The translations under genes were made by a program, and so were the position numbers. Shown here piece after piece: positions 1 to 64,000 of a stretch of DNA of 64,000 nt; position 1 is the first letter of the stretch, and each line of letters opens with the position of its first letter. The notes under the pieces are model-generated. The model worked only from the letters and a program-made list of their open reading frames with translations. It made no database searches and was not told the origin of the DNA. Source of the stretch: Streptomyces sp. Go-475 (GTDB lineage: Bacteria; Actinomycetota; Actinomycetes; Streptomycetales; Streptomycetaceae); NCBI RefSeq assembly GCF_003330845.1, contig NZ_CP026121.1:868001-932000 (forward strand), in the 5' to 3' direction.

Positions 1-2243
1 AGCACGGTGCCATGCCGGGGCTTGGCGGGCAGGTCATAGCCGGTGGACGGGGTCCAGGTGCCGGAGTCCAGGTCGGTCGTCTCGAACGGGATGTAGCCGC
101 GGCCACCGAACTCGTCGAGGAACGCGTACCACTTCTCCTCGGTGTTGGACTTGAACACCAGCGGTCCCTCGGCGGCGTTCATCGCGCCCTTGCCGATGCC
201 CTCGGCGACCGGGGTCCAGGACGGGTTCAGGATCGAATCGCTCTTCTCCTGGAAGATGAACTTGCTGTTGGGGGTGGAGGAGGTGTTGTTCCGCTCGTCC
301 TTGGACAGGCGGTAGTACGTGCCGTCGTGCCGGATCATCGTGGAGTCGATGACCGAGTAGCCGCGGTCGATCCAGACCTTGGGCTCGCTGAAGGTGTAGA
401 AGTCGCGGGTGGTGGCGTACATCATGCGGTTGTACGTGTCGCCGGAGTGGTCGGCGTTGTCGTACAGCTTCGACGCCCAGAAGACGACGTACTCGCCGCG
501 TTCGGCGTCGTAGAAGGCCTCCGGCGCCCAGGTGTTGCCGGCGCTGTCGGGTGAGACCTTGACCAGGCGCTGGTTCGTCCAGTGCACCAGGTCGGTGGAC
601 TCCCAGACCATGATGGACTTGCTGCCGGTGCGCTGGGAGGCGTCCCAGTCGCCGTTGCCGTAGATCCTGAGGTCGGTGGCGATCTGGTAGAACTTGTCGC
701 CCTCCGGGGAGCGGATGATGAACGGGTCGCGCAGGCCCTTCTCGCCGAGCGTGGAGGTCAGGACGGGCTTGCCGTCGTTCAACTCCCGCCAGTGCAGCGG
801 GTCGTTGCCCTTGCTGAGGGCTGCGTAGAGCTGTTCGCCGTCGGAGGTGCCCTCGCCGGTGAAGTAGCTGAACATGTAGCCCTTGAGGGCCGCCTCGGCG
901 GGCAGTTCGGGCACCTTGGCCGTCATGACGCGGGTGGCCTTCGCTTCGCCCTTGGTGACGGTGGCGGTCAGCTCGACGGTGGTGGCGCCGTCGCCGTGCG
1001 CGGGGCGGTGGACCTCGCCGTCGGCGGAGACGATGTCCGGCTTCGCAGAGGACCAGGTCACGGCCGTGCCGTACTTGCCGCTCTCGGGCAGGGTGAGGTT
1101 GCCGCGCGCGTCGTCGAGGTTGTGGACCGTGAGCGCCTCGGCGGCCTCCCGGGTGGCGGCGTCGTCGTCGAGCGCGGACCGGACCGTGACGTCGAAGGTC
1201 TTGGTGCCGGTCACGGTGCCCTTCTTCAGGGTCGCCGTGAGCGTGGCGCGGCCGTCGGGTGAACCGGCCTCCGGGCGGGTCACCTTGCCGGTGTCGGACA
1301 CCACGGTCGGGTTGTCGCTGGCCCAGGTGATGGCGGAACCGCCGGCGGGGCCGGTCCTGGGCAGTTCCAGGTCGGAGGTGACGCCGCTGGTGTCGCCGAG
1401 GCTCAGCGCGGCCTTGTCGTCGGCGACGCCCTGCGTGGCGACGGGGAGGGAGAGCTGCTCGACCTCCGAGCCGTCCAGGGCCCGGTCGTACACGCGGAAG
1501 TCGCGTATCCGGCCCTTGAAGAGCCTGTCGCCGTCGTAGACGGACTTGCCGATGTAGTTGGCCTTGGTGGTGCCGGAGCCGATGGCGCCGGGCGTGGTGG
1601 TGACCGAGGTGTTGCGGCCGGCCTCGACGCCGTCCTCGTAGAGCACGCCGGTGGAACCGGTCTGGGTGTAGGTGATGTGCTTCCAGACGCCCCGGGTCAG
1701 GTTGTGGGAGTCGGACGGCTTGGTGGTCTGCTCGGTCGACCAGTTGCCCGTCGCGACGGATGTGCGGAAGGAGTTGCCGGTGGTGAACAGGTAGCCGTTG
1801 CCGCTGCCCGCGCTGGTGTTGCCGAAGCCGTAGAGGAAGTAGGGCGTGCTCTGGGCGGGGTCGATCAGTACGTCCAGGGAGACGGTGATCGAGTTCATGC
1901 CCTTCATGACGTCGTCCGGCACCTTGAGGTAGGTGTCCGACCCGTTGAAGGCGAGTCCCTCACCGGATGCCGACCAGTCGGCGCTGCCGTTGAGCGTGCC
2001 GTTGCGGCCGTGGCCGGAGGCGTCGGTGACGGTGCCGCCGGAGTCCGCGTCGAGCTTGTACCACAGGGCCAGGCCGTCGGTGATGTCCGCGGCTTCGGCC
2101 GCCGGCACCGCCGGTGCGGCCGTCGCCGGGGCGGTGGGTCCGGCGAGGGTGAGCAGCATCGAGGCGGCGATCAGTCCGGCGAGCTGACCCGCCCGACGTC
2201 TCGCGCGGCTGCGAAGTCTTGCGCATCGTGCGACGTGCGTCAT
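1..2243 (-). CDS. Secreted LamG / Ig-like / GH43-type glycoside hydrolase, 3' end outside window
   Basis: An open frame runs from ATG at 2243 to the window edge with no stop, so only the first 747 residues are seen. A signal peptide (Arg-rich start, hydrophobic stretch near residues 20-32, Ala-rich cleavage region) is followed by a LamG/concanavalin-like domain (about 50-245: DGLALWYKLD, FKGRIRDFRVYDRAL). Two atrophied bacterial Ig-like repeats follow (about 250-445, each with an ITWASDNP or VTWSSAKP motif), then a five-blade GH43-like catalytic region (LRDPFIIRSPEGDKFY, NTWAPEAFYD). GH43 enzymes act on arabinan, xylan or related glycans outside the cell. The exact substrate cannot be read from this part. 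Any cellulose- or xylan-binding tail would lie beyond the edge. Confidence 0.85.
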   Translation of the reverse strand, partial: MTHVARCARLRSRARRRAGQLAGLIAASMLLTLAGPTAPATAAPAVPAAEAADITDGLALWYKLDADSGGTVTDASGHGRNGTLNGSADWSASGEGLAFNGSDTYLKVPDDVMKGMNSITVSLDVLIDPAQSTPYFLYGFGNTSAGSGNGYLFTTGNSFRTSVATGNWSTEQTTKPSDSHNLTRGVWKHITYTQTGSTGVLYEDGVEAGRNTSVTTTPGAIGSGTTKANYIGKSVYDGDRLFKGRIRDFRVYDRALDGSEVEQLSLPVATQGVADDKAALSLGDTSGVTSDLELPRTGPAGGSAITWASDNPTVVSDTGKVTRPEAGSPDGRATLTATLKKGTVTGTKTFDVTVRSALDDDAATREAAEALTVHNLDDARGNLTLPESGKYGTAVTWSSAKPDIVSADGEVHRPAHGDGATTVELTATVTKGEAKATRVMTAKVPELPAEAALKGYMFSYFTGEGTSDGEQLYAALSKGNDPLHWRELNDGKPVLTSTLGEKGLRDPFIIRSPEGDKFYQIATDLRIYGNGDWDASQRTGSKSIMVWESTDLVHWTNQRLVKVSPDSAGNTWAPEAFYDAERGEYVVFWASKLYDNADHSGDTYNRMMYATTRDFYTFSEPKVWIDRGYSVIDSTMIRHDGTYYRLSKDERNNTSSTPNSKFIFQEKSDSILNPSWTPVAEGIGKGAMNAAEGPLVFKSNTEEKWYAFLDEFGGRGYIPFETTDLDSGTWTPSTGYDLPAKPRHGTV

Positions 2244-2392
2244 GTCGAGGTTCCCTGCTGAGGCATGGCGGATGACGGACAAGGCGGAACGCGATCGAGG
2301 CCGACGATGTGACGGCAAGCCCGTGCCGTGAACCCGCCGTTACACGCAGGTGACGTGTGTTGCGAGAGTTTCAGTCGACGCCCAGGGCAGCG

Positions 2393-2767
2393 TCAATAGG
2401 TTTCGAACAATGTCCGACTGATCGAACGAATCAGTCTTTCACTCCAGGGCGCTCCATGACCACTGAGGGGTGGCATCCCCGCTGGGCTCACGGCCGTGGC
2501 GGATCCTCTCCGGGTCTTCCTTGTGACTGACGTATCGAGCGAAGTGACCCGTGGCAGGGAGCCCTTCGAGCAAGGCGGCGGCGTCAGATCGTCGTACGTC
2601 TTGACGTCGGAGAGCGGATCGAAGTCCAGCGACGCCGCCCGCGCGAGCCAGAACGGCGAGCCCGTGTCCGGGCCGAAGTGCCAGCGCATCGCGGCCCGGA
2701 CCAGTTCGTCAGGGTCCGGGTCGGCGTCGTGGGGCAGATCGAGAATCGACTGCTCGGCGCGCACCAC
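2393..2767 (-). pseudogene. Truncated N-terminal fragment resembling phenazine antibiotic biosynthesis-type AMP-binding proteins
   Basis: GTG at 2767 has a strong ribosome site (GAGGAGG) just upstream. The first ~68 residues (DPDPDELVRAAMRWHFGPDT, SPFWLARAASLDFDP, SDVKTYDDL) look like the start of the family annotated as phenazine antibiotic biosynthesis protein, whose members are several hundred residues long. After DVKTYDDL the similarity stops and the rest reads as unrelated low-quality coding sequence to residue 124. I read this as a gene cut off by deletion or rearrangement. The family assignment is from memory of the N-terminal pattern and is moderate; the truncation is clearer than the name. 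Confidence 0.45.
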
Positions 2768-2979
2768 AAGTCCTCCTCAGGTGGGCTTCTCGAACGCGTC
2801 GGACGGCCGTGGCCGGGGCTGACCGGTCCCGATGCCGGGCCGGCGCACCGCGGGCGTCCGATCATCGGTGACCGCGGGCACGCGGGAACAGCCGGTACTC
2901 AGCCCGCGCCCGGCGCGTGCCGGGGGGTGCCGTGAGTACCGGCGGACCGTGGGATCGCGGCGTTCCTAGACTGAGCCGC

Positions 2980-3203
2980 ATGAAGGCCATGATCGCCTGG
3001 TGGGACCTGACCGACGCGGATCACGACGCCGAATCGCTGCGTGGCCTCCTGCGCGAGGGGGCGGGGAACTGGGAGGACGTCTCCGGGCTTGCGCTGAAGG
3101 TCTGGGTGTCCGATCCGGAGCACCACCGCTGAGGCGCGGTGCTGCTCCGGGAGTCGGAGGAGGCTGCCAGAGCAGCGCAACTGCGGCGCGAGCGGGCGAG
3201 TTG
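2980..3203 (+). pseudogene. YdhR-like small protein, broken by an in-frame stop
   Basis: ATG at 2980 gives 50 residues (MKAMIAWWDLTDADHDAESL to PEHHR) ending at TGA 3130-3132. Reading through that stop in the same frame continues as GAVLLRESEEAARAAQLRR, which matches the expected next strand and helix of small YdhR-like proteins, where a Trp normally follows (NRWGAV). A single TGG to TGA change therefore explains the stop. The frame then runs into another TGA near 3203, where sequence of a different gene begins, so the C-terminal third is also missing. The truncated product probably does not fold. Confidence 0.5.
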
Positions 3204-3945
3204 ATGGGCGAGGCCCTGTTCGTCCTCGTGCGCCGGAGCGCGCACTCGGCGCTGGGGCTGGACCGGGCAATGGATTCCGCGTCGCGCAAGATGATGGCCG
3301 CGCTCCCCGCGCCGCACCGGCCGGTGGCCGAACTGACACAGCCGGCGGCTGCTGATCGACCCGGACGGCTGGCTCCCGGGGCCGCGGCAGGACGCGTCCG
3401 GGATGGACGAGCTGTACGACGCCGTCCTCGCCGACCGCCGGCTGCGCATCGCCTACCGGCACAGCGGCAGCACCTCGGTGCACACCTACACCGTCGATCC
3501 GTACGGGCTGGTGTCCACGGCGGGCACTTGGTACCTGGTCGCCGACCACGCCGGGCAGGCGCAGTTGTTCCGGACCGACCGGCTCGGGGGCGTCGCCGTG
3601 ACCACCGAGCCCGTACGCCGCCGGGACGGGACGCAACTGGCGCGGGTGTGGGAGGAACTGCGGCGGCGAGTGGAGAACCGCGAGCCGGGGACCGTGGTCC
3701 GGGCCGGGGTCAGACGCCGCCGCCTGGACATGCTGCAGAGGCTCACCCGCGCGAACTTCCGCGGAGTCGTCGGCGAGGCCGACGACGAATGGCTCATCGT
3801 CGAGCTGGACTACCCGGTGCCGGCCGCCGTCTGCCAGTTGCTCCAGTTCGGGACCGACGTCGAGGTGCTGGATCCGCCGGAGGCGGTCGAGGCGATCTCC
3901 CGCGTGATCGCCGCGCTCGCCGCGCTCTACCCGGCCGGCGGCTGA
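3204..3945 (+). pseudogene. WYL-domain transcriptional regulator, N-terminus lost and frameshifted
   Basis: From about 3204 one frame encodes the linker region of a YafY/WYL regulator (EALFVLVRRSAHSALGLD, MMAALPAPHRPVAEL). Near 3345 the homology jumps to the +1 frame (RLLIDPDGWLPGPRQDASGM), continuing to the stop at 3945 through a full WYL domain (SVHTYTVDPYGLVSTAGTWY, FRTDRLGGVAVT) and C-terminal WCX domain. The helix-turn-helix that should fill the first ~65 residues is absent: upstream is the YdhR-like fossil. An ATG at 3403 could still give a 180-residue WYL-WCX fragment, but there is no DNA-binding part. Compare the intact paralogue at 28901. Confidence 0.6.
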
Positions 3946-4083
3946 GCGAGCCCGTTGCCAACGGTTGCGCAGCATTGGCGTTCATTCCCTCGGCGAAAGA
4001 TACTGAAGACAGCACTCTCACTCAACGGCGCCGGTGCCTCGTACGAATTGACGTTCAACAGTCAATTGAAACCGGAAAAGACC

Positions 4084-4941
4084 ATGATAGATCTCGGCTT
4101 CGTGGGTCCCAGCCGTCCCGCCAACGATTACGCGTTCGTGAGTGTGACCGACGGCGACACCCCAAAAATCGAAATGGCGATCCGTATGGTGTCCATCGAC
4201 ACCCCGGAAAGCCAGTTCGGCGGCTCGCCCGCCACCGCCCAGGCCGCTCTGGAGCGCACCAAGGCGCGACTGCTGGACGGCACCTACGACGCGCTGCCGC
4301 AGGATCTGCGCGACCATCTCGTCTCCCGGATCACTCCGGACGCCGCGCAGCGGCACCAGGCCGCGGGCAAGGCGGCGGCCGAGGCGCACAAGGACATGGT
4401 GGCCACTCGCCTGACCCGCCCCGACGGCTCACAGCGCAAACTGGCCGTGATCGCCACCGGCGAGCTCGTCGAGAGCAACGGACGTCTGCTGGCCTACACC
4501 GCGCCCTGGTTCAGCGGCAGTGCGTCCGATCCGCTGCCGCCGCGCGACGACCCGCGCCGGCGCACGTTCAACCTGGACATGGTGGCACTCGGCTGGGCGG
4601 CCACCTTCCTCATCTACCCCTCCATCCCGCCCTCCTCCGACCTCAACCTGCTGGTGGACGAGGCGGAGACGGCATGGACGCAACAGCTCGGCGCCTGGGC
4701 GCAGTTCGGACAGGACCTGCTGCTGGGATACGAGTACCGGGCCTGCATCAAGCTCGGTGCCCGGGAGGTGCCCGATCCGGCCAAGGCGATCGGGCAGGCC
4801 TACCAGCGGGTGTGCGTGGACCTGCGGGACCTGACCGAAACCGGCCTGTACGGCTACCACCGCGTGCCGCCCCACCACCGGCTGTGGATCTGGGAGGACG
4901 ACCTGGAACAGGCGCGCGAGGACCTTCCGATCACCTCCTGA
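4084..4941 (+). CDS. Staphylococcal nuclease-like (SNase fold) protein without signal peptide
   Basis: ATG at 4084 follows GGAAAAG and gives 285 residues; upstream in-frame codons lack a ribosome site and coding character. The catalytic pattern of thermonuclease is present: DGDT at 23-26, Arg34 in IRMVSIDTPES with Asp39 and Glu42, and Arg134 in NGRLLAYT. These correspond to Asp21, Arg35, Asp40, Glu43 and Arg87 of the Staphylococcus enzyme. Between the halves lies a long helical insertion (about 45-120), and the C-terminal half (about 150-285) carries extra helices not found in the minimal fold. No signal peptide is seen, so it is probably cytosolic or exported by another route. Nucleic-acid cleavage is likely but the role is unknown. 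A stem-loop follows the stop. Confidence 0.75.
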   Translation: MIDLGFVGPSRPANDYAFVSVTDGDTPKIEMAIRMVSIDTPESQFGGSPATAQAALERTKARLLDGTYDALPQDLRDHLVSRITPDAAQRHQAAGKAAAEAHKDMVATRLTRPDGSQRKLAVIATGELVESNGRLLAYTAPWFSGSASDPLPPRDDPRRRTFNLDMVALGWAATFLIYPSIPPSSDLNLLVDEAETAWTQQLGAWAQFGQDLLLGYEYRACIKLGAREVPDPAKAIGQAYQRVCVDLRDLTETGLYGYHRVPPHHRLWIWEDDLEQAREDLPITS

Positions 4942-4948
4942 GCGCAAA

Positions 4949-4979
4949 GAGCTTTGCGTGCTGAATGAGCGCAAAGCTC
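4949..4979 (+). terminator. Stem-loop after the nuclease gene
   Basis: GAGCTTTGCG (4949-4958) pairs perfectly with CGCAAAGCTC (4970-4979) around an 11-nt loop, eight bases after the stop codon. There is no U-tract, which is common for Streptomyces terminators. The same bases also form a competing inverted repeat, CGCAAAG-AG-CTTTGCG at 4943-4958, so an operator role is possible. Confidence 0.5.
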
Positions 4980-5255
4980 GGTCATCGCGGTACGGCGGGA
5001 CCATGGGTGCATCGCCTGGACCCACCCGCCCGGTTTCCCGGACAGCAGCGGGGCGGGTGAGTCCGGGCCGCCGAGGCGGGAATCGACCTCGTCCGGGACG
5101 TCGCCACCGTCCGGGCGGCGCCCATGCCGGCTTTACTCCGTGCACACGGACTTGCCGATGCCTTGACGAGTCGTTCCGAGTACGTTCAACCCGCTGTCCC
5201 CGCACGCGCTGTCTGCGGTCCCTAAGTTCCTTCCGGGCTTTGGAAGAAGGGGACC
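4980..5255. other. Intergenic region before the ABC transporter operon
   Basis: I see no convincing gene here. It must hold the promoter of the ABC-transporter operon starting at 5256, whose ribosome site is GAAGAAGGGG at about 5244-5253. I could not pick a clear -35/-10 pair. Confidence 0.5.
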
Positions 5256-6197
5256 ATGGACGCATTCCTCGCGGTCCGAGCCCGTGGGATCAGCAAGTGT
5301 TTCGGTGATGTCGTCGCACTCGACGGCGTCGATCTGGACGTGACGCAGGGGCAGATCCACGGGTTGGTCGGACCGAACGGTGCCGGCAAGACGACGCTGC
5401 TCGGGCTGCTGCTGGGCCTGGCCGTCGCCGACCGGGGCAGCCTCGAGATCCTGGGCACTCCGGTCGGGCGCGCGCTCGCCGCTCCCGGTGGTGTCGCCGG
5501 GTTCGTGGACGGGCCGGGTCTCTACCCGTCGCTCACCGCGCGGCAGAACCTCGCCGCGCTGGCCGCCCTGCGCGGTCACGGCGTGCGGACGGCAGGGGTC
5601 GACGACGTGCTCGATGAAGTCGGGCTCACCGACGTCGCCGACGACCGGACCCGCGGCTTCTCCCTCGGCATGCGCCAACGGCTCGGTCTCGCCGCCGCCC
5701 TGCTCACCAGGCCCCGGCTGCTGGTGCTCGACGAGCCGGCCAACGGACTCGATCCGGCCGGGAAGAAGCACGTGCACGGTGTCCTCGGCCGGCTCGCGGC
5801 GGACGGTACCAGTGTCGTGCTGTCGAGCCACCGCATGGACGACCTGGAGGCCCTGTGCTCCGGGGTCACCATCCTCGCCACCGGGCGCGTGGTCTTCTCC
5901 GGGCCGCTGGGCAAGCTGGCCGCCGAGAACCGTGAACTCGACTACCGGCTGCTCACCTCCGACCCGCGGGCCGCCCGCCGGGTGGCCGCCGGTACGGACG
6001 GGATCCGGATCCTCGACGAGACCGAGGTGCGGCAGGCCGCCGAGGTGCTCGTCGTCCGGGCGCCGGTGCCGGCCCTCGACGCACTGGTGGCACGGCTCGT
6101 GCACGCGGGGATCGCGGTACGCGAACTCGCGCCCGTGGTGTCGCCCCTGGAGGCCGCGTTCCTCGCCCTCACCACCCGGCAGGAGACCGCTGCATGA
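5256..6197 (+). CDS. ABC transporter ATP-binding protein
   Basis: 313 residues. Walker A GPNGAGKT (39-46), signature region SLGMRQR (136-142), Walker B LLVLDEP with catalytic Glu160, and H-loop His192 (SSH) are all intact. A ~90-residue tail after the nucleotide-binding domain ends in a regulatory-like region (RELAPVVSPLEAAFLALT) typical of drug/antibiotic-type ABC-2 exporters. It powers the permease encoded next, with which it overlaps by 4 bases (ATGA), so the two are translationally coupled. The cargo is unknown. The third gene of the operon encodes a secreted phosphoesterase, which may hint at the pathway. Confidence 0.9.
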   Translation: MDAFLAVRARGISKCFGDVVALDGVDLDVTQGQIHGLVGPNGAGKTTLLGLLLGLAVADRGSLEILGTPVGRALAAPGGVAGFVDGPGLYPSLTARQNLAALAALRGHGVRTAGVDDVLDEVGLTDVADDRTRGFSLGMRQRLGLAAALLTRPRLLVLDEPANGLDPAGKKHVHGVLGRLAADGTSVVLSSHRMDDLEALCSGVTILATGRVVFSGPLGKLAAENRELDYRLLTSDPRAARRVAAGTDGIRILDETEVRQAAEVLVVRAPVPALDALVARLVHAGIAVRELAPVVSPLEAAFLALTTRQETAA

Positions 6198-7567
6198 CCA
6201 CGACCGTCCGGATGACCGAGCCCCTCCCCCCACCCCCCGTCCAGGTGACCCCCCGCATTCCGGTGACCCGCTGCTACCGGTTCGAGCTGGTCAAGTTGGT
6301 CGCGCACTGGCGCATCCGGCTGCTGCTCCTGGCCTGCTGGGTCGCGCCGGGGCTCTTCGTCGCCGGCGTGAGTGAGCAGAGCACGCTCCCGTCCGACACC
6401 CTCTTCGGCCGCTGGATGCACGCCACGGGGTGGGCCGGGCCGCTGGTGACGCTGGGTTTCGCGGGCACCTGGGCGCTGCCGCTGCTGACCTCGGTGGTCG
6501 CCGGTGACGTGTTCGCGTCCGAGGACCGGCTCGGCACCTGGCGCCACCTGCTCGTGGCGGTCCGCTCGCCGCGCCGGATCTTCGCGGCGAAGGCCCTGGC
6601 CAGTCTGACGGTCATCCTGCTCCTCGTCGCCGGGCTGGCGTGTTCCAGCACGGTGGGCGGAGTCCTGGCGGTCGGCAACCAGCCGCTGGTCGGCCTCGAC
6701 GGCCACCTGCTGCCCCCGGCCGACGCAGCGGAGAAGGTCCTGCTCGCCTGGGCCTGTGTCCTCGCCCCGACCCTGGCCCTCGCCGGCATCGGACTGCTCG
6801 GGTCGGTCGCGCTCGGGCGGTCCCCCGTGGGGCTGCTGCTGCCCGCGGTCGTCGCGCTCGCGATGCAGCTGGCCCAGATGATGCCGCTGCCCGTCGCCGT
6901 ACGCCTCTCCCTGCCCGGCTCCGCCTTCCTCTCCTGGAACGGTCTGTTCACCAGCCCGGCCCAGCTCGCGCCGCTGCTCACCGGCATCGCCGTCAGCCTG
7001 GTGTGGGCGGTGACCGCGACGGCGCTGGCGTATCTGCTGTTCCTGCGGCGCGACTTCACCAACCCGACCGACGACGGCTCGGCGCGCCGCGCGGTCGTGG
7101 CCGGTGCGCTGCCGCTCGTGGGGCTGATCGCCGTGACCACCGTGGTCGTCACGGCGACGACCACGGCCACGGGCTCGGGGATCACCCAGGACAAGGTGCA
7201 GCGCTCGCTGGCCACCGCGTTCGCCCACCTCTACCGGATGCAGACCGCGCAGCTGAACCGCCCCGCCGTCACCGAGGCGCGTCTGCAGGCCACGGCGGCG
7301 TGCGACAAGGGCAGCGACCGGGTCGCCGCCGAAGGACCGGGCAACGACTGGCGGTGCGTCGTCTCCTGGCATCTCCCTGGCGTCGAGGCCGCCGGATCGG
7401 CGGTCTACCAGCTCGACGTCACCCCAGACGGTCGTTTCGTGGCCGACGGCGACGGACCGAAGGAAGTCAACGGCTACTTCCTGGTCCGCACCCCGACCGG
7501 GGACGCACCGAACCCCCTGTGGCAGTTCGACGGCGACGTCGAGCTCCTCTCCCCCTCGAAGGGATAA
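6194..7567 (+). CDS. ABC-2 type permease with a large extracytoplasmic C-terminal domain
   Basis: 457 residues. About six membrane segments can be seen between residues 35 and 325 (for example LLLLACWVAPGLFVAGV and LPLVGLIAVTTVVVTATTT), a normal ABC-2 layout. Unusually, the last segment is followed by ~120 soluble residues (about 330-457) with two cysteines (ATAACDKG and NDWRCVVSWHL) spaced for a disulfide and a beta-rich pattern (VYQLDVTPDGRFV). This tail is probably outside the cell and could be a chaperone or docking domain for exported material or for the phosphoesterase encoded 5 bp downstream. The pairing with the ATPase upstream is certain from the overlap; the role of the tail is inference. 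Confidence 0.85.
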   Translation: MTTTVRMTEPLPPPPVQVTPRIPVTRCYRFELVKLVAHWRIRLLLLACWVAPGLFVAGVSEQSTLPSDTLFGRWMHATGWAGPLVTLGFAGTWALPLLTSVVAGDVFASEDRLGTWRHLLVAVRSPRRIFAAKALASLTVILLLVAGLACSSTVGGVLAVGNQPLVGLDGHLLPPADAAEKVLLAWACVLAPTLALAGIGLLGSVALGRSPVGLLLPAVVALAMQLAQMMPLPVAVRLSLPGSAFLSWNGLFTSPAQLAPLLTGIAVSLVWAVTATALAYLLFLRRDFTNPTDDGSARRAVVAGALPLVGLIAVTTVVVTATTTATGSGITQDKVQRSLATAFAHLYRMQTAQLNRPAVTEARLQATAACDKGSDRVAAEGPGNDWRCVVSWHLPGVEAAGSAVYQLDVTPDGRFVADGDGPKEVNGYFLVRTPTGDAPNPLWQFDGDVELLSPSKG

Positions 7568-7571
7568 CGCA

Positions 7572-10325
7572 ATGCAGGTAACACGCCGCCGTCGGCGTGC
7601 CGGGAACGGCAGTTCCGGCGTTCCCGGCAGACGGATCGGGCGCCGGACCATGGTCACGGCGGGCATCACCGCCGTGGCCGTGGCCGCCGCCGGGACCGCC
7701 TTCGCGCAGACGCACCAGTTCGGCACCCAGCGCGTCGGCCAGATCACCGGTCAGGGCCAGGTCCTCCCCAGCGACCAGTACATCGCCCCGTACGGCGACC
7801 GTCTCGTCGTGAACGACGGCAAGATCATGTCGTCGTCGGTCAGCCCGGACGGCACCCACCTCGCGGCCTCGGTCACCGACGGCGGGAGCGCCCTGGCGAT
7901 CGTGGACCTGAAGAGCTGGAAGGTGCAGCAACTCGTCGGCAGCTCCGCGTCGTCGACCCCGCGCATCAGCGGTGACGACGTGGGTCAGGAAGGCCCCACC
8001 TACTCCCCCGACGGCAAGCAGCTGTGGCTGGGCCAGACCGACGGCTACACCAGGTTCACCGTGCAACCGGACGGCAGCGTCGCCAGTCCGACGTTCATCG
8101 GGATCCCGGCGGACGGGGCCAAGCACGCACTGGTCGGCGAGGCGGTGTTCTCCCGCGACGGCTCCACCGTCTACTCGGCGGTCAACGGGCAGAACCGGGT
8201 CGTCGCCCTCGACGCGGCGACCGGGGCGATCGAGCGCAGCTGGGCCGTGGGCAACGCGCCGCGCGACATGGTCGAGGTCGGCGACCGGCTGTACGTCAGC
8301 AACGAGGGCGGCCGCCCGGCGAGGCCCGGCGACACGACCGCCAACTCGTACGGCACGCAGGTGCCGGCCAGCCCGGTGACCGCCGCCACCACCACCGGCA
8401 CGGTCAGCGTCATCGACCTGGCGAAGCCGGATGCCCCTGTCGGCAGCATCCCCGTCGGTCTGCACCCGACCGCGCTGTACGCCAGGAAGGGCGCGCTGTT
8501 CGTCACCGACACGGCCGGCAACGACGTGTCGGTCATCGACACGGCACGCGACAAGGTCGTGCAGACCATCGCCACCCAGCCGTGGCCCCAGGCGTCGGTC
8601 GGCTACGAGCCCGACGCGGTGACCCTCACCGACGACGGCCACCTGCTGGTGACGCTGGGCCGCGCGAATGCGGTCGCCGTCTACCGGTACACCACCCCGC
8701 AGGAGCCCGTCAGTTATGTCGGGCTGCTCCCGACGGACTACTTCCCCGCGGAGATCACCACCGTCGGCAAGCAGGTCGTCGTCTCCAACACCCGTGGCGT
8801 CGACGCCCGCCGCCCCACCGACAGCGCCGGGCACGGCACGCATGACACGACGTCGAGCGTGCAGCACTTCACGCTGCCGGACGACAGCGTCATCCGCTCC
8901 GAGACGGCCAAGGTCTTCCGGCAGAACGGCTGGACCGCGGGCTCGGTCGCGCGGAGCCGGGGCAGGAGCACCGCGAAGCCGGTGCCGGTCCCGCTGCGGC
9001 TCGGCGACCCCTCGACGATCAAGCACGTGTTCCTGCTCGTCAAGGAGAACCGGACCTACGACCAGGTCCTCGGCGACATGCCGCAGGGCAACGGCGACCC
9101 GGCGCTGACGGAGTTCGGCGAGAACGTGACGCCCAACCAGCACGCGCTGGCCCGGCAGTTCGGGCTGTACGACAACACGTACGACATCGGCACGAACTCC
9201 GCCGAGGGCCACAACTGGCTGATGCAGGCCGACGACCCGGAGTACACCGAGTCCTCGGCCGGTGAGTACGCCCGCAGTTACGACACCGAGGACGACGCGC
9301 TCGGCCACCAGCGCAGCGGGTTCCTGTGGACCGGCGCGCAGGCGGCCGGGAAGTCCGTGCGGGACTTCGGCGAGTTCCAGCAGTTCCTGACCAAGCCGGC
9401 GGACGCCAGCTGGCAGAACCTGTACTGCGACGCCAAGGCCATGGACGCGACCGGGCGGGGCACCGCCTACGCCCTGGACTCGTCCTCGCCGATCCCGTCG
9501 CTCAACAGCGTGTCCGTGCACGGCTTCCCGAAGTTCGACACCAGCGTCCCGGACCTCTACCGGTACGAGATCTGGAAGCAGGACTTCGAGAAGCACGGCC
9601 CGGCGGACCTGAACATGTTCTGGCTCTCCAGCGACCACACCGGTGGTCCGGCGAGCGCCGCCGCCCAGGTCGCGGACAACGACCTCGCGACCGGCAGGAT
9701 CGTCGACGAGATCTCGCACAGCACGTACTGGAAGGACTCGGCGATCTTCGTCGTCGAGGACGACTCCCAGGCCGGTCTCGACCACGTCGACGGTCACCGG
9801 GCCCCGATCCAGATCATCAGCCCCTGGGCCCGGCACGGTACCGTCGACAGCCACTACTACTCGCAGATCACGGTGATCCGCACCATCGAGCAGATCCTCG
9901 GGATCCAGCCGATGAACCAGAAGGACAGCGCGGCCACCCCGATGCGGGGGGCGTTCACCCGGCACGCGGACTACACGCCGTTCAGGGCGCTGCCCAACCG
10001 GACGTCGCTCACGGACGGCCTGAAGACCCCGCCGTCCTGCGGCGCGGACACCCCGGCTCCACAGGATCCCGGGGCGGCGCCCGTACCGGCGGCGAAGGTG
10101 CCGGCCGGCGAGCGGTCGCTGGCGGCGCAGTGGGACACCTGGAAGTCCAAGCAGCGGCTGACCGGCCCGAACGCCGTGCCCGACTTCGCCAACCCCGCGC
10201 AGATGAACCACTACACCTGGTACCAGACGCACAACTGGGCGAAGCCGTACCCGGGCGAGTCCAAGCTCTACGCCCCGCAGGACGTGCCGGGCGCCTACAT
10301 CCCGTCGGCGGAGTCCGACGGCTGA
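7572..10325 (+). CDS. Secreted bifunctional YncE-type beta-propeller / phosphoesterase
   Basis: 917 residues, ATG 4 bases after the permease stop. The N-terminus has an Arg-rich region and a hydrophobic segment ending AAAGTAFAQT, a signal peptide. Residues ~40-440 form a beta-propeller of YVTN/YncE-like repeats (SVSPDGTHLAASVTDGG, SVIDLAKPDAPVGSIPVGLH, VIDTARDKVVQTIATQPW). Residues ~475-800 are a phosphoesterase of the phospholipase C/AcpA type: KHVFLLVKENRTYDQVLGDM supplies the likely Thr nucleophile, and VVEDDSQAGLDHVDGH and SSDHTG supply metal ligands. It should hydrolyse a phosphate ester at or outside the cell surface. Operon position suggests it acts on, or is recruited by, the ABC-2 exporter. 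Confidence 0.85.
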   Translation: MQVTRRRRRAGNGSSGVPGRRIGRRTMVTAGITAVAVAAAGTAFAQTHQFGTQRVGQITGQGQVLPSDQYIAPYGDRLVVNDGKIMSSSVSPDGTHLAASVTDGGSALAIVDLKSWKVQQLVGSSASSTPRISGDDVGQEGPTYSPDGKQLWLGQTDGYTRFTVQPDGSVASPTFIGIPADGAKHALVGEAVFSRDGSTVYSAVNGQNRVVALDAATGAIERSWAVGNAPRDMVEVGDRLYVSNEGGRPARPGDTTANSYGTQVPASPVTAATTTGTVSVIDLAKPDAPVGSIPVGLHPTALYARKGALFVTDTAGNDVSVIDTARDKVVQTIATQPWPQASVGYEPDAVTLTDDGHLLVTLGRANAVAVYRYTTPQEPVSYVGLLPTDYFPAEITTVGKQVVVSNTRGVDARRPTDSAGHGTHDTTSSVQHFTLPDDSVIRSETAKVFRQNGWTAGSVARSRGRSTAKPVPVPLRLGDPSTIKHVFLLVKENRTYDQVLGDMPQGNGDPALTEFGENVTPNQHALARQFGLYDNTYDIGTNSAEGHNWLMQADDPEYTESSAGEYARSYDTEDDALGHQRSGFLWTGAQAAGKSVRDFGEFQQFLTKPADASWQNLYCDAKAMDATGRGTAYALDSSSPIPSLNSVSVHGFPKFDTSVPDLYRYEIWKQDFEKHGPADLNMFWLSSDHTGGPASAAAQVADNDLATGRIVDEISHSTYWKDSAIFVVEDDSQAGLDHVDGHRAPIQIISPWARHGTVDSHYYSQITVIRTIEQILGIQPMNQKDSAATPMRGAFTRHADYTPFRALPNRTSLTDGLKTPPSCGADTPAPQDPGAAPVPAAKVPAGERSLAAQWDTWKSKQRLTGPNAVPDFANPAQMNHYTWYQTHNWAKPYPGESKLYAPQDVPGAYIPSAESDG

Positions 10326-10349
10326 CGCGAGGCTGATCAGGTCAAGGCC

Positions 10350-10375
10350 CCTGGCCGGTGCCACCACCGGCCAGG
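10350..10375. terminator. Bidirectional terminator between convergent genes
   Basis: CCTGGCCGGT (10350-10359) and ACCGGCCAGG (10366-10375) form a perfect 10-bp stem with a 6-nt loop, exactly between the stops of the phosphoesterase gene (+) and the small zinc-ribbon gene (-). Confidence 0.75.
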
Positions 10376-10376
10376 T

Positions 10377-10619
10377 TCAGTCGTGCTTCCAGCCGGTGAG
10401 ATGCTGCCAGGTCGCACCCCGGACCGACGTGACGGTTACCAGTTCCGGTACGTAGTGCTCGCACCGCTGGTTGTGGCAGGGGCCCGCGACCCAGACGGGG
10501 ACGAAGACGCCCATGGTCTTGTGCCGTTCCATCACGGCGTCCACCGGCTGCTCGCACGAGCGGCAGACGTACCGGGGACGGGAGGCCGCTCTTCGCTCGT
10601 TGTCGCTGCTCATGGCCAC
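10377..10619 (-). CDS. Small zinc-ribbon-like protein
   Basis: 80 residues from GTG at 10619, with CAGGA about 8 bases upstream; an ATG two codons in (10613) is the alternative. Two Cys pairs, YVCRSCEQPV near residue 20 and GPCHNQRCEH near residue 48, form a CX2C...CX4C pattern able to bind zinc. No other domain is recognisable. The gene begins 4 bp after the stop of the TerC-family gene, so the two are co-transcribed. It may be a metal-responsive partner of TerC, but this is inference only. Confidence 0.6.
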   Translation of the reverse strand: MAMSSDNERRAASRPRYVCRSCEQPVDAVMERHKTMGVFVPVWVAGPCHNQRCEHYVPELVTVTSVRGATWQHLTGWKHD

Positions 10620-10623
10620 TATT

Positions 10624-11589
10624 TTAATCCTGCTTTAGGGGGATTTGGGAGTCCTTTGACGGGGGGCGCATCATGCTGAGCGCGATGGAGACGGCCAGGA
10701 CCGTGGCGATGACGGCGAGGCTGATCGGGGAGGGGATCTCGGGCACGTCGGAGCTGATGATCTTGTGGGACGCCTGGAGGATGAGCTTGACGCCGATGAA
10801 CGCGAGGATCAGCGCGAGGCCCTTGCTGAGGTAGTGGAAGCGGTCCAGCAGGCCGGCGAGCATGAAGTACAGGGCGCGCAGGCCCAGGATGGCGAAGGCG
10901 TTGCTGGTGTAGACGATGAAGGCGTCACTGCTGACGGCCAGCACCGCGGGCACGCTGTCGACGGCGAAGACGAGGTCGGCGGCCTCGATCGCGGCGACCA
11001 CGGCGAGCAGCGGGGTGGCGACGCGCCGGCCGGCCTCCCGTACGAAGAAGTGGGTGCCGGCGTACTCGTCCCGTACGGGGACGACCCTGCGCAGCAGGCG
11101 TACGGCGACGCTCTTGCCGGGGTCGAAGCTGTCGTCCTCCTCCTTGAGGATCTTGTACGTGCTCCAGAAGAGGATCGCGGCGAAGACGAACAGGACGGCG
11201 GTGAAGCGGCTGACCACCGCCACCCCTGCGGCGAGGAAGAGCCCCCGGAAGACGAGGGCGCCGAGGACCCCGAGGAAGAGCACACGGTGCTGGTAGGCGC
11301 GCGGTACCCGGAAGTAGCCGAAGATCAGCGCGAAGACGAAGAGGTTGTCCACCGACAGGCTCTTCTCCAGCAGCCACGCGGTGGTGTACTCGACACCGGC
11401 GGTGGGGCCCACCACGAGGAAGACGACGGCGCCGAAGAGGATCGCCAGCCCCACCCACACCCCGCTCCAGGCGGCGGCCTCCCGGAAGCCGATGACGTGG
11501 GCCTGCCGGTGCGCCAGCAGATCGACCGCCAGCGACACCAGCACGGTGGCGACGAACACCAGCCACAGCCACAGCGGCACATCATGCAC
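10624..11589 (-). CDS. TerC/Alx family integral membrane protein
   Basis: 321 residues from GTG at 11589. Eight or nine membrane helices are visible, with the family hallmarks LLEKSLSVDNLFVFALIFGY (helix with conserved Asp/Asn) and EAADLVFAVDSVPAVLAVS (second Asp-bearing motif). TerC/Alx proteins are linked to tellurite resistance and manganese efflux and may help metallate exported enzymes. The length matches family members. It is transcribed with the zinc-ribbon gene downstream. No tellurite (terD/terZ) genes are nearby, so manganese handling is the more likely role. Confidence 0.9.
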   Translation of the reverse strand: MHDVPLWLWLVFVATVLVSLAVDLLAHRQAHVIGFREAAAWSGVWVGLAILFGAVVFLVVGPTAGVEYTTAWLLEKSLSVDNLFVFALIFGYFRVPRAYQHRVLFLGVLGALVFRGLFLAAGVAVVSRFTAVLFVFAAILFWSTYKILKEEDDSFDPGKSVAVRLLRRVVPVRDEYAGTHFFVREAGRRVATPLLAVVAAIEAADLVFAVDSVPAVLAVSSDAFIVYTSNAFAILGLRALYFMLAGLLDRFHYLSKGLALILAFIGVKLILQASHKIISSDVPEIPSPISLAVIATVLAVSIALSMMRPPSKDSQIPLKQD

Positions 11590-11818
11590 AGTCCGGCCCT
11601 CACAGACCCGGTCGACCGGAAGACGCTTGCTCCTCCTTCGAGTCTGGACGGCGCGGCAGCGGTTGTCTCCTCGGCCGTACGCGGTGCGCCGGGGCGGTGT
11701 ACACGCGCGGCGCGGCCCGCACCGGTTGACCGGGGCCGCTTCACCTGAAGGTGTGCTGCTCGGGACCGGACGCCGGGAAGGCGGAAACCGGGGCCGTCGG
11801 CGCCGCTACGTTGGCGGG

Positions 11819-14158
11819 GTGCGGCGGATCGGGGAGTTCACCGTGGAACGGCGCCTCGGCGCCGGCGGAATGGGGGTGGTGTACCTCGCGCGCACCGCCG
11901 CCGGGCGGCAGGTGGCGCTGAAGGTGATCCGGCCCGAGTACGCCGACGAGCCGCACTTCCGTGCCCGGTTCCGGCGCGAGGTGGCGGCGGCCCGCAGGGT
12001 GAGCGGGGCCTTCACGGCGCCCGTGGTGGACGCCGACCCGGACGGCGATCCGCCCTGGCTGGCCACCCAGTACGTCGCCGGGGACTCCCTGGAGGCCCGC
12101 GTGCGGTCCGGTGGGCCGCTGCCGGTGGCCGAGGTCGTCCGGCTGGCGGGACAGCTGGCGGAGGCGCTGCGCGACATCCACCGGCAGGGGATCGTGCACC
12201 GGGACCTGAAACCGGCCAACGTCCTGCTCGCCGACGACGGCGTCCGGGTCATCGACTTCGGCATCGCCCGGTCCGCCGTCCAGAGCCGTGCGCTCACCCG
12301 CAGCGGCGCGATGGTGGGCACCCCGGCCTTCATGGCCCCCGAGCAGCTGGTCGCGGCGCGGGCGGTCTCCCCGGCGACGGACGTGTTCGCGCTCGGTGGC
12401 GTGCTGGCCTTCGCCGCGTCGGGCCGGAGCCCCTTCGAGGACCCCGAGGCGGCGGGCCTGGAGCCGATCGCGGTCGCCTTCGCGGTGGTGCACCAGGAAC
12501 CGGACCTGACCGGCGTCCCCGCCCCGCTGCGCGCGCTGGTGTCGCGCTGTCTGGCCAAGGACCCCGCCGGGCGGCCCGGCCTGGAGGAGGTGCTCCGCCT
12601 GGCAACCGGGCCCGCGCAGGGCCTCGGCGAGGTCGACGGCGTGCGTGTACGGCCGCGCCGGCGGCCCGGGAGGGCGGCGATCGCCGCGCTGGCCGTCCTG
12701 GCCACCCTGTTCCTCACGGGTGACGTGCCACCGTCGACGCCGTCGGCGGTCCTGCCGTGCGCCGAGGGCCTGACCGCCCTGGGTGAGGGCCGGATGCGCA
12801 GATGCGTCGGTCTGCTGGACGCGGACGCGTCGCCCGCGCGGCTGCGTTCCTCGTCGAGCCGGGCCGTCGCCCCGGTGCTGGAGCGGATCGCCGCGGAGAA
12901 CCGGCGGGTCGTCGCGGCCGCCGCCGAGCCGGGCGGGCGGCCGTTCGTGTCGATGGTGTATCTGACGCCCATCACCCAGGAGTTCGACGGCAGCGGCGCG
13001 ATGGAGGCGGTCCGGCGCGATCTGGAGGGCGCGCACCTCGCCCAGCTCAGGACCAACGGCAGACTCGGTGCCCGGCAGGACGGCCCCGCGGTCCGGCTGC
13101 TGTTCGGCCACACCGGAGGCACCGCCGAGCAGCGCAACCACGCGGTCGGACAGGTGCTCGGGGCCCGGCGCGCCCAGCGGATCGTGGCGGCGCTCGGCCT
13201 GGGCGGCAGCACCGCCGCCAGTCAGGACATGGTGGAGGAGCTGACGGCCGGCGGCCTCCCCGCGTTCGGTTCGGTCCTCACGGCCGACTCCTGGGCCGCC
13301 GTTCCCGGCCTGGCCCGCGTCGCGCCCACCAACGCCGACCAGGCGGCGGCCGCCGTACAGCATCTGTCGGCCGGCGCACTCGCCCGGGCGCGGATCCTGT
13401 TCGTGCAGGACGTGGCCCCCGGCGACCAGTACACGAGCACCCTCGCCCAGCAGTTCCGGGCCCGGATCCCGGCGGAGCGGCTCGTCCGGGCGGAACCCAC
13501 CCTGTTCGACTCCTCGCGGTCCGGCGCGGGCGACTTCCGCGCCCGGCTCGCGGACGTGTGCGCGGTGCGGCCGGACGTCGTCTACTTCGCGGGCCGCGGC
13601 ACGACGCTGCCACGGCTCCTGACCGTCCTCGCCGCCCGCCCGTGCAAGGACCACCGGATCACCGTGATGTCGGGCGACGACACCATGATGGTCCGGCACA
13701 CGAACGGCTTCGGCGCGCGGGATCTGGCCGACGTGCTCGGCAAGGGGCGCATCGACCTGCTCCACACCGGCCTCGCCCACCCGCGGGCGTGGGAGGTGGC
13801 ACCGGAGGCCTTCGACCTGAAGCTCGCCGCGCCCTTCCGCGACGGCACGTTCACCGACACGTTCGGGCACGGCGACCTGGAGGACGGCCGGGCCGTCATG
13901 ATGTACGACGCCCTGCTGACCGCGGCCCGGGCGGTCCGGGAGACTCCCGCGGTGCCGCGTCCGTCGGTCACCGATGTCCACCGGACCCTCGCCCGGCTGC
14001 GGGAGAAGGGGCCGCTGCCGGGCGCGAGCGGCTGGATCGCCCTCGGCGGCGACGGCGCTCCCAAGGACAAGGCGATCCCCGTGCTCCGCATCGCTCCGGA
14101 CGGCCGCACCACGGCCGTCACGGTCACGTCGGCCGACGGCAGGCCCACCCGCGGCTGA
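11819..14158 (+). CDS. Ser/Thr protein kinase fused to an extracellular branched-chain amino-acid-binding-like sensor
   Basis: 779 residues from GTG at 11819 (VRRIGEFTVERRLGAGGMG). The kinase domain (about 1-265) is complete: glycine loop GAGGMG 14-19, Lys35, HRD 127-129 followed by DLKPAN, DFG 146-148 and APE near 174. A basic stretch and one membrane helix (about 284-302, AAIAALAVLATLFLTG) follow. Outside the cell are ~475 residues resembling a type I periplasmic binding protein of the Leu/Ile/Val family (MVYLTPITQEFDGSG, PGLARVAPTNADQAAAAV, ARILFVQDVAPGDQYTSTLA, CAVRPDVVYFAGRG). This would be a one-protein receptor kinase sensing a small molecule. Start alternatives further upstream lack coding signal. 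The gene stands alone. Confidence 0.9.
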   Translation: MRRIGEFTVERRLGAGGMGVVYLARTAAGRQVALKVIRPEYADEPHFRARFRREVAAARRVSGAFTAPVVDADPDGDPPWLATQYVAGDSLEARVRSGGPLPVAEVVRLAGQLAEALRDIHRQGIVHRDLKPANVLLADDGVRVIDFGIARSAVQSRALTRSGAMVGTPAFMAPEQLVAARAVSPATDVFALGGVLAFAASGRSPFEDPEAAGLEPIAVAFAVVHQEPDLTGVPAPLRALVSRCLAKDPAGRPGLEEVLRLATGPAQGLGEVDGVRVRPRRRPGRAAIAALAVLATLFLTGDVPPSTPSAVLPCAEGLTALGEGRMRRCVGLLDADASPARLRSSSSRAVAPVLERIAAENRRVVAAAAEPGGRPFVSMVYLTPITQEFDGSGAMEAVRRDLEGAHLAQLRTNGRLGARQDGPAVRLLFGHTGGTAEQRNHAVGQVLGARRAQRIVAALGLGGSTAASQDMVEELTAGGLPAFGSVLTADSWAAVPGLARVAPTNADQAAAAVQHLSAGALARARILFVQDVAPGDQYTSTLAQQFRARIPAERLVRAEPTLFDSSRSGAGDFRARLADVCAVRPDVVYFAGRGTTLPRLLTVLAARPCKDHRITVMSGDDTMMVRHTNGFGARDLADVLGKGRIDLLHTGLAHPRAWEVAPEAFDLKLAAPFRDGTFTDTFGHGDLEDGRAVMMYDALLTAARAVRETPAVPRPSVTDVHRTLARLREKGPLPGASGWIALGGDGAPKDKAIPVLRIAPDGRTTAVTVTSADGRPTRG

Positions 14159-14182
14159 GGAGGACTCCCCCCCTCCCGGCTG

Positions 14183-14983
14183 CTACGGGGCGGAAGACGT
14201 GCTCCCGTTCCCGGCGCTCCCGTTCCCGGCGCGGCCGCGCGGGGCGCACGGCCTGGTGGGGCCCAGCCGCACGTCCGTGACGCCGGGTGAGAAGTGCACC
14301 ACCGGCTCCCCCTCGGGCGCGGGCAGGCCCGCGGCGGTGGTCAGCGTCTCCTCCACCACGTCGGCCGCGGCCCGGGCCAGCGGCCACGGCTCGTGCTCGA
14401 CGGGCGTCTCCCAGAGCAGGCCGAGGCTGCGGGTGTAGGCCCGCCAGCGCGAGGTCAGCCACACGTCCCGCTCCGTCGGCTCGAGCGGATCGCCGGGCCG
14501 GACGACGACGTGGTAGGAGGGCCCGCCGGTCCCTCTCGAACCGGCGTACGCGACCGTGCCGCCGTCCCGGGAGACGCTCAGGGTGCCCTGGTGGTAGGGC
14601 GCGCCGATCGCGCGGGCCGCCAGCATCGGCGGGAAGGCGACCTCGATGGACAGGAACCACAGTCCGTCCTGCCCGTCCGGGTGCCGGACGTAGGTCCGCA
14701 GGTTGGTCTCGGCGAACGTGGGGAGCCCCGGCAGCGCGGCGGGCACGCCGTGCGGGCGCAGGTCCGCCATGACGAAGGGCGTCAGCCCCACCCAGGCCGC
14801 CCCGTCGTACTCGTCCACGGTCAGTCCCTGGGGCAGCAGCGCCCGCACCGTTTCCGGCGGATACGCCCAGTGCACGAACGTCTGCGTCAGCCAGCCCGCC
14901 CGTACGGCGGGGAGCCGCACGCGATGCTCCGCTCGGTACGCCACCACAGGTGGCGGGTCCCCGACGGGCGGTGACGGAAACAC
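14183..14983 (-). CDS. DUF2071 (YqjF-like) family protein
   Basis: 266 residues from GTG at 14983. The family pattern is clear: LTQTFVHWAYPPETVRALLP, LTPFVMADLRPHGVPA, FAETNLRTYVRHPDG and WFLSIEVAFPPMLAARAIG. This fold is related to acetoacetate decarboxylase, but the function of DUF2071 proteins is unknown. The last ~20 residues are a low-complexity Gly/Asn/Ser-rich tail (AGNGSAGNGSTSS). It converges on the kinase gene with only 24 bp between the stops and is divergent from the gene at 15067. Confidence 0.8.
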   Translation of the reverse strand: MFPSPPVGDPPPVVAYRAEHRVRLPAVRAGWLTQTFVHWAYPPETVRALLPQGLTVDEYDGAAWVGLTPFVMADLRPHGVPAALPGLPTFAETNLRTYVRHPDGQDGLWFLSIEVAFPPMLAARAIGAPYHQGTLSVSRDGGTVAYAGSRGTGGPSYHVVVRPGDPLEPTERDVWLTSRWRAYTRSLGLLWETPVEHEPWPLARAAADVVEETLTTAAGLPAPEGEPVVHFSPGVTDVRLGPTRPCAPRGRAGNGSAGNGSTSSAP

Positions 14984-15066
14984 CGGACGGCACCGCCGAC
15001 GTCCTGGGAGCGGCTTGGGCGCGGTCGGCGAGGGGTACCCGGGCGGTCCGATGAGAGGAGGCCGCC

Positions 15067-15444
15067 TTGGGCAGGAACAGAGATCCGCAGCCGGCCGACG
15101 CGATCGCCCTCGCGCACGGCGCCTTCAACGTCGTGGGCGGGTTGTGGCCACTGCTGCACCTGCGCAGTTTCGAGTGGGTCTTCGGCCCGAAGACCGATGT
15201 CTGGCTCCAGATGACGACGGGCGGGCTGCTGGCCTCCGCCGGACTCGCCCAGCTCACCGCGGCCGCCGACCCCCGGGGCCCGGCCCATGCCCGCCGTATC
15301 GGCCTGGGCACCGCCGTCACCCTGCTGGCCGTCGATCTGGTCTATGTGCCCAAGGGGCGGATCCGGCCGACGTACCTCCTCGACGCCGCGATGCAGACGG
15401 GCTGGATCGCCGCGTGGCTGCGCTGCGCGCCCGGGCGGGCGTGA
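15067..15444 (+). CDS. Small integral membrane protein of unknown function
   Basis: 125 residues from TTG at 15067, fixed by AGGAGG six bases upstream. Four hydrophobic segments are visible (ALAHGAFNVVGGLWPLLHL, TTGGLLASAGLAQLTA, GTAVTLLAVDLVYV, AMQTGWIAAWLRC). I do not recognise a named family. It resembles small DoxX-like or SPW-repeat-like Streptomyces membrane proteins in size and topology only. Confidence 0.65.
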   Translation: MGRNRDPQPADAIALAHGAFNVVGGLWPLLHLRSFEWVFGPKTDVWLQMTTGGLLASAGLAQLTAAADPRGPAHARRIGLGTAVTLLAVDLVYVPKGRIRPTYLLDAAMQTGWIAAWLRCAPGRA

Positions 15445-15482
15445 CCGGCCCCTGACCTGCGCCGAAGCGGGCGGGGCTGCGG

Positions 15483-16040
15483 TCAGTCGCCCGTCGCCCT
15501 GTCCAGCAGCGCGCCGTACGCCAGTTGCAGTGCGTCCGCACCGGCGAGGGCGGTGAGCGTGCCCATCGCGGTGCGGGTCGCGCGGGGCCACAGCAGCTGG
15601 CCCGCGGTCAGGGCCGAGGCCACCCAGACGCTCATGCAGAACGGGCAGGTCGCGAGTTCGCCGGCGGTGTGCCTGCCCTGCTCGGGCCGGGCCTCCTCGT
15701 GGAGTTCGGCGGGGCCCTGGGGACCGACGTACCGCGTGAAGGGGGCGCGCAGCGGGCTGGTCACCGATGCCTTGCTCAGCAGCCGGCTGAGCCGGAAGGT
15801 GGCCACCGAGGTCAGCACGACGTCCCACGGCTCGGGCCGCTCCGGCAGCGGGCGCCCGCGCAGCCGTACCGCCGTGCTCCAGGCCGCCGTGAACGTCGCG
15901 AAGCCCGCCAGGGCCGCGGCATAGCCGCCCAGCGGGCGGTCGTGGCCGGCCGAGTAGCTCCGCTCGGTGTGCCGGAGAAGTCCGCGCAGCCGCCGTGCCG
16001 CGCGGCTGTCAGCCATGGGCGTCATGTCCATGAGCAGCAC
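15483..16040 (-). CDS. DUF1360 family membrane protein
   Basis: 185 residues. GTG at 16040 has AGGA four bases upstream; ATG codons at 16031 and 16016 are alternatives. The DUF1360 pattern is present: VATFRLSRLLSKASVTSPLR, APFTRYVG and the Cys pair TCPFCMSVWVASALTAG. Three to four membrane segments are predicted by eye. The 5' end overlaps the DUF2231-Rieske gene upstream by up to 32 bases, so the two are one operon. DUF1360 proteins have no assigned function; the CPFC pair could be redox-active or bind metal, which fits a partner of a Rieske protein. Confidence 0.75.
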   Translation of the reverse strand: MLLMDMTPMADSRAARRLRGLLRHTERSYSAGHDRPLGGYAAALAGFATFTAAWSTAVRLRGRPLPERPEPWDVVLTSVATFRLSRLLSKASVTSPLRAPFTRYVGPQGPAELHEEARPEQGRHTAGELATCPFCMSVWVASALTAGQLLWPRATRTAMGTLTALAGADALQLAYGALLDRATGD

Positions 16041-16989
16041 CCGATCCTGTTCCGCTCCCCAGCCCGGCCAGGTCCCTGTCCTTCTCCGCGGGCTGTCCCC
16101 CGTCCTGGTGGCGCAGGCGCACCTCGACCTCGCCGCCGGTGATCCGGGTCTCGAAGGAGGGCTGCGGGGCGGTGGCGGGGCCTCGTACGTTCCAGCCGTC
16201 GGAGAGGCGGAAGACGCTGCCGTGCCAGGGGCACTGGACGCAGCCGTCGGCGACGGTGCCCTCGGCGAGCGGTCCCGCGAGGTGGCTGCACCGCTCGGCC
16301 AGGGCGTGGATCTCCCCGCCGGTCTCGCGCACGACCAGCACCGGCACGTCGTCCACGCTGCGCCGCACCGGCTGTCCGGCCGGGAACTCGTCCACGGTTC
16401 CGATCCGGTGCCAGCCCTCCGAGACGACGTGCGGGACCTCCTCGGCGTGGTTGGCGCCGGAGGCCTGCCGGTAGGCCAGGTGGCCGCCCAGCATGCCGCC
16501 GATGCCCACCGCCGTGAGCCCCAGGAAGCCGTAGGTGCGGCCGGCGGCCTCGCGGCCCCTGACGCGGCAGGCGAGCGAGGCGGCGTACAGGCCGACGGCC
16601 GCCGTGTTGGACAGGGCGTGCACCAGCCCGACGCGCTGCTGCTGGCGGTGCAGCTCGGCCCAGTCGACCCAGCCGGCCAGGGCCGTGGGAGCGACGGCGG
16701 CCAGCCCGACGCCGACCAGCAGCCGTGACTCGCGGGAGCGGCCGGGCCGCAGGTCGAGGACCGCCGCCGACAGCCAGCTGCCGATCGGCACCTGCACCAT
16801 CAGCGGGTGCACGGGGTGCCCCAGCCACCGGCCGTGCAGCAGGTCCCGGCCGCGCCCGAGCGGCAGGGCGCGCACGCCCCTGCGGAGCGTGTCGATCACC
16901 GCGTCGGCCGCGGTCTCGCGCTCCAGGCGGTCCAGCAGCCACAGGACCCGGTTCTGCCGCAGCAGGCGGCGGCGTGACATCACGTTCAT
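16009..16989 (-). CDS. DUF2231 membrane domain fused to a Rieske [2Fe-2S] domain
   Basis: 326 residues from ATG at 16989 (ATG at 16980 also possible). Residues ~20-205 carry a DUF2231-type membrane domain (GHPVHPLMVQVPIGSWLSAA, GWVDWAELHRQQQRVGLVHA, four helices with conserved His). Residues ~215-305 are a Rieske domain with both ligand pairs, ERCSHLAGPL and CVQCPWHGSVF. The Rieske cluster should pass electrons at the inner face of the membrane, and the His-rich membrane part may hold a haem. The electron donor and acceptor are unknown. Overlap with the DUF1360 gene implies they work together. Confidence 0.85.
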   Translation of the reverse strand: MNVMSRRRLLRQNRVLWLLDRLERETAADAVIDTLRRGVRALPLGRGRDLLHGRWLGHPVHPLMVQVPIGSWLSAAVLDLRPGRSRESRLLVGVGLAAVAPTALAGWVDWAELHRQQQRVGLVHALSNTAAVGLYAASLACRVRGREAAGRTYGFLGLTAVGIGGMLGGHLAYRQASGANHAEEVPHVVSEGWHRIGTVDEFPAGQPVRRSVDDVPVLVVRETGGEIHALAERCSHLAGPLAEGTVADGCVQCPWHGSVFRLSDGWNVRGPATAPQPSFETRITGGEVEVRLRHQDGGQPAEKDRDLAGLGSGTGSGAAHGHDAHG

Positions 16990-17263
16990 GCCCGCCCGGG
17001 TCCCCACCAGGGCAGACGGCAAACAGCACGGCGCGGGGCGGCGGCCGGGAACCTCATCCGCCACACCGGTTTCGAGCGTCCGCGATTCGGCCAACCCGGC
17101 GCGCCCGGGGACCGGCCTCAGCGGCGCGCCGCGTCCGCCGGTCCCTTGCGCGGCAAGGGTCTGAGCACGTCCGGAATCGACCGCGTTCGATTCCGGCGCC
17201 GTGTCGTTAGGCCGTGCACCGCCGCGCCGTCCAGGCGCGGCACGACCTCCAGGAGGGACGCAG

Positions 17264-19153
17264 GTGACTGTGACCGACGCCTCGACCGCTGACGAGAAGA
17301 CGCCACCCCCTCCCCCGCCCGCGACCCTCGCCTTCGGCGGGAAGCACGGCGAGAACCCGCTGGCGGGCGCCAGTTTCGGCGCCATGTGCCGACGTCTGCC
17401 GTCGGTGCTCGGGCACACCGCGCGGATGGCGTGGGCCGTCGACCGGCGCGGGGTGCTGCTGCTTCTGGCGTGCCAGCTGCTCACCGGCATCGCGGCCGCC
17501 GTCGTCCTCGCGTTCACCGCCGAGGCCATGACGCACGTCCTCGGCAGCGGCTCCGTCTCCGAACGCCTGCGCGGCGCGCTGCCCGCCCTGATCGTGGTGA
17601 CGGCGGCCGCGGCCGTCGGCCGGGTCAGCGGCGCCCTGTCCTCCTATGCCGACGGGCGGATCACCCCGCTGCTGACGACCGAGGCGGACATCGCCCTGGT
17701 CGCCGCCGTCTGCCGGGTGGAGACCTCCGCCTACGGCGAGGACGGCTTCGCCGACCGGCAGGAGGCCGCCGAGGTGGGTGTCACGCGCACCCGGATGATG
17801 GTCCAGGACGCCCAGCGGTTCATGTCCGCCCTGATCCGCATGATCGCCGCGAGCGGGGTCATCACCGCCCTGCACCCGCTGATGCTGCCCCTGCTCCTCC
17901 TGGCCGTCCTGCCGGCCGGTGCCGGGGCCGTGCTGTCCGCGCGGGTCGACTACGAGACGCACTACCTCAACGTCGGTGACCGCAACGTGCGTTCGATGAT
18001 GCGCTGGTGGGCCACCTACTCCCGCTTCGGTGACGAGGTCCGCGCCAACGGCATGACCGGTTACCTCGTCTACTGGTACCGCGCGCTGTCCGACCGCATC
18101 GACCGGCGCACGCTCACCGCCGCCCCGCGCCGGCTGCGCATCGTGCTGACGACCAGTGCCCTGGGTGGGGTCTTCCTGCTGGGCACCTGGGCCACCCTCG
18201 CCTGGCTGGCGGCCGGCGGCCGGGTCGCCCTGCCGGTCGCCGCCACCGCCGTCGTCGCCGTGCAGACCACGCTCGGCGCGCTCGGCCAGTTCGTCATCCA
18301 TGGCGCGGCGATGTTCCACACCTCGCTCTACCTGGCGGACATGCGGGCGTTCCTCGACATGGCCGCCGAACGCGCCCCCAGGCGTGGGGAGCTGACCATT
18401 CCGGAACGCGTGGACGAGATCCGTCTGGACGAGGTCGTGTACCAGTACCCGGGCAAGGAGGAGCCGGCCGTCGCGGGGGTGTCGCTGACCCTGCGCCGGG
18501 GCGAGATCCTGGCGATCGTCGGGGAGAACGGCTCGGGCAAGTCCACCCTCGCCAAGCTCATCACCGGCATCCTCCTCGCCGACAAGGGGCGCGTGCTGTG
18601 GGACGGCGTCGACCTCGCCCACGCCGACCCGGACGCCGTGTGGAAGCGGACGGCGCTCGTCCCGCAGAACTTCGCCTGCTGGCCCCTGCGCACCCGGGAG
18701 AACATCACGCTGGGGCAGCCGAAGTCCTTCGACGACGGGCCGGTGTGGGACGTCGTCGACGCCGTCGGCATGCGGGAGGCGATCGAGAAGCTGCCCCAGC
18801 AGCTCGACACCCTGCTCGCCAAGGAGTTGTGGGGCGGCGCGGAACTCTCCGGCGGGCAGTGGCAGCGCCTCGTGTGCGGACGGGCCCTGTACCGCCGGAC
18901 GCCGCTGCTGATCCTGGACGAGCCGACCTCGCAGATGGACGCACGCGGTGAGCACGCGATCTTCCTGGAGATCAGGAGGATCGCCGCCGAGCGCATGACG
19001 ATCGTCGTCACCCACCAGCTGGAGAACACCCGGCTCGCGGACCGCGTCCTCGTCATGGACCGGGGCCGGGTCATCGAGCACGGGACGTACGAGGAGTTGG
19101 TCGACGCCGGCGGGCTGTTCGCCGAACTCGTCGCGCTGGCCAAGGACCGGTAA
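17264..19153 (+). CDS. ABC transporter with fused membrane and ATP-binding domains
   Basis: 629 residues from GTG at 17264, placed by AGGAGGGAC just upstream. Residues ~60-370 are a six-helix exporter membrane domain (VLLLLACQLLTGIAAAVVLA, GVFLLGTWATLAWLAAGG). The ATPase follows: Walker A GENGSGKST, signature LSGGQWQR, Walker B LLILDEPTSQMD and the H-loop THQ. It works as a dimer. The membrane part resembles those of peptide/lantibiotic exporters (AmfA/RamB-like), but no precursor peptide gene is next to it. The 274 bp upstream of the start hold no gene I can see. A strong terminator follows. Confidence 0.88.
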   Translation: MTVTDASTADEKTPPPPPPATLAFGGKHGENPLAGASFGAMCRRLPSVLGHTARMAWAVDRRGVLLLLACQLLTGIAAAVVLAFTAEAMTHVLGSGSVSERLRGALPALIVVTAAAAVGRVSGALSSYADGRITPLLTTEADIALVAAVCRVETSAYGEDGFADRQEAAEVGVTRTRMMVQDAQRFMSALIRMIAASGVITALHPLMLPLLLLAVLPAGAGAVLSARVDYETHYLNVGDRNVRSMMRWWATYSRFGDEVRANGMTGYLVYWYRALSDRIDRRTLTAAPRRLRIVLTTSALGGVFLLGTWATLAWLAAGGRVALPVAATAVVAVQTTLGALGQFVIHGAAMFHTSLYLADMRAFLDMAAERAPRRGELTIPERVDEIRLDEVVYQYPGKEEPAVAGVSLTLRRGEILAIVGENGSGKSTLAKLITGILLADKGRVLWDGVDLAHADPDAVWKRTALVPQNFACWPLRTRENITLGQPKSFDDGPVWDVVDAVGMREAIEKLPQQLDTLLAKELWGGAELSGGQWQRLVCGRALYRRTPLLILDEPTSQMDARGEHAIFLEIRRIAAERMTIVVTHQLENTRLADRVLVMDRGRVIEHGTYEELVDAGGLFAELVALAKDR

Positions 19154-19173
19154 CCGGGCGCGCATCCCCGCAC

Positions 19174-19214
19174 AAGGGGCGCCTGACCTGCGGGATGCCG
19201 GTCGGGCGCCCCTT
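19174..19214 (+). terminator. Rho-independent-type terminator after the ABC transporter
   Basis: AAGGGGCGCC (19174-19183) pairs perfectly with GGCGCCCCTT (19205-19214) around a 21-nt loop, followed by T and C residues. It lies between the convergent stops of the ABC transporter and the PAP2-family gene. Confidence 0.7.
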
Positions 19215-19250
19215 TCGGGCAGGTGCGGCCGGGTGGCCCGCCCGGATCGG

Positions 19251-20621
19251 CTACGAGACGGCTGTCAGTTCGGACTGCGACTCGGGGCGCCGCGGCGACG
19301 CGGTCTCCGGCTCCCACTGCCGGGTGGTCCGCGTGTAGCCGTAGACGACCGAGGCCATCACCAGGATGAGGAGCGGTCCGAACAGCCACGGGTACGTGGC
19401 CATCTCCAGTGACGCGAAGCGGTAGCAGAGCAGGAGCGCCGCGAAGACCGTCGTGCCGTAGGCGACCAGTTGGATTCCGGACCGGTCCCAGCCGCGGTCG
19501 AGCATGCGCACGGCCGCCTCGATGGTGTACGCGAACACCACGCCGGCGACGAGGTCCACGCCGTAGTGGTAGCCGAATCCCAGCGTCGCGGTGAGCGTGG
19601 CGATCAGCCAGAACGTGCCGGCGACGCGCAGCGCCCGCGGGCCCTTGCGGGAGTGGATGAAGATGGCGGTGGCCCACGCCGTGTGCAGGCTGGGCATGCA
19701 GTTGCGGGGGGTGATCCCGTCGAACGGCATCGCGTGCGGGGTGGCGATCGGCGGGGGCGTGCCCGGCCACAGGTCGGCCAGCGCCCAGTGCCCGCCGTCG
19801 GCGCCGAAGGCGAAGATCGGCCCGACCACCGGGAAGATCATGTAGATGCCCGGCCCGAGGAGGCCGATCACGAGGAAGGTGCGCACGATGTGATGCCCCG
19901 GGAAGCGGCGCTCGACCGCCACGTTCCGCAGCTGGTACAGCGCGACGACGACCGCGGCCACCGCGAGCTGGGCGTAGACGTAGTCGAGGAGCGTCGCGCC
20001 GACCGGGCCGGTGGCCTCGACCATCCGGCCCACCAGCCAGGACGGGTTGCCCAGCGCGTGGTCGGCGTTGGCCAGGTACTGGTCGAGCACCGTCACCCGG
20101 GTCTCCGAGGTGATGAGCAGCCAGGTGTCGCCGGTCTTGCGGCCGGTCACCAGCAGCAGGCCCAGGCCGACGCCCTTCAGCAGCAGGAGGCGTTCCCGGC
20201 CGGTGCGGCGCGTGACGGCGAGGACCGCGACGCCCAGGATGACCCACAGCGCGCCGTTGCCGAAGGGGTGCCCGCCGTTCAGGCCGGCACCGACCGCCCA
20301 GCGCACCAGCAGGAACACCACGTCGATGGCGATGGCGGCACCGGCCGCGATGCAGCGCTGCCGCCAGTTGAGCACCACCATCATCAACGCCATGCTGGCG
20401 TACAGCAGGAAGCCCGACTTGGGCGCGGCGATCACTTCTCGCGCCTGCTGCACCATCGGCCCCGGCAGGCCGAGGTGGCGGGCCGTGATCTCCAGTGCGA
20501 CGAGGAATCCGAGCGTCACCAGCCCCGCGGCACTCCACAGCACCGCCCGGGGCGGGTTCCGGACGGCGAGCGTGAGTCTGCCCCTTGTGCGCGAAGATAT
20601 CCGCGATGATTTAGATATCAA
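19251..20621 (-). CDS. PAP2-superfamily membrane phosphatase / inositol-phosphoceramide synthase-like enzyme
   Basis: About 456 residues; the start is uncertain because TTG at 20621 has no clear ribosome site. At least ten membrane helices are visible. The PAP2_3-type active site is present: ITPRNCMPSLHTAWATAIF (phosphatase motif with His) and FGYHYGVDLVAGVVFAYTIE (second catalytic His and Asp). Such proteins dephosphorylate or transfer head groups of membrane lipid phosphates, with the active site outside the membrane. N-terminal helices beyond the usual six suggest the larger Aur1/Ipt-like architecture. The gene appears monocistronic, with an AT-rich promoter region upstream. Confidence 0.78.
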   Translation of the reverse strand: MISKSSRISSRTRGRLTLAVRNPPRAVLWSAAGLVTLGFLVALEITARHLGLPGPMVQQAREVIAAPKSGFLLYASMALMMVVLNWRQRCIAAGAAIAIDVVFLLVRWAVGAGLNGGHPFGNGALWVILGVAVLAVTRRTGRERLLLLKGVGLGLLLVTGRKTGDTWLLITSETRVTVLDQYLANADHALGNPSWLVGRMVEATGPVGATLLDYVYAQLAVAAVVVALYQLRNVAVERRFPGHHIVRTFLVIGLLGPGIYMIFPVVGPIFAFGADGGHWALADLWPGTPPPIATPHAMPFDGITPRNCMPSLHTAWATAIFIHSRKGPRALRVAGTFWLIATLTATLGFGYHYGVDLVAGVVFAYTIEAAVRMLDRGWDRSGIQLVAYGTTVFAALLLCYRFASLEMATYPWLFGPLLILVMASVVYGYTRTTRQWEPETASPRRPESQSELTAVS

Positions 20622-20713
20622 GTTTTCAGCCGTTTTGTTAGTTTTTTAGTTTGATCATTTGTTCGATCATGTTATCGGAGGAGTACCGGCGGATTTCAGT
20701 TCTCGACAGAGAT
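20622..20713 (-). promoter_or_regulatory. AT-rich promoter/operator region upstream of the PAP2-family gene
   Basis: This stretch is far richer in A and T than its surroundings and contains runs such as TTAGTTTTTTAG. An inverted repeat TGATC-N8-GATCA lies near 20652-20669, and two GATATC sites flank the proposed TTG start (20596 and 20614). It also follows the stop of the upstream M1 peptidase gene. I infer a promoter with an operator; no exact -10 or -35 can be fixed. Confidence 0.4.
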
Positions 20714-22129
20714 TCAGTTCACGGGCAGTGGCGGCAGTGCCGTCTCCTGCACCCACGCGCGCAGCAGTTCGTCCACCGGCTCGGGCGCGAAGCGGGCCAC
20801 GTGGGAGGTGAAGGCCGCGGTCGTCACCGTGCCGCCGCGGTGCAGCCGCCCCCAGTCGCGCAGCATGCGGAAGAAGGCGATGTCGCCCAGCGCGCAGCGC
20901 ACCGCGTGCAGCACCAGCCCGCCGCGTTCGTAGAGCCGGTCGTCGAACATGGACTTGCGCCCCGGGTCCGCCAGCCGCAGGTCCTGCGGCAGCGACGACA
21001 GCAACCGGTGCGCGGCAGCCGCGTGTTGCCGCGCCGTGCGCCCGCCCGAGCGCTCCGACCAGAGCCACTCCGCGTACTTCGCGAACCCCTCGTTCAGCCA
21101 GATGTGCTGCCAGTCCGCGATGGTCACGCTGTTGCCGAACCACTGGTGCGCCAGCTCGTGCGCCACGAGCCGCTCCGAGCCCCGTGCCCCGTCCACGTGG
21201 TTGGCGCCGAACAGCGACAGCCCCTGCGCCTCGACGGGCACGTCGAGTTCCTCCTCGGTCACCACGACCGCGTACTCGTCGAAGGGGTACGGCCCGAACA
21301 GCTCCTGGAACACGTCCATCATCTGCGGCTGGCGCGCGAAGTCGCGTGAGAAGTCGCCCAGCAGACGGGCCGGGATGTGCCCGTGCTGCGGGACCCCGCC
21401 CGGCCCCGGGTCGCCCAGCAGCACCGTCTGGTACTTGCCGATCGCCAGCCCGACGAGGTAACTGGACGTCGGCGCCGACTGCTCGTACACCCAGGTGGTC
21501 GTGCTCGCCTTCGTCGTCCGGGTCAGCAGCCGCCCGCCCGCCACCACCGCGTACGCCGACGGCGTGGTGATCGAGATCTGGTACGACGCCTTGTCGGCGG
21601 GCCGGTCGTTGCACGGGTACCACGACGGCGCCCCGATCGGCTGGCTGGCCACCAGCGCCCCGTCCTCCAGCTCCTCCCAGCCGAGCCCGCCCCAGGGGCT
21701 GCTCACCGGCTCGGGGTTGCCCGACCAGTGCACCTCGACCGTGAAGGCCGCCCCGGCGCGGACCGGCTTGGCGGGGCGGACGCGCAGCCGGCCGCCGCGG
21801 TGCGTGTAGTGCGGCTGCCGTCCGTCGACCCGCACCCGACCGATCCGGTAGTCGGCCAGGTTCAGCACGAACTCGGTGAGCGGTGCCCGGCCCGCTATGG
21901 CGTTGATGCGGGCCGTCCCGGACAGCCGGTTCGGGGCCGGGCGGTAGTCCAGCGCGAGCTCGTACCGGTGCACGCGGTACCGGGGGTCGCCGTGCTCCGG
22001 GAAGTACGGGTCCGCGCCCGCCGCCTGCTGGACTGCCACTGCCGTCTGTGCTCCCTGCGCTGTGCCGCTGCCACTGTCCGCCGGTCCGTCGTCCTCCGGC
22101 TCCGAGTGGCCGGCGCTCAGGGACGCCAT
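20714..22129 (-). CDS. M1 family zinc metallopeptidase
   Basis: 471 residues from ATG at 22129, overlapping the synthetase gene by 13 bases. The zinc site is complete: HELAH (His324, Glu325, His328) with Glu347 in NEGFAKYAEW. The usual GXMEN exopeptidase motif is replaced by EAQGLSLFG (about 300-308), so recognition of the free amino terminus may differ from standard aminopeptidases. There is no clear signal peptide, although the first ~40 residues are hydrophilic and disordered-looking. Translational coupling to a Pls/PosA-type synthetase suggests it trims, releases or gives immunity to the peptide product. At 471 residues it lacks the long C-terminal helical domain of PepN. Confidence 0.88.
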   Translation of the reverse strand: MASLSAGHSEPEDDGPADSGSGTAQGAQTAVAVQQAAGADPYFPEHGDPRYRVHRYELALDYRPAPNRLSGTARINAIAGRAPLTEFVLNLADYRIGRVRVDGRQPHYTHRGGRLRVRPAKPVRAGAAFTVEVHWSGNPEPVSSPWGGLGWEELEDGALVASQPIGAPSWYPCNDRPADKASYQISITTPSAYAVVAGGRLLTRTTKASTTTWVYEQSAPTSSYLVGLAIGKYQTVLLGDPGPGGVPQHGHIPARLLGDFSRDFARQPQMMDVFQELFGPYPFDEYAVVVTEEELDVPVEAQGLSLFGANHVDGARGSERLVAHELAHQWFGNSVTIADWQHIWLNEGFAKYAEWLWSERSGGRTARQHAAAAHRLLSSLPQDLRLADPGRKSMFDDRLYERGGLVLHAVRCALGDIAFFRMLRDWGRLHRGGTVTTAAFTSHVARFAPEPVDELLRAWVQETALPPLPVN

Positions 22130-25100
22130 GCCTCGATCGGGTTGCCGAGCCAGCGGGTGTCGTCGGGGACGGACTCCGCGGCCATGACGAGCGACGCGGG
22201 ACCCAGGGTCGTACGGGCCCCGATCGTGCTGCCGGGCAGGACGATCCCGCCAGGACCCAGCGTCGCGCCCTCACGGAGGACCACAGTATCCGTCCGCAAG
22301 ATCCGGTCGTGGAAGAGGTGCGTCTGGAGCACGCAGCCGCGGTTCACGGTCGCCGCGTCCCCGAGCGTCACCAGATCCGTCTCGGGCAGCCAGTAGCTCT
22401 CCACCCACACGCCCCTGCCGATCCGCGCCCCGAGCCCGCGCAGCCACGCCGTCATCACCGGCGTGCCCGGCACCGCACCGGCCAGCCACGGCACGGCGAG
22501 CACCTCGACGAAGGTGTCCGCCAGCTCGTTGCGCCACACGAAGGGAGACCACAGCGGGTGCTCGCCGCTGCGGTGCCGCCCCACGAGCGCCCACTTGGCG
22601 ACGATCGACACGAGGGCCGCGGCCGCTCCCGCCGCGAGCAGCACGAGCCCGGACAGCAGCGGCGCCCAGGCCCCCAGCGCGCACAGCGCCGCCACGGTCA
22701 GCACCGCCAGCCCCGCCGAGCAGAACACCGGCACGATCCGGCACAGTTCCACGAGGGCGCGTGCCCACAGCAGCCGGGCCGGCGGTTCGTAGGTGCGGCT
22801 CCGGTCGCCGTCGGCCGCGGCGCGCGGCAGCTTCACCGGCGGCAGCCCCAGGTAGGAGCTGCCCTTCTTGGCCTTCTTCGGCGTCGCGGACAGCACCCCG
22901 ACCAGTCCGCCGTCCGGCACGGACCGGCCCGGCGCGGTCATCCCCGAGTTCCCGAGGAAGGCCCGCCGCCCGATCTCGGCCCGCCCGATCCGCATCCAGC
23001 CACCGCCGAGTTCGTAGGGCGCGGTGAGCGTGTCGTCGGCGAGGAACGCGCCCTCGCCGACCGTGGTCAGGCTGGGCAGGGCGAGCACGGTGGACACCTC
23101 GGCGCCCCGCCCGATCCGCATCCCGAGCAGCCTGAGCCACACCGGCGTGGCCAGCCCGGCGTACAGCGGGAACAGCGTCTCCCGCGAGCGGTCCATCAGC
23201 TGGGTGACCGTCCAGGCCTGCCAGGCGATCCGGCTGTGCGTGGGGTGCGTGCCCTCGCGCAGTCCCAGGCTCAGCAGCCGTACGGCGGTCAGGATCAGCA
23301 GGGCGTAGGCCAGCCCGTAGGCGAGCGTCGCCGGCACGAGGGCGAGCGCGACGCCGCGCACGGTCACGTCCGGCGCGATGAACGCGTGGGCCACGAGGAG
23401 CGCCGCGCCGCCCGCGAGCACCGGCAGGGCGCTCAGCGCGAAGCCCGTCACGCCGTACATCGCGCGCCAGGACGTGCCCCGCCCGGGCCGTTCCTTCGGC
23501 CGGTCGCGCTTGGCCCGGCCGAGCTTGACCGCGGGCGCGCCCGCCCACCGCTGCCCGGTGGGGATCTGGCCGGTGACCGCCGAACCGGGCGCCACCTCGG
23601 CCCGCTTGCCGACCCGGGCGCCGGGGAAGAGCGTGCTGCGGGTGCCGACGACGGCGTGCGCGCCGACCTTGACCGGGCCGATCTCCAGCCGGTCGCCGTC
23701 CAGCCAGTACCCGGACAGGTCCACCTCGGACTCGACGGCCGCGCCCCGGCCCAGTTTGAGCATGCCGGTGACCGGGGGCAGCGAGTGCAGGTCCACGTCC
23801 GGGGCGACCTTGGCGCCCAGCGCCCGCGCGTACCGCTCCAGCCAGGACCCGGTCAGCGAGGTCGCCCCGCTGAACTCCGCGAGCCGTTCGGCGGCCCACA
23901 GCCGCAGGTGCACGCTGCCGCCGCGCGGGTACCGTCCCGGCCGCACGTCGCGGAGCAGCAGCCGCGCCCCGCCCGCCGCGAGGGCGAGCCGCCCCGGCGG
24001 GCTGAACAGCAGCACGGCCCCGGCCGCGATCGACCACCAAGGGGCGGTCGGCAGCCAGGAGTACGCGGGCAGCAGGTTCCCGAGGGCGGCGAGCGCCACG
24101 GTCCAGCGCAGTCCGAGCAGGGTGAACAGCGGGATCAGGGCGAGGAGCTGGATCGCCTGGGCGCGGACCGGAACCGGGGCGACGGCCCGTGCGGCCCCGT
24201 CGTCCTGTGCCGACTCCTCCAGCCGCCGGGCCAGTTTGCGCAGCACGGGCTGCTGGTAGATGTCCAGGACGGCGGCGCTCGGGTAGCGGGTGCGCAGCCG
24301 GGTGGTGAGCTGGGCGGCGGCGAGGCTGCCGCCGCCGATCGCGAAGAAGTCGTCCCGCGCGCTGGTCACGGGGATGCCGAGCACTTCGCTCCACTGCTCG
24401 GCGAGCCAGGCCTCGGTGCCGTACAGCTCCTCGGCCGGGCCGGCGCCCTCCAGTCCCTCCAGGGGCCAGGGCAGGGCGGCGCGGTCCACCTTGCCGCTGG
24501 TCCGGGTCGGCAGTTCGCCGACCGGCGCGAGCAACGGCACGAGGGCGGCGGGCAGTTCGGCCCGCAGCTTCTCGACGGCCGCCGTGTGGTCCCAGCCGTC
24601 CTGGGTGACGACGTATCCGACGAGTAGTTGGTTGCCGCTGCGGGCGGTCCGTACGGCGGCCGCGGCTCCGGCGACTCCGGGCAGCGCCTGCAGGGCCGCG
24701 TCCACCTCGCCGAGTTCGATGCGCCGCCCGCCGAGCTTGATCTGCTCGTCGGCCCGGCCGAGGAAGACCAGTCCCTCGGGCTCCGCCTTGACGAGGTCGC
24801 CGCTGCGGTACGCCCGCTTCCAGCCTAGGGACTCCAGGGGCGCGTACTTCTCCGCGTCCTTCTCGGCGTCGAGGTACCGGGCGAGCCCGACTCCGCCGAT
24901 CACCAACTGGCCGCTGCCGCCCATCGGTACGGGCTCTCCGGCCTCGTCGACGACGGCCAGTTCCCAGCCGTCCAGGGGCAGGCCGATCCGGATCGGCTCC
25001 TCGCCGGTCAGCAGCGAGGCGCAGGCCACGACGGTCGCCTCGGTCGGCCCGTAGGTGTTCCAGACCTCGCGGCCCTCGGTCACCAGCCGCTGGGCCAGCT

Positions 25101-25971
25101 CGGGCGGGCAGGCCTCGCCGCCGAAGATCAGCAGCCGTACGTCGTTGAGGGTCTCGGGCTCCCACAGCGCGGCCAGGGTCGGCACGGTGGACACGACCGT
25201 GATCTCCTGCTCGACCAGCCAGGGCCCGAGGTCGGCGCCGCTCCTGACCTGCGCGCGCGGCACGGGCACCAGGCAGGCCCCGTACCGCCAGGCCAGCCAC
25301 ATCTCCTCGCAGGAGGCGTCGAACGCCACGGACAGCCCGGCCATGACCCGGTCGCCGGGCCCGATCGGCTCCTCGGTGAGGAACAGGGCGGCCTCGGCGT
25401 CCACGAACGCGGCGGCGCTGCGGTGCGAGACGGCGACGCCCTTGGGCCTGCCGGTGGAGCCGGACGTGAAGATGATCCACGCGTCGTGCTCGACGCCGGG
25501 GCGCGCGGCGGCGGCGTCGGAGGTGCCGTGGGCGACGATCTCGTGCCCGGCCCCGATGACGGCCCGTACGTCCGCTTCCCCGAACACCAACTCGGCGCGT
25601 TCGTCCGGGTCCTCGGCGTCGACGGGGACGTACGCGGCTCCAGCCGCGAGGACGGCGAGGATCGCGATGTACAGCTCGTTGGTGCCGGACGGGACGCGTA
25701 CGCCCACCCGGTCCCCGAGCCCGACCCCGGCCGCGCCGAGTCGGCGCCGCAGCCGCTCCACCTCGGCGGCGAGCTGACGGTAGGTGAGGCCGGCGGTGCC
25801 GTCGTCCAGGGCGGGCTCGTCCGGGTGGGCGCGTGCGGACGCCTCGAAGACGTCGACGAGCGTGCGCGGGGAGGCCGCCGGGCCCCCGGAGAAGCGTGCC
25901 GTGTCGCCGAACTTGGCGCGGATCTCTTCGTCGAGCAGGCCGAGAGCACTGCTCTCGTCTATGGCTGCCAT
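22117..25971 (-). CDS. Pls/PosA-type non-ribosomal peptide synthetase (A-T plus membrane C-terminal domain)
   Basis: 1,284 residues from ATG at 25971, with GAGGA upstream. The adenylation domain (about 35-505) has FTSGSTGRPKG (168-178), YRSGDL (388-393) and Lys494 in TSGKVDR. The carrier domain follows, with phosphopantetheine Ser549 in FFAIGGGSLAAAQL. There is no condensation or thioesterase domain. Instead residues ~605-1284 hold membrane helices with three left-handed beta-helix (hexapeptide) blocks, as in the poly-epsilon-lysine synthetase Pls, where the tandem C-terminal domains join monomers. By alignment to GrsA the pocket reads Asp218, Ala219, Glu222, Ser261, Ile282, Gly284, Thr306, Val314, Val315, Lys494. 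The acidic Glu222 would suit a basic side chain, but the monomer is not known. Confidence 0.88.
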   Translation of the reverse strand: MAAIDESSALGLLDEEIRAKFGDTARFSGGPAASPRTLVDVFEASARAHPDEPALDDGTAGLTYRQLAAEVERLRRRLGAAGVGLGDRVGVRVPSGTNELYIAILAVLAAGAAYVPVDAEDPDERAELVFGEADVRAVIGAGHEIVAHGTSDAAAARPGVEHDAWIIFTSGSTGRPKGVAVSHRSAAAFVDAEAALFLTEEPIGPGDRVMAGLSVAFDASCEEMWLAWRYGACLVPVPRAQVRSGADLGPWLVEQEITVVSTVPTLAALWEPETLNDVRLLIFGGEACPPELAQRLVTEGREVWNTYGPTEATVVACASLLTGEEPIRIGLPLDGWELAVVDEAGEPVPMGGSGQLVIGGVGLARYLDAEKDAEKYAPLESLGWKRAYRSGDLVKAEPEGLVFLGRADEQIKLGGRRIELGEVDAALQALPGVAGAAAAVRTARSGNQLLVGYVVTQDGWDHTAAVEKLRAELPAALVPLLAPVGELPTRTSGKVDRAALPWPLEGLEGAGPAEELYGTEAWLAEQWSEVLGIPVTSARDDFFAIGGGSLAAAQLTTRLRTRYPSAAVLDIYQQPVLRKLARRLEESAQDDGAARAVAPVPVRAQAIQLLALIPLFTLLGLRWTVALAALGNLLPAYSWLPTAPWWSIAAGAVLLFSPPGRLALAAGGARLLLRDVRPGRYPRGGSVHLRLWAAERLAEFSGATSLTGSWLERYARALGAKVAPDVDLHSLPPVTGMLKLGRGAAVESEVDLSGYWLDGDRLEIGPVKVGAHAVVGTRSTLFPGARVGKRAEVAPGSAVTGQIPTGQRWAGAPAVKLGRAKRDRPKERPGRGTSWRAMYGVTGFALSALPVLAGGAALLVAHAFIAPDVTVRGVALALVPATLAYGLAYALLILTAVRLLSLGLREGTHPTHSRIAWQAWTVTQLMDRSRETLFPLYAGLATPVWLRLLGMRIGRGAEVSTVLALPSLTTVGEGAFLADDTLTAPYELGGGWMRIGRAEIGRRAFLGNSGMTAPGRSVPDGGLVGVLSATPKKAKKGSSYLGLPPVKLPRAAADGDRSRTYEPPARLLWARALVELCRIVPVFCSAGLAVLTVAALCALGAWAPLLSGLVLLAAGAAAALVSIVAKWALVGRHRSGEHPLWSPFVWRNELADTFVEVLAVPWLAGAVPGTPVMTAWLRGLGARIGRGVWVESYWLPETDLVTLGDAATVNRGCVLQTHLFHDRILRTDTVVLREGATLGPGGIVLPGSTIGARTTLGPASLVMAAESVPDDTRWLGNPIEAWRP

Positions 25972-26207
25972 CCGGTCCTCGCGTCTCGATCCCGGATGCC
26001 TCCGGGGCGCTGGCGGGTCCGCAGGTGTGCCTGGGGTTGTCCGGCTCCAGCTCCTCAACAAGCCGGAAATCTTAGTACGCGGGGGATTTGGGCGCTTCGG
26101 TACGCCGCTCCGGATGAGCCGTCCGGCCGTGGCGCGGGGCCGACAGACCGGCGTTGACCTGGTGGTCTTCCGGAGAGCGAGACTTCCCCCACACCGTGCC
26201 GTCGCGT

Positions 26208-27074
26208 TCAGCCGTGCTCGGGTTCGACGGGGAGCCACAGTTCGGCGTCGGCCTCGGCCGTGTCCGGCGACAGGCGGGTGCGCAGGATCTCGGGGCCGGT
26301 GCGGCTGCGGTACGGGTTCGACGGGAACCACTCGGTGAAGACGTCCCGCCACAGCTCCTGGATGGCGTGCGGCGCCGGCCCGGAGGTCGTGAACACCGCC
26401 CAGGTACCGGCCGGGACGGCCAGCGCGGTCGTGCCCTCGGGAGGGGGCTCGGAGGTGATCACGCCGTGGTAGTAGTCGAGTTCGGTGCCCTCGGCGCGGC
26501 TGGGGTCCAGGTCGTCGCAGACCGCGACGATGCCGTGGGGCTCCTGGTCCGACAGCTTCTCCAGGCGCTCCCGGGTCCGCGGGTCGATCCCCCGGACGAA
26601 GTCGACGATCGCCTGGTTCGGGCCCGAGTGCACCAGTGGCACCCGGGTCTTGGGTCCGACGACGGTGAAGTCCGCCTTGTCCACGACGCGGTACCGCATG
26701 TCGCCGCTCCCTTCGATGGTGAGGCGGAAGGCCATCCGGGACTGGGAGCTGAGCGCGGCGCCGGTCCGGCGGGCCTCGCCCGGTCCGATGCCGTGCATGG
26801 CGCGGAACGCCCGCGCGAACGCCTCGCCGGAGCCGTAGCCGTAGCGCACCGCGATCTCCAGCAGCGTCTCGCGCCCGGCGAGCACCTCGGCGCCCGCCAG
26901 GGTGAGCCGGCGGCGCCGGACGTACTCCGACAGCGGCATGCCCGCGAGCGCGGAGAACATCCGCCGCAGGTGGTACTCGGAGGTGGCCGCGATGCGTGCC
27001 AGCTCGGCGACGTCGAGGTCCTGGTCGAGATGGTGCTCGATGTGCTCCATGGCCTGGTTCAGCCGCTCCAGCAC
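26208..27074 (-). CDS. AraC-family regulator with GyrI-like effector-binding domain
   Basis: 288 residues from GTG at 27074, with AAGGAAGGAG upstream. An N-terminal AraC double helix-turn-helix (about 5-105: DLDVAELARIAATSEYHLRR, LLEIAVRYGYGSGEAFARAF) is followed by a GyrI/BmrR-like ligand-binding domain (about 125-285: FTVVGPKTRVPLVHSG, YYHGVITSEPPPEGTTAL, WFPSNPYRSRTGPEIL). This Rob/SoxS-like layout is typical of regulators that answer to amphipathic drugs. It is divergent from the VOC gene at 27251, a possible target. Confidence 0.88.
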   Translation of the reverse strand: MLERLNQAMEHIEHHLDQDLDVAELARIAATSEYHLRRMFSALAGMPLSEYVRRRRLTLAGAEVLAGRETLLEIAVRYGYGSGEAFARAFRAMHGIGPGEARRTGAALSSQSRMAFRLTIEGSGDMRYRVVDKADFTVVGPKTRVPLVHSGPNQAIVDFVRGIDPRTRERLEKLSDQEPHGIVAVCDDLDPSRAEGTELDYYHGVITSEPPPEGTTALAVPAGTWAVFTTSGPAPHAIQELWRDVFTEWFPSNPYRSRTGPEILRTRLSPDTAEADAELWLPVEPEHG

Positions 27075-27250
27075 ACCCGGTCTCCTTCCTTCGGCTGTCA
27101 CCACGCTATGCGGCACCCGCCATGCCGGACCCGACATCCTGTGCCCGATCGGGTCGGGTGCGCGGATCGGCCCGGGGCGGGGCCCGGCCGGAACGGCGGC
27201 CCGGCGCAACCCGGTGGCGGCCGGCGTGGAAGTCGGGAAGGCTGGTGCGC

Positions 27251-27634
27251 ATGGTTTCGGTGGTGCAGAACGTTGCGATTGACTGTGCGGATGCCTATGA
27301 ACTGGCCCGGTTCTGGAGCAGGGTGACCGGCCGACCACTGGATCCGGAGGCCGAACCGGGTGACCGGGAGACTCAGGTGCTGATGGCCGAGGGCCCCGCG
27401 CTCTACTTCAACCAGGTTCCCGAGCCCAAGACCGTCAAGAACCGGATCCATCTGTGCCTGCGCCCCGAGACCTCGCGTGAGCAGGAGGTGGAACGGCTGC
27501 TGGGGATCGGCGCCACCCTCGTCGCCGATCGCCGGAATCCCGACGGCTCCGGCTGGGCGGTCCTCGCCGACCCCGAGGGCAACGAATTCTGCGTCCTCCG
27601 CAGCGAGTCCGACCGAGCCGCAGCGCGTCCCTGA
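27251..27634 (+). CDS. VOC (glyoxalase/bleomycin resistance-type) superfamily protein
   Basis: 127 residues from ATG at 27251, GGAAGG nine bases upstream. A single long VOC domain reads VQNVAIDCADAYELARFWSR, LYFNQVPEPKTVKNRIHLCL and WAVLADPEGNEFCVLRS. This Glyoxalase_6-type subgroup is common in Streptomyces; its substrates are unknown. A Glu in PEGNEFC and a His in IHLCL may bind metal. The AraC-GyrI gene lies divergently upstream. Confidence 0.8.
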   Translation: MVSVVQNVAIDCADAYELARFWSRVTGRPLDPEAEPGDRETQVLMAEGPALYFNQVPEPKTVKNRIHLCLRPETSREQEVERLLGIGATLVADRRNPDGSGWAVLADPEGNEFCVLRSESDRAAARP

Positions 27635-27661
27635 GCCGCGCACTCGGACGTCCGCGGTCGG

Positions 27662-28236
27662 CTACCGTCCCGTGTCGCGCTCCACGTCGCGGACCAGGTC
27701 GATGGCCCGGCCGAGGGTGGTGAGGCGCGCGTCCAGGGTGTCGCCGGCGGGGTAGAGGCGGACGGTGTCGATCCCGGCGTCACGCCACACCCGCAGCCGG
27801 GCCCGCACCCTGTCCTCGGTGCCGGCTGGCAGGCCGGAGACCGCGACGGCGCGGCCGGTCTCGTCACCGACGACATGGTGCTCGCCGCTCCCGGACCTCC
27901 GCAGCCGTCTCGGCCCAGCCCTGGCGGCTGTAGGCGTCGTCGTAGAGGTTCGTGGTGCCGGAGCCCATTGCCGAAAGGCCACCTCGGCGCCCTGGCAGAT
28001 GTCGAGGTCGGCGCGCGAACGCCCTGATGCGGCGAGCCCGGCGTCCAGGTGGTCGAAGTACGCCTCCTTGGCGCCTTCGGGCATGAAGCTGGTGCCGGGC
28101 CAGCCGTCGGCGATCTCTCCGGTCAGGCGCAGCTTCCTCGGCGAGAGGGTCGCCAGGTGGATCGGGATGTCGTGTTCGGCGCGCGTCGACAGCCGCGTCG
28201 GCCTGCCCTCGCCGCCCGGCAGCGGGATAGGACCCA
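27662..28236 (-). pseudogene. Degraded LLM-class F420-dependent oxidoreductase
   Basis: The frame entering at about 28236 matches the middle of an LLM flavin/F420 oxidoreductase (LSTRAEHDIPIHLATLSPRK, GEIADGWPGTSFMPEGAKEA, ADLDICQGAEVAF). At about 27965 the homology moves to another frame (GTTNLYDDAYSRQGWAETAA) after a small deletion, then returns near 27895 (GEHHVVGDETG) and runs to the stop (TEDRVRARLRVWRDAGIDTV). The first ~150 residues of the family are missing. Two frameshifts, an internal deletion and N-terminal loss make a functional product very unlikely. An intact LLM relative is at 39700. Confidence 0.7.
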
Positions 28237-28365
28237 GCAGGTGATTCCCGTCGGCGTCGCCGCGGCAGGCACTTCGGGGCAACCGCGCCGGCCCGAGGAC
28301 GTGACCGGCGGAGCCGGTCGTCCCCGGGTCCGGCAGGTGCGGTCCCGGCCGGTGCCCGGATCACC

Positions 28366-28767
28366 TCACGCGACGGCGGTCCCCTCGAGCTCGACCAGCT
28401 GGCCGGGGATCGCGAGCCGGGTCACCCCGAGCATCGTGGTCGCCGGTGCCACCCCGGCGGCACCCAGCCGCGACGCCAGCACGCCGTAGTGCGGGAACAG
28501 CAGCTCGACGTCGGTGGTGTAGACGTTGAGCCGGACGAGGTTCGCGAGCGACATGCCCGCCTCGCCGAGCACGGCCTCCAGGTTGTCCAGGCTCAGCGCC
28601 AGCTGTGCGGCCATGTCGCCGTCGTGCTGCGGCTTGCCGTCGGGGCTCATCGCGGTCTGGCCGGAGCAGTACAGGGTCCGGGTGTGCCCGGAGACGAGCT
28701 CGCCCTGGTTGAACCCCAGCTCCACCGACCACGGCACCGGGTTGACCGCCGTTCGTTCCACTGCCAC
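28366..28767 (-). CDS. RidA/YjgF family protein
   Basis: 133 residues from GTG at 28767 with GGAG five bases upstream; an open frame continues further upstream but lacks coding character. The RidA pattern is clear (GHTRTLYCSGQTAMSPDGKP, LDNLEAVLGEAGMSLANLVR, LNVYTTDVELLF). Classical RidA proteins hydrolyse reactive enamine/imine intermediates and have a C-terminal Arg (RxxxEI). Here the end reads IPGQLVELEGTAVA without that Arg, so this is probably one of the other Rid subgroups. The WYL regulator is encoded divergently and may control it. Confidence 0.82.
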   Translation of the reverse strand: MAVERTAVNPVPWSVELGFNQGELVSGHTRTLYCSGQTAMSPDGKPQHDGDMAAQLALSLDNLEAVLGEAGMSLANLVRLNVYTTDVELLFPHYGVLASRLGAAGVAPATTMLGVTRLAIPGQLVELEGTAVA

Positions 28768-28900
28768 TACGACTCCACGGGTTGCGTCGGGATCGCGTAC
28801 GTCCATCGGCACGGCAGCCGCCGTCGTCGACGTCGACGCTCGCGAGGAGCCTTCCAACGAATCACGACACCCTCGGTCACGTATTCGATAAGGTCCCCGC

Positions 28901-29884
28901 ATGCGCGCCGATCGGCTGGTCTCGCTGGTGCTGCTGCTGCGTCAGCGCGGCCGGATGACCGCGGACACGCTCGCCCGCGAGCTGGAGGTGTCCACCCGGA
29001 CCGTGCTGCGCGACATCGAGGCGCTGTCCGCGGCCGGTGTCCCGGTCTACGCCGAACGCGGCCGGCACGGCGGGTTCTCCCTCCTGCCCGGTTTCCGGAC
29101 GGAGCTCACCGGGCTGAACCACGAAGAGACGCTCGCCCTGCTGACCGCCGGATCGGGGCGCGGCGAGCAGGCGTTCGGCCTGGGCTCGGCGCTCGCCTCG
29201 GCCATGCGCAAGGTGGTCGACGCGCTGCCCGAAAGCCATCGGGCCACCGCGAGCGACGCGGCCCGGCGATTCCTCGTCGAGCCGGAGACCGACCTGCTCT
29301 CACGCCGGGTGGTCACCGAGGAAGTGCCCGCCGCGACGATGACCGAGATCCGGCGCGCGGTGCTCGCCGGGCACCGACTGCGCATCCACTACGCGGCCGC
29401 GGACCAGGAACCGCGGTGGCGCACGGTGGACCCGATCGGCCTGGTCACCGTGCGCGACCGGGGCTACTTGCTGGCCACCCGGTCCGGGGCGGACCGCACG
29501 TACCGGCTGTCGCGGATTTCGGCGGCGGAAGAACTCCCCGAACCGGCACAGCGACCGCACCAGGTCGACCTGGACCGGATCTGGCGGGAACGCTGTGCGC
29601 GGTTCCTGTCCAGCGGCCATATCGCCGTGCTGGTGCGGGTGGCCCCGGAGCGGCGGGAGGAGCTGCTGAGCACCGCCGTGGCCGTCCGCACCGCGGAACC
29701 CGACCCGGACGGCCGGCTGCGGCTGGAGGCCACGTTCCAGGACCTGCGCCACGCCGAGTGGGCGCTGTGGCAACTCGGCGCGGACGCGGAGGCCCTGTCC
29801 CCGGAGTCGTTACGCACGTCCCTGCGCGACCGCGCCACCGCGATGGCCGCCCGGTACGCGGCCTCCCAGCACCTTGCTCGCTGA
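28901..29884 (+). CDS. WYL-domain (YafY-type) transcriptional regulator
   Basis: 327 residues, ATG at 28901. A winged helix-turn-helix of DeoR/HTH_11 type (1-60: MTADTLARELEVSTRTVLRD) is followed by the WYL domain (about 140-215: HRLRIHYAAADQEPRWRTVD, GYLLATRSGADRTYRLSRIS) and a WCX C-terminal extension. WYL regulators sense ligands, in some cases nucleic acids, through the WYL fold. The gene is divergent from the RidA gene with 133 bp between the starts, so the two likely share a control region. It is complete, unlike the related fossil at 3204-3945. Confidence 0.88.
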   Translation: MRADRLVSLVLLLRQRGRMTADTLARELEVSTRTVLRDIEALSAAGVPVYAERGRHGGFSLLPGFRTELTGLNHEETLALLTAGSGRGEQAFGLGSALASAMRKVVDALPESHRATASDAARRFLVEPETDLLSRRVVTEEVPAATMTEIRRAVLAGHRLRIHYAAADQEPRWRTVDPIGLVTVRDRGYLLATRSGADRTYRLSRISAAEELPEPAQRPHQVDLDRIWRERCARFLSSGHIAVLVRVAPERREELLSTAVAVRTAEPDPDGRLRLEATFQDLRHAEWALWQLGADAEALSPESLRTSLRDRATAMAARYAASQHLAR

Positions 29885-29930
29885 TCGGCCGACGAGTTCC
29901 GGGGGGGCGGCCTGCCGGGTCAGTACCAGC

Positions 29931-30029
29931 ATGACTGCTGAGAACGAGCCGCCGGTGGTCCCCCGTCAGGAGTGGCCGGCCGCGATCGACACCCTGCGCG
30001 TCCGGGAGAAGGCGCACCCCCGCGAGGGC
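29931..30029 (+). pseudogene. N-terminal remnant of a DUF899-like protein
   Basis: ATG at 29931 opens 33 residues (MTAENEPPVVPRQEWPAAID then TLRVREKAHPREG) that match the usual start of DUF899 thioredoxin-like proteins (VSREEW...LLVKEKE...TRARD). After that the sequence no longer resembles the family, and the remaining ~200 residues are gone. The rest of 30030-30203 shows no gene that I can support. Confidence 0.45.
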
Positions 30030-30203
30030 TGCATGAAAGCGACCCGACCGCGCACTGGGCACGGATCGCCGCCGGGCACGACGACCTCCACGGGGGACGT
30101 ATTTCCGGCGCCGGGTAATTCCTTGTCCGAGATTGTGTTCCGGGCTGGTCGAGCACCGACTCCCCGCTCGACCAGGCCGAAAACGACACTCGTGGTTCGG
30201 GAA

Positions 30204-30656
30204 TCAGCAGCCCGTGGCGTTGTAACTCCAGAATGCGGCCCTGGTCTGCGGCCCGGCGATACCGTCGGGGGTTCCCGCGTTTTCGCCGACGCTGTTCAAG
30301 AACTTCTGCAGCGCCCTGATCGTGTTGGGCCCGACGATCCCGTCCTCGGTACCGGCGTTGTGGCCCCAGGCGTTGAGCATCCGCTGGGCCGCCTTCCAGC
30401 TGTTGGTGCCCAGCTGTCCGTCCTCGGCGCCGGCGTTGAAGCCCCAGGCGTTGAGGCAGCTCTGCCAGTTCTTGGCGCGGGCCGTGTCCAGGCCGAGGTT
30501 GTTCACCGCGAGGGGGGCGAACTGCCCGCTGCCGGCCGCGGTCCGCGCGGCCTGCTGGGGGGCCGCCACGCTCGCGCTCGCGCCCACGAGACCACCGGCG
30601 GCAATGCCGACGACGGCAGTCGCGGCAACCAATGCCCTGGTCAGTGAAGATCGCAT
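30204..30656 (-). CDS. Secreted protein made of three peptidoglycan-binding-like repeats
   Basis: 150 residues from ATG at 30656, GAAGCGATGCG context with GGAAGC upstream. A signal peptide (MRSSLTRALVAATAVVGIAA, cleavage near ASVAA) precedes three consecutive ~38-residue units. Each shares the core LNxxGxNAGxxDGxxG: LNAWGFNAGAEDGQLG, LNAWGHNAGTEDGIVG and LNSVGENAGTPDGIAG. These resemble the PG_binding_1 fold, which attaches cell-wall hydrolases to peptidoglycan. Here no catalytic domain is attached. One Cys after the first repeat start and one as the last residue could form a disulfide. It is probably exported to bind the wall or another glycan. Confidence 0.75.
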   Translation of the reverse strand: MRSSLTRALVAATAVVGIAAGGLVGASASVAAPQQAARTAAGSGQFAPLAVNNLGLDTARAKNWQSCLNAWGFNAGAEDGQLGTNSWKAAQRMLNAWGHNAGTEDGIVGPNTIRALQKFLNSVGENAGTPDGIAGPQTRAAFWSYNATGC

Positions 30657-30916
30657 CGCTTCCTCTTTCGGTCGACGGTGACAGCTTTGGCGCGGACTGC
30701 CCCCACCGGCCGTCCGAGCCGACCCAAGCGTGCCAGGCTCAAGTGCCCGGATCTCGCGAAAATGCCAACTGATGTGCCGCCCAGCCCAATTCAGGCCTCA
30801 TTCCGAGCATGCTCCACGCGGAATATTCCGCCAAAGCGCGTACGAATTCCGGCCAACGCTCACGGAAACATCGGTTTTCCGGGGCGTCCGTCAGCCATCT
30901 GAGCGCAGTTGACGCG
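30657..30916. other. Intergenic region between the secreted repeat protein and the beta-glucosidase gene
   Basis: It holds the promoter of the secreted repeat protein (reading leftward). A 61-codon leftward frame (30739-30924) has moderate coding character but no ribosome site and no recognised family, so it is not called as a gene. Confidence 0.4.
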
Positions 30917-32362
30917 TCATCCACGTGTCGGCGGCGGGATGGTGCCCGTCAGCGCCAGGTCACGGAACCACAGGGCGCTGTCCTTCGGTGTGCGGCGCTG
31001 CGTCTCGTAGTCGACGTGGACGATGCCGAAGCGCTTGGCGTACCCGTAGCCCCATTCGAAGTTGTCCATCAGCGACCACACGAAGTACCCGCGCAGGTCG
31101 ACGCCGGCGGCGAGGGCCCGGTGGGCGGCGAGGAGGTGGCGGCGGAGGTAGTCGACACGCTCGGGGTCGTGGACGGCGAGGGTGCCGTCGGGGCGGACGG
31201 AGACCTGGTCGTCGAAGGCCGCTCCGTTCTCGGTGATGACCAACGGCTGGTCCGGGAACCGCCGGTGGAGGTCGAGGAGGAGTTCTTCCAGGCCGTCGGG
31301 GTCGATGTTCCAGCCCATGGCCGTGTGCGGGCCCGGCTGTTCGAGGAACTCGACCTGGGGCGAGCCGGGCCAGGGGGAGCCGCCCACGTCCTTGTGGCCG
31401 TCGTGCCGCTGACGCGCGGTCGTGCCGTCCCACAGCCCGACGGCGGTGGTGGCGTAGTAGTTGACGCCGAGCAGGTCCAGGGGCTGGTGGATCCGGGCCA
31501 GGTCGCCGTCCCGGACGAACGCCCAGTCGGTGACGGCGGCGGTGTCCTCGATGAGGTCCTCGGGGTAGCGGCCGCGCAGCAGCGGGTCGGTGAAGGAGCG
31601 GTTGGCCAGCGCGTCGATGCGCCGCACGGCCTCCTCCGCGCCGTCGCCCCTGCCCCTGAGGACATGGAAGTTGAGGGTGATGGAGTACTGCGGGTCGTTG
31701 GTGGTGACCGCCCTGAGCCGCTCGACCGCCAGTCCGTGGGCGAGGTTGAGGTGGTGCACCGCCGTCAGCGCCGCGGCGCCGTCGGTGCGGCCGGGGGCGT
31801 GCGCGCCGGATCCGTAGCCGAGGTAGGCGGAGCACCACGGCTCGTTGAGGGTGGTCCAGACGGCGACGCGGTCGCCGAGGGCCTCGCCGACGACCTGGGC
31901 GTAGTCGGCGAAGGCGAAGGCGGTGGCGCGGTTCGTCCAGCCGCCCTCGTCCTCGAGGGCCTGGGGCAGGTCCCAGTGGTAGAGGGTGGCCACGGGGGTG
32001 ATGCCCCGGTCGAGCAGGCCGTCGACCAGGCGGCCGTAGAAGTCGAGGCCCTTGGGGTTGGCCGGGCCCCGGCCGGTGGGCTGGACGCGCGGCCAGGCGA
32101 TCGAGAACCGGTACGCCCGCAGGCCCAGCGAGGCCATGAGGTCGAGGTCTTCGTCGAGGCGGTGGTAGTGGTCGGCGGCGACGTCGCCGGTGTCCCCGTT
32201 CCAGGTCCGGCCGGGGGTGTGGGAGAACGTGTCCCAGATGGAGGGGCCGCGGCCGTCCTCGTCGGCGGCGCCTTCGATCTGGTAGGCGGCGGTCGCGGAA
32301 CCGAGGACGAAGTGCGCGGGGAAGGTCATGGGCTCGACGGGTTCCTTCCGGGCTTTCGGCAT
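30917..32362 (-). CDS. bglA: GH1 family beta-glucosidase
   Basis: 481 residues from ATG at 32362. A complete GH1 TIM barrel is visible: [18 protein letters not shown] at the start, acid/base Glu174 in WTTLNEPW, nucleophile Glu378 in [11 protein letters not shown], and the substrate-binding [13 protein letters not shown] near the end. No signal peptide, so it acts inside the cell on imported disaccharides such as cellobiose. A perfect LacI-type palindrome lies 61 bp upstream and a LacI regulator gene is encoded immediately before it on the same strand. Induction by a sugar is therefore likely. No sugar ABC transporter genes lie next to it. The gene symbol is generic. Confidence 0.92.
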
Positions 32363-32422
32363 GCACCGCTTCTCTCTGTGAGTCGTGAGGGGCCGCTTCG
32401 GACTTGCCCGGATCCACGGTGA

Positions 32423-32436
32423 TGTTAACGTTAACA
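32423..32436. promoter_or_regulatory. LacI-family operator
   Basis: TGTTAACGTTAACA is a perfect 14-bp palindrome with the central CG typical of LacI/GalR operators. It lies 61 bp upstream of the beta-glucosidase start and downstream of the LacI-family gene, so it should control the beta-glucosidase. Confidence 0.85.
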
Positions 32437-32510
32437 AGCTGTCAAGGCCGTGTCCCGACGAACTCGTGGACGCACCGGACCGGCCGTCTGGCGAGATCCG
32501 CCCGCTGGGC

Positions 32511-33527
32511 TCAGGCATCCGCCCGGGGTGCGGCGGTGCTGCGCCGTACGACGAGTTCCGGCGCGAGCTGCTGCCGGAGCGCCCGCTCGCCGCCCAGCAT
32601 CCGCACCAGCAACTCGATGGCGCTGCTGCCGAGGTGGACGAAGTCCTGCCGGACCGTGGTCAGGGCGGGCACGAGGTATCCGGCGCCCTTCATGTCGTCG
32701 AACCCGACGAGTGACACGTCCTGCGGCACCCGCACGCCCCGTTCGGCGAAGGCCGCCAGCACTCCCATCGCCATCTGGTCGTTCCCCGCGAAGACCGCGG
32801 TGGGCAGGCCGGCGTCGCCCGCGCAGAGCCGGTGGGCGAGGCGGTATCCGCTCTCGGCGCTGAAGTCGCCTTCCAGCACGGCTCCTTCCGCTCCCGCGGT
32901 GGCGAGTTCGGCGCGCCAGCCCTCGACGCGGGCCCGGGCGTCGAAGGTCCGCAGGGCGCCCGTCAGGTGGGCGATGCGCCGGTGCCCGAGGCCGAGCAGG
33001 TGACGCACCGCCAGCCGGGCGCCGAGTTCCTGGTCGACCTGGACGGAGCTCAGATCGGGGTGGGGCGCGCTGCCGGACATCACCACCGCGACCGGCACCC
33101 CGAAGGCGAGGCCGGACAGCGCCTCCACGGCGTCGGGCCGGTCGGTGACGACCGCGATCGCCTCCACCGACTGGTCGGTGAGCCGCCGCAGGGTCTCCAC
33201 GAGGTCACCGGTGGTGCTCTCGCCCTGCCGGCTCGCCAGGCTCACCCAGTAACCGGCCTGCTTGGCTGCTGACTCCACGCCCAGCAGGATGCGGGGCAGT
33301 TCGAACAGGTCCGACCCGACGACCATCACGCCGATCGTCGAGGAGCGGCGGCTCTTGAGGGCCCTGGCCACGCTGTTGCGGCGGTAGCCCAGCTTGCTGA
33401 TCGCGGCCTCGACGCGGGCGCGGGTCTCCGGCCGTACCGAGGGGTGGCCGTTGACGACCCGGGAGACGGTGATGTGCGAGACGCCGGCCTCCCGCGCCAC
33501 GTCCATCATTCCTGGTGGCCGGTTCAT
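32511..33527 (-). CDS. LacI-family transcriptional regulator
   Basis: 338 residues from ATG at 33527, GAGGGACGAG upstream. The N-terminal helix-turn-helix reads [20 protein letters not shown] followed by the hinge helix SVARALKS. The periplasmic-binding-protein-like core (about 60-330) ends with [20 protein letters not shown], the usual sugar-binding and dimer segment. It probably represses the beta-glucosidase gene downstream through the operator at 32423 and is released by a sugar. It is divergent from the LysR gene at 33686. Confidence 0.9.
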
Positions 33528-33685
33528 CTCACTCGTCCCTCTGCCTCGCCCCCGGCACGCGGCCCCGCCCCTGCGCCGATACTGCCACAGGGCCCGGGGC
33601 GCCCACCGCCCAGCCGGTCCGGGGCCCGGGCGCCGCCCTCGGGGCGCGCCCGATGCGTTCCGCCGCACCCTTTAGGGTGGGCGCC

Positions 33686-34597
33686 GTGGAGCTCCTACAC
33701 CTGCGTTATTTCGTCGCCGTCGCCCAGGAACTCAACTTCTCCACCGCGGCCCGCAAACTGCACATGGCGGCCTCCCCGCTGAGCCGGCGGATCAAGGACC
33801 TCGAGAACGAACTCGGGCACCGGCTGTTCGACCGCGACACCCACCACGTGCGGCTCACCCCGGCCGGCGGTGCGCTGCTGCCGATCGCGCGCGGCGTCCT
33901 GGAGCAGGTGGACTCCATCCAGTGGCGGCTGGACGAGACGGCCCGGCCGCGGCGGACCACGGTGCTGCTCGGCATTCCCGGCGGCATCCATCCGGATCTG
34001 CGCGAGCGGATCGACGCCCTCGCCGAGCGGGTGCGCGACCGGTTCGAGATCAAGCGCTGGCCGGGCGCCAGCGAGCGTCTGGTGGAAGCGGTGTGCGACG
34101 GCAGACTGGCGCTGACCCTGGCCCGGCTCCCGGTCGGCGGCGACCCGGCGCTGGAACAGCTGCCGGTGATGTCGGAGCGGCTCGGCGCGGTCGTCCCCAG
34201 GGACCGGTTCGCCGAGCGGGAGTCGGTCGCGCTGGCCGAGCTGACCGACCTCGCCTACGCGGGTTCGCCCGCCGCCGCGACCACCGCGTATTTCCGCGGA
34301 CTCGACCAGCAGCTGTCCGATCTCGGTATCAAGAAACGCATCAATCTGAGCAGCGTCACTTTCGACGGAGTTTCCGAGATAGTCGCCGGCGGACTGGCCT
34401 TCTCTGTTTCCATGCTGGACCCGAGAAGCCCCATGCAGAATTATCGTCTCGAGAATGTGACCGTCCTTCCGTTCTCCGATTTCCAGCCCTGCCTCGAAAC
34501 CGGGATGCTCTGGCGCAAGGACCGCGCCGACGGCGGTGACCTGGAAGAAGTCACCGCCGCGGCCCGCGAGGTCTTCGCCGAGCCGCTCCAGGTCTGA
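33686..34597 (+). CDS. LysR-family transcriptional regulator
   Basis: 303 residues from GTG at 33686 (VELLHLRYFVAVAQELNFST). The winged helix-turn-helix occupies 1-60 (AARKLHMAASPLSRRIKDLE) and the effector domain the rest. From about 34270 to the end, codon use shifts towards more A and T than in the neighbours (for example GGTATCAAGAAACGCATCAA), a possible sign of separate ancestry. The gene precedes the five-gene acyl-CoA operon on the same strand but is separated from it by a strong terminator. It is the natural candidate regulator of that operon. Confidence 0.88.
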   Translation: MELLHLRYFVAVAQELNFSTAARKLHMAASPLSRRIKDLENELGHRLFDRDTHHVRLTPAGGALLPIARGVLEQVDSIQWRLDETARPRRTTVLLGIPGGIHPDLRERIDALAERVRDRFEIKRWPGASERLVEAVCDGRLALTLARLPVGGDPALEQLPVMSERLGAVVPRDRFAERESVALAELTDLAYAGSPAAATTAYFRGLDQQLSDLGIKKRINLSSVTFDGVSEIVAGGLAFSVSMLDPRSPMQNYRLENVTVLPFSDFQPCLETGMLWRKDRADGGDLEEVTAAAREVFAEPLQV

Positions 34598-34614
34598 CGT
34601 CGGCAGCACCCGAC

Positions 34615-34648
34615 AAAGCGGTATGACCTCTGCGGTCATACCGCTTTT
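34615..34648 (+). terminator. Strong rho-independent terminator after the LysR gene
   Basis: AAAGCGGTATGACC (34615-34628) pairs perfectly over 14 bp with GGTCATACCGCTTT (34634-34647) around the loop TCTGC, followed by a T. The A/T-flanked stem acts like a classical terminator and insulates the acyl-CoA operon downstream. Confidence 0.85.
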
Positions 34649-34736
34649 CGCAATATGGTCATTCCGCCTCCGGCTCCCTCTTGCTAACTTAGTTGTCAGA
34701 TACACACACCTGGCGAAGCGGGAGTGAGAAAGAAAG

Positions 34737-35906
34737 ATGACGGATATGACGAACACCATCGCCAGCCCCCTGGACGGCGTGCGGGTGATCGACCTCTCGA
34801 CCGTCGTGATGGGCCCCTACGCGGCGCAGATCCTCGGTGATCTGGGCGCCGACGTGATCAAGATCGAGTCGCCCTCCGACACCGTCCGGGTGGGCCACTA
34901 CCGCACCACGCCGGGCATGACCCCGCTGAACCTCAACGTCAACCGCAACAAGCGCAGCGTCGCCCTCGACCTCAAGGACGACACCGACCGCGAACGGGCG
35001 CTGAAGCTGATCGACACCGCGGACGTGCTCATCACCAACATGCGGCCCGGCGCGCTGCACCGCCTGGGCCTGTCCTACGACGACATCGCCGAGCGCAACC
35101 CCGGGCTCGTCTACGCGCACGCCCAGGGCTTCCGCGGCGACTCGGACCGGGCCGGCAACGCCGCGTACGACGAGACCGTGCAGGCCGCGTCCGGGCTGGT
35201 GGACATCGCCGACCGGGCGCTGGGCGAGCCCGTCTACCTGCCGACCATCATCGGCGACAAGGTCTCCTCCCTGACCATCGCCTACAGCGTGCTCGCCGCC
35301 CTGCTGCACCGGGACCGGACCGGCCAGGGCCAGCTCGTCGAGATCCCGATGACGGACACGCTGATCGCGTTCAACCTGGTCGAGCACCTCGCGGGGCACA
35401 CACACGTGCCCGAGACGGGTCCCACCGGGTTCCCGCTGTCGATGCTCAAGGGCCACAAGGCGGTGCGCACCAAGGACGGCCTGGCCTGCGTCATCCCGTA
35501 CAACCCGCGCAACTACCGGGACTTCTTCACGGCCGCCGGACGCCCGGACCTCGCCGAGGACCCGCGGGTCACCGCGGACGCCGTCGACAGCGCCGACCAC
35601 GAGGACCTGGCCGCGCTGGTCGAGGCCTGCGCCCCGGCGCTGACCACCGAGGAGTGGGCGGAGGTGTGCGCCAAGCACAGCATCCCGATGGCCCCGGTGC
35701 TGGAACTGGACCGCGCCCACGAGGACCCCTACGTCCGCGACGGGCACCTGCTCGACACCGTCGAGCACCCGACCGAGGGCGCCGTCCGCACCATCGGCAT
35801 CCCGCTGCGCTTCTCCGCCACGCCCGGCTCGATCCGCCGCCTGGCCCCGGTCGCCGGCCAGGACACCGAGGACGTCCTCGCCGAACTCGACGCCACCGCC
35901 CGCTGA
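34737..35906 (+). CDS. CaiB/BaiF (family III) CoA transferase
   Basis: 389 residues, ATG at 34737 with GAGAAAGAAAG upstream. The family III pattern is clear: LDGVRVIDLSTVVMGPYAAQ, LGDLGADVIKIESPSDTVR, LNLNVNRNKRSVALDLKDD and the catalytic Asp region AYDETVQAASGLVDI. These enzymes move CoA between acyl-CoA and a free acid. It starts the five-gene operon. In the proposed pathway it would activate the growth substrate or move CoA off acetoacetyl-CoA. The specific acid cannot be read from sequence. Confidence 0.9.
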   Translation: MTDMTNTIASPLDGVRVIDLSTVVMGPYAAQILGDLGADVIKIESPSDTVRVGHYRTTPGMTPLNLNVNRNKRSVALDLKDDTDRERALKLIDTADVLITNMRPGALHRLGLSYDDIAERNPGLVYAHAQGFRGDSDRAGNAAYDETVQAASGLVDIADRALGEPVYLPTIIGDKVSSLTIAYSVLAALLHRDRTGQGQLVEIPMTDTLIAFNLVEHLAGHTHVPETGPTGFPLSMLKGHKAVRTKDGLACVIPYNPRNYRDFFTAAGRPDLAEDPRVTADAVDSADHEDLAALVEACAPALTTEEWAEVCAKHSIPMAPVLELDRAHEDPYVRDGHLLDTVEHPTEGAVRTIGIPLRFSATPGSIRRLAPVAGQDTEDVLAELDATAR

Positions 35907-35926
35907 TCCCCAGGAGGACGACAGTC

Positions 35927-36700
35927 ATGAGCACCCCCACACCTCCCCTCCGCACCGAACGCGTCGGCGCCACCCTGCTGATCACCCTGGACCGTCCCGA
36001 GGCCCGCAACGCCGTGAACGCGGCGACCGCCACCGCCCTGGCCGCCGCACTCGACGAGTTGGAGGCCGACCCCACGCTGCGGGCCGGCGTCCTGACCGGC
36101 GAGGGCGGGACGTTCAGCGCCGGCATGGATCTCAAGGCCGCGCTGCGCGGCGAGTCGCCCGAGGTCGAGGGCCGCGGCTTCGGCGGCCTGACCGAGGCCC
36201 GACCGGACAAGCCCCTCATCGCCGCCGTGGAGGGCTACGCCATGGGCGGCGGCTTCGAACTGGCCCTGGCCTGCGACCTGATCGTCGCGGCCGAGGACGC
36301 CCGGTTCGGGCTGCCCGAGGTCAAGCGCGGCCTGATCGCCGCGGGCGGCGGTGTGATCCGGCTGCCCAAGCGGATCCCGCACCACCTGGCCATGGAACTC
36401 CTGCTGACCGGCGACCCCGTCGACGGCCGCCGCGCCGGTGAACTGGGCCTGGCCAACCGGGTCACGAGCAAGGGCCAGGCCGTCGCCGAGGCGCTCCGGC
36501 TGGCCGAACGGCTCGCGGAGAACGCCCCGCTCGCGCTGGCGGCCGTCAAGCGCGTCGCCCGCGCCGCCGACGGAGCCTCCGACGAGGAGGCCTTCGCCTT
36601 CCAGCGCGGCGCGATGAAGACCCTGATGGCCTCGGACGACGTCCGGGAGGGCATGACCGCCTTCGCCGAGCGCCGCCCGGCGCGGTGGACGGGGCGGTGA
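35927..36700 (+). CDS. Enoyl-CoA hydratase/isomerase (crotonase) family protein
   Basis: 257 residues from ATG at 35927, with AGGAGGACG upstream. Crotonase oxyanion-hole segments GTFSAGMDLKAAL and VEGYAMGGGFELALACDLIV are present, and the active-site region FGLPEVKRGLIAAGGGV retains one Glu. It should hydrate a short trans-2-enoyl-CoA to the 3-hydroxyacyl-CoA. Second gene of the operon, 20 bp after the CoA transferase. Confidence 0.88.
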   Translation: MSTPTPPLRTERVGATLLITLDRPEARNAVNAATATALAAALDELEADPTLRAGVLTGEGGTFSAGMDLKAALRGESPEVEGRGFGGLTEARPDKPLIAAVEGYAMGGGFELALACDLIVAAEDARFGLPEVKRGLIAAGGGVIRLPKRIPHHLAMELLLTGDPVDGRRAGELGLANRVTSKGQAVAEALRLAERLAENAPLALAAVKRVARAADGASDEEAFAFQRGAMKTLMASDDVREGMTAFAERRPARWTGR

Positions 36701-36707
36701 GGCCGGC

Positions 36708-37451
36708 ATGAGGGCAGAGGACGTACGACAGCACCTCACCACCCCGCTCACCAGCCCGGCGTACGCGCCGACGGTCCCGCGGTTCACCGACCGCGCGTAC
36801 CTCAACGTCGTCTACCGCACCGACCCCGACGCGCTGCGGGCCGTCGTCCCCGAGCCCCTGCGGATCGACGAGCCGCTGGTCCGGTTCGAGGTCATGAAGA
36901 TGGGCGACGTCAGCGGCTACGGCCCCTACACCGAGGCCGGCCAGGCGATCCCCGTCCGCTTCGAGGGCGAGCGGGGCGAGTACCTGCACGCGATGTACCT
37001 CGACAACTTCCCGGCGACCGCCTCCGGCCGCGAGGTCTCCGCCTACCCGAAGGTCATCGGCTCGCCGTCGCTGTACGTCGACTCCGGCGCGCTCGTCGGC
37101 ACCCTCGACCACGGCACCCTGCGGGTGGCCACCGCGACCATGGGCTACAAGCACCACGAGCTGGACCGGCGCGAGGCCGAGGCGCAGATCACCGTGCCGA
37201 CCTTCATGCTCAAGACCGTCCCCGGCTACGACGGACTGCCGCGCGTGCAGGAGCTGGTGCGCACCCGCATCACCGACGTCACCGTCAAGGGGGCCTGGAC
37301 CGGACCCGCCCGGCTGCAGCTGTTCCAGCACGTGCTGGCGCCGCTGGCCGACCTGCCGGTGCTGGAGGTCGTCTCCGCGAGCCACATCCTCACCGACCTG
37401 ACGCTGTCGGGCGTCGAGCCGGTCCACGACTACCTGAAGGGAGCCGCCTGA
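36708..37451 (+). CDS. adc: Acetoacetate decarboxylase
   Basis: 247 residues, ATG at 36708. It aligns end to end, without gaps in the active site, with the Clostridium acetobutylicum enzyme: Arg29, Glu61, Glu76 and the Schiff-base Lys115 fall at the same numbers (GREVSAYPKV, YTEAGQAIPV). The neighbouring Lys116 is Val here. The reaction is acetoacetate to acetone plus CO2. Third gene of the operon, seven bases after the hydratase; its stop overlaps the next start (37451). A broader beta-keto-acid substrate is possible. Confidence 0.9.
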   Translation: MRAEDVRQHLTTPLTSPAYAPTVPRFTDRAYLNVVYRTDPDALRAVVPEPLRIDEPLVRFEVMKMGDVSGYGPYTEAGQAIPVRFEGERGEYLHAMYLDNFPATASGREVSAYPKVIGSPSLYVDSGALVGTLDHGTLRVATATMGYKHHELDRREAEAQITVPTFMLKTVPGYDGLPRVQELVRTRITDVTVKGAWTGPARLQLFQHVLAPLADLPVLEVVSASHILTDLTLSGVEPVHDYLKGAA

Positions 37452-38407
37452 TGCCCCGCACCTTCCGTACGGCGGCCGTGATCGGCGCCGGGACCATCGG
37501 ACTGTCCTGGACGGCGCTGTTCGCCGCGCACGGGCTGACCGTCCGGGTGAGCGACCCGCGCGAGGACCTCGCCGAGTCCGTCGCGGACGCCCTCGACCGG
37601 TACGCCCCGCACCTGGCCGCCCGCGGCCTGGACGTGACCGGCCTCGCCGACCGGGTGCACCTCGCGCCCGGTGTCGCCGAAGCGGTCCGGGACGCGGACG
37701 TCGTCCAGGAGAACGGCCCCGAACGCGTCGCGTTCAAGCGGGACCTGTTCGCCACCCTCGCCCGCGAGGCACCCGGGCACGCGCTGCTGCTCAGCTCCTC
37801 GTCGGCGATCCCGTCCACCGCGTTCGCCGGGGACCTGGCGGCCGAGGACGCCGCCCGCGTCCTCATCGGCCACCCCTTCAACCCGCCCCACGTGGTCCCG
37901 CTGGTCGAGGTCGTCCCCGGCGAGCGCACCGGCGAGGACGCCGTCCAGGCCGCCGTCGACTTCTACACCTCCGTCGGCCGCACCCCGGTCGTCGAGCGCA
38001 AGGAGATCCCCGGCTTCGTCGGCAACCGCCTGCAGAACGCGCTCAGCCGCGAGGCGGTCCACCTCGTCGAGCAGGGCGTGGTGACCCCCGAGGACCTCGA
38101 CAAGGTCATGACGAACTCGCTGGGGCTGCGCTGGGCCACGGTCGGGCCGTTCCTCGGCGCGCACCTCGGCGGCGGACCCGGCGGCTACCGGCACCTCGTC
38201 GAGCACATCGGCGCCTCGATGCAGCACCTCACGGACGGCCCGGCGCGGGACGCCGACGCGCAGGAACGGCTCATCGCAGCCGTGGAGAAGGCCTACGGCT
38301 CCGTCCCGTACGCGGACCTCGCCGAGACGCGCGACCGCAGGCAACTGGCGGTCCTGGACGCCCTGTCCGACGCCGCCGGCACGACCACCCCGAAGGAGGA
38401 GAACTGA
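37451..38407 (+). CDS. 3-hydroxyacyl-CoA dehydrogenase family protein
   Basis: 318 residues. The NAD-binding site AAVIGAGTIGLSW is at 8-20, the catalytic His in GHPFNPPHVVPLVEVVPG near 138, and the C-terminal helical domain begins GFVGNRLQNALSREAVHLVE. The PLVEVVPG signature and length are also those of L-carnitine 3-dehydrogenase and lambda-crystallin-type gulonate dehydrogenases, so a carnitine-like substrate is an alternative. Beside enoyl-CoA hydratase and acyl-CoA dehydrogenase genes, oxidation of 3-hydroxyacyl-CoA to 3-ketoacyl-CoA is more likely. It overlaps the decarboxylase stop by one base. Confidence 0.87.
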   Translation: MPRTFRTAAVIGAGTIGLSWTALFAAHGLTVRVSDPREDLAESVADALDRYAPHLAARGLDVTGLADRVHLAPGVAEAVRDADVVQENGPERVAFKRDLFATLAREAPGHALLLSSSSAIPSTAFAGDLAAEDAARVLIGHPFNPPHVVPLVEVVPGERTGEDAVQAAVDFYTSVGRTPVVERKEIPGFVGNRLQNALSREAVHLVEQGVVTPEDLDKVMTNSLGLRWATVGPFLGAHLGGGPGGYRHLVEHIGASMQHLTDGPARDADAQERLIAAVEKAYGSVPYADLAETRDRRQLAVLDALSDAAGTTTPKEEN

Positions 38408-38408
38408 G

Positions 38409-39614
38409 ATGACCACCCCCACCGTCGCCCCGCTCACCGACGAACTCACCGCGGACTTCTACCACTACGAGTCGCTGCTGTCGGACGAGGAGCGCAAGAT
38501 CCTCCTCAAGGCCCGTGCCCTCCTGCGCGACCAGGTCAAGCCGCTGGTCAACGACCACTGGGCCAAGGGCGAGTTCCCGAAGGAACTCATCGCCCTCTTC
38601 CGCGACAGCGGCCTCGCCGGTCTCCCCTACGAGGGCTACGGCGAGCACCGCCCCGCCGTCAGCAACCTGCTGAGCGGCCTGCTCGCCCTGGAGATGACCC
38701 GCACCGACGCCTCCGTGTCGACCTTCTTCGGCGTCCACAACGGCCTGGCGATGTACTCCATCCACTCCGGCGGCGACCAGGAGCAGCGCGACCGCTGGCT
38801 GCCGGCGATGGCCGCGATGGACCGGATCGGCGCGTTCGCCATGACCGAGCCCCTCGGCGGCTCCGACGTCGCCGGCGGCATGCGCACCACCGCCCGGCGC
38901 GAGGGCGACACCTGGGTGCTGAACGGCGCCAAGAAGTGGATCGGCAACGCGACCTTCGCCGACTACGTCGTGGTGTGGGCGCGGGACGTCGACGACAACC
39001 ACGTCAAGGGCTTCGTCGTCGAGAAGGGCACGCCCGGCTTCGAACCGGCGAAGATCGAAGGCAAGATCGCCTTCCGGATCGTCGAGAACGCCGAGATCAC
39101 CCTCACCGACGTCCGGGTGCCGGAGGCGAACCGCCTGCAGAACATCAACTCCTTCCGGGACGTCGCCGAGATCCTGCGCGCCACCCGCGGCGGCGTGGCC
39201 TGGCAGGCGCTGGGCGTGATGGTCGGCGCCTACGAACTGGCCCTGGACTACGCCCGGGAGCGCCGCCAGTTCGGCCGCCCGATCGGCGGCTTCCAGCTGG
39301 TGCAGGACCTGCTCGTGAAGAGCCTGGGAAACATCACCGCGTCCTGGGGGATGCTGGTGCAGCTCGCCCGGCTCCAGGACGCCGGCATCTTCCGCGACGA
39401 GCACTCCGCCCTGGCCAAGGCGTTCGTCACCTCCCGGATGCGGGAGGTCGTGGCCTGGAGCCGGGAGATCTTCGGCGGCAACGGCATCCTCCTGGACCAC
39501 GACATCGCCCGGTTCTTCGCCGACGCCGAGGCCATCTACTCCTTCGAGGGCACGCGCGAGATGAACACCCTGATCGTCGGCAAGTCGATCACCGGCCAGA
39601 GCGCCTTCGTGTGA
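38409..39614 (+). CDS. Acyl-CoA dehydrogenase (ACX4 / glutaryl-CoA dehydrogenase clade)
   Basis: 401 residues from ATG at 38409, with AAGGAGGAG upstream. FAD and substrate motifs AFAMTEPLGGSDVAGG and WIGNATFADYVVVWARD are followed by the catalytic Glu in YSFEGTREMNTLIVGK. The sequence falls in the glutaryl-CoA dehydrogenase/plant ACX4 group. The Arg that binds the glutaryl carboxylate (in a YRSAMSVQ motif) is missing: the segment here reads SVSTFFGVHNGL, closer to ACX4. A short monocarboxylic acyl-CoA is therefore the more likely substrate. Last gene of the operon, followed by a terminator. Confidence 0.88.
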   Translation: MTTPTVAPLTDELTADFYHYESLLSDEERKILLKARALLRDQVKPLVNDHWAKGEFPKELIALFRDSGLAGLPYEGYGEHRPAVSNLLSGLLALEMTRTDASVSTFFGVHNGLAMYSIHSGGDQEQRDRWLPAMAAMDRIGAFAMTEPLGGSDVAGGMRTTARREGDTWVLNGAKKWIGNATFADYVVVWARDVDDNHVKGFVVEKGTPGFEPAKIEGKIAFRIVENAEITLTDVRVPEANRLQNINSFRDVAEILRATRGGVAWQALGVMVGAYELALDYARERRQFGRPIGGFQLVQDLLVKSLGNITASWGMLVQLARLQDAGIFRDEHSALAKAFVTSRMREVVAWSREIFGGNGILLDHDIARFFADAEAIYSFEGTREMNTLIVGKSITGQSAFV

Positions 39615-39636
39615 TCCACCGGCTGTCCTCCGGAAC

Positions 39637-39662
39637 AACCCCAGGCCCCCGGGCCTGGGGTT
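39637..39662 (+). terminator. Terminator at the end of the acyl-CoA operon
   Basis: AACCCCAGGC (39637-39646) and GCCTGGGGTT (39653-39662) form a perfect 10-bp stem with a 6-nt loop, 22 bp after the acyl-CoA dehydrogenase stop. It also faces the convergent LLM gene. Confidence 0.75.
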
Positions 39663-39699
39663 CCCTCATGTCCGCGGGAGGATGCCGGACGCCGGGCGG

Positions 39700-40563
39700 C
39701 TAGAGGAGCGGCGGCCCCGCCTCGACGCGGCGCAGCACCGGTGCCAGGCGGTCCAGGTCGGGGCCGGTCTGGACCTGCCGCTCGTCCCACCAGGTGGCGC
39801 CGGCGTCGCGCAGCGGACCGATCACGTCCTTCGCCCTGGCCGCGTCCGTGGGCGTGGCACCGCCGAGCACGAACTCGAAGGGCCGCTCGGCCCCGGCCGT
39901 GCGGTGCTCGCGCACATAGGCGACCAGGTCCCGTACCTCGGCCGGGTCGGGGGCGTGCCCGTGCCGGGCCGTCTCGAACAGGGGCACCGCGCCGTCCCAG
40001 CGCGCCGCCCGCCGCATGGGCGGGCGCCGCGGCCAGAACCCGCCGATCCACACCGGCGGACCGGGCCGCTGCACCGTCGCGGGCAGCAGCGTCACGTCCC
40101 GGACCTCGTAGTGACGGCCGTGGTGGCGCACGGATTCGCCGGACCAGAAGCGCCTCAGCAGTTCCAGCCCCTCGTCCAGTCGCTCGGCCAGGACGCGGGG
40201 CCCGGCGGTGTCGCCGAAGCTGCGGTACTCGTCCTCGACGGGGCCGCCGAGACCCGCCGCGAAGATCACCCGGCCGCCGCTGAGCCGGTCCAGGGTGGCC
40301 ACCTGGCGGGCGAGTTGCTGCGGGCGGTAGCGGGGAACCGGCGTCAGCAGGGTGCCCAGCCGGATCCGTGAGGTCGCCAGCGCGGCAGCGGTCAGCAGCA
40401 TCCAGGGGTCCGCGAAGGGACGCCCCTGGTGCTGCCGGTGCAGGACGTGGTCCCAGACGAACAGCCCGTCCCACCCGGCCTGTTCGGCGGCGGCCGCCAC
40501 GGTCGCGACGGTGCGGGGGTCGGCGAAGTCACCGAAGTTGGGGATGTTCACGGAGAAACGCAT
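39700..40563 (-). CDS. LLM-class F420-dependent oxidoreductase
   Basis: 287 residues from ATG at 40563; ATG at 40581 is an alternative and neither has a strong ribosome site. The luciferase-like TIM barrel is clear: VATVAAAAEQAGWDGLFVWD, WMLLTAAALATSRIRLGTLL, TLDRLSGGRVIFAAGLGG and PVWIGGFWPRRPP. Such proteins use F420 or FMN to reduce or oxidise varied substrates, which cannot be guessed here. It converges on the acyl-CoA operon. The fossil at 27662 belongs to the same superfamily. Confidence 0.85.
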   Translation of the reverse strand: MRFSVNIPNFGDFADPRTVATVAAAAEQAGWDGLFVWDHVLHRQHQGRPFADPWMLLTAAALATSRIRLGTLLTPVPRYRPQQLARQVATLDRLSGGRVIFAAGLGGPVEDEYRSFGDTAGPRVLAERLDEGLELLRRFWSGESVRHHGRHYEVRDVTLLPATVQRPGPPVWIGGFWPRRPPMRRAARWDGAVPLFETARHGHAPDPAEVRDLVAYVREHRTAGAERPFEFVLGGATPTDAARAKDVIGPLRDAGATWWDERQVQTGPDLDRLAPVLRRVEAGPPLL

Positions 40564-40581
40564 ACCGGCAGCATCTGCCAT

Positions 40582-41000
40582 CGGCGCTACTCGGTGTAAC
40601 CCCACAGCTCGTCGAAGCTTCCGTGTGGACTTCGGAGCACAGCGCCTCGTCGAAGAGGACGACGTCACGTATCTCCCCGCGGGCGTTGGGCGGCAGGTCC
40701 GAGAGGGCGACGACCCGCGCGTCGATGCCCAGCTCAGGGCCGTGCCGCCGATGGCGAGGTGCTGGAGAGCACGTCCTGAGCTGGGTTTCGTCGCCGAGGG
40801 AGACGTGCGCAGGGACTGCTACGGGCCGGGCGAGGACCGGCTGCTGCTCCGCCTGGACCTGGCAGGGTCGGGGAGCGGGCGGGCCCCCGGCTCGACGCAC
40901 ACGCGGGCCGCTGGCACACTCTCCCGGTCGGAGGGCCGCCGGCCCTGACGTGGTGAGGCGGGCTCTGTCCGCGGGGTTCGGCCGAGGGGGGTGTGGCGCG
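40582..41000. other. 419-bp region with no confident gene
   Basis: Frames here are short or low in coding character. A rightward segment at about 40777-40875 (LGFVAEGDVRRDCYGPGEDR) looks like the C-terminal end of a GNAT acetyltransferase, and a leftward one ends SFDELWGYTE at about 40590. Each might be a remnant, but neither can be extended to a gene. The end of the region must contain the promoter of the membrane protein at 41001. Confidence 0.35.
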
Positions 41001-41780
41001 GTGGGGTCGTCGACGCGCGTGTCGCAGCGGTCCGTCGCATGGCCGCGGTCCGTCGCGTGGCTGCTGTTCGGTGTGCTGACTGTCGTCGTCGGAGTGGTGT
41101 CGGCCTTCCAGGTGCGTGGCGCGCTGGAGCGGGAGCGGGAGTTCCGGGCCGCGCCGGCCTGTGCCTCGGTTCCGGTGCGGGCGTCGGGGTGCGTGTGGCA
41201 GCAGGGCTTCACCGTGCGGACCGCCGACCTGCACCGCGACGAGCGGCGCGAGTCGCCGGAGGCGGAGTTGGTGCCGCCGTCCGGTGAGCCGTGGCGCGTG
41301 ACGTTCCGGGACACCGAGCCCGTCCTGTCCGAGATGGAGCCGGGCGAGAAGGTCGTCGGTCTGGTCTGGCACGGGCAGGTCGTCGAGGTACGGGACGCCG
41401 AGGGGCGGCGGCAGCCGACCTCCTCCGGCCCCGTCGGCTGGCCCGAGGACCGGCTGGGCGGCGCGCTCGCCTGTGTCTCGTTCGGGCTGCCGGCCCTGGT
41501 GGGAGGGGCGTGGGCGCTCCTCGCCCGGGGCCGTCGGCGCCATGCGGCAGCCGCGACCGTGGTGCGGTGGCACGGCGTCGCCCTGGGCATCACGGCGATC
41601 CTGACGCTGTGGGCGCAGTCGGCCAACGACTGGCCGCTCTGGTCGATACCGGCGATCTGGGGGCCGCTCGCCCTGCTCGGCCTGGCGTCCATGACGGCCT
41701 TCACCCTCGCCGCCCTCCGCGGCGAGCTGACGGACGACGCACCGCCCGTCCCGCAGACACCTCAGCCGCAGACCGGCTGA
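41001..41780 (+). CDS. Membrane protein of unknown function with an extracytoplasmic loop
   Basis: 259 residues from GTG at 41001, GAGGGGGG nine bases upstream. One helix near residues 15-35 (WLLFGVLTVVVGVVSAFQV) is followed by a ~110-residue loop with two Cys (PACASVPVRASGCVWQQGF). Three further helices (ACVSFGLPALVGGAWALLA, VALGITAILTLWAQS, IPAIWGPLALLGLASMTAFT) and a short Pro-rich tail complete it. The layout resembles DUF3592-like membrane proteins, but I cannot name the family. It stands alone. Confidence 0.65.
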   Translation: MGSSTRVSQRSVAWPRSVAWLLFGVLTVVVGVVSAFQVRGALEREREFRAAPACASVPVRASGCVWQQGFTVRTADLHRDERRESPEAELVPPSGEPWRVTFRDTEPVLSEMEPGEKVVGLVWHGQVVEVRDAEGRRQPTSSGPVGWPEDRLGGALACVSFGLPALVGGAWALLARGRRRHAAAATVVRWHGVALGITAILTLWAQSANDWPLWSIPAIWGPLALLGLASMTAFTLAALRGELTDDAPPVPQTPQPQTG

Positions 41781-41861
41781 GGGCCCGGGCCTGCCGTCCG
41801 TCGTGCGACCGGAAGTCGGGCCGTGCCAGGCGCCGCGCGGCAGGCGGGACTCGCCACCCCC

Positions 41862-43373
41862 CTATGTCTGCCGGGCGTGCACGGGGCTGTGGGCGACGTC
41901 GTCCGGGCACTTCGGGTGCGGTCGGTCCGTCCGCCGGTCGCGCCTCCAGTCGTACGTCGCGAGGGCCAGGGACGCCGCCATGCCGACGAGGCCCGCGCCC
42001 ATCGCGGCGACGAGGGCGCCCCGGTAGTCGTCGGTCCCGCTCAGCACCAGGTAGAAGAGCCCGGGCAGCGCGGCGGTGCCCACGGCGGCGCCGAGCCGCT
42101 GGCCGGTCTGCAGGGCCCCGCCCGCCGCGCCGGCCATGCGCACGGGGACGTCCCGCAGGGTCATCGTGATGTTGGGGGAGATCACGCAGCCGCCGCCGAG
42201 GCCACCGAGGAACAGGGCCGGGGCGGCCAGCCAGGGCGCGATGCCGAGGGGCGCGAGGCGCAGCAGCAGCGCGGTGCCGCCGAGTCCGAGGATCACTCCC
42301 GTGAGCCCGCCCACGGTCAGCAGCCGGCCGAGCCGGTCCACCAGCCGGCCGGAGACCGCGGCCGCGCAGGCCGAGCCGACCGCGAAGGGGGTCACGGCGA
42401 GGGCGGACCGGAGCGGTGAGAAGCCGAACCCCTGCTGGTAGAAGAGGGCGAAGACCAGCCAGACGCCGCTGAAGCCGATGAAGTAGAGGGTGCCGACGCC
42501 GACGCCGACGGCGTAGCCGCGCACGGTGGTGAACAGGCGCGGGTCGAGCAGCGGCTGGGTGCCCCGGGCGACGAGGCGCCGCTGCCACCGGACGAAGACG
42601 ACGAGCAGGACGGCGCCGACGGGGAACAGCCACCACAGGCGGGTGAGGCCGCCGGCCTCGGCCTGCACCAGCGGGTACATGAGCGCGAGGACGCCGAGGC
42701 CGAGGAGCAGTACGCCCGGCAGGTCCACGTGCCCCCGGCCGGAGCGCCGGGTGCGGGGCAGCAGGCGGCGGCCCAGCAGCACGGCGAGGATGCCGATGGG
42801 GACGTTGATGTAGAAGATCCAGCGCCAGCCCTGGGGGCCGTCGGCCAGCGCGAGGATCAGCCCGCCGGCGAGGGGGCCCACCGCGGAGGAGATGCCGACG
42901 GTGGCGCCGAAGAAACCGAACGCGCGGCCGCGTTCGGCACCGCGGAACATCTGCTGGATGAGCGCGGAGTTCTGCGGGGCCATGAAGCCGGCCGCCAGGC
43001 CCTGGGCGAGACGGGCCGCCACCAGCGAGGTGATGGTGGGTGCCGCTCCGCAGGCCGCGCTGAACAGCACGAAGCCGCTGAGGGCGAGCAGGAAGATGCG
43101 GCGCCGGTCCAGCGCGTCGCCGAGGCGGCCGGCGGTGACGAGGGCCAGGCCGAACGTCAGGGCGTACCCGGACACCACCCACTGCACCTGCGCGGCGGAG
43201 GCGTGCAGTTCCCGCTGGACGGTGGGCAGGGCCACCGCCACGATCGACACGTCCAGCAGGCTCATGAAGCCGGCCACCAGGGTGACCCACAGGGCCCGCC
43301 AGCGGCGCGGGTCCGGCTCCTCGCCGCCCGTCCGCGCGCCCTGGTCCCGCCCGCCCGGCGCTGATGCGGTCAC
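41862..43373 (-). CDS. MFS drug transporter, DHA2 (14-helix) family
   Basis: 503 residues from GTG at 43373, chosen because AGGAG lies five bases upstream; an ATG five codons earlier overlaps that site. Fourteen helices are visible. The DHA2 motifs LDVSIVAVALPTVQRELH, GRLGDALDRRRIFLLALSG (motif A) and GATVGISSAVGPLAGGLILA (motif C) are clear. Proton-driven export of drugs or dyes is likely. No TetR-type gene sits next to it. It is divergent from the MHS transporter at 43601 with about 228 bp between the starts. Confidence 0.88.
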   Translation of the reverse strand: MTASAPGGRDQGARTGGEEPDPRRWRALWVTLVAGFMSLLDVSIVAVALPTVQRELHASAAQVQWVVSGYALTFGLALVTAGRLGDALDRRRIFLLALSGFVLFSAACGAAPTITSLVAARLAQGLAAGFMAPQNSALIQQMFRGAERGRAFGFFGATVGISSAVGPLAGGLILALADGPQGWRWIFYINVPIGILAVLLGRRLLPRTRRSGRGHVDLPGVLLLGLGVLALMYPLVQAEAGGLTRLWWLFPVGAVLLVVFVRWQRRLVARGTQPLLDPRLFTTVRGYAVGVGVGTLYFIGFSGVWLVFALFYQQGFGFSPLRSALAVTPFAVGSACAAAVSGRLVDRLGRLLTVGGLTGVILGLGGTALLLRLAPLGIAPWLAAPALFLGGLGGGCVISPNITMTLRDVPVRMAGAAGGALQTGQRLGAAVGTAALPGLFYLVLSGTDDYRGALVAAMGAGLVGMAASLALATYDWRRDRRTDRPHPKCPDDVAHSPVHARQT

Positions 43374-43600
43374 CTGGGCTCCTCTCATCAGCTCTCATCA
43401 GCCGCACTCGGGCGAACCAGGTTCCCCGGCCGGGGCAGCGGCACACACCGGCCGGGCCGGACGGGACCCGGCTCTCACCCTGAGCACCCGTGCACTACGC
43501 ACGGTGGTCGAGCGGACGCCGCGCGAAGGGGTTCGTTTGAGCGCGCGAGATCTGTGCAGGCGTTGTGCTTGGGAAGACGACCGGCGAAAGGAACGACGTG

Positions 43601-45097
43601 ATGGCGGCGCCCGACAACGACGAGTCGGTGGACCCGGCGGCTGTGAGACGGCACCGCGTGCTGTTCCGGGCGATCGAGAAGCGACGCCACCCGAAGCTGC
43701 GCCGCAGCGACATCACCGTGACCGACGAGGCGGCGGTCAAGCGCGCCACCAAGGCCGCCGCCCTCGGCAACGCGATGGAGTGGTACGACTTCGGCATCTA
43801 CAGCTATCTGGCCTCGACCATCGGGAAGGTCTTCTTCCCCTCGGGGAACGACACCGCCCAGTTGCTGAGCTCCTTCGCGACGTTCGCGGTGGCCTTCCTG
43901 GTCCGCCCCCTCGGCGGCATGGTCTTCGGGCCGCTCGGCGACAAGGTCGGCCGCAAGCGCATCCTCTCCCTCACCATGATCATGATGGCCGTGGGGACGT
44001 TCGCCATCGGACTCGTCCCCTCGCACGCCGTCATCGGCCTGTGGGCCCCGGCCCTGCTGATCTTCTTCCGGCTGGTGCAGGGCTTCTCGACCGGCGGGGA
44101 GTACGGGGGCGCCTCGACCTTCATCGCGGAGTACGCGCCCGACAAGCGGCGCGGCTTCTTCGGCTCCTTCCTGGAGCTCGGCACCCTCGCCGGCTACGTC
44201 GGGGCCTCCGGCCTCGTCGTCGTCCTGCAGAGCGTCCTCAGTGACGAGCAGATGCTGGCGTGGGGCTGGCGCGTCCCCTTCCTGATCGCGGCGCCGCTCG
44301 GCTTCATCGGCCTCTACCTGCGGCTGAAGCTGGACGAGACGCCGGCCTTCCAGAAACTGGAGGGCGGCCAGGTGAAGGCCAGCGAGGCCGCGGAGGCCGT
44401 GGAGACCTCGGCCGCCGCCGACCTCGGCAAGATCTTCACGCGCTACTGGCGGCCGCTGCTGCTGTGCCTCGCGCTCGTCGCGGCGTACAACATCACCGAC
44501 TACATGCTGCTCTCGTACATGCCGACGTACCTGTCCGACGAACTGGGCTACGGGACCAACCACGGGCTGCTGATCCTGCTCATCGTGATGGTCCTGCAGA
44601 TGTGCCTGATCAACCAGGTCGGGCGGCTCTCGGACCGCTTCGGGCGGCGGCCGCTGCTGATGACGGGGATGCTGGGCTTCCTGTTCCTCTCCCTGCCGTC
44701 CTTCCTGCTCATCCGGCAGGGCAGTGTCGTCCTCATCGCCCTGGGGCTGCTGCTGATGGGGCTGTCGCTGGTGACGATGCTCGGCACGATGTCGGCCGCG
44801 CTCCCGGCGATCTTTCCGACGCATGTCCGCTACGGGTCCCTGTCGGTCGCCTACAACCTGGCCACCTCGGTCTTCGGCGGCACGACACCGCTGGTGATCA
44901 CCGCCCTGATCAGCGCCTTCGACTCGACCCTCATGCCGGCCTACTACGCCACGGCCGCCGCGGCCGTCGGTGTGATCGCCGTGCTGTGCATGCGGGAGAC
45001 CGCCAACAAGCCCCTGGCCGGCTCGCCGCCGTCCGTCGAGACGGAGGCCGAGGCCGAGGAACTCGTCCAGTCCCAGTCCCCACGCCCCAGGTTCTGA
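43601..45097 (+). CDS. MHS-family MFS transporter (ProP-like)
   Basis: 498 residues from ATG at 43601 (GTG at 43598 possible), AAAGGAA upstream. Twelve helices; the MHS hallmarks LGNAMEWYDFGIYSYLAS, FGPLGDKVGRKRILSLTM and VQGFSTGGEYGGASTFIAEY are exact. Such proteins import proline/glycine betaine, citrate, shikimate or ketoglutarate by proton symport. The closest pattern is ProP (osmoprotectant). The N-terminal ~55 residues form a basic hydrophilic extension (RRHRVLFRAIEKRRHPKLRR) longer than usual. Confidence 0.88.
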   Translation: MAAPDNDESVDPAAVRRHRVLFRAIEKRRHPKLRRSDITVTDEAAVKRATKAAALGNAMEWYDFGIYSYLASTIGKVFFPSGNDTAQLLSSFATFAVAFLVRPLGGMVFGPLGDKVGRKRILSLTMIMMAVGTFAIGLVPSHAVIGLWAPALLIFFRLVQGFSTGGEYGGASTFIAEYAPDKRRGFFGSFLELGTLAGYVGASGLVVVLQSVLSDEQMLAWGWRVPFLIAAPLGFIGLYLRLKLDETPAFQKLEGGQVKASEAAEAVETSAAADLGKIFTRYWRPLLLCLALVAAYNITDYMLLSYMPTYLSDELGYGTNHGLLILLIVMVLQMCLINQVGRLSDRFGRRPLLMTGMLGFLFLSLPSFLLIRQGSVVLIALGLLLMGLSLVTMLGTMSAALPAIFPTHVRYGSLSVAYNLATSVFGGTTPLVITALISAFDSTLMPAYYATAAAAVGVIAVLCMRETANKPLAGSPPSVETEAEAEELVQSQSPRPRF

Positions 45098-45107
45098 GCC
45101 CTCCTCC

Positions 45108-45326
45108 TTGGGACCGGAACCCCTCCGGCACCACACCGGCAAGGTTCACCTCCACCTGGCGCACGCGCTCGCCCGCCTCGGTGAGCGGGCCGAGGCCGCC
45201 GCCGAGTACCGCGCCGCGCTCGCGCTGGAAGGCGACGTCCCGGCGGACGTGCACGGCGAGGCCCGCGCGGGCCTCGCCGCCGTGACCGAGGGCCGGCCGG
45301 CGCCGGCCCTCCGGTTCGTGCGGTGA
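45108..45326 (+). pseudogene. C-terminal TPR fragment
   Basis: A 72-codon frame beginning at TTG 45108, ten bases after the transporter stop, encodes one TPR motif and part of a second (LHLAHALARLGERAEAAAEY, RAALALEGDVPADVHGEARA). Strong codon bias supports it as real coding DNA, but the remainder of a TPR protein is missing upstream. It is either a remnant or a very small TPR protein translated by coupling. Confidence 0.4.
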
Positions 45327-45351
45327 CACGGGCCGCGTCGGTGCCCCGGTG

Positions 45352-46008
45352 TTACTTCCCGCGTCCCGTGGCGGAGGCGAAGCCCAGCCAGGTGTGCCGG
45401 TTGTTCCACCAGCACCAGCCGACCTTCGGGGCGTTGCGGCGCTCGCGGCCGTCCCGCCCGGTGCCGTTGCTGATCCAGATCGCCGGGGTGCGGGCGTCCA
45501 GCGTGCCGTCGGCCTTGCGCAGCCGGGAGCCGATGGTCATGAAGCAGCGGTTGCGCTCCAGGGCCTCGGGCTGCTGGAGCACCCAGTGGATGCCTTCGGT
45601 GAGCACCAGCGGGGTGCGCTCCTCCTCGGTGAGGGCGGGCAGTGCCTCGTCCGGCGACCAGTTGCCCATGTGGTCGCCGCGGTCGACGCCGGTGACGAGG
45701 TAGAGCGGGGCGTCGGGCAGGTCGAGCCCGTACGGGGTGAACTCGTCGACGTCGGGCATGTCGACGACGACGAAGCCGGGTTTGCCGTCGCGGCGGAGCA
45801 GTGGTGCGAGGGCGGAGGCCGGGGCCCGGTCCGGGTGCACGGCCAGCAGGGCGTCGCCGCCGTCGGTCCCGGCGGCGAACGTACGGATCTCCTCGGCGGA
45901 CAGCCCGGCGATCTCGTGCACTCCCAGTTCGATCAGCCGCTCGGCCTGCGCGCTCAGGGCCGGGAGTGCGGGGAGGGCGGTGGAGGTGGCGGGCGAGGTG
46001 TCGGGCAC
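45352..46008 (-). CDS. DUF5701 family protein
   Basis: 218 residues from GTG at 46008, preceded by GAGGGAG four bases upstream; an ATG 12 codons earlier (46044) has no such site. The family pattern is visible: RLIELGVHEIAGLSAEEIRT, FVVVDMPDVDEFTPYGLDLP, LTEGIHWVLQQPEALERNRC and the aromatic end VGWCWWNNRHTWLGFAS. No function is known for DUF5701. It faces the TPR fragment convergently. Confidence 0.78.
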   Translation of the reverse strand: MPDTSPATSTALPALPALSAQAERLIELGVHEIAGLSAEEIRTFAAGTDGGDALLAVHPDRAPASALAPLLRRDGKPGFVVVDMPDVDEFTPYGLDLPDAPLYLVTGVDRGDHMGNWSPDEALPALTEEERTPLVLTEGIHWVLQQPEALERNRCFMTIGSRLRKADGTLDARTPAIWISNGTGRDGRERRNAPKVGWCWWNNRHTWLGFASATGRGK

Positions 46009-46040
46009 GATGCTCCCTCGGGTCGACGGCGTGGGCGAAC

Positions 46041-46350
46041 TCATGGGCAACGCGCCGGTCTGCCGGTACGTTCCCGCCCTGCCGTCTTCTGGTGCGCTTC
46101 GCCGCCCAGGCCGTGCCGCTGCCATGCGCGCGGGGTCACTCCGTAGGCCGCGCGGAAGGCGCCGCTGAAGTGGCGGGACTCGCAGGTGGCGGACCGAGAT
46201 GAAGTGCGCGGCGGCGATCCCGGTCGGGGACAGGCCGGGGTCGCAGAGGTGGCGGCGGATGTGGTCCCGCACGCGCAGGGCCTGGGAGACGAGGCGGCCG
46301 CGGCGCTCGTCGATGAGCAGGGCCGTGTGGAGCTCTCCTGGCCCACGGTG
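46041..46350 (-). pseudogene. AraC-family regulator C-terminal fragment, frameshifted
   Basis: One frame encodes the start of an AraC DNA-binding domain (ALRVRDHIRRHLCDPGLSPT, GIAAAHFISVRHL, about 46200-46310). At about 46195 the homology continues in another frame with the second helix-turn-helix end (SRHFSGAFRAAYGVTPRAWQ, about 46110-46185), and a segment between the halves is lost. The N-terminal sensing domain is absent. The remnant lies directly upstream of the DUF5701 gene. Confidence 0.55.
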
Positions 46351-46540
46351 ATGAACGGCATGTGCTGCTTCCTCGTTTCCGGACTGGTGCGGGGATCGCG
46401 GCCACGCTGGGCCGGACGAACCGGGACCGATTGCCGTGCGGCGCACGGGTCCTTGACCTGGGGTGCACCGCGGCCGGAGCCGGCTGGGCGCCGGTTTTAA
46501 CCCGTCGCGCCGCCGGATCCGGCGTGACACCATCGCGGCC

Positions 46541-47491
46541 ATGCAGGAGTTCATGACGCCGGATCAGATGGCCGCCCGCTCGTCCCGCGCTCTCTCCGCG
46601 GCGGTCGCCGCCGGGCGTGATCTGGGGCTGGCGGTGACCGAGGCGCGGGTGCTCTACGACGTCTTCTCGGTCGTGGTGCACCTCGCTCCGTCGCCCGTGG
46701 TGGTGCGCGTGCCCACCGTTCTGCCTCCGTACGCCGACGCCGCCTACCAGTCGGCGCGGCAGCGGCTGGAACTCGATGTGGTGGCGTGGCTGGCGGAACA
46801 GGGCCACCCGGTGATTCCGCCGAGTCCGCTGGTGCCGCGCGAGCCGGTGCGGCGCGACGGCTTCTCGATGACGTTCTGGCAGTTCGTCGAACTGGACCAG
46901 AGCGTGGAACCCGACTACGTGCGGAATGCCGGCCTGGTCGCCGACCTGCACGCCGCGCTGCGGGAGTACCCGGGCGAGCTGCCGTTCCTGTCGGCGGCCG
47001 AGCCGCGGTTCGTCACCGACGGGCTCGCCGCGCTCGAAGGGCGTCCGGACCTGCTGGACCCGGCCGACCTCGACCGTGCGCGGCGTGAGTGGGAGGTTCT
47101 GGAGCCTGTCGTCAGCTCACGCGCGGAGTTCGAGGCGGCGTTCCCCGGGGTCGAGTTCCAGCCGATCCACGGGGACTCCCCCGCGGCGAACATCGTCTCC
47201 ACCGCGCAGGGCGAGCTGTACTCCGACTTCGAGCTGACCACGCTCGGGCCGGTCGAGTGGGACCTGGCGGCTCTCGGCCCGGACTGCGAGGCCGCGTACA
47301 ACGCTGCCGCCGAGCGCCGCGGCCTGCGGCCGCTGGACGAGGGCGTGCTGCGAGTCGTCAACGCCGTGGGCATGTCCCGGGCGGTGGCGTGTCTCGCGCT
47401 CGCGCCGCGGTTGCCCCTGCTCGTGGACGCGTTGAAGCCGGCCGTGGAGCAGTGGCGGACGATGCCGTTCGCCGGGGGTCTGGGGAGCTGA
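46541..47491 (+). CDS. Kinase-like phosphotransferase (APH superfamily)
   Basis: 316 residues from ATG at 46541; ATG at 46553 is possible, with AGGAG only three bases upstream. The APH fold is recognised by the catalytic loop QPIHGDSPAANIV (about 206-218, HGD-x4-N) and the metal-binding segment YSDFELTTLGPVEWDLAALG, where the usual IDWE becomes SDFE. The N-lobe is short (VVVHLAPSPVVVRVPTVLPP). It could phosphorylate an aminoglycoside, macrolide, choline-like compound or other small alcohol. Resistance is not proven. Confidence 0.8.
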   Translation: MQEFMTPDQMAARSSRALSAAVAAGRDLGLAVTEARVLYDVFSVVVHLAPSPVVVRVPTVLPPYADAAYQSARQRLELDVVAWLAEQGHPVIPPSPLVPREPVRRDGFSMTFWQFVELDQSVEPDYVRNAGLVADLHAALREYPGELPFLSAAEPRFVTDGLAALEGRPDLLDPADLDRARREWEVLEPVVSSRAEFEAAFPGVEFQPIHGDSPAANIVSTAQGELYSDFELTTLGPVEWDLAALGPDCEAAYNAAAERRGLRPLDEGVLRVVNAVGMSRAVACLALAPRLPLLVDALKPAVEQWRTMPFAGGLGS

Positions 47492-47498
47492 GTGTTGC

Positions 47499-47681
47499 TC
47501 AGGGGCTGAGGGTCACCGGCCGGACCGCGAAGCAGGCCGGCGCCGCGAGGACCGACACGCCGGCCGCGAGCGCCAGGATGCCGGGGACGAACCAGGGGCG
47601 ACCGGCCCGGCCACCGTCGCCGCGAGGCCGAAACCGGCGGTCTTCAGCCCGGCGCCGGCCCGCGAACGCGTCGCGGCCCAC
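47499..47681 (-). pseudogene. Remnant of a membrane-protein C-terminus
   Basis: A leftward frame ends in a clear hydrophobic helix (PGILALAAGVSVLAAPACFA then VRPVTLSP and stop at 47499). Upstream, at about 47590-47640, another frame reads AGAGLKTAGFGLAATVAG, typical of a transporter loop and helix. The two pieces are joined by a frameshift, and the rest is absent. The family is not certain; an MFS-type transporter is my best guess. Confidence 0.35.
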
Positions 47682-47721
47682 CGGCGCTTCCGCTCCGCCG
47701 GTGGCGTCGGCCCGCTCCCGC

Positions 47722-48174
47722 CTATTCCGGCAGCGGCCGGTCGTCCACGACGTGTTTCATCACGAGCGTGGAGGTCAGGCGCTGCACGCCGGGCAGTCGG
47801 GCGAGTCGCTGGTCGTAGAGCTGCTGGAAGGCGGCCAGGTCGGCGGTGGCGACGCGCAGGAGGTAATCGGGCTCGCCGAACAGGCGCTGGGCCTGGAGCA
47901 CGTGCGGGACGGCGGCCACCGCCTCCTCGAACGCGGTGACGGTGTCGGCGTCCTCCCAGCGCAGGGTGACGAAGACGAGGGCTTCGAAGTCGAGGCCCAC
48001 GGCGGCCGGATCCACGACCGCCCGGTAGCCGCGGATCGCGCCCTCGCGTTCGAGGTCGCGCAGCCGGCGGTGGCAGGGCGAGACGCTCAGCTTGACGCGA
48101 GCGGCCAGCTCGGTGACCGTGAGCCGGCCGTCCAACTGCAGCTCGGTAAGAATTTTCCGGTCCAGGGCATCCAT
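47722..48174 (-). CDS. Lrp/AsnC-family transcriptional regulator
   Basis: 150 residues from ATG at 48174. An N-terminal helix-turn-helix (MDALDRKILTELQLDGRLTV, ARVKLSVSPCHRRLRDLERE) is followed by an AsnC/RAM ligand-binding domain (VGLDFEALVFVTLRWEDADT, GEPDYLLRVATADLAAFQQL). Lrp proteins bind amino acids. It is divergent from the LysE-type exporter at 48286, the classic arrangement of an amino-acid sensor controlling its exporter. Confidence 0.9.
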   Translation of the reverse strand: MDALDRKILTELQLDGRLTVTELAARVKLSVSPCHRRLRDLEREGAIRGYRAVVDPAAVGLDFEALVFVTLRWEDADTVTAFEEAVAAVPHVLQAQRLFGEPDYLLRVATADLAAFQQLYDQRLARLPGVQRLTSTLVMKHVVDDRPLPE

Positions 48175-48285
48175 GGAGAAGATTCTGCCCCAGGTCCCGC
48201 GATCAAGAGGGAAAGAAGGAAACACTTTCGGGCCGATCCGTCCTAGTCTCCCTCTCGCGACAAGGCACGTGAGAGGGACCGATCC

Positions 48286-48912
48286 ATGGACACGACGACA
48301 CTGGCGGCATTCCTGGCGGTGGATCTCCTGCTGGTGGTCACCCCGGGCGCGGACTGGGCCTATGCGATCGCCGCGGGTCTCAGGGACCGGTCGGTCGTTC
48401 CGGCGGTCGCCGGGCTGGTCGCCGGATACGCCGGGTACACGCTGCTCGCGGTCGCGGGCCTGGTGGTGATCGTGGCGAGGTCGGGAGCCCTGCTCACCGC
48501 CCTGACTCTGGCCGGGGCCGGCTATCTGGTGTGGCTCGGCTGGGGCGTGCTGAGGCAGCCGGCCGCCCTGACGGCCTCCGCGGAAGGAGCCGGCTCCACG
48601 GGCTCGTCACCCGGGCGGATCCTGCTCAAGGGAGCCGGTACCAGCGGGCTGAACCCGAAGGCGCTGCTGCTGTACTTCTCGCTGTTCCCGCAGTTCATCG
48701 ACCCGGCGGGCGGCTGGCCGGTCGCCACGCAGACGGGCCTGCTCGGCTCGCTGCACATGACCGCCTGCGCCGTCGTCTACCTCGCCGTCGGAGTCCTGGC
48801 CCGCACGGTCCTGAAGACCAGGCCCTCCGCGGCGCGGACGGTCACCCGCGCCTCCGGTGCGCTGATGATCGCCATCGGCGGGTTCCTGCTGGTGGAACAC
48901 CTGACGGGCTGA
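48286..48912 (+). CDS. LysE-family amino-acid exporter
   Basis: 208 residues, ATG at 48286 with GAGAGGGACC upstream. Six membrane helices and the LysE/RhtB motifs LLLVVTPGADWAYAIAAGLR and GLNPKALLLYFSLFPQFIDP are present. It should export an amino acid. The 111-bp gap to the divergent Lrp gene includes GAGGGAAAGAAGGAAAC and its partial mirror GTCTCCCTCTC, which may form Lrp sites. Confidence 0.88.
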   Translation: MDTTTLAAFLAVDLLLVVTPGADWAYAIAAGLRDRSVVPAVAGLVAGYAGYTLLAVAGLVVIVARSGALLTALTLAGAGYLVWLGWGVLRQPAALTASAEGAGSTGSSPGRILLKGAGTSGLNPKALLLYFSLFPQFIDPAGGWPVATQTGLLGSLHMTACAVVYLAVGVLARTVLKTRPSAARTVTRASGALMIAIGGFLLVEHLTG

Positions 48913-48952
48913 CGAACGCGGCACCCCTCGGGTCCCTGTCACCCTCCCCCGT

Positions 48953-49576
48953 TCACGGCACCTGCGGCCCCCGGAACTCCCCCATCGCGTCGATGAGCCA
49001 CCGCGCCAGGTAGTCGGCGAACGAGGAGCGCGGGAGGAGGCGGTACGTCGGCACCTCGTCGACCTGCCAGAGCAGCACCGCCACGGGTCCCACGGTGGTC
49101 GACACCGCCCGCCCGGGACCGAAGGCCCGGGGATGCAGGTCCAGCGGGCAGCCCTTCTCCAGTACCTGACGGGACGACGGGCCGCTCAGCTCCAGCGTCG
49201 TGCGGTTGGCGGAGACGTCCACGGCCGAGCCCCGGTCCGGCCCGAGCGCCGTGCGCAACTCGGCGGTCAGGGCGGCCCCTTCGGCCCGGGAGAGGACGAG
49301 CCACTCGTCGGGGCCCAGCCAGACGACCGTGTGGGGCCCGGACGAGGTGGTGTCGCCGCAGCGGCGTGGGAGCCGCGTCCCCAGCGTCCGCTCGATCCGG
49401 TCCGCCGCATCGGAGCCGGGGCCGACACGCAGGTTCACCATGGTCACGAAGGGCCGCTCCGCCAGCATGACGCCCCGGGCGCCGGGGACGGCGGCGGCAC
49501 GCATCCGCCCCTCCAGGTGCTCCAGCGGGCTCCTCCGCAGGGCCACCGGGCCCGCCTCGATCGTCGGCTCAGCCAT
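48953..49576 (-). CDS. soxG: Sarcosine oxidase gamma subunit
   Basis: 207 residues from ATG at 49576. The SoxG pattern includes [61 protein letters not shown] and the C-terminal [17 protein letters not shown]. The gamma subunit is a structural partner of alpha in the heterotetrameric enzyme. Its start overlaps the soxA stop by eight bases. Last gene of the glyA-soxBDAG operon. Confidence 0.9.
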
Positions 49577-52373
49577 CGCGCTTGGTCCCTTCCGGGTCGT
49601 AGAGGACGCAGTCCGTCACCTCGACCGGCACGAGGTCCTCACCCACTGGCGCGAGCAGGGTCTCGCCGATCCTGGCCCGCCCGTCGGCGACGAGCGCCAG
49701 GGCGAACGGGCGGCCGAGGGCCGGGCTGCGGTAGCTGGAGGTGACGTGGCCGAGCATCGGCACGGGCACCGTCTCGAAGGAGACGTCCGGCGCGACGAGC
49801 TGGGTGCCCTCGGGCAGCCGGGTCGTGCGGTCGCTCGGCAGGAGGCCGACCAGTTGCTTGCGGTCGGTGCGGGCGGTGTCGGCGCGGGAGAAGGACCGTT
49901 TCCCGATGAAGTCCTTCCGCGGGGAGACCACCCAGGACATGCCCGCGTCCTGCGGGGTGACGGTGCCGTCGGTGTCCTGGCCGACGATGATGTAGCCCTT
50001 CTCGGCGCGCAGGACGTGCATGGTCTCGGTGCCGTACGGGGTGATGCCGTACGGCCGCCCGATCGCGTACACCTCCTCCCACACCGCCAGGCCGTACCAG
50101 GCGGAGACGTTGATCTCGTAGGCGAGTTCGCCGGAGAAGGAGATCCGGCAGATGCGGGCCGGGACGCCGGAGGCCAGGGTGGTCTCACGGAACGCCATGA
50201 ACGGGAAGGCCTCGTTGGAGAAGTCGACGTCGGGGGCGAGGTGGGCGACCACCTCGCGCGAGCGGGGGCCGACGACGGCGACGGTCGCCCACTGCTCGGT
50301 CACCGACGTGCAGGTCACGTCGAGTTCGGGCCACTCGGTCTGCAGCCACTCCTCCAGCCAGTCCAGGACGGCGGCGGCGTTGCCGGTCGTGGTGGTCATG
50401 AAGTAGCGGTCGTCGTCGAGGCGCAGGGTCACGCCGTCGTCGAAGATCATGCCGTCGGGCTTGCACATCACGCCGTAGCGGGCCGTGCCGGGCTTCAGCT
50501 TCTTGAAGGCGTTGGTGTAGATCCGGTCGAGGAACTCGCCCGCGTCCGCGCCCCGGAGCTCGATCTTGCCGAGGGTGGAGGCGTCCATGAACGCCACGCC
50601 CTCGCGGGCCGCCCGGCACTCGCGGGCGACGGCCGCGTCCATGTCCTCGCCGGGCCGGGGGTAGTACCGGGGGCGCTTCCACTGCCCGACGTCCTCGAAC
50701 AGCGCCCCCTGCGCGACATGCCAGCTGTGGAGGGAGGTGGTCCGCTCGGGGTCGAACAGCTCGCCGCGCTCCCGCCCGGCCAGGGCGGCGAAGGCGACCG
50801 GGGTGTACGGCGCCCGGTAGGCCGTGGTGCCGATCTCCCCCGGTGCGCCGCCGAGGAGTTCGGCGATCACGCCGATCGCGTTGACGCCGGACGTCTTGCC
50901 CTGGTCGTTGGCCGTGCCGAGGGAGGTGTAGCGCTTGACGTGCTCGACGCCGCGCATACCGGCGCCGGTGGAGCGCCGGACGTCGGCGACGGTGACATCG
51001 CGCTGGAGGTCGACGAAGTGGGTGTCCCAGCCGTCGTCGGGGCCCGGCACCAGCCACAGGGCGCGGGTCGGACCGGCCGGCCGCGGGTCGGCGGGCGACG
51101 GCACGGGCACCGGGAACCCGGCCTGCGTGGCGGCCACCGCGCCCGCGCGCGCCCCCTCCGCCCGGCAGCCGTCGTGGTCGAACGTCCCGCGCGCCGCGCC
51201 CACCACCTGCTGGTTCCGGACGCCCCCCTCGGGGACGAACGCGACCAGCTCCTCGTCCCAGCGCAGCCGCCCCTGGCGCTGGCTGTGCAGGTGTACGACG
51301 GGGCTCCAGCCGCCGGAGACGGCGAGCAGATCGCAGTCGAACCCGGCCTGGGGCCCGTCCTCGTCGAGGGGCCGGACGGTGACACCCGTGAGCCGGCGGT
51401 CCCCCGAGGTGTCGACCACCGCGCTGCCCGTCAGCACGCGCACCCCGGTCGCCGCCGCGATCTCGGCGGCCCGGCGGGACACTCCGGGGCGCGCGTCCAC
51501 GACGGCGGCGACGGCGATCCCGGCGGCGTGCAGGGCGGCGACCGTGTCGTAGGCGCTGTCGTTGGTGGTGCTCACCACGGCCCGGGAACCGGGAGCCACG
51601 GCGTAGCGGCCGAGGTACGTGCGCACGGCACCGGCGAGCATGACCCCGGGCCGGTCGTTGCCGGCGAAGACCAGCGGGCGCTCGTGCGCGCCCGTCGCCA
51701 GGATCACCTGGCGGGCGCGGATGTGCCACAGGCGCTGCCGCGAGACGCCTTCGGGGGCGGCGGGTCCGAGGTGGTCGGTGCGCCGCTGGAGGGCCAGCAC
51801 ATAGTTGTCGTCGTACGACCCGAAGGCCGTGGTGCGGTGCAGGACGACCGTCTCGGGGGCGGCGTCGAGGACCGCGCGCGCCTCGGCGGCGCCGTCCCAG
51901 TCACCCGTTTCGGGCTGTTCGTCGACGAGGAGCACGCGGGCGCCGGAGGCGGCGGCAGCGGCGGCGGCCGCGAGTCCGGCCGGTCCGGCACCGACGACGA
52001 GGACGTCCGTGTGGACGTGCTTCTTGTCGTAGACGGCCGGGTCGGGGGCCGGGTCGAGCCGGCCCGTCCCGGAGAGCGTGGTGGCGGACAGGCCGTCGTA
52101 GAGCTCCACGGTCGTCGCCGGGAGCATGCTCTCCGAGCAGGGGCCGTCGACGCGCAGCAGCGCGTTGGGCTCCTCGGCACCCGCGGCGACGATGCCGCGC
52201 GGGCGGCCCCGGTAGAGGGACGGGGCGACCTCGACGAGGCCGTTCGCCAGCATGGCCGAGGCGACGGTGTCGCCGGGGTGGCCGGTGAGTTCGCGCCCGT
52301 CGACGGTGAACCGCAGCACGGTGCCGCGGTCGATACGGCCGCCCTGCCGGAGCCGGAAGTGCTGGTCGGTCAT
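49569..52373 (-). CDS. soxA: Sarcosine oxidase alpha subunit
   Basis: 934 residues from ATG at 52373. In order: a ferredoxin-like domain (about 15-95, [20 protein letters not shown]), an NAD/FAD-binding domain ([40 protein letters not shown]) and a C-terminal aminomethyltransferase-like folate domain (about 540-930; [46 protein letters not shown]). The enzyme oxidises sarcosine to glycine and passes the one-carbon unit to tetrahydrofolate as 5,10-methylene-THF, giving H2O2. The start shares ATGA with the soxD stop. Full length for the family. Confidence 0.95.
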
Positions 52374-52651
52374 CGGTTCCCTCCGGGGCGGGGCTCGTCG
52401 AGCCGATAGGAGGCGAGCACCTCGTGGGTGGCGGTGTCGCGCAGGACGTTGAACCAGCGTCGGCAGCCGGTGCCGTGCATCCAGCGCTCGGCGAAGGGGC
52501 CCTTGGGGTTGTCGCGGTAGAAGACGTACGCGGCCCACTGCTCGTCGGTGAGGTCGGCGGGGCGTTCGGGGTAGGGGACGTGGGCCTGTCCGCCGTAGTG
52601 GTACTCGGTCTCGTCCCGTGGACCGCACCACGGGCAGGTGATCAGCAGCAC
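52370..52651 (-). CDS. soxD: Sarcosine oxidase delta subunit
   Basis: 93 residues from GTG at 52651, GAGGAG seven bases upstream. The family pattern is exact: [59 protein letters not shown] with a later Cys and His binds the structural zinc of the delta subunit. Eleven bases after soxB, overlapping soxA by four. Confidence 0.95.
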
Positions 52652-52662
52652 GATCGGTCTCC

Positions 52663-53883
52663 TCAGTGGGCCACGGCCGCCGCGCCGTGTTCGTCGATCA
52701 GGGCGCCCGTCGTGAAGCGTTCGAGGGCGAAGGGGGCGTTCAGCGGATGCGGTTCGCCGGTCGCGAGGGTGTGCGCGAAGGTCCAGCCGGCGGCCGGGGT
52801 GGCCTTGAAACCGCCGGTGCCCCAGCCGCAGTTGACGTAGAGGTTCTCGACGGGGGTGGCGCCGATGATCGGGGAGGCGTCCGGGGTGACGTCGACGATG
52901 CCGCCCCAGGTGCGCAGCACGTGCGCGCGGGCGAAGACGGGGAACAGCTCGACGGCGGCGGCCATCTGCCGCTCGATGACGTGGAAGGAGCCGCGCTGCC
53001 CGTAGCCGTTGTACGCGTCGACGCCCGCGCCCATCACCAGCTCGCCCTTGTGGGCCTGGGAGACGTAGACGTGCACGTGGTTCGACATGACGACCGTCGG
53101 GTGCACCGGCTCGTGCAGCTCGGAGACCAGCGCCTGGAGCGGATGGGACTGCACCGGCAGCCGGAGGCCCGCCCGCTCGGCCAGCACGCTGCTGTGCCCG
53201 GCCGCCGCGAGACCGACCCGGCCCGCGTGGATGCGGCCGAGGTTGGTCTCGACGCCCACGACCCGGTCGCCGTCCTTGAGGAAGCCGGTGACCTCGCAGC
53301 CCTGGATCAGGTCGACGCCCAGCATGTCCGCGCGGCGGGCCAGCGCCCAGGCGACGTGGTCGTGCTTGGCGATGCCGGCCCGGGGCTGGAAGGTGGCGCC
53401 GAGGACCGGATAGCGGGTGCGCGGCGAGACGTTGAGGATGGGGCAGACCTTGGCGACCTCGTCCGGTTCGAGCCACTCGGCGTCGACTCCGTTGAGCCGG
53501 TTGGCGCCCACGCGGCGCACGCCCTCGCGGACGTCCTGGAGGGTGTGGGCGAGGTTGAGGACGCCGCGCTGGCTGAACAGGAAGTCGTAGTCCAGCTCCT
53601 CCGGCAGCCGCTCCCACAGCTTCAGGGCGTGCTCGTAGATGGCGGCGCTCTCGTCCCACAGGTAGTTGGAGCGGATGATCGTGGTGTTGCGGGCCATGTT
53701 GCCGCCGGCCAGCCAGCCCTTCTCCAGGACGGCGACGCGGGTGATGCCGTGGTTCCTGGCGAGGTAGTAGGCGGTGGCCAGGCCGTGGCCGCCCGCGCCG
53801 ACGATCACGACGTCGTACGAGGAGCGCGGCTCGGGGGTGCGCCAGAGGAAGTCCGGGTGCTCCGGCAGCGGTTCGGCGGTCAT
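52663..53883 (-). CDS. soxB: Sarcosine oxidase beta subunit
   Basis: 406 residues from ATG at 53883. The dinucleotide site is [20 protein letters not shown]. The covalent-FMN His lies in [15 protein letters not shown]. The substrate region [16 protein letters not shown] and the end [20 protein letters not shown] match SoxB. It carries the catalytic FAD/FMN site that removes the methyl group of sarcosine. Its start overlaps the glyA stop (ATGA), so translation is coupled. Confidence 0.95.
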
Positions 53884-55184
53884 GCCGCGGCTCCCTTCAG
53901 GTGGGCGTAGAGGGGGAGGGCGGCGGCGAGTTTTCCGACGCGGGCGCGCAGTTCGTCCTCGGCCCGGTCCCCCTTCAGGGCCTCGGCGATGATGTCGGCG
54001 ACCTCGCGGAACTCCGTCTCGCCGAAGCCCCGGGTGGCCAGCGCCGGGGTGCCGATCCGCAGCCCCGACGACACCATCGGCGGGCGCGGGTCGAACGGCA
54101 CCGCGTTGCGGTTGACGGTGATGCCGACGCGGTGCAGCCGGTCCTCGGCCTGGCGCCCGTCGAGCGCGGAGCCGCGCAGGTCGACGAGGACCAGATGGAC
54201 TTCGGTGCCGCCGGTCAGCACGGTGATCCCGGCCTCGGCCACGTCGTCCGCCAGCAGCCGTCCGGCCAGGACGCGGGCGCCGTGCAGGGTGCGCTGCTGG
54301 CGCTCCCGGAACTCCTCCCCCGCCGCGACCTTGAACGCGACCGCCTTCGCCGCGATGACGTGCTCCAGCGGACCGCCCTGCTGGCCCGGGAACACCGCCG
54401 AGTCGATCTTCTTGGCGAGGTCGGCGCGGCTGAGGACGACGCCGCCGCGGGGGCCGCCGAGGGTCTTGTGGGTGGTGGTCGTGACGACGTCGGCGTACGG
54501 AACCGGGTTCGGGTGCAGGCCCGCGGCGACCAGACCGGCGAAGTGCGCCATGTCCACCAGCAGATACGCGCCCACCTGGTCGGCGATCCGCCGGAACGCG
54601 GCGAAGTCGAGCCGGCGGGGGTAGGCGGACCAGCCGGCGACGATCATCTTCGGCCGGTGCGCGAGGGCGAGGCGCTCGACCTCGTCCATGTCGACGCGCA
54701 GGTCGGACTCGCGCACGTGGTACGGCACGACGTCGTACAGCTTGCCGGAGTAGTTGAGGCGCATGCCGTGGGTCAGATGACCGCCGTGCGCGAGATCGAG
54801 GCCGAGGATCGTGTCGCCTGGCTTGAGCAGCGCGAACATCGCGGCGGCGTTGGCCTGGGCGCCCGAGTGCGGCTGCACGTTCGCGGCCTCGGCGCCGAAC
54901 AGCTCCTTCACCCGGGCGACGGCCAGCCGCTCGACGACGTCGACGTGCTCGCAGCCGCCGTAGTAGCGGCGGCCCGGGTAGCCCTCGGCGTACTTGTTGG
55001 TCAGCACCGAGCCCTGGGCCTCCATGACGGCGGCCGGGGCGAAGTTCTCCGAGGCGATCATCTCGAGGGTCGACTGCTGGCGGTCCAGCTCGGCGTGGAG
55101 GGCGGCGGCGATCTCCGGGTCGAGTTCGCCGAGCGGGAGGGCGAGGGGGGAGGCGGCTGTGCGGGTCGACGGGCTGGTTGCCAT
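53880..55184 (-). CDS. glyA: Serine hydroxymethyltransferase
   Basis: 434 residues, ATG at 55184. PLP enzyme with [20 protein letters not shown] at the start, [19 protein letters not shown], the PLP lysine in [16 protein letters not shown], and [20 protein letters not shown] near the end. It converts glycine plus 5,10-methylene-THF to serine, the products of the sarcosine oxidase encoded by the next four genes. This is probably a second, catabolic copy of glyA. First gene of the operon; a palindromic operator lies 35 bp upstream of its start. Confidence 0.96.
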
Positions 55185-55218
55185 CTGTGCACCATCCTGG
55201 TGGCCGACTAATGCGCAA

Positions 55219-55230
55219 CTGATATATCAG
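55219..55230. promoter_or_regulatory. Palindromic GntR-type operator between glyA-sox and its regulator
   Basis: CTGATATATCAG is a perfect 12-bp palindrome in the 95-bp gap between the divergent glyA and GntR genes. It also contains TATATC, which could be the -10 of either promoter. GntR/FCD regulators bind short palindromes of this type. Confidence 0.75.
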
Positions 55231-55279
55231 GCTCTGCGGTACGGTATGGGAGCTCGCCGGACAGGTCAAGGGGGCATTG

Positions 55280-55960
55280 ATGCAGCAGCTGACGACCGAG
55301 CCCGGGCAGGGTGAGCGGGTGGGCGAGGAGCTGTCCCTCGCCGAGCGCGCCTACCGCGCCATCCGCGACCGCCTCGTCATGCTCGAGATCCGCCCGGGCG
55401 CGCCGATCCACGAGGAGCAACTGGCCCAGTCCCTCGGCGTCGGACGGACGCCGGTGCGCGAGGCGCTCAAGCGCCTCCAGTACGAGCGGCTGATCACGAC
55501 CTACCCCCGCCGCGGCACCTTCGCCACGGAGGTCAACATCACGGACCTGGCCCACATCTCCGAGGTGCGCCAGGAGCTGGAGCCGCTGGCCGCCGCCCAG
55601 GCCGCGCGGCGGGCCACGGCAGCGGACCGGGCCGCCCTGACGGCTCTGCGGCAGCAGCTGCGGGGCGCGGATCCCCGGCGGCAGGACGCCATCGCGCTCA
55701 TGCACCTGGACCTCCGGGTGCACCGCGCGGTCTACGCCGCCGCGCACAACCCCTACCTGGAGGACACCCTCGTCCGCCACGACAACCTGGCCACCCGCAT
55801 CTGGTGCCTGTTCCTCGACCGGCTCTCCGACATGGCCGGGCATGTGGAGGAGCACGGGCCGCTGATCGAGGCGGTCGTCGCCGGCGAGCCGGAACGGGCG
55901 GCGCGGCTCGCCCGGAGTCACGTCGAGGGTTTCGAACGGGCCGTCCGCGCGGCCATCTGA
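55280..55960 (+). CDS. GntR-family regulator with FCD domain
   Basis: 226 residues from ATG at 55280 (AAGGGGG upstream). Winged helix-turn-helix: [57 protein letters not shown]. The FCD ligand domain (about 85-225) keeps the metal/ligand residues Asp and His in [20 protein letters not shown] and [20 protein letters not shown]. Divergent from glyA-soxBDAG, it very likely controls that operon in response to sarcosine, glycine or a related compound. Confidence 0.9.
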
Positions 55961-56030
55961 CACCGCGCCGCGGGGCCGCCGGACCGCCAGGGACAGGACC
56001 GTCCGGGCCGAGCAGCCGCTGCTCGCGCGG

Positions 56031-56564
56031 TCACCGCCCGTAGGCGTCCCGGCGGGGCAGGGGGCCGACGTCGGAGTGGCGGCCCGGGCGGAGCGCGGCG
56101 TGGCGTTGCCCGGGGCCGGGACCGGTGCGGGCCGCGAGGGCGTCGGCGACGGCTCCGGTGACGAAGGCGTAGACGGCCTTGTGCAGGACGTCGACGACGA
56201 GTTCCCCGCGGGGCCAGGTGGGGGGCGGGGCGCCGACACCGGTCGCGTTCTCGAGGATCTGGTCGTTGGTGAGGCGGACGACGGTGAACTGGGCGGAGGC
56301 GACCGGTCCGCGCAGTCCCGCCTGGGCCATCACCGAGCGCAGTACACCGAGGAGGGCGGCCTGGCCGTAGTGCATGGCCCAGTTGACCGACAGCGGCTGG
56401 GTGCCGGGGTGCTCGGGCAGCCCGGTCAGGCGCTGCAGCACCCGCGCGGGCACATGGGAGCCGGGCCGGCCGGTGACCGCCTGCTCGGCCTTCTCACCGA
56501 GGGTCATCACGACGCCGCCCGCGGTGCCGGCGAGGAGACCCTGCCACAGTGCACGCCTGATCAT
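56031..56564 (-). CDS. Membrane protein of unknown function
   Basis: 177 residues from ATG at 56564. An N-terminal Gly-rich helix (LWQGLLAGTAGGVVMTLGEK), a middle helix (AMHYGQAALLGVLRSVMAQA) and a third (ELVVDVLHKAVYAFVTGAVA) can be seen, ending in a basic hydrophilic tail. I do not recognise the family; similar Streptomyces proteins are annotated as hypothetical. It lies between the GntR gene and the tandem repeat. Confidence 0.6.
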   Translation of the reverse strand: MIRRALWQGLLAGTAGGVVMTLGEKAEQAVTGRPGSHVPARVLQRLTGLPEHPGTQPLSVNWAMHYGQAALLGVLRSVMAQAGLRGPVASAQFTVVRLTNDQILENATGVGAPPPTWPRGELVVDVLHKAVYAFVTGAVADALAARTGPGPGQRHAALRPGRHSDVGPLPRRDAYGR

Positions 56565-56642
56565 GCCCGGCGAGTACCCGTGTGCACCGGGTTCACCCGC
56601 AGGAGCCGGGCACGGGCGGTTCCCGGGCCCATCGCGGGGCCT

Positions 56643-56730
56643 TCACCGCCCCGGCTACCGCGTATTACCGCCCCGGCTACCGCGTGTCACCGCCGCGGCT
56701 CCCGCGTGTCACCGCTCCGGCTACCGCGTG
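56643..56730. repeat. Four 22-bp tandem repeats overlapping the 3' end of the SDR gene
   Basis: Units at 56643-56664, 56665-56686, 56687-56708 and 56709-56730 are identical or differ at one to three bases; the consensus core is CACCGCCCCGGCTACCGCGT. Read on the minus strand, each copy carries the last codons and stop of the SDR gene (ACGCGGTAG), although the third copy has GGGAG in place of GGTAG. The array therefore looks like repeated duplication of the gene end outward into the intergenic region. Confidence 0.85.
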
Positions 56731-57626
56731 TCCACGATGCCGCCGGTCACCGCGATGACCTCGCCGACCGTGTAGCTGGAGTCGGCGTCGGAGGCGAGGT
56801 AGACGTACGTGGGTGCGATCTCCTCCGGCTGGGCGGCGCGCTCCAGCGGGGCCTCGCTGCCGATCTGCGCGAGCCCGTCCGGCGGCATGTGCGGGTCGGC
56901 CTCGTTCAGCGGCGTCCAGGTCGGGCCGGGCGCCACGACGTTCGCGCGGACACCCCGCTTGGCCAGGTGCACGGCGACGGACTTGGTCAGCGTGATCAGC
57001 GCGGCCTTGGACGCCGCGTAGTCGATCATCGTCGTGCTGCCCTTGAGGGCCTCTTCGGTCGCGGTGGCGATCACGGCGTCACCGGGCTCCAGGTGGGGCA
57101 GCGCCGCCATGAGCAGATGGAAGTACGCGTAGACGTTCGTCTTGAACGTCCGGTCGAAGTCCTCCGCGGTCAACTGCTCCAGTTCCAGCTTGCTGTTGAG
57201 GTACGCCGCGTTGCTCACCAGGATGTTCAGCCCGCCCAGCTCCGCGACGGTCCGCTCGACGGCCCGGCCGCAGAACTCCGGGTCGGTGAGGTCGCCGGGC
57301 AGCAGCAGACAGCGCCGGCCCTGCTCCTCCACCTCGCGCCGTACCCGCTCCGCGTCCACCTGTTCCTCGGGCAGGTACACGAGGGCGACGTCGGCGCCCT
57401 CCCGCGCGTACAGCAGGGCCACGGCCCGTCCGATGCCCGAGTCGCCGCCGGTGATCAGCGCGGCCTTGCCCTCCAGCTTCCCGCTGGCCCGGTAGCGGCT
57501 CGCCCGATAGTGCGGCGCGGTGCGCATGTCGGCCTCGATGCCGGGCCGCGGCTGCTTGTCGGAGTCGTAGGGCGGCGCCGGTTCGGACACGACCTGCGGC
57601 GCGGACTGTTCCTCCTCGTGGTGCAC
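56721..57626 (-). CDS. Short-chain dehydrogenase (GSP39/YhxC-like)
   Basis: 301 residues from GTG at 57626, preceded by AGAAAGGGAAG; GTG nine codons upstream is an alternative. A ~45-residue hydrophilic leader is typical of this general-stress-type SDR. The Rossmann site is KAALITGGDSGIGRAVALLY (TGxxxGIG), the Asn in ILVSNAAYLNSK, and the catalytic Tyr/Lys in MIDYAASKAALITLTKSVAV. It reduces an aldehyde or ketone with NAD(P)H; the substrate is not known. The stop lies inside the 22-bp tandem array, divergent from the ATP-grasp gene. Confidence 0.87.
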   Translation of the reverse strand: MHHEEEQSAPQVVSEPAPPYDSDKQPRPGIEADMRTAPHYRASRYRASGKLEGKAALITGGDSGIGRAVALLYAREGADVALVYLPEEQVDAERVRREVEEQGRRCLLLPGDLTDPEFCGRAVERTVAELGGLNILVSNAAYLNSKLELEQLTAEDFDRTFKTNVYAYFHLLMAALPHLEPGDAVIATATEEALKGSTTMIDYAASKAALITLTKSVAVHLAKRGVRANVVAPGPTWTPLNEADPHMPPDGLAQIGSEAPLERAAQPEEIAPTYVYLASDADSSYTVGEVIAVTGGIVDTR

Positions 57627-57852
57627 GGCTTCCCTTTCTCCGGTGTCGTCCACGGCGCGGGCCGGCTCGTCCCGGCCCGCGCCGTACTTCCCCGCACCGC
57701 GTTCCCACCACAGCGGCGGCCATGTTCAACGTCTCGCAGACGCGGTCGCAAAGGACGGGCGAGGGGCCGGACCGGATTGCCGTCAGGCACGAGGGGTACT
57801 CCGACGATCTTGCAACCCCCGGCCGTTCGAGCCGGACAGCGGAAGGAGAACC

Positions 57853-59166
57853 GTGTCTGACGAGACGGTCAAGAACGTCTTCGTGATCGGGCTCGACGAG
57901 GCCAATCTGCCCACGCTCCGGCAGATCCCCGGAGCCGAACGGCTGCGTTTTCACCAGCTGTTGACCGTCGAGGAACTCCAGGTCGGCGAGGTGCACCTGC
58001 CCACGCTGCTGGACAAGGCGCAGAGCGTGCTGGACGGCTTCGACGGCAGCGTCGACGCGATCGTCGGCTACTGGGACTTCCCGGTCAGCACCCTCGTCCC
58101 GATCCTGAGCGAGCGCTACGGCACCCGCAGCACGAGCCTGGCGTCGGTGGTCAAGTGCGAGCACAAGTACTGGAGCCGGCTGGAACAGCGGAAGGCCACC
58201 GACCGGCACCCGCGCTTCGGCCGGGTCGACCTGTCGGCCGAACCGCCCCGCCCGCCCGACGGCGTGCGGTTCCCGATGTGGGTCAAGCCCGCGCTGTCGT
58301 ACTCCTCCGAACTCGCCTTCGGCGTCGCTGACGAGGAGGAGTTCCACAAGGCGGTCACCGAGATCCGCGACGGCATCTCCCGCATCGGCCGCCCCTTCGA
58401 GCACATCCTCGAACGCGTCGACCTGCCGCCGGAGATGGACGGCGTGGGCGGCCGGGTCTGCCTGGCCGAGGAGTCGATGTCCGGCGTGCAGGTCGCCGTC
58501 GAGGGCTACGTCCACCAGGGCGAGGTGACGGTCTACGGCGTCCTGGACTCCATCAACTACCCGGACTCGCCCTGCTTCCAGCGCCACCAGTACCCCTCGA
58601 CGCTGCCGGCGCCGGTCATCGCGCAGCTCCACGACGTCAGCCAGCGCGTGATGCGGCAGATCGGCATGGACTCGGCCACCTTCAGCATCGAGTACTTCTA
58701 CGACCCGCACACGCAGGAGATCAACCTGCTGGAGATCAACCCCCGGCACTCCCAGTCGCACGCCGAGTTGTTCCAGTACGTCGACGGCGTGCCCAACCAC
58801 CACTGCATGGTCAGCCTCGCCCTCGGCGACGATCCGCGCATGCCGCACCGCGAGGGCCCGTACGCGATGGCCGCGAAGTGGTACCACCGCTGGTTCACCG
58901 ACGGCGTGGTGCGCCGGGTGCCGAGCCGCGAGGAGATCGACCGCATCGAGCGGGAGACCCCGGGCGTGCGCATCGAGGTGATCCCCGAGGAGGGCACCAG
59001 GCTCTCGGAGCTTCCCGGACAGGACAGTTACAGCTTCGAGCTGGCGCACATCTACACCGGCGGGGCGGACGAGGAGGAGCTGCGCGAGAAGTTCGACCAC
59101 TGCGTGGCCGCCCTGGGTCTCGTCTTCGACGACGCCCCGCCCGAGGCCGAAACCCCGCGAGAGTGA
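57853..59166 (+). CDS. ATP-grasp family ligase of unknown substrate
   Basis: 437 residues from GTG at 57853 with AAGGAGAACC upstream. An N-terminal domain (about 1-110; VKNVFVIGLDEANLPTLRQI) leads into the ATP-grasp fold. The nucleotide Lys is in FPMWVKPALSYSSELAFGVA, acidic ligands in VCLAEESMSGVQVAVEGYV, and the metal-binding Glu/Asn in EINLLEINPRHSQSHAELFQ. A ~100-residue C-terminal domain follows. These enzymes join a carboxylate to an amine via an acyl-phosphate. This subgroup has no known product. The CocE-like hydrolase gene starts eight bases after its stop. Confidence 0.85.
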   Translation: MSDETVKNVFVIGLDEANLPTLRQIPGAERLRFHQLLTVEELQVGEVHLPTLLDKAQSVLDGFDGSVDAIVGYWDFPVSTLVPILSERYGTRSTSLASVVKCEHKYWSRLEQRKATDRHPRFGRVDLSAEPPRPPDGVRFPMWVKPALSYSSELAFGVADEEEFHKAVTEIRDGISRIGRPFEHILERVDLPPEMDGVGGRVCLAEESMSGVQVAVEGYVHQGEVTVYGVLDSINYPDSPCFQRHQYPSTLPAPVIAQLHDVSQRVMRQIGMDSATFSIEYFYDPHTQEINLLEINPRHSQSHAELFQYVDGVPNHHCMVSLALGDDPRMPHREGPYAMAAKWYHRWFTDGVVRRVPSREEIDRIERETPGVRIEVIPEEGTRLSELPGQDSYSFELAHIYTGGADEEELREKFDHCVAALGLVFDDAPPEAETPRE

Positions 59167-59173
59167 GGAGCAC

Positions 59174-61222
59174 GTGGGTTCCATGCGTTACGTGACCAAC
59201 CTGCCGTACGCGACGAAGGAAGAGGAGCACGTCACGATCCCGATGTCGGACGGGGTCCGGCTTTCCGCGCACGTCTGGCGCCCCACCTCCTCGGACGACG
59301 AGCCGGTGCCGGCGGTGCTGGAGTACATCCCGTACCGCAAGCGCGATCTGACGGCCGTCCGCGACTCGGTCCACCACCCGTACCTCGCCGGGCACGGCTA
59401 CGCCTGTGTCCGCGTCGACCTGCGCGGCACCGGCGACTCGGAGGGCGTGCTGCGCGACGAGTACCTGGAGCGGGAGCAGGCGGACGCCGAGGAGGTGCTG
59501 GCCTGGCTGGCCGAGCAGCCCTGGTGCGACGGCGCGACGGGGATGATGGGCATCTCCTGGGGCGCGTTCGCGGCGCTCCAGGTCGCGGCCCGCCGGCCGC
59601 CGAGCCTGAAGGCCATCGCCATCGCCTCCTTCACCGACGACCGGCACGCCGACGACATGCACTACATGGGCGGCGCCCTGCTGTCGGACAACCTGGCCGA
59701 GGCGGGCACCATGTTCGCCTACGGCACCTGCCCGCCCGACCCGGCCGTGGTCGGCGACCGCTGGCGGGAGATGTGGCACGAGCGGCTGGAGAACACCGAA
59801 CCCTGGGTGCTGGAGTGGCTGCGCCACCAGCGCCGCGACGACTACTGGCGGCACGCCTCGGTGTGCGAGGACTACCAGAGCGTGCAGTGCCCGGTGCTGG
59901 CGTCCAGCGGCTGGGCGGACGGCTACTCCAACGCCGTGACCCGGCTGCTCGGCAACCTCGACGTCCCCCGCAAGGGGCTGATCGGCCCCTGGTCGCACAA
60001 GTTCCCGCACCTCGGGGAGCCGGGGCCCGCGATCGGCTACCTCCAGGAACTCGTCCGGTGGTGGGACCACTGGCTCAAGGGCGTCGACAACGGCGTCATG
60101 GACGGGCCGATGCTCCAGGCGTGGATGCAGGACAGCGTGCCGCCCTCCACGTCGTACGAGGAGCGGCCGGGACGCTGGGTCGGCGAGCCGGACTGGCCCT
60201 CCCCGCACATCCGGCCCACCACCCACCCGCTCACCCGGCACCGGATCGAGCCCCCGCGGGACCCGGACGGCCCGGAGGCCCCGGAGGGCGCGGCGATGAC
60301 CGTGAAGTCGCCCCTGTCCGTCGGCCAGTTCGCGGGCAAGTGGGCCTCCTACAACGCCCCGCCGGACCTGCCGTACGACCAGCGCGAGGAGGACGGCGGC
60401 TCCCTCGTCTTCGACAGCGAGCCGCTGACCGAGCCGCTGGAGATCCTCGGCTCGCCGAGCGTGGAACTCGACCTGTCGGTCGGCGAACCGGTCGCCCTGG
60501 TGGCCGCGCGGCTGTCCGACGTGAGCCCCGACGGCGCCGCGACCCGCGTCTCCTACGGCATCCTCAACCTCACCCGCCTGGACAGCACGGAGGCCCCCGA
60601 GCCGCTGGAGCCGGGCCGCCGCTACCGGGCCACCATCCCGCTGAACGGCGTGGCGCAGGCCTTCCCGCCGGGGCACCGTATCCGGCTCTCCCTGTCCACG
60701 TCCTACTGGCCGCTGGCCTGGCCGCCGCCCAAGCCGGCCCTGCTCAGCGTCCACGAGCACTCCAGCACGCTCACCCTGCCGGTGCGGCCGGTCGACGAAC
60801 CCGACGAGGTGCCGTCGTCCCCGTTCGGCGAGCCGGAGGGCACTCCCCCGATCGCCACGACGCAGCTGACGCCGCCCGAGGAGCGCTGGGAGGTCAAGCG
60901 CGACCTGGTCGGCTACCGCGCCGAGCTGGACATCGTGAAGGACCGGGGCACGGTCCGCTTCGAGGACATCGGCCTGGAGGCCGGCCGCCGCGCCCACGAG
61001 CGCTACACGGCGGTCGCCGACGACTTCACCTCGGCCGGCGGCGAGACCACCTGGACCATGAGCTTCCGGCGCGACGACTGGGACGTACGGGTGGTGACCC
61101 ACACCCGGCTCACCTGCGACGAGACGGACTTCTTCGTGGACGCGACCCTCGACGCGTACGAGGCCGACCGCCGGGTCTTCTCCCGCACCTGGAACGAACA
61201 GGTCCCGCGCGACCTGCTCTAG
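59174..61222 (+). CDS. CocE/NonD-type alpha/beta-hydrolase (peptidase S15 family)
   Basis: 682 residues from GTG at 59174 (AGGAG upstream); ATG at 59183 is possible. The catalytic triad is Ser128 in GISWGAFAAL, Asp249 in SGWADGYSNA and His275 in GPWSHKFPHL, the same order as cocaine esterase and alpha-amino acid ester hydrolases. The C-terminal X-Pro peptidase-like beta domain (PepX_C, about 390-560) and an extra ~110 residues follow (FEDIGLEAGRRAHERYTAVA), longer than CocE. No signal peptide. Coupled to the ATP-grasp gene, it may hydrolyse or transfer the amide or ester made by that ligase. A strong terminator follows. Confidence 0.87.
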   Translation: MGSMRYVTNLPYATKEEEHVTIPMSDGVRLSAHVWRPTSSDDEPVPAVLEYIPYRKRDLTAVRDSVHHPYLAGHGYACVRVDLRGTGDSEGVLRDEYLEREQADAEEVLAWLAEQPWCDGATGMMGISWGAFAALQVAARRPPSLKAIAIASFTDDRHADDMHYMGGALLSDNLAEAGTMFAYGTCPPDPAVVGDRWREMWHERLENTEPWVLEWLRHQRRDDYWRHASVCEDYQSVQCPVLASSGWADGYSNAVTRLLGNLDVPRKGLIGPWSHKFPHLGEPGPAIGYLQELVRWWDHWLKGVDNGVMDGPMLQAWMQDSVPPSTSYEERPGRWVGEPDWPSPHIRPTTHPLTRHRIEPPRDPDGPEAPEGAAMTVKSPLSVGQFAGKWASYNAPPDLPYDQREEDGGSLVFDSEPLTEPLEILGSPSVELDLSVGEPVALVAARLSDVSPDGAATRVSYGILNLTRLDSTEAPEPLEPGRRYRATIPLNGVAQAFPPGHRIRLSLSTSYWPLAWPPPKPALLSVHEHSSTLTLPVRPVDEPDEVPSSPFGEPEGTPPIATTQLTPPEERWEVKRDLVGYRAELDIVKDRGTVRFEDIGLEAGRRAHERYTAVADDFTSAGGETTWTMSFRRDDWDVRVVTHTRLTCDETDFFVDATLDAYEADRRVFSRTWNEQVPRDLL

Positions 61223-61223
61223 A

Positions 61224-61261
61224 CCGTACGCCCGGCGTCCCACAGGGCGCCGGGCGTACGG
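61224..61261 (+). terminator. Terminator after the ATP-grasp/CocE operon
   Basis: CCGTACGCCCGGCG (61224-61237) pairs perfectly over 14 bp with CGCCGGGCGTACGG (61248-61261) around a 10-nt loop, two bases after the stop codon. Confidence 0.85.
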
Positions 61262-61270
61262 CTCCTCGGC

Positions 61271-61430
61271 GTGTGCCGTGTGGCACTGCCCTGCCGCCCG
61301 CTGGACAACCCGCTGTTCGGCACGCCGACGCGCATCGAGCACCGCACCGACGCCGCCGAGCAGGGCATGGCCGCCGCCCGCAACCTGCTCGCCGGGCAGG
61401 AGGCCCGCACACCGTTCACGCCGGTGCGCG
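61271..61430 (+). pseudogene. C-terminal fragment of an FAD-dependent ferredoxin reductase
   Basis: The frame from GTG 61271 includes NPLFGTPTRIEHRTDAAEQG and MAAARNLLAGQEARTPFTPV, which matches the late part of NAD(P)/FAD ferredoxin reductases (the usual DVARWPHPLF...RIEHRTNAAEQG...AARNLLG pattern). The FAD and NAD domains that make up the first ~280 residues are absent, and the frame loses homology after ~55 residues. The fragment directly follows the terminator of the CocE gene. Confidence 0.6.
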
Positions 61431-61647
61431 GCCATGACGAGGTCACCGTGGCCGAAGGGGACTTGTCCGACCGCGGGCGACCTGGCGGGAGGCGGTGGAG
61501 GCCGACGGCACGACGGCAGCGTGCCGCGTCCGCCCCACCCCACCCGCACCGGTCCGTTCCACCCGGCCCCGCCCGCACCGGTCCGTTCCGCTCCGCGAGG
61601 AGGTACGTTCGTCCGGGCGGGACACCGGTTCAGTCAGGAGGCAACGC

Positions 61648-62058
61648 ATGACCACGCGCACAGCCCGGGTCGAACTGACGGCCGCCGCCGAGGAACTGCT
61701 GCGGCGGCTGACCGGCACGCACGGGCCGGTGATGTTCCACCAGTCCGGCGGCTGCTGCGACGGCAGCGCCCCCATGTGCTACCCGCGCGGCGAGTTCCGG
61801 GTCGGCGCCTCGGACGTCCTGCTGGGACACGTGGCCGGGGACACGCCGTTCTGGATGAGCGGCGACCAGTACACGTACTGGTCGCACACCCACCTCACCG
61901 TGGACGTGGTCCCCGGGCGCGGCAGCGGCTTCTCCCTGGAAGCCCCGGAAGGCGTCCGCTTCCTGCTCCGCTCCCGCCTCCTCACCGACGAGGAACTGCG
62001 CCGCATCGAAACGGAACCACCGCTGCCGACCGGGTCGCACCCCGTGCCGGACCGGTGA
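61648..62058 (+). CDS. DUF779 family Cys-rich protein
   Basis: 136 residues from ATG at 61648, AGGAGG six bases upstream. The family core is FHQSGGCCDGSAPMCYPRGE with three Cys, followed by DVLLGHVAGDTPFWMSGDQY and SHTHLTVDVVPGRGSGFSLE. DUF779 proteins often sit next to aldehyde dehydrogenase genes and may bind metal, but their role is unknown. No aldehyde dehydrogenase gene is adjacent here. It converges on the methyltransferase gene seven bases away. Confidence 0.82.
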   Translation: MTTRTARVELTAAAEELLRRLTGTHGPVMFHQSGGCCDGSAPMCYPRGEFRVGASDVLLGHVAGDTPFWMSGDQYTYWSHTHLTVDVVPGRGSGFSLEAPEGVRFLLRSRLLTDEELRRIETEPPLPTGSHPVPDR

Positions 62059-62064
62059 GGTCCC

Positions 62065-62919
62065 TCACCCGGCGGAGGACCGGCGCTCCGGCGAGGCGGT
62101 GACGATCCAGACGGATCCGGGGACGCGCACCCCGTCGGAGGTCTCGAACTCCGCGAGGGCCTCGCGCACTTCGGCGTGGACGCGGGCGACGGTGCCCGGG
62201 TCGACATCGCGCAGGTTGTGACGCGTCGGGCCCATGGCGAAGAGGAAGCCGGCGGCGTCACGCGCGTCGGCACCCAAGGTCATGGGCGCCTCGGCGAGGG
62301 TCACGTCGACGTCGGCGAAGCCGGCAGCGGCGAGCACGTGCCGGATACGCGCGGGGTCGACGAGCGACATCATGCCCCGGGCAGCGGGGGACGGCTCGCG
62401 CAGGTACGGCGAGAGGGCGGCGGTCGCCCGTGCGTAAGCGCTCTCCGGGCCCTCGGGCCGGGGGCCGAGGAAGGCGAGCCGCCCGGTCGGCACCAGCGCG
62501 TTCCGGAGCTGCGTGAAGGCCGCGACGGGGTCGGCGAAGAACATCACACCGCCGCGGCTGAGGACGACGTCGAACCCGCTGCGCGGGAAGGGGTGCACCT
62601 GGGCGTCCCCCTGTTCGAAGCTGACATTGCCGAGACCTTCCGAGACGGCGTCGCGGCGGGCACGGTCCAGCATCGGCGCGGACAGGTCGATGCCCACGAC
62701 GTTCCCGTCGTACGCCTGCCGCGCGGCCATGCGCGTCGTCCGGCCGGTGCCGCAGCCGACGTCCAGGACCCGGTCCGCGGTGCCGATCCCCGCGGCGGCG
62801 AACAGGGGCGCGTTGAACGCGTCCAGCATCGCGTTGTACCACTCCGGGTGTTCGGCCCAGTGGACGCCCTCCCAGTCGTTCCATGCCTCTGCCTGCTGAC
62901 GGTTCGCGATGGAGTGCAC
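62065..62919 (-). CDS. SAM-dependent class I methyltransferase
   Basis: 284 residues from GTG at 62919, GAGGGAGAG upstream. SAM-binding motif I is VLDVGCGTGRTTRMAARQAY (about 51-70), motif II GNVVGIDLSAPMLDRARRDA, and VSFEQGDAQVHPF the adenine region. The substrate is unknown; the C-terminal half (SLVDPARIRHVLAAAGFADV) is UbiE-like. It is divergent from the TetR gene and shares its operator, so the regulator very likely represses it. Confidence 0.87.
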   Translation of the reverse strand: MHSIANRQQAEAWNDWEGVHWAEHPEWYNAMLDAFNAPLFAAAGIGTADRVLDVGCGTGRTTRMAARQAYDGNVVGIDLSAPMLDRARRDAVSEGLGNVSFEQGDAQVHPFPRSGFDVVLSRGGVMFFADPVAAFTQLRNALVPTGRLAFLGPRPEGPESAYARATAALSPYLREPSPAARGMMSLVDPARIRHVLAAAGFADVDVTLAEAPMTLGADARDAAGFLFAMGPTRHNLRDVDPGTVARVHAEVREALAEFETSDGVRVPGSVWIVTASPERRSSAG

Positions 62920-62937
62920 AGCTCTCCCTCCCCCTCA

Positions 62938-62967
62938 CTAGAGTTGAACTCTAGAGCTGAACTCTAG
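62938..62967. promoter_or_regulatory. Double overlapping TetR operator
   Basis: Two 17-bp inverted repeats share one CTAG. CTAGAGT-TGA-ACTCTAG (62938-62954) is perfect. The second (62951-62967) has arms CTAGAGC and ACTCTAG around the same TGA spacer, with one mismatch. They lie between the divergent methyltransferase and TetR starts. A promoter TTGAAC-N17-GATATA (62944-62972) overlaps them and would start transcription within a few bases of the TetR ATG. Confidence 0.85.
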
Positions 62968-62982
62968 ATATAAGCTCCAACC

Positions 62983-63618
62983 ATGGTCGAGGGCAAGGGC
63001 AAGCAGAGCCGCAGGGCACTGGAGACGCGGCGGCGGATCATCGAAGCGGCCGGTGCGCTCTTCGTCGAGCAGGGCTACGGGGCGACCAAACTGCAGGAGA
63101 TCGCCGACCGGGCGGGCGTGGCGGTGCAGACGATCTACTTCGTGTTCCGGAACAAGCCCTCGCTGCTCAAGGAACTCGTCGATGTCGCCATCGCGGGCGA
63201 CGACGAACCCGTGCCGACGATGGACCGCCCCTGGTTCGCGGAGATCCTGTCCGCGCCCACCGCCGAGTCGGCCTTGACGGCCCTGGTGGGCGCCACCCGC
63301 GGGACACTCGAACGCGTCGCGGCCATCACCGAGATGGTCCGCGCCGCGGCCGCGACCAACCCGGAGATCCGGGAGCTCTGGCCGGACCGGGCGGACCCCC
63401 GGTACACGGTCCTCTCGACGGCGGCGAAGTCCCTGACGGAGAAACCGGGCGCCCGCGCCACCGTCTCCGCCGACGAGGCGGCGGACATCCTCTACGCGGT
63501 GCTCAGTCCGGAGCTCTTCCTCATCCTGACCCGCGACCGCGCATGGCCACCGCCCAAGTGGGAGCGGTGGGCATACGACACCCTCCGCACCCAACTGCTG
63601 GCCGGGAACGGGCAGTGA
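62983..63618 (+). CDS. TetR-family transcriptional regulator
   Basis: 211 residues from ATG at 62983. The DNA-binding domain is RRRIIEAAGALFVEQGYGAT, LQEIADRAGVAVQTIYFVFR (helix-turn-helix), NKPSLLKELVDVA. The ligand-binding domain has no recognised ligand. No Shine-Dalgarno sequence is visible and a -10 box lies ~11 bases before the ATG, so the mRNA may be leaderless. It should repress itself and the divergent methyltransferase gene through the double operator. Confidence 0.9.
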   Translation: MVEGKGKQSRRALETRRRIIEAAGALFVEQGYGATKLQEIADRAGVAVQTIYFVFRNKPSLLKELVDVAIAGDDEPVPTMDRPWFAEILSAPTAESALTALVGATRGTLERVAAITEMVRAAAATNPEIRELWPDRADPRYTVLSTAAKSLTEKPGARATVSADEAADILYAVLSPELFLILTRDRAWPPPKWERWAYDTLRTQLLAGNGQ

Positions 63619-63673
63619 GCGACGCCGAGACGGGATAAACTCCTCCGCTCCACCCTGACCGGAGGTCACCTGA

Positions 63674-64000
63674 GTGTTACGCCCACGGCTACTGGCCGGC
63701 GCCCCGTCGGTTCTGGCGGTTCTCGCCCTGTCCGGCTGCTCCTCCCCCTGGGCCTGCACCGACACGACCGCGGAGCGCGGTGAGGCCGGTGTCAGGGTGC
63801 GGGTCGAGGACACGTCCGGGCGGCCTCTCGGCGTCACCGCCGAGGTCGTCGGCTGGCGCCTCGAGCCTCACCCGCAGGTGCCGTCCGAGGGCGACCGGGT
63901 CCACTTCCACTACCGCTTCGACGGCGCCGACGAGAGCTCCGGCCCCGCGGTGGACGCCTGCGCGGTCGACAAGGAGCGTGTGGCGTTGGGGTGCCGGAGG
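63674..64000 (+). CDS. Putative lipoprotein, 3' end outside window
   Basis: From GTG at 63674, GGAGG eight bases upstream, 109 residues are seen to the window end. A lipobox LALSGCSS (Cys near residue 23) follows a hydrophobic signal (LAGAPSVLAVLALSG). The mature part starts with a second Cys (PWACTDTTAERG) and reads RVRVEDTSGRPLGVTAEVVG, a small beta-rich secreted domain. No family recognised. Confidence 0.7.
   Translation, partial: MLRPRLLAGAPSVLAVLALSGCSSPWACTDTTAERGEAGVRVRVEDTSGRPLGVTAEVVGWRLEPHPQVPSEGDRVHFHYRFDGADESSGPAVDACAVDKERVALGCRR

Follow-up and report, generated by a model that had tools for sequence, protein, structure and literature searches.

A pls–peptidase gene pair of Streptomyces sp. 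Go-475 whose PldII homologue lacks a visible export signal

Introduction

The pls and pldII genes of Streptomyces albulus ZPM are reported to form an operon in which they overlap by 4 bp (PMC4361855), and translation of pldII is said to be coupled to that of pls, with PldII located outside the membrane (PMC9223678; PMC9205021). Inactivation of Pld and PldII in S. albulus, as reported, left production and chain length unchanged (PMC8506220); repression of pldII via CRISPRi is stated to have altered chain length (PMC9223678). For Corynebacterium variabile, a pls operon with “a peptidase gene” was described, the synthetase of which yielded ε-polylysine in S. coelicolor (PMC8117764); S. coelicolor strain M145 is reported to be devoid of pls (PMC8117764). 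AntiSMASH assigned a NAPAA cluster of S. justiciae WPN32 to ε-polylysine at 100% (PMC10749237), and a pangenome study gives 730 ε-polylysine clusters above its threshold of 80% (PMC11734326). The terminal domain typical of Pls/PosA enzymes was described as six helices in three pairs, with three soluble segments packed together (PMC10522769).

The locus from Streptomyces sp. Go-475 analyzed here shares with S. albulus pls-pldII the gene order, the presence of a gene overlap, the domain architecture, the pocket residues, and the M1 family of the peptidase; it differs in belonging to another clade and in the length of the overlap (13 bp versus 4 bp). With C. variabile pls it has in common the type of synthetase and the operonic arrangement with a peptidase gene (PMC8117764). 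The δ-poly-L-ornithine synthetase PosA of Acinetobacter baumannii also has the A-T-terminal-domain architecture and the equivalents of Asp217 and Glu221, but its pocket reads DMEHNGTVSK and its gene is described as a single-gene operon without neighbors (PMC10522769). The two-domain M1 metallopeptidase of Deinococcus radiodurans (6A8Z and related) is also among the closest known systems. A first-pass annotation had proposed a possible cryptic poly-amino-acid locus; this notion is not supported, as the locus is the counterpart of the characterized S. albulus operon. In our reading, it is a pls-pldII operon that would both make and degrade ε-poly-L-lysine, with a peptidase most likely residing in the cytosol, which we consider reasonably probable. 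What the analysis adds is the apparently unexported type of peptidase, of which no description was found in the open-access literature searched; the pairing of pls with a peptidase gene is already known and common.

Results

The window (the whole stretch of DNA analyzed, 64,000 nucleotides of contig NZ_CP026121.1) contains the gene for an A-T synthetase and, overlapping it, that for an M1 peptidase, both as claimed in the first-pass annotation (Table 1).

Table 1. Position of the gene pair and of adjacent features within the window
Feature	Coordinates	Strand	Basis or remark
pls, A-T-(membrane/terminal domain) ε-poly-L-lysine synthetase homologue, 1284 aa	22117-25971	-	TIGR02353, PF00501, PF00550, 7WEW match
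M1 metallopeptidase (471 aa), homologue of PldII with no visible signal peptide	20714-22129	-	PF01433, PF17900
13-bp overlap of pls and M1 peptidase gene	22117-22129	-	sequence
Leader upstream of pls	25972-26085	-	many columns and long stretches conserved among 78 aligned sequences (the window and close Streptomyces relatives)
DUF5933 + PAP2_3 protein	19251-20621	-	92 bases downstream of peptidase
AraC-type regulator with GyrI-like ligand domain	26208-27338	-	upstream of pls; in 1/80 loci

The peptidase contains HELAH at position 324 (H324, E325, and H328), the third ligand E347, as well as Y400 and E300, all of which are invariant across 75 aligned relatives, which places it in the M1 family; among the matches listed, its structural neighbors are M1 enzymes as well. 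A PldII-like protein of S. noursei (P0124) is 46% identical to it and comprises 467 aa, which is consistent with the printed 1404-bp pldII gene. Because P0124 and P0237 combine the right length with all six residues printed for PldII (D44, T45, D173, K174, T194, and E281), S. albulus PldII can be tied to this M1 family. These six residues, as presented, stem from modeling, with no M1 zinc ligand among them (PMC9223678). The window enzyme has R52, V53, D179, K180, R200, and D284 instead, that is, two of the six are kept. The lack of a normal GXMEN motif had been taken as a hint to a specialized enzyme. A complete GXMEN is indeed absent, VPVEAQ with the retained Glu (E300) being found instead, but this does not single the enzyme out: PldII itself has APVENQ at this site, and ALETQ or ELETQ is present in L089-L091, the three of six further M1 matches in the genome for which the motif was resolved. 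Three of the six further matches are 31-36% identical over most of the length.

Export was assessed from hydropathy (the highest 15-residue value before the conserved domain) rather than with a trained predictor. By this measure, the M1 peptidase of the window has neither a hydrophobic segment nor a signal-like start, and as the first in-frame start is the ATG at 22129, no longer form of the protein is hidden; it is, for lack of such a start, referred to as PldII homologue and not as PldII. The partner peptidases of the S. albulus type, PldII included, have PVENQ and at their start a signal, for example, CSRRALIRGAALLPFAATVADG, which we take to be twin-arginine-like, whereas the window type has PVEAQ and no signal. 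The apparent absence of an export signal is the clearest difference from PldII, and one on which the first-pass annotation was silent.

This trait is shared by close relatives. In none of 80 close Streptomyces loci (the best 80 of 352 places encoding a peptidase relative) did hydropathy reveal a signal-like or twin-arginine-like start; among those scored, the highest 15-residue value was at most 1.05, and none exceeded 1.6. Signal-bearing rows (n = 19, of which 18 are different) ranged between 1.36 and 2.47, and the three closest M1 paralogues of the same genome, serving as within-genome control, scored 2.1-2.5. Class-wide, 48 of 49 pls-linked loci were devoid of a signal-like start (13 of the 49 were too short to score and were counted as lacking it); the single exception is a Streptomyces of the S. 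albulus clade. PVEAQ is present in all 120 proteins listed nearest to the window peptidase, and a signal-like start in none of them. A second set consisted of 113 proteins first listed in a search with the S. albulus-type enzyme: 63 of them have PVENQ and a signal-like start, three (P0161, P0174, and P0191, the latter with a TRRAFLGG stretch) have PVENQ but no scored signal, and the remainder has mostly PVEAQ or a similar motif without signal. One protein, P0231, combines PVEAQ with a signal-like score, yet its start is cut inside the domain. Neither an unexported PldII nor a split among the peptidases was mentioned in the open-access literature searched (subscription papers were outside its scope), and no experimental work on the clade of the window turned up.

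On a quick Pls tree of 103 rows, made without bootstrap and without L150 and L232 (broken or partial pls), the signal trait changes once, and the unexported group of 79 rows (78 without signal and one without M1) is held together at 100. A single change was also observed on an M1 tree of 55 rows (N-terminus excluded; again quick and without bootstrap). In the Pls tree, L140, scored as signal, is adjacent to the unexported group, and the program issued a long-branch warning for it in the M1 tree; warnings during construction of the Pls tree also concerned L152, L195, and L222.

With no signal peptide visible, the site of action of the M1 peptidase is most likely cytosolic, on the side of polymer synthesis, a placement that we regard as probable. 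An ordinary pls-pldII operon, the peptidase of which reaches the surface by a route invisible in the sequence and there shields the cell against the polymer it secretes, as has been suggested for S. albulus, would agree with gene order, coupling, and enzyme family, which are as in S. albulus, and with the retained catalytic residues. This alternative is unlikely in view of the 80 close loci without any hydrophobic or twin-arginine-like start, of the single trait change on both the Pls and the M1 tree, and of M1 residues 1-36, which are modeled as disordered (pLDDT <50).

The synthetase comprises an AMP-binding domain (residues 42-365) and a PP-binding domain (522-584; both Pfam) with Ser549 as the carrier serine, followed by the Pls/PosA terminal domain TIGR02353 (607-1279; 850.4 bits versus a cut-off of 423.1); neither a condensation nor a thioesterase domain was matched in Pfam. 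This composition (A, T, and TIGR02353 terminal domain without C or TE) is that of the Pls/PosA family. Hydropathy indicated hydrophobic stretches near 600-631, 840-905, and 1072-1131, and a hexapeptide-repeat match lies at 767-801. The protein matches the solved ε-polylysine synthetase A domain 7WEW with 656.8 bits (66% identity within the A domain) and is ∼56% identical over its whole length to the S. albulus-type proteins, from which it is separated as another clade.

The ten pocket residues (D218, A219, E222, S261, I282, G284, T306, V314, V315, and K494) had been correctly read as DAESIGTVVK in the first-pass annotation, with the addition that they match no known code. The latter is mistaken, as the code is that of 7WEW, identical at 10/10 positions, and the notion of an unidentified monomer was discarded for this reason. 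The same ten letters are present in 124 of 130 aligned A domains (window and 7WEW counted) and in every row of the class-wide set (n = 49, the window and 48 loci); of the deviating pockets, three are gapped at the last Lys, two show Val as the fifth residue, and one, L152, reads DFEYLGTVTK. According to Patel and Gulick, lysine-activating members of the family have Ala at the position of PosA Met218, and Glu221 is conserved (PMC10522769). Identity of the pocket to that of 7WEW, together with Ala at the Met218 position and the retained Glu221, makes lysine the expected monomer, and the locus is very probably one for ε-polylysine as far as substrate and product can be predicted from sequence. 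The earlier proposal of a Pls-type homopolymer synthetase for a basic monomer, with A-T but no C or TE domain, agrees with both TIGR02353 and the 7WEW pocket. That the synthetase makes another basic monomer into a polymer, or a short oligomer, which the peptidase then cuts, is improbable: at 66% A-domain identity to 7WEW there is scope for it, and PosA M218A with its raised activity on Lys is reported as a case in which one residue can shift specificity in this family (PMC10522769), but the pocket agrees with that of 7WEW at all ten residues, and Ala occupies the Met218 position as in the lysine-activating members.

The deviating L152 (Rhodococcus sp. 008 plasmid pR8L1) encodes a distant Pls/PosA synthetase (33%); downstream of its gene lie those for a BPL-N domain protein and an acetyltransferase-like protein in place of an M1 gene.

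The pairing of pls and M1 gene is beyond chance, as pls lies upstream on the same strand in 80/80 of the peptidase-baited Streptomyces loci (the best 80 of 352). This pls is of full length in 78 of them and in pieces in L034 and L061, and the same 13-bp overlap forms the start of the peptidase alignment in 67/80. A search baited with the A domain of 7WEW gave matches in 168/392 Streptomyces genomes (E 1e-100 or better); within 40 hand-picked places among the Streptomyces matches listed, the M1 gene adjoins pls in 38, the exceptions being L118 and L119. A class-wide search with the peptidase gave matches in 93/394 genomes (E 1e-90 or better), and an upstream pls was present in 49 of the 52 matches fetched at length; L189, L196, and L209 have the M1 match without pls, two of these three with a signal-like start. 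Besides L118 and L119, L083, L084, and the distant L152 showed no M1 match near pls. L154 is uninformative in this regard because its sequence extends less than 1 kb past pls; in L191, a gap of 304 bases separates pls and M1 gene, and L151 is a duplicate of L108. The first-pass suggestion of a dedicated peptidase agrees with this pairing. That the M1 protein is a housekeeping aminopeptidase and a chance neighbor of pls is very improbable, for although M1 enzymes are common and six further matches exist elsewhere in the genome, the pairing (80/80, 38/40, and 49/52) stands against 1-3/80 for five other neighbors, and the type of peptidase tracks the Pls tree.

These five neighbors are the PAP2, AraC/GyrI, Rieske, and glyoxalase-like genes, each kept in 1/80 loci, and an ABC transporter, kept in 3/80 (loci at contig edges may hide some). 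A larger cluster was rejected on these grounds, and the unit looks like two genes only. The DUF5933 + PAP2_3 gene downstream, found in 1/80 loci and lying at a distance of 962 bases in the close relative L001, is therefore unlikely to belong to the operon. By local alignment, the pls leader was detected in L001, L124, and L131, and was found neither in L050 and L082 nor in any of eight S. albulus-type loci tested, and the idea of a leader shared with the latter was dropped. It is perhaps a clade-specific promoter or operator.

Discussion

In the proposed mechanism, the A domain would activate L-lysine with ATP and load it onto Ser549 of the T domain, and the membrane-anchored terminal domain would couple the α-carboxyl of the loaded lysine to the ε-amine of the acceptor, either a free lysine or the chain being extended. 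The A and T domains and the soluble segments presumably face the cytosol because ATP, lysine, and the carrier arm are needed there. Lacking a signal peptide, the coupled M1 enzyme would share the face of the membrane with the growing chain, in contrast to PldII. As a putative zinc peptidase of the PldII type, it may hydrolyze the polymer or short products thereof and would clear or trim polymer that has not yet left the cell, hydrolysis of retained polymer being its most likely task. For the clade in general, we infer that the polymer is made and secreted, and that M1 cuts it. Weighing against the reading of the locus as a pls-pldII operon with a cytosolic peptidase are the whole-length identity of ∼56%, the position in another clade, the signal test by hydropathy only, the null result of Pld/PldII inactivation, and the pls loci without M1 gene.

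If the peptidase stays inside, the usual account of PldII as a safeguard at the cell surface would not apply to it in its present form. The unexported type is the majority among the loci sampled, and given that it is widespread, synthesis and cleavage of the polymer may both take place on the cytosolic side in many actinomycetes. It is conceivable, albeit doubtful, that most sampled pls-bearing lineages of actinomycetes run an intracellular polylysine cycle, with synthesis and hydrolysis by two coupled enzymes in the cytosol, and that surface PldII together with antibiotic secretion is peculiar to the S. albulus clade. Such a cycle could serve to store lysine or nitrogen, to store a polycation, or to keep free polymer strictly limited. 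The split between peptidases could also help explain non-producing genomes with an “ε-polylysine” cluster, and removal of the coupled peptidase would be a simple test for silent clusters in laboratory Streptomyces. One locus of the window's type, at 90%, stems from another S. justiciae strain (L020) and may correspond to the NAPAA cluster of strain WPN32.

Two synthetase matches are present in 7/392 Streptomyces genomes; in each of the five for which both copies were fetched, there is one copy per clade, and in two of these five (G243 and G362), no M1 match adjoins the copy on the S. albulus side. The M1 relatives L189 and L209 (class genomes G573 and G481), of ∼41% identity, have signal-like starts and no pls nearby, and the start of L209 carries a lipoprotein-like LALAGC.
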